A DNA stretch of 20,168 nt, taken from contig CAJXXJ010000006.1 of NCBI GenBank assembly GCA_913062745.1, forward strand, positions 1 through 20,168, given 5' to 3'. Within the stretch, counting starts at the first letter, position 1, and each line of letters opens with the position of its first letter. This DNA is from an uncultured Phaeodactylibacter sp. (GTDB taxonomy: Bacteria; Bacteroidota; Bacteroidia; Chitinophagales; Saprospiraceae). Positions 1 to 20,168 of this stretch are shown here, one piece after another. The notes below the pieces were generated by a model that was given only the letters and a program-made list of their open reading frames with translations, was not told where the DNA came from and did not search any database. A program made the position numbers and the translations under genes.

Positions 1-677
1 CTCAGCCCGGAGCCCGCTGCCGGCAACTCCCAGGAAGCATTCGCATCCATGCGTATGGTCCAGATAGCCACTTCATTGTCCGGGTCAGCTGCCCAGGAGT
101 CCGGTGCGGGGGCGGGAGCGCGGTGGCCGTGCAGCGTTCCGGCTATAATATCAACTTCGGTGCGGTGCCCGGCTTCATCTGTTGTCTCGTAGCGCGGGAT
201 GCTGTCCGACCAGAGCATCTTGAAATGCGGCTCTACCCGCTTGCTTTTGCGCGGCAGGTTGAGCCAGATTTGGAAAAGCTCCAGCGGGTTTTCGCCATCT
301 TTATTCAACAAGGGAAACATTTCAGAGTGCTGCACACCCTTACCAGCGGTCATCCACTGCACATCCCCGTTGCCAAAGCGGCCGGCGGCGCCCAGAGAAT
401 CCGCGTGATCAATCAGCCCCTGTTTGCCGATGGTGACCGTCTCGAAACCACTGTGCGGGTGGTGCGGAAAACCGGGCACCTGACGACCGTGGTACATGCG
501 CCATTCCTGAGTGGGGTCAAAGTCCTGGCCGATCGCCCGCCCGCCGAGGGAAGCATCGGGCCCTAACTGATCATTGCCGTTAGGGTAGCGGTCCATGTGA
601 TAAGCACAAAAGATGAAGGGGTCCTGCGTAGCCCAGGGGAAGCCCAATGCCCGAATCATTTTTACTGAAGATGCCAT
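1..677 (-). CDS. Pirin family protein (C-terminus cut by window edge)
   Basis: Pirins are bicupin metalloproteins; some have quercetin 2,3-dioxygenase activity, others act as redox-sensitive regulators, so the exact role here is open. 225 codons are visible, from ATG at 677 ([12 protein letters not shown]) to the window edge. The N-terminal cupin shows the family signature [12 protein letters not shown] (residues 73-84) and [16 protein letters not shown] (104-119). The metal ligands of characterised pirins correspond to H73, H75, H117 and E119, and all four are present. A typical bacterial pirin is about 280-300 residues, so roughly the last quarter lies outside the window. The gene stands alone after the terminator-like hairpin at 770-797. 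A short inverted repeat lies just upstream of the start (694-707). The family call is secure; the substrate is not known. Confidence 0.93.
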
Positions 678-693
678 ATTGGATATTCTTTTT

Positions 694-707
694 AATGTTC
701 TAACATT
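694..707. promoter_or_regulatory. Short inverted repeat upstream of pirin gene
   Basis: AATGTT-CT-AACATT is a perfect 6+6 inverted repeat with a 2-base centre, 17 bases upstream of the pirin start codon at 677. Its position would suit an operator for a dimeric regulator, but no regulator gene is visible nearby and chance is a real alternative. Confidence 0.25.
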
Positions 708-769
708 GATAAATGCGGCGAGGCAGCGTTTTGTTGAGCCACCAGCTGCTTATACCCAGTAACAGGAAG

Positions 770-797
770 GCCGGAGCCACTGCAAGATGGCCCCGGC
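770..797 (-). terminator. Terminator-like hairpin after the second FecR-like gene
   Basis: GCCGGAGCCA (770-779) pairs with TGGCCCCGGC (788-797) around an 8-base loop, giving a 10-bp stem with one G-U pair when read on the minus strand. It begins 10 bases past the stop codon of the 807-1817 gene. The following bases are only weakly T-rich (CTTCCTGTT), so termination efficiency is uncertain. Confidence 0.5.
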
Positions 798-806
798 AGT
801 ATCTTA

Positions 807-1817
807 TTACGGATTGATCCCTTCGTATTCGTAGAGGAAGCTGCTCAGTATAGCGGCTGCCATTTCGTTACGCGGGTAGCGACGAACGGCTTCCCGGTAC
901 CGGTCATAGGCCATGCCTTGCATACCACCATCTTCAAATGCCGCCCCTTCAATCAGCAGGCGGACATCCGGTGAGGCGGAGGTGTAGAAACTGCTGGACT
1001 GCAGATTTTCCATGATTGCTTCTGCCTCACTTTCGGCCACGTACTGGAATGGCACCGCGGAGGTGTTTTGGCCAGCATCGCCGGCCAGGCTTGCACGCCA
1101 TTTGTAATAGTTGCCGGGCTGCAGGCCCACTTCTGCAAGGTCTACCGTATGGGTGTTGCCTTGTACTTCTTTTTCCCAAACCACCTTATCGTCTTCACCC
1201 AGTATGGACAGCGTGAAGTTCTTGGCAGCTTCGGCAGCCGTTTTGCGGGGTACCCAAAAGAAAGTGGTGCCACCGTCGCTCGTCTTCGCCGGCTTGATGC
1301 TCAGGTTGTTAGGGCTGACCGGAATGAATGCAGAGCTGGGGTCCTGATGGCCTTCTCTGGTAGGCCGGGATGGCGGCTTGGTAGAGGTGCTTTCTGTACC
1401 GGACTGGCCTCCGTTGGTAGACACAAAACCAAGTACTGCAGGCTCGTGGAAATAATCATTCTCGGAATAATTGAGCCGGTTTGTGAATGCAGTCAGGTAG
1501 TCATCATCCTGAAAAGCTCGTGCGTCCGAAAGCAGCTCTTCCACCGTTGCTTTCTTTTTGCCACTATAGGTAGCAAACTCCTCATTGTGCAATAAAGACA
1601 CCTGAGCGCCGCTCCTAATCTTCAACCTGCCATCAGGCGAAAGCCGTGTACCCGGCTCCAGATTTTGGTAATTGAACCAGCCTTTTGCTTCCGGCGAATA
1701 TTTGGCTTTGCCGCTTACGCTGTATACCAGTGCGCGGCTGTCTTCTGCGCCCTCCTGTGCCTGCAGGCTCAAGGCCAAAAAGCAGCAGAGGCTTATCCAT
1801 AAATAGTTCTTTTTCAT
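807..1817 (-). CDS. Secreted FecR-like domain protein, last gene of the CHASE2 group
   Basis: Predicted exported protein of 336 residues, function unknown. A signal peptide covers residues 1-20 (cleavage near LQA-QEG). Residues 28-100 resemble the FecR sensory domain: a short beta-rich stretch with VSGKAKYSP, LEPGTRLSPDGRLKIRSGAQVSLL and a basic turn. There is no FecR-type N-terminal anti-sigma helix bundle and no sigma factor nearby. A Ser/Thr/Pro-rich linker (about 132-165) leads to a beta-sandwich-like, perhaps fibronectin-III-like, segment (about 164-262, with NYYKWRASLAG). A helical tail (262-336) has the look of a single TPR-like repeat. The same layout occurs in the paralogue at 3470-4435. 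It lies 30 bases after the M48-like gene, so co-transcription is likely. The FecR assignment is by pattern only. Confidence 0.7.
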   Translation of the reverse strand: MKKNYLWISLCCFLALSLQAQEGAEDSRALVYSVSGKAKYSPEAKGWFNYQNLEPGTRLSPDGRLKIRSGAQVSLLHNEEFATYSGKKKATVEELLSDARAFQDDDYLTAFTNRLNYSENDYFHEPAVLGFVSTNGGQSGTESTSTKPPSRPTREGHQDPSSAFIPVSPNNLSIKPAKTSDGGTTFFWVPRKTAAEAAKNFTLSILGEDDKVVWEKEVQGNTHTVDLAEVGLQPGNYYKWRASLAGDAGQNTSAVPFQYVAESEAEAIMENLQSSSFYTSASPDVRLLIEGAAFEDGGMQGMAYDRYREAVRRYPRNEMAAAILSSFLYEYEGINP

Positions 1818-1847
1818 GCGAATTGGGTTTGTGTATGTAAGGATTTT

Positions 1848-3473
1848 TTATTCTTCAGGGTCAAAACTCTTTCGGAAGACCACCCAGCGGCGAAGCGCTG
1901 CGGTTTCATCCAGCAAAAACAGAATCTTTTGTTCGTCATAGGCCAGGCATTGCCCGTCTGCCAGCGTCAGTATTCGGTTGGGCGGGCCGTAAGCCTGGTG
2001 AATCTGGCTTATTGAAGCGCCCAGGCTAACCCCCCGGTTGGTCGCGCCGTGGTAGTTATCATTGGTCTGCAGGAACATAGCGTAGTGCGGGCCGTCTTCT
2101 TCGTAGTGCATCAGGATCTGAGCCGAGTCTTTTGGCTGAAAGCCATTGTAGACGCCACGGCTGACGATCAGCTCGCTTTCGTATTCCGGGTACGCCAGGT
2201 AGGTATCCGGCTCAATACCCGCTATCATCTCCACGCCCCGTTCCGGCTCGGCGGGTTCGGGCAGCAGGGCGGTGCCACCCCGCAGCATAGCCAGGTTGCC
2301 AGCGGCGAGGGTGGGCCGGGCCTGTTCTGCCTTTTGAAACTGCAGTGCGGCCGCAGCGGTATCTCCGCGCAGTGCGGCAATGACCCCCAGAAGGATGTCC
2401 GCATTTGCTATGGTGCCGGAGCCTGACGTTGCATCCGCAATGGCCATAGCCTTTCGGGCCCGGTATTCCGCATCGAGCCATTCCTCCCGCAGCAGATAGG
2501 TGATGGATAGGTTGAGGTGGGCGGTGCTGCGGTCCTCATTTAGCAGCAGGGCGTTTTTCAGCCACTGCTCTGCCTGCTCCAGGAAGCGGTGGCGGCGGGC
2601 AGCTACATCTTCCGGAAGGCGAGCCCCCAATTGCGCCAGTCGGCTGTTCAGGTCGAGTTCTACCGGCAGCACAAAGGGCATTTCGTCCGGTGGCGTCAGC
2701 TCAAGAGCAGCCAGCAGGGCATTAGCCCCGCCGTTGTTGTACAATTCGTACCCCTGATACTCCTTAAGGATATAGTCGTAGTATTCGGCGGCTCGGCCGT
2801 GCTGCTCGATGAGCGCCAGCAGGTTGGCAGTCTGATACAGCTGGTACATATTCTGCAGCCGTTTTGCCGTTTGGGCGCTAAGCTTCAGGCGCTCACTGAG
2901 GCTGGGGTATCCGCGTATTTTTTCGGGTAAACCGTAGCCACTGTAGGCCTCTTTGAGTAGCGTATCGAGAGTATGGTAGGTATTAAAGCCGGCCGATAAG
3001 GCCAGTATGCCGCCCAGGTAATCTGCTTGCTGCTCGTAGGCTTTCCCCTCTTCCATGTTGATGCCGCTGTCTTCATCCATGCTGATGAAATGCCGCTTCC
3101 AGCTGTGCTTTTCGTAGTAATGAATGATCTCGTGAGACAGCAGGGCTGCCAAAGCGTTGAGCGAATCTTTACCCAGGCCGCTGCAAATGTCATAAGCTTT
3201 TTCTTCCAGCCCTATCTGCCGCTTGTCGGCTTGCATCCAGGCCATGTACCGGCGCCCGTCGTTCATGACGAGCTCCGGCGGCGGCAGGCGGAAACTGCCA
3301 TTGGCTTTTAACAGGGTTTGAAAAACCCTTTGGGCAACCTCGTACTTGTAGCCTTCCACCGGCTGTGGCTGAAGACGCGCTGCAAGCGGGTTCAGGACAA
3401 AAGCCATGAGGCTGTCCTGAGCAGACAGACTCAGGGAAAAGGCCAGTGCGAGAAAAGTGATTATCGCTCTCAT
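1848..3473 (-). CDS. Secreted M48-like zinc metallopeptidase with TPR-like repeats (paralogue B)
   Basis: Exported protein of 541 residues with a signal peptide at 1-18 (LSA-QDS). The zinc site HEIIH is at residues 114-118 and a downstream EQQAD motif at 147-151 supplies the third ligand E147 and the conserved D, the gluzincin pattern of family M48. The catalytic set is therefore intact. The middle (about 205-400) is helical with TPR-like repeats (for example around 300-345 and 355-395). A C-terminal beta-rich module (about 478-535: GVSLGASISQIHQAYGPP, then LAYDEQKILFLLD) resembles the BamE/SmpA-like fold by eye. The start ATG overlaps the preceding FecR-like stop by 4 bases (ATGA, 3470-3473), indicating translational coupling. 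It is clearly related to the 5897-7561 gene. No transmembrane segment is seen, so it is likely periplasmic. The substrate is unknown. Confidence 0.82.
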   Translation of the reverse strand: MRAIITFLALAFSLSLSAQDSLMAFVLNPLAARLQPQPVEGYKYEVAQRVFQTLLKANGSFRLPPPELVMNDGRRYMAWMQADKRQIGLEEKAYDICSGLGKDSLNALAALLSHEIIHYYEKHSWKRHFISMDEDSGINMEEGKAYEQQADYLGGILALSAGFNTYHTLDTLLKEAYSGYGLPEKIRGYPSLSERLKLSAQTAKRLQNMYQLYQTANLLALIEQHGRAAEYYDYILKEYQGYELYNNGGANALLAALELTPPDEMPFVLPVELDLNSRLAQLGARLPEDVAARRHRFLEQAEQWLKNALLLNEDRSTAHLNLSITYLLREEWLDAEYRARKAMAIADATSGSGTIANADILLGVIAALRGDTAAAALQFQKAEQARPTLAAGNLAMLRGGTALLPEPAEPERGVEMIAGIEPDTYLAYPEYESELIVSRGVYNGFQPKDSAQILMHYEEDGPHYAMFLQTNDNYHGATNRGVSLGASISQIHQAYGPPNRILTLADGQCLAYDEQKILFLLDETAALRRWVVFRKSFDPEE

Positions 3474-4435
3474 TTTACCAGGGATTTTGCTTCTTCGAGG
3501 GCATCCATACGTGCCAGAAAAGTAGCAAACAGCTTTTTATACAAACCGGACTCCGGCTTATCCTGGGTACTCAGCTCCTGATAACGGCGGTAGGCATAGT
3601 GCAGGTAGCCGTCTTCTTCCAGCTGATAGAGCAGATAGAGCTCCTGCTCCTCTTCCGCCAGCTGCCGGTATGCATGGCTTTCCTTCAGCCCGGTCAAATA
3701 GGCATCCATATCCGGCTGGTAGATGAAGGGGTAGGTATTGGACTCCAGCATGGTGCTGTCTTTCTGCAGAGCAGTGACTTTCCAGACGTAGACCTGGGAG
3801 GAATCGAGCAGCAATTCATCGAGCCTTACGGAAAGCTGTTCCTCCCGGGCTACCGCAGTAAACACCGGCTCCTGCCCGTTGCGGGGAGTGATGGTGAAGT
3901 GGTACCCCTGCGGATGCGCTGTGCTGTCCCAGCGAAAGACTACATCGGGATGGTCCAAGGCCTGAGAAAGGTAGGTGGGAGCACCGATGGCAAAATTGCG
4001 CTCGGCAAAGCCGTTGATACCTGCCCGTGCGTTGGTGAGGTAGCGGCGGTGGTACTTTTCTACCTGCTCAGCATTATCCGTGTCCTTAATAGAGTTGCTG
4101 ATGAAAGACCAAAAACGGGTCAAAAAGCCGGAAGAGACTTCCTGCTCAGCTTTCCTTTTAAGGTCGGTCATCGCATACAGGCCAGGGCCTTCCAGGTTTA
4201 TTTTTTTATTCTCATACAGCAGCCGGGCCTGTGTGCCGTCCACCAGCCGCAGCTGCCCATCCAGTGGCAGCCGGACGCCGGCGAAAATCCGCTGCTCGTT
4301 CCCGCCTTCCCGGCTGAAAGTCACTCCTTCCAGCGAGTTGGTGTAGAGCACGGTAAACGCAGCAGGCTGCGCTGCTGCACGGATGCTCAGAGCGAGGATG
4401 AAGGCCGTAACCGAAAAGCAGATGATGTTTCTCAT
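3470..4435 (-). CDS. Secreted FecR-like domain protein (paralogue A)
   Basis: Exported protein of 321 residues with a signal peptide at 1-22 (RAAA-QPAA). Residues 27-90 form a FecR-like beta-rich region (LEGVTFSREG, then RLPLDGQLRLVDGTQARLLYENK). A helical segment follows (about 95-140, with FLTRFWSFISNS). A beta-sandwich-like domain (about 150-240, including VVFRWDSTAHPQGYHFTI and YVWKVTAL) and a Glu/Tyr-rich helical tail (about 245-321, AYRRYQEL) complete it. This is the domain order seen in the 807-1817 protein, though sequence similarity is low, so they are divergent paralogues or analogues. It starts 71 bases after the CHASE2 gene and overlaps the next M48-like gene by 4 bases. In other bacteria FecR-domain proteins are found beside CHASE2 proteins, which supports the reading. 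Molecular function is unknown. Confidence 0.72.
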   Translation of the reverse strand: MRNIICFSVTAFILALSIRAAAQPAAFTVLYTNSLEGVTFSREGGNEQRIFAGVRLPLDGQLRLVDGTQARLLYENKKINLEGPGLYAMTDLKRKAEQEVSSGFLTRFWSFISNSIKDTDNAEQVEKYHRRYLTNARAGINGFAERNFAIGAPTYLSQALDHPDVVFRWDSTAHPQGYHFTITPRNGQEPVFTAVAREEQLSVRLDELLLDSSQVYVWKVTALQKDSTMLESNTYPFIYQPDMDAYLTGLKESHAYRQLAEEEQELYLLYQLEEDGYLHYAYRRYQELSTQDKPESGLYKKLFATFLARMDALEEAKSLVK

Positions 4436-4506
4436 AGTTATTTATTCAATGGTGTCAAAAGCTGTATTTGGCCGCCGGCAAAAGGGTTACCCGCTATTGC
4501 TCCCAA

Positions 4507-5757
4507 TTACTCTTCTTCTTCCTGCTGCGGAAGGGGGGCTTTTCGCCGAATCGGGATTTCTTCCGGGATGCGGTCGATTACGGGAATGCGTTTTCGCACC
4601 AGGCTTTCGTAAATCATGATGATGTCATAAGCCAGCAACAGGGCCAGAATGCCAATTCCAAAATCCAGCTTGAGCCGAAACTTGTAAAACAACAGGGAAA
4701 TCAGGAAAAACAGCAGGATGAACTCTACAATCTGCAGGCCGCGGGTGATTCCATGAAAAACTTCGTTGAAATCATCGTACACCCAGTGTATGAGTAGTAC
4801 ATTGAGGTAACAGAACACCACTAAAATAATCCAATTTAACCACTTTGGCAACTCCCGGATGTAGTGGCCGTTCAAAACCATAGTCAACACATTAGCGTGA
4901 ATGGCTAAACCGTACATATCCGGGATTGCTTTATTGCCGTAGCTTTGGTTGAGCGGGGTGTAATGCCGGTCCTTGAGCGGGTCGCCGGCTCCTTCCATCG
5001 GGATATAACCGACCAGCACTATCTTGTCCTGAACGATACTGCGCACCTCTTCCAGGCTCAGGTTGTGGAGGAGGTTTTCCTGCGTATGGTGGATATAGTC
5101 TGTCCGGTGGCGGGTGAAATGAATGTGCTCTACGGGGCGCTTGCGCTGCAGTAGTTTTTCGGCCTTCTCCGGAGCGTACACCTGCAGCAAAGCGGTAGCA
5201 AATGCGGGCATTGTCTCCTCTCCAACGAGCTCCTGCGGGCTGAACAGGCGGATGACTTTGGTCTGATTGGCCGGGAAATTGACATAGCCAAGCCTGGCGT
5301 GGTTGGAAAAGAAGGTATCTACACCAACCCATTCGGTAAAGCGCTCGTAGGAACGGGTGGCGTCGTGCAGCTCACAGGCGAGCACTACGCCGGGAGTCTG
5401 CCTGAGGCTTTGCTGCAGCACGGAGTCTGCATGAGCGTCTTTCCGGCCGTCAAAGAATACGTCGACACCTATGGCGCCGGCGCCGGCTTCTCCCAGTTTA
5501 TTGACCAGCTGCCCGATAGCCAGCCGGTCGGGCTCGCCGGTATGCACAAGCACGATGGGCAGAAAAGCGCCTTCTTCTTCAACGGGCTGCCCGGCCAGGT
5601 AGGCGTAGACGATATCTGTGATTTCATAGTTTTTAAGCCCGTTGTTGAAAGGGTCGATATAGTGCATATTCAGCCTGATCAGGTTGAGGAACCAGATAAA
5701 CAGGAAGATAAGCCCCGTTATAATGATACTGTGTGGCTGAATAATTCTATTGATCAT
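4507..5757 (-). CDS. CHASE2 domain membrane protein without a cytoplasmic output domain
   Basis: A 416-residue membrane protein. TM1 is at about 10-27, followed by an extracytoplasmic CHASE2 domain (about 40-300), then three closely spaced TM helices (about 305-324, 342-358, 366-384). A short tail with basic residues (VRKRIP, IRRK) ends in EEEE. CHASE2 hallmarks visible are the region GAGAIGVDVFFDG (92-104), the LGYVNFPANQTKVIR stretch (156-170), DKIVLVG (244-250) and AIPDMYGLAIHANVLTMVL (277-295). CHASE2 is a known extracellular sensory domain, usually fused to a cyclase, kinase, GGDEF or other effector. None is present here: only about 30 residues follow the last TM. It is the first gene of the group ending at 807. 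A terminator-like hairpin lies upstream, so it should have its own promoter in 5758-5841, but no clear consensus box is visible there. Ligand unknown. Confidence 0.85.
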   Translation of the reverse strand: MINRIIQPHSIIITGLIFLFIWFLNLIRLNMHYIDPFNNGLKNYEITDIVYAYLAGQPVEEEGAFLPIVLVHTGEPDRLAIGQLVNKLGEAGAGAIGVDVFFDGRKDAHADSVLQQSLRQTPGVVLACELHDATRSYERFTEWVGVDTFFSNHARLGYVNFPANQTKVIRLFSPQELVGEETMPAFATALLQVYAPEKAEKLLQRKRPVEHIHFTRHRTDYIHHTQENLLHNLSLEEVRSIVQDKIVLVGYIPMEGAGDPLKDRHYTPLNQSYGNKAIPDMYGLAIHANVLTMVLNGHYIRELPKWLNWIILVVFCYLNVLLIHWVYDDFNEVFHGITRGLQIVEFILLFFLISLLFYKFRLKLDFGIGILALLLAYDIIMIYESLVRKRIPVIDRIPEEIPIRRKAPLPQQEEEE

Positions 5758-5841
5758 CCCAGTTGTTTTCCCGGGTACAAAATAGACAAATTAAGGCAAC
5801 TGCGGAGGGCTGCCGCATAACCCGGCGGGGAAGGCGTGCAA

Positions 5842-5878
5842 AAATGCGGCTGACACCTGCACGATATCAACCGCATTT
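5842..5878 (-). terminator. Rho-independent-like terminator after M48-like gene A
   Basis: AAATGCGGCTGA (5842-5853) pairs with TCAACCGCATTT (5867-5878), a 12-bp stem with one G-U pair and a 13-base loop. Read on the minus strand the stem ends in a run of five T (GCATTTTTGC). It lies 18 bases after the stop codon of the 5897-7561 gene, and separates that gene from the CHASE2 group. Confidence 0.65.
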
Positions 5879-5896
5879 CCATGCATTGATTTTTTC

Positions 5897-7561
5897 TTAC
5901 TTAAAAGCATAATTAGCCCAGCGCTCCAGCTTCCCTCCCTTATCCAGGAAGAAGATCACTTCACCGTAAACGAGTACTTCACCTCCCGGCAGTGCCCGGC
6001 TCACCGGCGGCTCTCCGTACTTTGCAATGAGGTCGGCGCGTGGGGAGCCTGCCCTGAAACCATCATCGGTCTCCTCTTCGGACCCTTTCTTGGTGAGATG
6101 AATATAAACTCCATTCCCGCTCTTGGGCGGGTCTACCCTGATCACAGTGGAGTTATTCAGTTCCCATGCTTCTATTCTCAACTTTCCGTAAAGCCTGAGC
6201 CTCAGGACGGGGTCATTATCAGCAATCGACCCGTACCCGGTCAGGTCGATCGGGTCAATACCATCAATATCGGAGGACCATGGCTCATTATTTCTCCCTT
6301 CCGGCAGGTTCTCATCCTTAATTTTGGACAGGTTGTAGCGGGCGATGGCAGACTTTTCTGCAAGCGGGCTCAGCATCCCGATGGCCGCTTCCTTGCCCTC
6401 TCCGTTCTTCAGCGCGATCAGTGCCAGTAGCACATTCGCATCCTCTGCAGTTTTGGGGTAGGCTTCTGTCCGGCTTTGGGCCTCCACTTCTGCATAGAAC
6501 CGCGCCTGAGGCCACTCTTCCATGAGGTAGTAAGCGCAGGCCTTATTCAGGTAAGCTGGTGCGTAATCGTTGTTCATGGCCAACGCATTATTGAAGTACA
6601 TTATGGCTTCCTTCAGCAGCTTGTTGGCTTCCTTGCGCTCGGCCTCGGTAAAACCGTCTTTACTGCCTGCGCCAAAACTTAAATCCAGCTCAATGGGCAG
6701 CCGGTAGATGCGTTCGGAGCGGGGGAAGGTTTCCAATGCTTCCAATACGGCCACTGCGCCCAGGTTGCTGAACAGCTGCGGGCTCTGATAGTCAGTAAGG
6801 ATATGCCGGTATATGGCGCGGGCATTCGGGTACTCGCCTATGGCTGCCATCAGGTTGGCGATTTCGAAGAGCTGCACCATCTGCGCAAGCTTTTCTTCCG
6901 ATATTTCTGCCAGTTTCTTGCGGTCAGCAAGGCTGGGGTAACGGCCGCTTGAGTCTATTTCAGGAATCTTATACACCCGGTAGATACTGTCGAGCAGAGC
7001 CGGCCGCTGATGAAAGACCCGGTAGCCGGCAGAGTATGCCAAAAAACCGCCCAGATAATCCGCTTGCGTTTCGTTGTTGAGCTTATCGAGGTCAACTTGA
7101 GACTCCAGGCTGCGGCCGACTTGCAGTTTGTTTTGGTATTCACTTACAAAACTTGACCTCCATTGGTGTTTCTCGTAGTAATGTATCAGCTCATGCCCAA
7201 GCAGGCCTGCTACAGCAGCTGTACCTTCCTCTTCTCCCAGCGACATGCAGATATCGTAAGCTTCCTGTTCCAGTACGATGCTGTTGCTGCCCGGCCCGAG
7301 GTAAGCGCCGTGAGACATGCTCATGGACATCATGAATGGAGGAGCAGGGTAACGCTGGTCGCCCCGCGCTCTGACTAAATCATCGTAAATAGCTTTGGCG
7401 TGCTCGTATCTGACACCGGACAGCTTTGTCATATCTTCCTCCAGCGTAGAGGGTTTGCTTACATAGCTGAAAATGGGCAAGCCACGCTGGGCAGGAAGCA
7501 ATGCGGGGAGAAGGATAACTGCGCAGAGCAGTAATAACTGGTGGTTTGAGTAGTTTTTCAT
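5897..7561 (-). CDS. Secreted M48-like zinc metallopeptidase with TPR-like repeats (paralogue A)
   Basis: Exported protein of 554 residues. The start chosen is ATG at 7561 because it opens directly into a signal peptide (MKNYSNHQLLLL to LLPAQ, residues 1-25). The same frame is open to an ATG at 7633, which would add 24 residues before the signal peptide. The zinc motif HELIH is at 123-127 and ETQADYLGG at 164-172 gives the third ligand and the conserved D. The block around it (AYDIC, HYYEKHQW) is nearly identical to that of paralogue B. A helical TPR-like region follows (about 220-420). A C-terminal module (about 495-554: GSPRADLIAKYGEPP, VLVYGEVIFFLDKGGKLERW) corresponds to that of paralogue B. 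It is divergently transcribed from the 7715-9235 gene. A terminator-like hairpin follows the stop, so it may be transcribed alone. The peptidase call rests on the intact motif; the substrate is unknown. Confidence 0.82.
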   Translation of the reverse strand: MKNYSNHQLLLLCAVILLPALLPAQRGLPIFSYVSKPSTLEEDMTKLSGVRYEHAKAIYDDLVRARGDQRYPAPPFMMSMSMSHGAYLGPGSNSIVLEQEAYDICMSLGEEEGTAAVAGLLGHELIHYYEKHQWRSSFVSEYQNKLQVGRSLESQVDLDKLNNETQADYLGGFLAYSAGYRVFHQRPALLDSIYRVYKIPEIDSSGRYPSLADRKKLAEISEEKLAQMVQLFEIANLMAAIGEYPNARAIYRHILTDYQSPQLFSNLGAVAVLEALETFPRSERIYRLPIELDLSFGAGSKDGFTEAERKEANKLLKEAIMYFNNALAMNNDYAPAYLNKACAYYLMEEWPQARFYAEVEAQSRTEAYPKTAEDANVLLALIALKNGEGKEAAIGMLSPLAEKSAIARYNLSKIKDENLPEGRNNEPWSSDIDGIDPIDLTGYGSIADNDPVLRLRLYGKLRIEAWELNNSTVIRVDPPKSGNGVYIHLTKKGSEEETDDGFRAGSPRADLIAKYGEPPVSRALPGGEVLVYGEVIFFLDKGGKLERWANYAFK

Positions 7562-7714
7562 GAATTTCGGTGTTTTAAACGAATATAATGGATTGGCATT
7601 GATTCTGAGCACATGAATTTGAATTACCCGCAAAAGGTTACCTTGCGATGAGCCTTCAGGTATCCTTTATACCGGCAATCAAATACAACTAAACACCAAA
7701 GTCCTTACTTGATT

Positions 7715-9235
7715 ATGAAAACAACGCTGACCACCCTGCTCATTGCCGCAGCAAGCCTGCTGTGGGCTCAGGATTTGCACATTTACTATGACATTCAGAC
7801 CGATTCCATCTACTACCGCATGGACGGCAAGCCGGTAAAGGCCCCCCAGCTTAGGAAGGGGCAAAAAGCAGTGCTGCACGCTATCAACTACAACGACTAC
7901 CTGTATGACCTGGAACTGGTCACTGAGGAGGAAAACTACCGGGTGCCCTCCAGCGGAAGCGTATCCCCGTTTAGCGCGGCGGGCGGCGGCTTGCTGGGGC
8001 GCCTGCAGGGGCTGACCGGCGGAATGAACGGAACGGGTTTTGACTTGCAAGGGACTAATATTGGCAATGAAGTGGATGGTTTTGTTGAATCCAGCCAGCT
8101 TTCCTCCCAGGCAAAAGCAGTAGTACAGCGCTACACACTGGCACTGGACCAAATGAAAGACCACGAGGAAGAGATTCAGGGGCTGGCTGAACTCCTGGAA
8201 AAAGACATCAGCGCACAGCGCCTCAGCAATATGGCCTACTCAGAGGTACAGCGCCTGAAGCAAAACCCGGAGCTGCCCCCCGACAAAATCCGAAAACTGT
8301 CAATGGAATACATGGAGCCGGTACTCCGACCTGGCCGCGACGGATCGCTGGAAGTCAGGCAACTGATCGATCGCTCTGATGCCAATGCACAATTTCAGGC
8401 TACGCTGATGAAATACAAAGGGGAGATCGGAGGGTTGGAAAGCGAGATGGCGCAGCTGTCTGCCTTGCACGAGCTGCTGGCCACCATGGAGAGCATCTCC
8501 CCGGAGGACAAATTGGCACTTGATGCTTCTCACCAGGCCGCGCAGCGCCGGGTGAATGACTACCAGGCTACTGCTGAAGCCATGCAGGAACAGCTGGCCG
8601 GTGTGGAGCAGCTCGATCTGGTGAAACTCACTGAGTTGGCTTACCTGTATGAAGAAATGAAAGACCACCGTTTTGAACGGCAGTTCCTGATCAAGCCTGA
8701 AACCGACATTACGAACCTCAAACTGAAATTAATCCCGACCGATTCTGCGCGCCTGAAAGGTGCACGGGAGCGCAGCTTAAAGCCTATCGACCTCAACACC
8801 TACGGCGGCCTCAAGGTCAATGCCAGCGTGGGCATCAGCTTCACCAGTTTTTTCGACCGCCCGCAGGCGTACAGTGTCCGGGACTCTCTGATTGTAGGAG
8901 ATGACGAGGATGCCTTCCTGCCGGTAATCTCTTCCTTTGTGCACTTTTACCCGCAGAGCCGGCGGCAGGTTTCTGTTGGCGGTACTTTCGGCATCGGCCT
9001 TGGGGTAGGCGGGGATGATGCCGGGCTGCAAAACTTCTTTTTTGGCCCCAGCCTTATCCTGGGCAAAGGGCAGCGGGTCGTTTTCTCTACCGGGCTGATG
9101 GGCGGCAGAGTGGAGCGGCTGGCGCAGGGCTATGAAGTGGGCGACCTGTACGAGCTGGGGCAAACGCTGCCCACCAAGGAAATTTACGAACTCGGCTACT
9201 TCCTTGGTATTTCCTTTAACCTGCTGGGAGAATAA
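7715..9235 (+). CDS. Secreted coiled-coil protein with beta-rich C-terminal domain, function unknown
   Basis: I do not recognise a named family. The protein has 506 residues from ATG at 7715; a TTG two codons upstream is possible but the ATG opens a clean signal peptide (1-18, LLWA-QD). Residues 19-75 are a Tyr/Asp-rich beta-type segment (IYYDIQTDSIYYRMDG). Residues 80-120 are Gly/Ser-rich. Residues 125-320 are strongly helical and probably coiled coil, rich in Glu, Gln and Leu. Residues 360-506 look like amphipathic beta strands of an outer-membrane or beta-sandwich domain (GLKVNASVGISFTSFF, VSVGGTFGIGLGVGG, YFLGISFNLLGE). The end in an aromatic/Leu strand is compatible with a membrane beta-hairpin. 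It diverges from the M48-like gene A across 153 bases, so the two may share regulation. A structural or anchoring envelope role is inference only. Confidence 0.75.
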   Translation: MKTTLTTLLIAAASLLWAQDLHIYYDIQTDSIYYRMDGKPVKAPQLRKGQKAVLHAINYNDYLYDLELVTEEENYRVPSSGSVSPFSAAGGGLLGRLQGLTGGMNGTGFDLQGTNIGNEVDGFVESSQLSSQAKAVVQRYTLALDQMKDHEEEIQGLAELLEKDISAQRLSNMAYSEVQRLKQNPELPPDKIRKLSMEYMEPVLRPGRDGSLEVRQLIDRSDANAQFQATLMKYKGEIGGLESEMAQLSALHELLATMESISPEDKLALDASHQAAQRRVNDYQATAEAMQEQLAGVEQLDLVKLTELAYLYEEMKDHRFERQFLIKPETDITNLKLKLIPTDSARLKGARERSLKPIDLNTYGGLKVNASVGISFTSFFDRPQAYSVRDSLIVGDDEDAFLPVISSFVHFYPQSRRQVSVGGTFGIGLGVGGDDAGLQNFFFGPSLILGKGQRVVFSTGLMGGRVERLAQGYEVGDLYELGQTLPTKEIYELGYFLGISFNLLGE

Positions 9236-9238
9236 AGA

Positions 9239-9268
9239 CATGCCCGGCTCTGCTGAGGGCCGGGCGTG
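9239..9268. terminator. Bidirectional terminator-like hairpin between convergent genes
   Basis: CATGCCCGGC (9239-9248) pairs with GCCGGGCGTG (9259-9268), a 10-bp stem with one G-U pair and a 10-base loop. It lies 3 bases past the stop of the 7715-9235 gene and 7 bases past the stop of the OmpA-family gene, so it can serve both. The minus-strand side is followed by a modestly T-rich GTCTTTATT; the plus side has no T-run. Confidence 0.55.
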
Positions 9269-9275
9269 CCACCGC

Positions 9276-10412
9276 TTACTGCGAAACCACCCGGAATTCA
9301 GTACGTCGGTTTTTCCGGTGCTTCTCCTCTGAGCAGTTTACGCCGTCTCTGCACTCATTCAGCAGCTTAGTCTCTCCAAACCCTTTGGCGATAAGCCGCT
9401 CGCGGCGGATGCCACGGGACACCAGATAGTCTACTACCGACTGGGCGCGCCGCTGGGATAGGTCCTCATTGTAGCTTCGGTGCCCACGGGAATCGGTGTG
9501 AGCATCAATTTCCACAGCGAGCAAAGGCTTGGACTTCATCAGGGACAAAACTGTGGTGTCTATCACTATCTGAGACTCCGGCAACAAACGGTCGCTGTCG
9601 TAGTCGTAATAAATAGGCAGCACATTGAAATCCGTGTATTTACAAAGGACTTCTTCCCAGACCGGCACTATTTCTTCCTCTTTTTTCCGGGTACGCCGGA
9701 TTTCCGTGATGTATTCCGCTTCTATGCGTCGTTCAGTGGTCCGGGCCCGGCGGGGGCGTACCTGTTTAACGATGGTATCCATGACCGGCCCTACCTGTAT
9801 CGTATCTATCCGGGCCGGCTCCCGCTCTTTGTAAACTTCCACCAGAATGGTGTCGCCTCCGTACTGATACCGTTTGATTGAAGCATCCGACACCAACACC
9901 TGCGCCTGGTAAGTCTTGACTTTTGCCGGGTTTTGCACGTAGCACAGGGTCAGGCACCGCCGCGGGTCGTCTTCGTTGCAGTTTTCCATGTCAATGCGGT
10001 ATTCAAAGCTTTCATAGGGGCTCTCTATCATTACATCCCGTATGGTGTCTTTGAGCCGGGCGGGGATGACTACGATGGAGTCGAGCGCTTCTCTGACAAT
10101 TACAAGCTGTTGTATGGTGTCATAAACAGGAGGCCGGGCCACGTACTCCACAGTAGGCCCCTTCACCGTGATGACTTCCTGTTCAACCCTATATTCCTGC
10201 TTTGGCATCACTGCGATCTCGGTATAGGCAGGCCGTTTTACGACCCGAACCGTATCGTAGGTCCATATATCAGTCGGAATGCAGCGTACGTAGCATTTCC
10301 CCGGTTCAGGGTTGGGCGGGAGGAGTCCTTGCTGTGCAGTACTGCCCCCTTCCTGTGCAAAAACGGGGAGAAAAAACAACAATAGTGTGATGAGGGTTAA
10401 AGTGTTCTTCAT
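9276..10412 (-). CDS. OmpA family protein
   Basis: Predicted exported 378-residue protein linking the outer membrane or periplasm to peptidoglycan. The signal peptide is 1-19 (PVFA-QEG). The mature N-terminus has PPNPEPGKCYVRC (32-44), a motif I associate with Saprospiria-type OmpA proteins, with two close Cys (C40, C44). Residues 45-250 hold loosely repeated D-T-I/V strands (YDTVRVV, YDTIQQLVIV, KDTIRDVMI, GDTILVEVY, IDTIQVG, MDTIVKQV), not a recognisable eight-strand OmpA barrel. The C-terminal OmpA domain (about 262-378) has the binding signature DAHTDSRGHRSYNEDLSQRRAQSV; D307 and R322 match the diaminopimelate-contacting Asp and Arg of the family. It also has the late KNRRTEFRV block. An extra Cys pair (C354, C360) could form a disulfide. 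The gene is followed by the hairpin shared with its convergent neighbour. The domain call is secure; the partner of the repeat region is unknown. Confidence 0.9.
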   Translation of the reverse strand: MKNTLTLITLLLFFLPVFAQEGGSTAQQGLLPPNPEPGKCYVRCIPTDIWTYDTVRVVKRPAYTEIAVMPKQEYRVEQEVITVKGPTVEYVARPPVYDTIQQLVIVREALDSIVVIPARLKDTIRDVMIESPYESFEYRIDMENCNEDDPRRCLTLCYVQNPAKVKTYQAQVLVSDASIKRYQYGGDTILVEVYKEREPARIDTIQVGPVMDTIVKQVRPRRARTTERRIEAEYITEIRRTRKKEEEIVPVWEEVLCKYTDFNVLPIYYDYDSDRLLPESQIVIDTTVLSLMKSKPLLAVEIDAHTDSRGHRSYNEDLSQRRAQSVVDYLVSRGIRRERLIAKGFGETKLLNECRDGVNCSEEKHRKNRRTEFRVVSQ

Positions 10413-10780
10413 AGTAGATAAATATGATCAGGTATTGAAAACCAGCCCTTACCGATGGCGCGCAAAACGCCGGTTGTAAGGTCAATTGCTTACAGCTGTT
10501 GAAATACGGGAGTGAGATTTGGCCGTTCAGGGAGGTTGGGCTCGGCATCGTCAGGGGGAGTAGGCCCCTGTTGCAAAGGCAATTGCTTCCGCCACTAACC
10601 GGCATTAAGGTAAAAAAAATAGAAGATACGAAGGTAATGCTGATGGCAAAGAGTGATACAGGCGCTGCGGCTTGCATGTCGCTTCGCTCCACTTGACTAC
10701 ACCCGCTCAACATTAGGAAAGCAGCGCTCCAACGCCCTTACGGGAACTAGCCGAAGCCGGAAGCTGCGGCCAAAAATACA
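10413..10780. other. Gene-free stretch upstream of the OmpA-family gene
   Basis: About 370 bases between the OmpA-family start and the tRNA terminator. Open frames here run into the OmpA gene in another frame and show no recognisable protein features. No convincing TAnnTTTG promoter box with a matching -33 element was found, although the OmpA promoter must lie here. No repeat or RNA structure stood out. Confidence 0.5.
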
Positions 10781-10812
10781 AAAGCCCAGCCCCGGTTGAG
10801 GGACTGAGCTTT
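10781..10812 (-). terminator. Rho-independent terminator of the tRNA gene
   Basis: AAAGCCCAGCCCC (10781-10793) pairs with GGGACTGAGCTTT (10800-10812): a 13-bp stem with two G-U pairs on the minus strand and a 6-base loop. It is followed by TTTTGTATTTTT on the minus strand, and starts 7 bases after the tRNA 3' end. Confidence 0.8.
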
Positions 10813-10818
10813 ATTCTG

Positions 10819-10892
10819 TAGCGTGAGAGTGACTTGAACACTCGACCTCAGCATTATGAATGCTGCGCTCTAACCAGCTGAGCTACCACGCC
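10819..10892 (-). tRNA. tRNA-Met (anticodon CAT)
   Basis: A 74-base cloverleaf read on the minus strand. The acceptor is GGCGTGG against TCACGCT (two G-U pairs), with discriminator A. The D-arm region is GCTCAGCTGGTTAGAGC. The anticodon stem AGCAT/ATGCT encloses loop TTCATAA with anticodon CAT. The T arm is GAGTG-TTCAAGT-CACTC. The first pair is G-U rather than the C-A mismatch of an initiator, so this is an elongator Met tRNA, or less likely an Ile tRNA whose CAU is lysidine-modified. CCA is not encoded. It has its own promoter and terminator. Confidence 0.92.
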
Positions 10893-10930
10893 ATAAACAA
10901 AAACGAAATCATATTTTCGTTTTGCGACTG

Positions 10931-10962
10931 CAAAGATAAGTCTTTACCCCAATATACCGCAA
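10931..10962 (-). promoter_or_regulatory. Bacteroidota-type promoter for the tRNA
   Basis: On the minus strand a perfect -7 box TATCTTTG (10931-10938) is preceded by TTG (10960-10962) with 21 bases between. This fits the Bacteroidota primary sigma consensus (TTTG about 19-21 bases before TAnnTTTG). Transcription would start near 10925, about 30 bases before the mature tRNA end. Confidence 0.7.
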
Positions 10963-11010
10963 CCTTTTGCAGGGATATTTTTTTCAAAGGAGAACAAAAA
11001 GCAACACAAA

Positions 11011-11379
11011 ATGCCTGATATAAAATTGAGCATCCGGCCCGAAGTACCTACCGCACCGACTGAAGCAACGGATGCCGAGCGCTTTCAGAACGCCACCCTG
11101 CGTCCTGTGCTGAAGCTGCAAAACGATTTGATCGTAGCCGTATTCCGCCACTTCATGGAAAAGCGCAAAGTACAGTTTGAGCAGATGAATGAACAGCAGC
11201 GGGCGGCGCAGATCGAGCACAGCGTCAGCAAGGACAAACGGCTGCGCTTTCAGCTGCTGGGCCTGGTAATCGGGCAGTTCACCACTGGGGAGTACGCCGC
11301 CTTCCTGCAGCAGGAAAAGGAAGCGGTACGGCGCATCTCCTCGATGATGGTGGAGCGGCTTAAGGATAATTTACTTTAG
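11011..11379 (+). CDS. Small conserved Bacteroidota protein of unknown function
   Basis: A 122-residue soluble protein, mostly helical, with no signal peptide or membrane segment. The block NATLRPVLKLQNDLIVAVF (27-45), followed by RHFMEKRK and later LLGLVIGQFTTGEYAAFL, resembles a small family I recall from Bacteroidota genomes. It is sometimes labelled glyoxalase, but no glyoxalase metal site is visible and I do not endorse that label. No enzyme motif was recognised. The start ATG at 11011 has an AAAGGAG sequence about 19 bases upstream, too far for normal spacing; Bacteroidota often lack Shine-Dalgarno sites. The stop codon overlaps the stop of the convergent DUF5723-like gene, with no terminator in between. 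Confidence 0.75.
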   Translation: MPDIKLSIRPEVPTAPTEATDAERFQNATLRPVLKLQNDLIVAVFRHFMEKRKVQFEQMNEQQRAAQIEHSVSKDKRLRFQLLGLVIGQFTTGEYAAFLQQEKEAVRRISSMMVERLKDNLL

Positions 11380-12740
11380 TAGTAGTCCGGGCCGCCGGTG
11401 GCTACCGGGCTCTCTCTTTCGCCAAACAGCAGGCTTAAGCCCAGCCGCACATTGGAGCTGTTGCTGTCTTCCGGGCGGAAAGCGGTCAGGATATTATCCG
11501 TAGCCGCCATGAGTTGTACAGGGCCCACTTTCACAGACCCGTTGAGGCCCAGGTTGTCGAAGCGCCCGTCGCGGAAAGCGTAGATGCCGCCCAGGTGTAA
11601 AAAGGGAAGCACTTCAAACTGCGTGCTCAGGGCCACTGCATTTTGGGATTCGCCCCGGTAGCGCTCGCTGTAAAAAAGCCCGCCGACCACCCAGTTTTCG
11701 CGTAAGCGCAAAGTAGCACTGAAATAGTAGCGCGCCGGCAGCGTAGTTTCGTAAGCGATGCTGGTTTCCGTCACCTCATAAATCTGTTCGATGGTGTCGA
11801 GTACAGCACCAAATTCTGTGGTATCTTCCAGAATGCCCTGGGCAAAATCGAGCCCTTCGTACTCAAAAGTGCCATTCAGGCTATAGTTGCGCACCTCTTC
11901 TTCCCAGTTGATAGCCCCAATGTCCAGTACGCTTGCAGCCAGCTCCAGGTCGCCGAGCCGGAGGTGAGCCCCCAGGTCGAAAGCAAAGCCGTTATTCCCG
12001 GTGGTCAGGCTGCCGGCATCAAAAGTGGAAAAGTCAAAATCGGCGTCCAGGTCATCAAAGCCATCGTACTGCAAGCTGCCGGAGGAATTGACGAGGTAGT
12101 CCGCATTCAGCGTAAGCTGGTAAATCTCATCATCCGTACGCAGGCGCAAATCCTGCCGCTCGGAAGCGATGCTGCCTACGCCCGACAGAAACTTAGCGCG
12201 CCCGCCGATGGTCAGCCGCTTGCCAATATCCAGGAATGCCCCGGCAGCAAACTCCTGATACCCGAAGATGTCTATCTCCGGGCCAAAGCTGACTTCCTGC
12301 CCGATGAACTGCGCATTCCCCTGCCAGATCAGCTGCGGAAGCGCTTTCGGGTAACGGGAAAATGCATTGAAGCGGAAGGTATGGGAAGCAATGAGGCCAA
12401 AACGCCCGAAGCGTGCACCAATACTCACGGTCTCAACGTCGAGGTTTTCGCGGATGATATTCTGGTCGGCCAGGCCGGCGATCGCGTTATCGACATCGAG
12501 CACCCGCTCGCCCGTTGCATTTTCGGTGAAGAGGGTATTAAACGTGACGTTTTCAACGGTCAGGCTGTTGTACAGCCCGGGCAGCCCGATAACAAAGTTG
12601 TAGTCCGGCACCAGCGCCGGGTTGGTGCGGTTGGCCTGCCACGTTTGCCGCATGAAGTGGGTGGAAAGCTCCTGTTGTGCCAGCATAGGGCTGACAGCCA
12701 GGAGAAGCATAAGCAGGGTACTGAAAAGGTATTTAGACAT
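11376..12740 (-). CDS. DUF5723-like outer-membrane beta-barrel protein
   Basis: Exported protein of 454 residues. The start chosen is ATG at 12740, which opens a signal peptide (MSKYLFSTLLMLLLA to MLAQ, 1-21); an in-frame ATG at 12764 would add eight residues. The mature N-terminus has FMRQTWQANRTNPALVPDYNFVIGLPG, the opening seen in the DUF5723/PorV-like group, where an NPA motif starts a barrel. The rest alternates strands and turns throughout (VSIGARFGRFGLIASH, FLDIGKRLTIGGRAKFLSG, FAFDLGAHLRLGDLELAASV, YYFSATLRLRENWVVGGLFYS). It ends in NVRLGLSLLFG. It lies 32 bases after the lipoprotein gene and is likely co-transcribed with it. Its role, perhaps porin-like or a scaffold for the lipoprotein, is inferred. 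The family assignment is from memory of the pattern. Confidence 0.78.
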   Translation of the reverse strand: MSKYLFSTLLMLLLAVSPMLAQQELSTHFMRQTWQANRTNPALVPDYNFVIGLPGLYNSLTVENVTFNTLFTENATGERVLDVDNAIAGLADQNIIRENLDVETVSIGARFGRFGLIASHTFRFNAFSRYPKALPQLIWQGNAQFIGQEVSFGPEIDIFGYQEFAAGAFLDIGKRLTIGGRAKFLSGVGSIASERQDLRLRTDDEIYQLTLNADYLVNSSGSLQYDGFDDLDADFDFSTFDAGSLTTGNNGFAFDLGAHLRLGDLELAASVLDIGAINWEEEVRNYSLNGTFEYEGLDFAQGILEDTTEFGAVLDTIEQIYEVTETSIAYETTLPARYYFSATLRLRENWVVGGLFYSERYRGESQNAVALSTQFEVLPFLHLGGIYAFRDGRFDNLGLNGSVKVGPVQLMAATDNILTAFRPEDSNSSNVRLGLSLLFGERESPVATGGPDYY

Positions 12741-12772
12741 CTTGATGGTTTTCGAGTTTGGCAAAAGAAGGC

Positions 12773-14326
12773 TTATTCACTGCGCCGGCCGAAGATAGCG
12801 CCCAGCTTGAGGGCAATACCCTGCCGGGCGAGCAGCTTGACATTTTGCTGCCCTTCGTTGACGGTGCTGAAAAGCGCGACGATCTCCAGGCGCTCCGTAG
12901 CCCGGATGCGGTTGAAGCGCTCTTCCGGAAAATCGGCAAAGGTAACTTCCTCGCTCGCGCCCGTACTGATGCCTTCGCTATCGGCAGCAGCACCCTGTAC
13001 TACGCGGCTGCTCACCTCAAAAAGCGAGTCCAGCACCATGCCATTTTCATCCAGAAAATAGCCTTGTATTGCTACATCAAGCGGCAGCTCATTGACGGTG
13101 ACCAGCTTAAACTCGGCGCGGTAAGCTTCGTCAAACTCGGAAAGGGAAAGGTCAAAGGTATCCCGGGCCAGAAAATCAATGGCGTTGCCAAACAGCGGCA
13201 GGTCCACCTCTACCCCTACTTTGTAGAAGCTGCTGTCTGTAAGAAAACCCCGGATGCTGGTATTGCTGTCCGGGTGGGTAATCGCGTCCACATCGTACTC
13301 AATGGCCAGCGGCCCCGCACCCAGGATTTCGTCTATGTTGGAATTAGTGCGGTCAAACACATAGCCTTCCGTAATCACTTCACCGACCTGATCCAGTGAG
13401 GGGTAGGAGAAATCGATACCGTTTTCCACCAGTTCCCCTTCGAGCGGCAGGGTATTGCCCCTTACGGTAAACACGTTAAAGAGGTTGACCCGGGAGCGGG
13501 TGGGGATGCCAAACGCATTTTCAATCCGGAAGGTGACGGTAGGGTCAGCAAAGTAAATATCGCCCTTCACCCAATTGTCAAAAAAGTCGATAATGATGGT
13601 ATCCTGCCCGCCTTTTTGCACTTCCCGGCCAAAGAAGCCTTCCATGTAGGAAAACGTCAGATTGGCGAGAGAAAAAGCACCGGAAGCAATGGTATCCGGG
13701 CCTACCCCCTCGCGGATCAGCTCGTACTCCACATAGATAGAGTCTACGCCGGGAGGAGGCAGCACCTCGTAGCCAGCGATGTTGAACGGATTGAGCACAT
13801 TGGTATACACGGGGAGGTCTCCGGAGCCGCTATAGCCCGGTGCAGAGGCCGTCAGCTCTAATGCATCGCCGTTGGGGGAGTACACATCCGGCATACGCAG
13901 CGTCACATCGACGGGCTCCGGATGAGGGTTTTGGAACCCCCAGGTAAGGCGGCCCTCTTTGATGACGAGGCGGTCGAAGTCTGTCCCCTCCGCAGTCTCC
14001 AGCGGCAAAGCGATGCGCTGATCAAACAGAGGAATCAGCTGCCCGCTGATCGATTCATTGATACGGGTGAAAAGCGTATCACTGTTCTGTGTGATGACAT
14101 CGCCCTGATACTCAAAATGGATAACACCGTCCTCATCGATGCGCAGGGCGGAGAGCTCGCTGCCCTCCTGCAGGATGTCCTGAATAGTAAGGCGGGTATT
14201 GATAAGCGGCAGCGCGTAGGAAGCATCGTATTCTGCTCCCTGCAGGCCTTCAAGGTCTTCAAATTTTTGGCACGAAGCCAGGCTCAGCACGGTTAGTGCC
14301 AGGCATAACAGTTTGTGTCTTTGCAT
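12773..14326 (-). CDS. Large lipoprotein, probably surface exposed, function unknown
   Basis: A 517-residue lipoprotein. The start ATG at 14326 opens a lipoprotein signal peptide with lipobox LASC (C19). The frame stays open to 14443, but that ATG would lie on the promoter box at 14441-14448, so the shorter form is preferred. After the lipidated Cys come Q-K-F-E-D, close to the Q-K-acidic export signal described for surface lipoproteins in Capnocytophaga. The body is almost all beta strand with Asp/Glu-rich loops, suggesting two or three immunoglobulin-like beta-sandwich units (for example about 60-200, 205-330, 340-500). No enzyme motif was recognised. It sits 32 bases before the DUF5723-like gene, so the two probably work together at the outer membrane. 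Confidence 0.78.
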   Translation of the reverse strand: MQRHKLLCLALTVLSLASCQKFEDLEGLQGAEYDASYALPLINTRLTIQDILQEGSELSALRIDEDGVIHFEYQGDVITQNSDTLFTRINESISGQLIPLFDQRIALPLETAEGTDFDRLVIKEGRLTWGFQNPHPEPVDVTLRMPDVYSPNGDALELTASAPGYSGSGDLPVYTNVLNPFNIAGYEVLPPPGVDSIYVEYELIREGVGPDTIASGAFSLANLTFSYMEGFFGREVQKGGQDTIIIDFFDNWVKGDIYFADPTVTFRIENAFGIPTRSRVNLFNVFTVRGNTLPLEGELVENGIDFSYPSLDQVGEVITEGYVFDRTNSNIDEILGAGPLAIEYDVDAITHPDSNTSIRGFLTDSSFYKVGVEVDLPLFGNAIDFLARDTFDLSLSEFDEAYRAEFKLVTVNELPLDVAIQGYFLDENGMVLDSLFEVSSRVVQGAAADSEGISTGASEEVTFADFPEERFNRIRATERLEIVALFSTVNEGQQNVKLLARQGIALKLGAIFGRRSE

Positions 14327-14440
14327 GTCTTTTGCTTTATGGCGTACAGGCTGTAGATAACTGAATACTAAGGGTGTTTGTTGCCTTCGACAGGTGTGAA
14401 TCAACCGCATAGCGGAGTTGCTGTGGCACGGGTGTGGGGA

Positions 14441-14448
14441 CAAAGATA
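14441..14448 (-). promoter_or_regulatory. Bacteroidota -7 promoter box for the lipoprotein operon
   Basis: A perfect TATCTTTG on the minus strand, 115 bases before the lipoprotein start. No clear TTG lies 19-21 bases upstream, so only half of the promoter is supported. It implies a 5' leader of about 110 bases. Confidence 0.5.
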
Positions 14449-14517
14449 GGCAAAACAGCGGTCTGCAGTAGCCCGTGCGCTCAAATCTGCCGTTCTGTCA
14501 GCCAAAACGCAAATAGC

Positions 14518-14547
14518 TTGCGATATGGTACAATTTCCTTATCTTTC
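14518..14547 (+). promoter_or_regulatory. Bacteroidota promoter giving a near-leaderless transcript
   Basis: TTG (14518-14520), 19 bases, then TATCTTTC (14540-14547), seven of eight matches to TAnnTTTG. Transcription would begin at or just before the ATG at 14552. This supports that start over the in-frame ATG at 14525, which lies inside the promoter. Confidence 0.55.
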
Positions 14548-14551
14548 CCAC

Positions 14552-15763
14552 ATGACAGAGCAGAGCGGACATAAGGGGCCGGCGAGTCAGCCGGAGGCTG
14601 GTTTGCTGCAGCGCGCGCAGCAGTTTGCGCTACGGCTGCATGGCCAAAAACAGGACAGCCGCCTGTTGCTGCGCAACTATGCCTTTTCTGCTGCTCTGCT
14701 GGAACAAGTGCTGGCAGTAGCAGATGCCAACCGTTCCGCTGAGCGCGACCGACGGGATGCGGCCCTGGCTGCCTGCTTCCTGACGACGGGGTACCCCTTC
14801 GACTACGATCAGCCGGCACCCTACAGCGTCAAAGCGGCCCAGCAGTTTTTGCAGCAGCAAAACTTGCCCGAAGCCGAACAGCGGAGAGTGCTTACCGCCA
14901 TACAGCGAATCCTGCGCAGTGAAATCCCGGCTAATGAGCCCGAGCGCCTGCTCAACGATGCCCGGGTAGCCACGCTTTACCTGCATAACTCAGAGGAGAA
15001 GCTGGCCCTGATGCGGCTCGAGCAAGAGCTGATGCAGCAACGGGAGTTCACCAAAGCAGAATGGGCGCGCTATCTGCTGCAGCAATTGATGGCCGCCAGG
15101 CTGTACACCCACCACGGGCAGGCCGTCTGGCAGCCACAGCTGGCGCAGGCTATACATCAGCAGCGGCAGGAGGCCGACAAACGGCTGGAAAAGGAAGAAG
15201 CGCAGGCCGGTCGCTATGCTCATCTGGAAAAAAAAGAGCCGGTGCGCGGCGCACAAACTTACTTCCGCACCAACTACCGCAACCACATCAACCTGAGCGC
15301 TATTGCGGATAACAAAGCCAATATCATGATCAGCGTCAACGCCATCCTGGTATCCGTGCTGATCACCTTTCTGTCTTACCGCAATATCGGCGAAAACTCC
15401 CCGCAGATCCTCCTGCCGGTTATCATCTTCATCGTTACCGGGCTTACTTCCCTGATTTTTGCAGTGCTTTCTGCACGGCCCAAAGTCACCCGCCTCAACC
15501 GCGAGGGCAGCCCTGCCGACGAGATCAAAGACAACCTCATCTTCTTCGGCAACTTCGTATCCCTGCCCATCGATCAGTTTGAAGACGCGATGGAGGAGGT
15601 CCTCCAGGATAGCTCCCTGCTGTACGGCAATATGGTACGTGACCTCTACCACCTCGGCAAGGTGCTGGATAAAAAGTACCGCTACCTCGCTATTTCCTAC
15701 AATGTATTTATGGTGGGCTTTGCCGCCACAGTCATCAGCTTTCTGGCAGCATTATTCCTTTAG
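14552..15763 (+). CDS. Pycsar-effector-type transmembrane protein (DUF5706) with degenerate HD domain
   Basis: A 403-residue membrane protein. The N-terminal half (about 18-205) matches an HD phosphohydrolase fold in layout: a helix with RNYAFSAALLEQV, then AALAACFLTTGYP (70-82), PYSVKAAQQFL (90-100), and PERLLNDARVATLY (130-143). The metal-binding residues are lost: the HD doublet position reads TT (78-79), the first His position reads N, and the His before the S-x-x-A helix is absent. A charged linker (205-235) leads to the DUF5706/PycTM module: TYFRTNYRNHINLSAIADNKANIMISVN (236-263), TM1 about 257-275, TM2 about 286-307, and TM3 about 380-403 at the end. In Pycsar anti-phage defence, PycTM proteins respond to cCMP or cUMP and disrupt the membrane. 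No nucleotidyl cyclase is nearby, so a defence role is not shown. HD-DUF5706 fusions are common in Bacteroidota. Confidence 0.85.
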   Translation: MTEQSGHKGPASQPEAGLLQRAQQFALRLHGQKQDSRLLLRNYAFSAALLEQVLAVADANRSAERDRRDAALAACFLTTGYPFDYDQPAPYSVKAAQQFLQQQNLPEAEQRRVLTAIQRILRSEIPANEPERLLNDARVATLYLHNSEEKLALMRLEQELMQQREFTKAEWARYLLQQLMAARLYTHHGQAVWQPQLAQAIHQQRQEADKRLEKEEAQAGRYAHLEKKEPVRGAQTYFRTNYRNHINLSAIADNKANIMISVNAILVSVLITFLSYRNIGENSPQILLPVIIFIVTGLTSLIFAVLSARPKVTRLNREGSPADEIKDNLIFFGNFVSLPIDQFEDAMEEVLQDSSLLYGNMVRDLYHLGKVLDKKYRYLAISYNVFMVGFAATVISFLAALFL

Positions 15764-15837
15764 CCCGGCAGCACTGACAATCGTCATCCCTGCCTTCTGT
15801 GCAATACCAGACCTTTGCGCCGCAAAATGGTATATCT

Positions 15838-17076
15838 ATGTCTATGACAGAACTTCTTGCGCCCGCCGGTGCATTTGACAGCCTGCGCGCTGCTATTGAT
15901 GCGGGTGCAGATGCCGTCTACTTCGGAGTGGAACAGCTGAATATGCGCGCCCGTTCCGCTAATAACTTCACACTGGCTGACCTGCCGGAGGTGAGCCGGC
16001 AGTGCCGCGCTGCGGGCGTGCGCTCCTACATCACGCTGAACACGGTGCTGTACGACCACGACCTGCCGATGATGCGCCGTATTGTGGAAGCCGCCGCTGA
16101 GCATCAGATTGACGCAGTCATCGCCATGGAGCCGGGGGTGATGCAGTATGCCCGGGAGCTGGGGGTGGATGTACACCTGTCCACGCAGGCCAATATCACC
16201 AATGTGGAAGCGGTGAAGTTCTATGCGCAGTTTGCGGAAGTGATGGTGCTGTCGCGCGAACTTACCCTTTCTCAGGTAGCGGCCATCTGCCGGGCCATTG
16301 AGCAGCAGAAGATTTGCGGCCCGTCCGGCAATCCGGTCCGCATTGAGGCCTTTGTGCACGGCGCGCTCTGTATGGCCGTTTCCGGCAAATGTTACCTGAG
16401 CCTGCACACCCACAACTCCTCCGCCAACCGGGGGGCGTGCAAGCAGAATTGCCGCCGTACATATACCGTAAAGGACGAAGAAGGGCATGAGCTGCTGATC
16501 GACAATGAGTACATCATGTCGCCCAAAGACCTGAATACCATCGGGTTCCTCGACAAACTTGCTGAGGCAGGCGTGGGCGTTTTCAAAATTGAAGGCCGCA
16601 GCAAAGGCCCGGAATACGTTTACGAAGTTACCCGCTGCTACCGCGAAGCGCTTGATGCCATAGAGGCCGGCACCTTCAGCAGCAAGAAAGTAAACGAATG
16701 GATGGAGCGCCTGGAGCAAGTCTACAACCGGGGTTTCTGGGGCGGCTACTACCTGGGGCAGAAAATGGGCGAATGGACGGATGAGCCGGGCTCCGTGGCC
16801 AAAGAGCGTAAAGTATTCCTGGGCACCGGCATAAAATACTTTAGCGGCATCGGTATAGGCGAGTTCAAGTTGCAGTCGGGCGACTTGCGCCTCGGGGACG
16901 AAGTCATCATTACCGGGCCCACTACCGGCTACCTGCGCACCAAAGTCACCTCCCTGCATCTGCAGGAACAGCCGGTGGAAGCCATCACCCGCCGGGGTGC
17001 CCATTTCTCTATGCCTGTCGGCAAAAAGATTCGCCCATCTGATAAACTGTACAAAGTTGAGCCAAATACAAATTAG
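15838..17076 (+). CDS. trhP: U32 family protein, TrhP-like tRNA wobble-uridine hydroxylation enzyme
   Basis: U32 proteins were first called collagenase-like peptidases. The closest characterised group, TrhP (YegQ), makes 5-hydroxyuridine at tRNA position 34 using prephenate. The protein has 412 residues from ATG at 15838; ATG at 15844 and a GTG at 15799 are alternatives. It opens with ELLAPAGAFDSLRAAIDAGADAVYFG and NMRARSANNF, the U32 signature. The segment FVHGALCMAVSGKCYLSL and SANRGACKQNCRR gives the spacing C-x6-C-x15-C-x3-C (C178, C185, C201, C205), matching the iron-sulfur ligands of U32 RNA and ubiquinone hydroxylases. SPKDL and FKIEGRSKGPEYV follow, then a beta-barrel C-terminal domain. 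A ferredoxin gene overlaps its end. The family is certain; the assignment to TrhP rather than another U32 subgroup (RlhA, UbiU/V) is probable. Confidence 0.85.
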   Translation: MSMTELLAPAGAFDSLRAAIDAGADAVYFGVEQLNMRARSANNFTLADLPEVSRQCRAAGVRSYITLNTVLYDHDLPMMRRIVEAAAEHQIDAVIAMEPGVMQYARELGVDVHLSTQANITNVEAVKFYAQFAEVMVLSRELTLSQVAAICRAIEQQKICGPSGNPVRIEAFVHGALCMAVSGKCYLSLHTHNSSANRGACKQNCRRTYTVKDEEGHELLIDNEYIMSPKDLNTIGFLDKLAEAGVGVFKIEGRSKGPEYVYEVTRCYREALDAIEAGTFSSKKVNEWMERLEQVYNRGFWGGYYLGQKMGEWTDEPGSVAKERKVFLGTGIKYFSGIGIGEFKLQSGDLRLGDEVIITGPTTGYLRTKVTSLHLQEQPVEAITRRGAHFSMPVGKKIRPSDKLYKVEPNTN

Positions 17077-17290
17077 CTTCCTGCGGCATAAGTGCATTGG
17101 CTGCAACGCCTGCGTGGAAGCTGCGCCTGAGCACTGGGTCATGTCTAAAACAGACGGCAAAAGCTACCTGCGCAAGAGCCGGCAGCGGGGGCAGTATTAC
17201 CTCAAGGAAGTCCTCTGGCCGGAGCAGGAGGCGAATGCCCGGGCAGCCGCCAACTGCCCGGTGAAGATCATTCGGCTCAAAGAAATATAG
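17057..17290 (+). CDS. Single-cluster [4Fe-4S] ferredoxin
   Basis: A 77-residue electron carrier if translation starts at TTG 17057, which places eleven residues before the first cluster Cys. No ATG is available near this point; an in-frame ATG at 16997 would add 20 residues deep inside the trhP frame. Cysteines C13, C16, C19 (KCIGCNACVEAAPEHW) and C67 (NCPVKIIRL) form the C-x2-C-x2-C...C-P set of a one-cluster ferredoxin like that of Thermotoga. The extra Cys pair that makes a disulfide in that protein is absent (A23 at the first position). The middle, DGKSYLRKS, is characteristic of the Bacteroidota version. It overlaps the trhP-like gene by 20 bases, so translation is probably coupled. The stop lies 3 bases from the stop of the convergent pnkp. 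Confidence 0.85.
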   Translation: MSQIQISFLRHKCIGCNACVEAAPEHWVMSKTDGKSYLRKSRQRGQYYLKEVLWPEQEANARAAANCPVKIIRLKEI

Positions 17291-17293
17291 GTT

Positions 17294-19837
17294 TCACAGC
17301 CTCGGGTCTACCGGCTCGCTTTCCAACGCAAGCACGCCCAGCGCACACTCGTGTACCCGGCTGAACGGTTCGTGCCGGACAAAGCGTTCCAGCCCTTCGA
17401 TGCCCAGGGCCAGCTCCCGCAGCGCCATCGACCGTTTGTGATTGAGCCCGCGCCTCCGCAGTTCCTCCAGCTTTTCCGGGTCAGTGTATTCCGGGCCGTA
17501 AATGATGCGCAGATACTCCTGTCCCCGGCACTTTACCGCCGGCTGCAGCAGCCCCTTTTTGCCGTAAGCAAGAAAATCCAGCGGCTTGATCACCATGCCT
17601 TCTCCTCCCTTTTCTGTCAGGTCCAGCCACCAGGTGGTGACGGCGTGGCGCTCCGCTGCTTCCTCCAGGTCGATGACCCGGTAAGCAGTAGGGTGCAACA
17701 GCGGATCCGCAGCGGCAAGGCGGGAGAGGGCTTCCATATGCCAGCTGTGGGGCTGATCGGTGTAAACCTTATCTGCTCCTGCCATGATGTGGAAAGGTGC
17801 CAGTCGGTAGTCCTCCAGCGTATCCACCGTCCAGCAGTAAGAGCGGTACGCTGTGCGAAATTTTTCAAGCTGTACTGCTTTCTCCGCCACGGCTGTTTCC
17901 AGGCCTTGCACGGGCAGCCCGCGCTCAACCGCCTGACGGAGCAACGGCCTAAGGCTGCCCAGCGCCAGCTTGCCGGCCGCTCCCACTGCGGCATATTGCT
18001 CTTTCAGCAGCTGCTGTGCCTTGGCAGACCAGGGCATCAGCTCGCAGTCCAAAACCAGCCAGTCTGTATTCAGCTCCTGCCAAAGGCCAGCCTTTTCCAA
18101 TGCAGCATTCAGCCGCTCGAGCAGGGCCTGTTCCGTTGCCTTATCCCTGAAAAATGCCCGTCCGGTGCGGGTGTAGATACAGCCTGAGCCTTCTCCCTTA
18201 ATCCCGAAGCTGCGCGCAATAACCCTTTCATCTTTTCCGATAACCACGATCGCCCTAGACCCCATATGCTTTTCCTGGCAGATTACCCGCCGAACGCCGT
18301 TTTTCCGGTAGTAATCCAGCGCCTCTTCAGGGTGTTCCAGAAAGCCTTCTTGGTGGCTCGTTTCCGAAGGCGACATAGTGGGCGGCAGATACACCAGCCA
18401 GCGGGGGTTGACGGCAAAGCGGCTCATAGTTTCCAGTGCGGCCAGGCCGTTCTCTTCCCGTATGGTGATGCGGTTGCGCAGCCGGGTGTGCAGGCTGCGG
18501 CGGCCGGTAAAGTCCTGCAGGCTGGGCAGGGGCGCTTCCTCTGCTTCGGACAGCTCGTGCATAGGCCGGGCCGGCTTCGCGTACTGCTTGCGTGCGGGTA
18601 CACTGCACAACTCCCGTTCCGGATAGCGCAGTGCGGTCAGTTCGTGCCCAAAAACACAGCCGGTATCAATATTGATGGTATTATTGAGCCATGTTGCCCG
18701 CGGTACCGGCGTATGGCCGAATATGACCACCGCTTCACCACGGTATTCCCGCGCCCATTCGTAGCGTACCGGCAACCCAAATTCATCGGTTTCTCCGGTG
18801 GTTTCACCGTATAGGCAGAAGGCACGGACTGCTTTGGAGGTGCGGCCGTGCATTTCCTCCCGAAGGCCGGCATGCGCCACGACCAGCTTCCCGCCATCCA
18901 GTACGTAGTGGCTGATCAGCCCCCGCAAAAATGTCCGGGCAGCAGCAACAAAGGCAGTTGGCTCGGAGGCCAATTGATCCATCGTTTCCGCCAGGCCGTG
19001 CTTCAGCTGTACCTGCCGGCCGTCCAGCTTACGCAAAAGTTTGTCATCGTGGTTGCCGGCTACGCAGAGGGCCACTCCGCTTTCGTACATAGCCATGACG
19101 AGGCGCAGTACCTCGTTAGAAGCCGGGCCCCGGTCTACCAGGTCGCCGACGAAGACAGCCGTCCTGCCTTCCGGTGCCTTGACCGTATACCCATAATGGC
19201 CCTGATTGCGGTCACGATGCCGGGTGATCCGGTAGCCCAGCCTCGTCAGCAGCTCCCGTAGCTCTGCGTAGCAGCCGTGCACATCCCCGATGAGATCGAA
19301 GGGGCCGTGGAGGTGTTTCTTATTATTCCAGACCGGGCGACGCACGACCTGGGCAGTATCGATTGCGCTGCTTTCTTTCAGTTCATACCATTTGCGGAAG
19401 CCCTCCTTTTTCAGCTTGCGCATGCTCCGCTTTAGTTCCCGGTAGTGGTTGCGGATGATGTGGGCGGGCAATTGGCGGCCGGCAGCATTGCGCTCGAGCA
19501 GGACGGCTTCCGGTACCTTGAGGGCGATGGCTACTGCAAAGACGTGGTAACGCCGGGCAATAGCCACGAGCTTGCTACGGCCTTCCGGCTGCAGATTAGT
19601 CGCGTCTACCACCGTCAGCAAGCCGCGCTTCAGGCGTTTTTCTACTATAAAGTACACCAGGTCAAAGGCGTCGGAATTTGCATTTTTTGCAGTTTCGTCA
19701 TCTGCCACCATAGCCCGGCAGGCGTCTGAGCTGACGACTTCCGTTGGCAGAAAATGCCGCCGGGCAAAAGTGGATTTCCCGGCGCTGCTGCTGCCCATGA
19801 GGAGTACGAGGCACAGCTCGGGTATTTCGATAGTCAT
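17294..19837 (-). CDS. pnkp: Pnkp: RNA 5'-kinase / 2',3'-phosphatase / ligase
   Basis: The end-healing and sealing enzyme of the bacterial Pnkp/Hen1 RNA repair pathway, 847 residues (Clostridium thermocellum Pnkp is 870). The N-terminal kinase has P-loop GSSSAGKS (15-22) and D38 in SSDACR. The central calcineurin-like phosphatase has GDVHG (184-188), GDLVDRG (231-237), GNHD (261-264), AHAG (321-324), GHTP (374-377) and D391; all metal-binding positions are kept. The C-terminal adenylyltransferase (ligase) has the nucleophile motif EKHMGSRA with K523, CEL (598-600), GEGMVIKP (745-752) and VKCRG (768-772). All three modules therefore look active. The start ATG at 19837 is 12 bases after the Hen1 stop, so they form an operon. 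In characterised systems the ligase step needs the Hen1 N-terminal domain. The identification is very secure. Confidence 0.97.
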   Translation of the reverse strand: MTIEIPELCLVLLMGSSSAGKSTFARRHFLPTEVVSSDACRAMVADDETAKNANSDAFDLVYFIVEKRLKRGLLTVVDATNLQPEGRSKLVAIARRYHVFAVAIALKVPEAVLLERNAAGRQLPAHIIRNHYRELKRSMRKLKKEGFRKWYELKESSAIDTAQVVRRPVWNNKKHLHGPFDLIGDVHGCYAELRELLTRLGYRITRHRDRNQGHYGYTVKAPEGRTAVFVGDLVDRGPASNEVLRLVMAMYESGVALCVAGNHDDKLLRKLDGRQVQLKHGLAETMDQLASEPTAFVAAARTFLRGLISHYVLDGGKLVVAHAGLREEMHGRTSKAVRAFCLYGETTGETDEFGLPVRYEWAREYRGEAVVIFGHTPVPRATWLNNTINIDTGCVFGHELTALRYPERELCSVPARKQYAKPARPMHELSEAEEAPLPSLQDFTGRRSLHTRLRNRITIREENGLAALETMSRFAVNPRWLVYLPPTMSPSETSHQEGFLEHPEEALDYYRKNGVRRVICQEKHMGSRAIVVIGKDERVIARSFGIKGEGSGCIYTRTGRAFFRDKATEQALLERLNAALEKAGLWQELNTDWLVLDCELMPWSAKAQQLLKEQYAAVGAAGKLALGSLRPLLRQAVERGLPVQGLETAVAEKAVQLEKFRTAYRSYCWTVDTLEDYRLAPFHIMAGADKVYTDQPHSWHMEALSRLAAADPLLHPTAYRVIDLEEAAERHAVTTWWLDLTEKGGEGMVIKPLDFLAYGKKGLLQPAVKCRGQEYLRIIYGPEYTDPEKLEELRRRGLNHKRSMALRELALGIEGLERFVRHEPFSRVHECALGVLALESEPVDPRL

Positions 19838-19849
19838 AGTTTCAGGCGT

Positions 19850-20168
19850 TTAAGCTTTTTTAAATATTGCCAGCTGCGAGGGGGCACCGAGCGTATCATG
19901 CTCCGGGCCGATGCCTTGCAGCTCACAGGCATAGCCATAGGCATCAGACATGCGCCGGGCCCAGGCTTTGAATTCCTCCCGGGTCCACTCGAAGCGGTGA
20001 TCAGGGTGCCGCAGCTGCCCTTCCGGCATATGCTCAAAGAGGGCGTTGTATTCCCGGTTGGGCGTGGTGATGAGCACTACCTGCGGCCTGGCATACTCAA
20101 AGACGGCACGTTCAAAGGCAGTGAGCCGGGGCGGGTCGAAGTGTTCAATGACTTCTACCGCTACTGCA
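19850..20168 (-). CDS. hen1: Hen1 3'-terminal RNA ribose 2'-O-methyltransferase (N-terminus outside window)
   Basis: Only the last 105 codons are visible. They belong to the C-terminal methyltransferase domain: VAVEVIEHFDPPRLTAFER, VVLITTPNREYNALFE, RHPDHRFEWTREEFKAWA and IGPEHDTLGAPSQLAIFKK. The EVIEH segment supplies the two Glu and the His of the metal site in bacterial Hen1, and DHRFEW the distal His. Bacterial Hen1 methylates the 2'-OH at the broken RNA 3' end before ligation, which protects the repaired site from repeat cleavage. The N-terminal half (S-adenosylmethionine-binding region and the ligase-activating domain) lies beyond 20168. It is followed after 12 bases by pnkp. Confidence 0.94.
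   Translation of the reverse strand, partial: AVAVEVIEHFDPPRLTAFERAVFEYARPQVVLITTPNREYNALFEHMPEGQLRHPDHRFEWTREEFKAWARRMSDAYGYACELQGIGPEHDTLGAPSQLAIFKKA

Follow-up and report, generated by a model that had tools for sequence, protein, structure and literature searches.

A conserved gene set around an output-less CHASE2 protein in the Saprospiraceae and their kin suggests a protein-cutting system of the cell envelope

We found that the genes for a CHASE2 membrane protein, exported FecR-like proteins, M48-like zinc peptidases with TPR regions and a further exported protein, ORF77, form a grouping that is conserved within the family of the analyzed genome and is not accidental. From the gene set we suspect a so far undescribed envelope system that cuts proteins. 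The window, i.e. the whole stretch of 20,168 nucleotides that was analyzed, corresponds to contig C6 of a draft assembly, which comprises 874 contigs with 4.7 Mb in total and is 84% complete. The named relatives among the homologue matches are Saprospiraceae-type Bacteroidota, including Phaeodactylibacter xiamenensis. The locus comprises the following features:

7709..9235, plus strand: ORF77, divergent exported protein of 508 aa, the conserved sixth gene, with a predicted structure
5897..7561, minus strand: M48A, M48-like zinc peptidase of 554 aa with a TPR region; by eye, the start resembles a signal peptide
5820..5900, minus strand: terminator-like 17-bp hairpin between M48A and CHASE2 (MFE -31.6 kcal/mol, z -3.61)
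4507..5757, minus strand: CHASE2 membrane protein, 416 aa, assigned by PF05226, with transmembrane helices by hydropathy
3470..4435, minus strand: FecR-A, exported MtxA-type protein of 321 aa directly 3' of CHASE2, same family as FecR-B
1848..3473, minus strand: M48B, exported M48-like zinc peptidase with TPR region, 541 aa, assigned by zinc-site alignment
807..1817, minus strand: FecR-B, exported MtxA-type protein of 336 aa, with an AlphaFold2 model, in the FecR-B clade
770..797, minus strand: terminator-like stem just 3' of FecR-B (11 pairs, 8 of them G-C; consensus scan only)

A sequence-only reading of this DNA had described five minus-strand genes. Their coordinates and strands are all confirmed, together with the 4-base overlap of FecR-A and M48B and the gaps of 30 and 71 bases; a mechanical ORF call places the start of M48A at a TTG at position 7633. 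The five-gene set of that reading is indeed a conserved grouping, but it was incomplete, as ORF77 and the caspase-fold (C14) proteins had been missed. Its proposal that the last four genes are expressed jointly is in line with the strong hairpin 3' of M48A and the terminator-like stem 3' of FecR-B, which would delimit one unit, so CHASE2-FecR-A-M48B-FecR-B is the likely transcript. None of 200 shuffled sequences folded as well as the hairpin. The consensus scan returned 16 terminator-like sites in the whole stretch, with 10.4 expected by chance. For the five proteins no NCBIfam model scored above its cut-off. No known defence system was recognized by PADLOC, which gave no match for the window's six proteins at E <= 0.001; two neighbor proteins from the related locus L003 matched generic caspase and HEAT models only.

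To describe the conservation of the grouping, 248 genomes of the window's family were surveyed. CHASE2 occurs at 41 places in 39 genomes and M48/TPR at no fewer than 135 places in at least 76 genomes, the latter counts being lower bounds because at most five candidates were scored per genome (E <= 1e-30). Both are found together in 34 genomes (hypergeometric probability 1e-15, shared ancestry ignored). An M48/TPR gene lies within 15 kb of 27 of the 41 CHASE2 places, in all 27 cases on the same strand. Scattered homologues had been named beforehand as the sign of an accidental grouping; CHASE2 and M48/TPR are instead co-occurring and co-located. A table of 38 loci, mostly picked through M48, was kept out of the co-occurrence evidence.

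All 40 CHASE2 places outside the window were examined. Thirty of them and the window hold a CHASE2 subfamily without an output domain, and these 31 regions contain FecR-like genes in 30 cases, M48/TPR in 27, ORF77 in 24 and C14 in 23. The first hallmark gene 3' of CHASE2 is FecR-like in 26 of the 31 (gaps of -23 to 519 bases). Counted over all 41 places, the numbers are 31, 27, 24 and 24, respectively. The ten places left out of the 31-region counts fall outside the subfamily as judged by a custom HMM; one of them has a FecR-like gene, one has C14, and none has M48 or ORF77. In seven of these ten the open frame measures 401-447 aa, and hence the gene set may be lacking around some output-less CHASE2 proteins. 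Several regions come from short contigs, the smallest of 6 kb, and absences are therefore partly due to truncation.

ORF77 is present in 43 of the 248 family genomes, 29 of which also carry CHASE2 (5e-19). Out of 46 ORF77 places, 32 lie within 10 kb of M48 or CHASE2 and 30 within 10 kb of M48, while 14 are near neither. Five places adjoin M48 in four genomes without CHASE2. When sorted by their place in the locus, the FecR-like proteins fall into two clades of 40 and 24 rows (one change, 96/98), which establishes FecR-A and FecR-B as orthologues across loci and indicates that their gene order is inherited. That the parts are separable would suit a merely accidental neighborhood. Such an accident is nevertheless barely credible and was ruled out, given the co-location of CHASE2 and M48, the 31-region counts, the FecR clades, the proximity of ORF77 and an order kept across many genera.

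CHASE2 is a receptor domain that is usually described through the kinases or cyclases fused to it. Its assignment here, made already from the sequence alone, is certain: PF05226 scores 91.2 bits against a cut-off of 26.3 and covers residues 77-318. No second Pfam family matched the protein. Hydropathy places one transmembrane helix before the domain (residues 11-29) and three after it (309-327, 340-358 and 364-382). By a simple rule, 35 of 56 CHASE2 sequences have four such helices, 17 have three, two have two and two have five. The C-terminal tail comprises about 34 residues in the window and 7-79 residues (median 30) in the 56 of 60 locus sequences that were measured. As judged by Pfam and tail size, the window protein has no cytoplasmic output domain such as a kinase or cyclase. 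Since its partners mostly carry signal peptides, the output is likely periplasmic. Passages of a 2016 paper describe the cues of CHASE2 domains as not known at that time (PMC5192318).

The helices or tail of CHASE2 could alternatively bind an unlinked kinase, cyclase or sigma factor in the cytoplasm, with the peptidases trimming the sensor or its FecR-like partners. The passages available from Burkholderia work report CHASE2 fused to a histidine kinase (PMC5192318), and many relatives in the phylum have CHASE2 in open frames of about 730 aa. The window and 71 further loci contain sigma-like ORFs in 10 cases, an anti-sigma-looking ORF in 7 and, by eye, a long hybrid-sensor-like ORF in 8. We consider cytoplasmic signaling distinctly unlikely, however: the tails are short, and among the 25 largest neighbor clusters listed no cytoplasmic signaling kind occurs in more than 10 loci.

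FecR-A and FecR-B are relatives with 20% identity (E 1e-5) and belong to one HMM family, as their earlier description as two proteins of the same kind implied. The label FecR itself did not survive: the Pfam FecR model (PF04773) matches none of 49 family members at E <= 0.1, so that membership was rejected as far as this model goes. FecR folds were also missing among the VIA-align structural rows of FecR-B, an absence that excludes nothing. The AlphaFold2 model of FecR-B (pLDDT 88.9) comprises a beta domain (residues 29-91), an Ig/Fn3 domain (approximately 164-259) and helices (262-330). The best two-domain structural match of this model is MtxA (Ig and TPR; PDB entry 4z29). With Ig/Fn3 followed by TPR, and with a gene of this family (FecR-A) adjoining CHASE2, the predicted architecture is that of an MtxA-like partner. 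Weak matches to DUF928 (PF06051) were obtained for 13 of the 49 members at E <= 0.1 (best E 7.4e-5), two of them scoring 20.0 and 14.0 against a cut-off of 26.

The two M48-like peptidases are paralogues with 31% identity over 531 columns. In an alignment of 39 rows, consisting of the window's two proteins and 37 of the 120 matches listed, the zinc-site residues His114, Glu115, His118, Glu147 and Asp151 are invariant, and HExxH with the third ligand in ExxxD is present in every row. The same motifs occur in 105 of 107 locus copies, a count that is partly by construction because these copies were labeled by demanding HExxH or HExxN. The claim of two peptidases with intact sites is thus borne out at the zinc site, but PF01435 scores only 16.3 and 16.7 bits on M48A and M48B, below the curated cut-off of 20.3; it matches 21 of the 39 rows at E <= 0.01. 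A PDB sequence search with M48B alone gave no match, and a search with the M48 profile returned TPR chains only. Beyond the TPR region, M48B has an extra C-terminal part that may look BamE/BLIP-like.

M48A occupies the same place upstream of CHASE2 in the loci L002, L003 and L005 and is nearest to those copies in the tree. Over the whole tree, M48 copies cluster by locus position without being monophyletic (7 label changes). An M48 gene lies directly 3' of FecR-A in 14 regions, with a gap of -4 in three (including the window), 1 to 110 in nine, and -29 and -283 in two. These gaps depend on a mechanical choice of start codon, which accounts for the -283 in L156; likewise, M48 counts as the first gene in L202 only because the FecR ORF there was started early.

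The predicted structure of ORF77 (pLDDT 81.2, pTM 0.59) contains beta strands (residues 23-75), long helices (133-319) that would form a coiled coil, and C-terminal strands (323-504) that resemble a barrel. Foldseek gave no match to this model at E <= 0.001; the weak matches were a designed helix bundle, followed by small outer-membrane barrels (Ail, OpcA) from about E 4e-3 to 5e-3.

BepA (YfgC) is a periplasmic M48-TPR protease in which the M48 domain is followed by the TPR region, a layout that the peptidases described here appear to share. They might chaperone or degrade outer-membrane proteins in assembly or quality control, with ORF77 as client or partner and CHASE2 and the FecR-like proteins as an envelope-stress scaffold. 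The barrel-like strands of ORF77, its 30 of 46 places within 10 kb of M48 and the pairing of both genes in CHASE2-less genomes would all agree with such a role. We regard it as doubtful, because a general assembly factor would not be expected to be as patchy as M48/TPR (at least 76 of 248 family genomes; 8 of 296 in a draw from the class), because adjoining exported caspases are not expected, and because the M48 profile matched TPR chains only in the PDB.

Caspases drive cell death in animals. Two layouts of C14 proteins were observed at the loci: C14 followed by TPR, mostly 700-820 aa, and WD40 followed by C14, about 1150-1250 aa when complete. PF00656 matches all ten C14-TPR representatives (54.8-65.8 bits against a cut-off of 21.4) and the WD40-C14 protein of L003 (57.8 bits). 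The motifs of the His/Cys dyad are present in 101 of 110 copies of at least 550 aa (63 of 71 with an N-terminal C14 domain and 38 of 39 with the domain further in). A simple rule detects a signal-peptide-like start in 84 of 98 C14 copies, compared with 2 of 57 CHASE2 copies. C14 genes are abundant, with 285 places in the 168 Mb of 27 genomes that were chosen for their CHASE2-M48 link. They are present in 21 of the 27 CHASE2 regions of these genomes versus 0.73 expected, a comparison that mixes two detectors since the regions were scanned with a custom HMM (E 1e-8) and the genome-wide density was obtained with PF00656 (E 1e-6).

The window itself has no caspase gene. A WD40-C14 relative lies 3' of FecR-B in L002, L003 and L005; the relative in the window's genome is on contig C40 (53% over 713 aa). 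Contig C191 carries a C14-TPR relative at its edge (67.6% over 435 aa). The window contig ends inside a pirin gene (1-677), and in L003 the C14-TPR gene is located directly beyond the pirin gene, so that adjacency of C14-TPR to this locus is possible in the present genome as well.

Outside the family, 13 regions from 12 genomes were examined, out of a sample of 16 CHASE2 places in 13 hand-picked genomes; a draw from the phylum gave 139 genomes with CHASE2, of which a small part was examined. Nine of the 13 regions hold the output-less subfamily. Eight of these have a FecR-like gene (one pair, in G405, from outside the class) and two have C14, and none of the nine has M48 or ORF77. Among plasmids, CHASE2 was found in a single record, from Bernardetia, in which a FecR-like gene follows it; M48, C14 and ORF77 are absent within 18 kb. 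A draw of 296 genomes from the class contained 8 with M48/TPR relatives, the window's own genome included. Judged by the nine subfamily regions, M48 and ORF77 look like family-level additions. We read the locus as an older pair of CHASE2 and an MtxA-type protein that was joined in this family by the set of ORF77, M48 and C14.

Based on these results we tentatively propose, at slightly less than even chances, a conserved envelope module of the Saprospiraceae and their kin, in which CHASE2 and an MtxA-type protein form an inner-membrane platform with periplasmic proteolysis as its output. CHASE2, having no cytoplasmic output, would build this platform together with FecR-A and sense a cue that comes from the envelope or from outside. 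The two MtxA-type proteins may use their Ig and TPR-like surfaces to hold and release the exported proteases, i.e. the two M48/TPR zinc peptidases and, where present, the TPR- or WD40-linked caspase-fold peptidases. Upon release or activation these would cut periplasmic or outer-membrane proteins, with ORF77 as a putative outer-membrane anchor or target. The computed support for the module consists of gene conservation and order, FecR-A/FecR-B orthology, mostly intact catalytic motifs, signal-peptide-like N-termini and the output-less CHASE2 protein. Complex formation, sensing, proteolytic output, trigger and substrate are what we infer from it.

Several observations argue against such a module. 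Its parts are separable: all nine non-family subfamily regions are without M48 and ORF77, ORF77-M48 occurs in four CHASE2-less genomes, and for 14 of the 46 ORF77 places no M48 or CHASE2 gene lies within 10 kb. Of the 41 CHASE2 places in the family, ten fall outside the subfamily, seven of them with frames of 401-447 aa, and none of the ten has M48 or ORF77. Sorted by position, the M48 copies do not separate cleanly in the tree (7 label changes). C14 genes are frequent throughout the 27 genomes anyway (285 places), the window is without one, its relatives being on contigs C40 and C191, and the caspase of a Trichodesmium fusion is predicted to be cytosolic, opposite to the situation here.

Two further readings concern the purpose of the cutting. 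The locus may encode a periplasmic caspase/metalloprotease switch, in which an output-less receptor controls exported C14 and M48 peptidases on MtxA-type scaffolds; triggered by, for instance, phage entry, a kin signal or damage, these peptidases would cut the envelope from inside. This is rather unlikely; if true, the switch would mirror, on the side of the envelope, the caspase-based conflict systems that multicellular bacteria have in the cytosol. Very unlikely, in our estimate, is that the peptidases mature or digest exported substrates in secreted, surface or predatory protein processing. The family includes surface-attached and predatory genera, and most partner copies have signal-peptide-like starts, but no evident secreted substrate gene appears among the 25 largest neighbor clusters listed. 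For the module that we favor, the conserved gene set suggests what an output-less CHASE2 protein could control, namely exported proteases, and the locus provides a defined gene setting for bacterial caspases that are predicted to be exported.

The M48/TPR proteins, which would share the layout of BepA, differ from it by the extra C-terminal part and the CHASE2 neighborhood. In the literature listings and passages covered (preprints and subscription papers being outside this scope), none joins CHASE2 or its MtxA-type pair to M48/TPR, ORF77 or exported caspases, which agrees with the earlier view of the combination as unfamiliar. The pairing of CHASE2 with an adjacent exported protein of the FecR, MtxA or DUF928 type is already known in pieces, according to the passages available (PMC5192318, PMC4439547, PMC5587647). 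The BiofilmReg operon of Burkholderia has the gene of an exported LysM-FecR protein directly 5' of the gene of a CHASE2 membrane protein; there, in contrast to the window, CHASE2 is fused to a histidine kinase and accompanied by a response regulator, and the passages describe no proteases in the operon (PMC5192318). Trichodesmium erythraeum has a metacaspase-CHASE2 fusion, with one transmembrane helix before CHASE2 and three after, as far as the passages describe it (PMC3501461, PMC2853523). This supports a link between CHASE2 and caspase-fold peptidases, although the fusion is a single protein with a caspase predicted to be cytosolic and the proteins described here are separate and predicted to be exported.

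A cluster of Nostoc punctiforme (two WD40 proteins, a hypothetical protein, CHASE2 and DUF928) likewise combines CHASE2 with DUF928 and WD40; it is cyanobacterial, and its description, in the passages available, names no M48/TPR peptidase or ORF77 (PMC5587647). Many loci of the present family carry WD40-C14 proteins, and the FecR-like proteins match DUF928 weakly (13/49). In Magnetospirillum, the gene of MtxA, an exported Ig/Fn3 and TPR protein, adjoins a CHASE2-adenylate cyclase gene (PMC4439547; PDB entry 4z29). That CHASE2 is joined to a cyclase, unlike the one in the window, and the passages report no M48, ORF77 or caspase there (PMC4439547). Since a similar partner adjoins CHASE2 in further Bacteroidota as well as in Magnetospirillum, with a looser association in Nostoc, the MtxA-type protein could be tested as a partner of CHASE2 in general.

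ORF77, the divergent exported protein with predicted barrel-like C-terminal strands, was found together with an M48/TPR peptidase gene in variant loci, namely L008, L009, L010 and L012 as well as loci in genomes G119, G137, G167 and G206. The four L loci carry a FecR-like gene in addition. CHASE2 was not found in the locus DNA examined of L008, L009, L010 and L012, nor in genome-wide searches of G119, G137, G167 and G206. The ORF77-M48 pair thus appears as if it were a sub-module of its own. One stop codon lies within the M48/TPR match at G299:C267, G135:C29, G231:C1, G302:C292 and G232:C357; these relatives are possibly decayed copies or assembly errors.

At related loci, sigma-like ORFs were observed in 10 of the loci searched and an anti-sigma-looking ORF, without a Pfam match, in 7 (examples of the two kinds are L038:3435–4061, L003:20151–20993 and their relatives). 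Sigma70_r2 scored slightly below the cut-off in the single sigma-like ORF scanned.

Downstream of FecR-B, L002, L003 and L005 carry a gene for a caspase-fold (C14) protein with a WD40 part. This gene is not present in window 1–807, where a pirin gene follows FecR-B in its place. On the ORF77 side the window contains:

9276–10412, minus strand, OmpA-family protein, adjoining ORF77
10819–10892, minus strand, tRNA gene
11376–12764, minus strand, DUF5723 protein (261 bits)

The OmpA-family protein probably lies outside the module, because its HMM matched just 5 ORFs, the window's own included, across the window and the 71 loci.

Further along, the window contains two more genes:

14525–15763, plus strand, 412-residue protein whose PycTM domain (Pycsar effector) scores 97.6 bits
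17294–19837, minus strand, 847-residue protein combining an AAA_33, a Metallophos and a PNKP ligase domain

The former may be a cyclic-nucleotide-gated defence effector, and the latter, by its domains, is a single-chain RNA repair enzyme of the Pnkp type.
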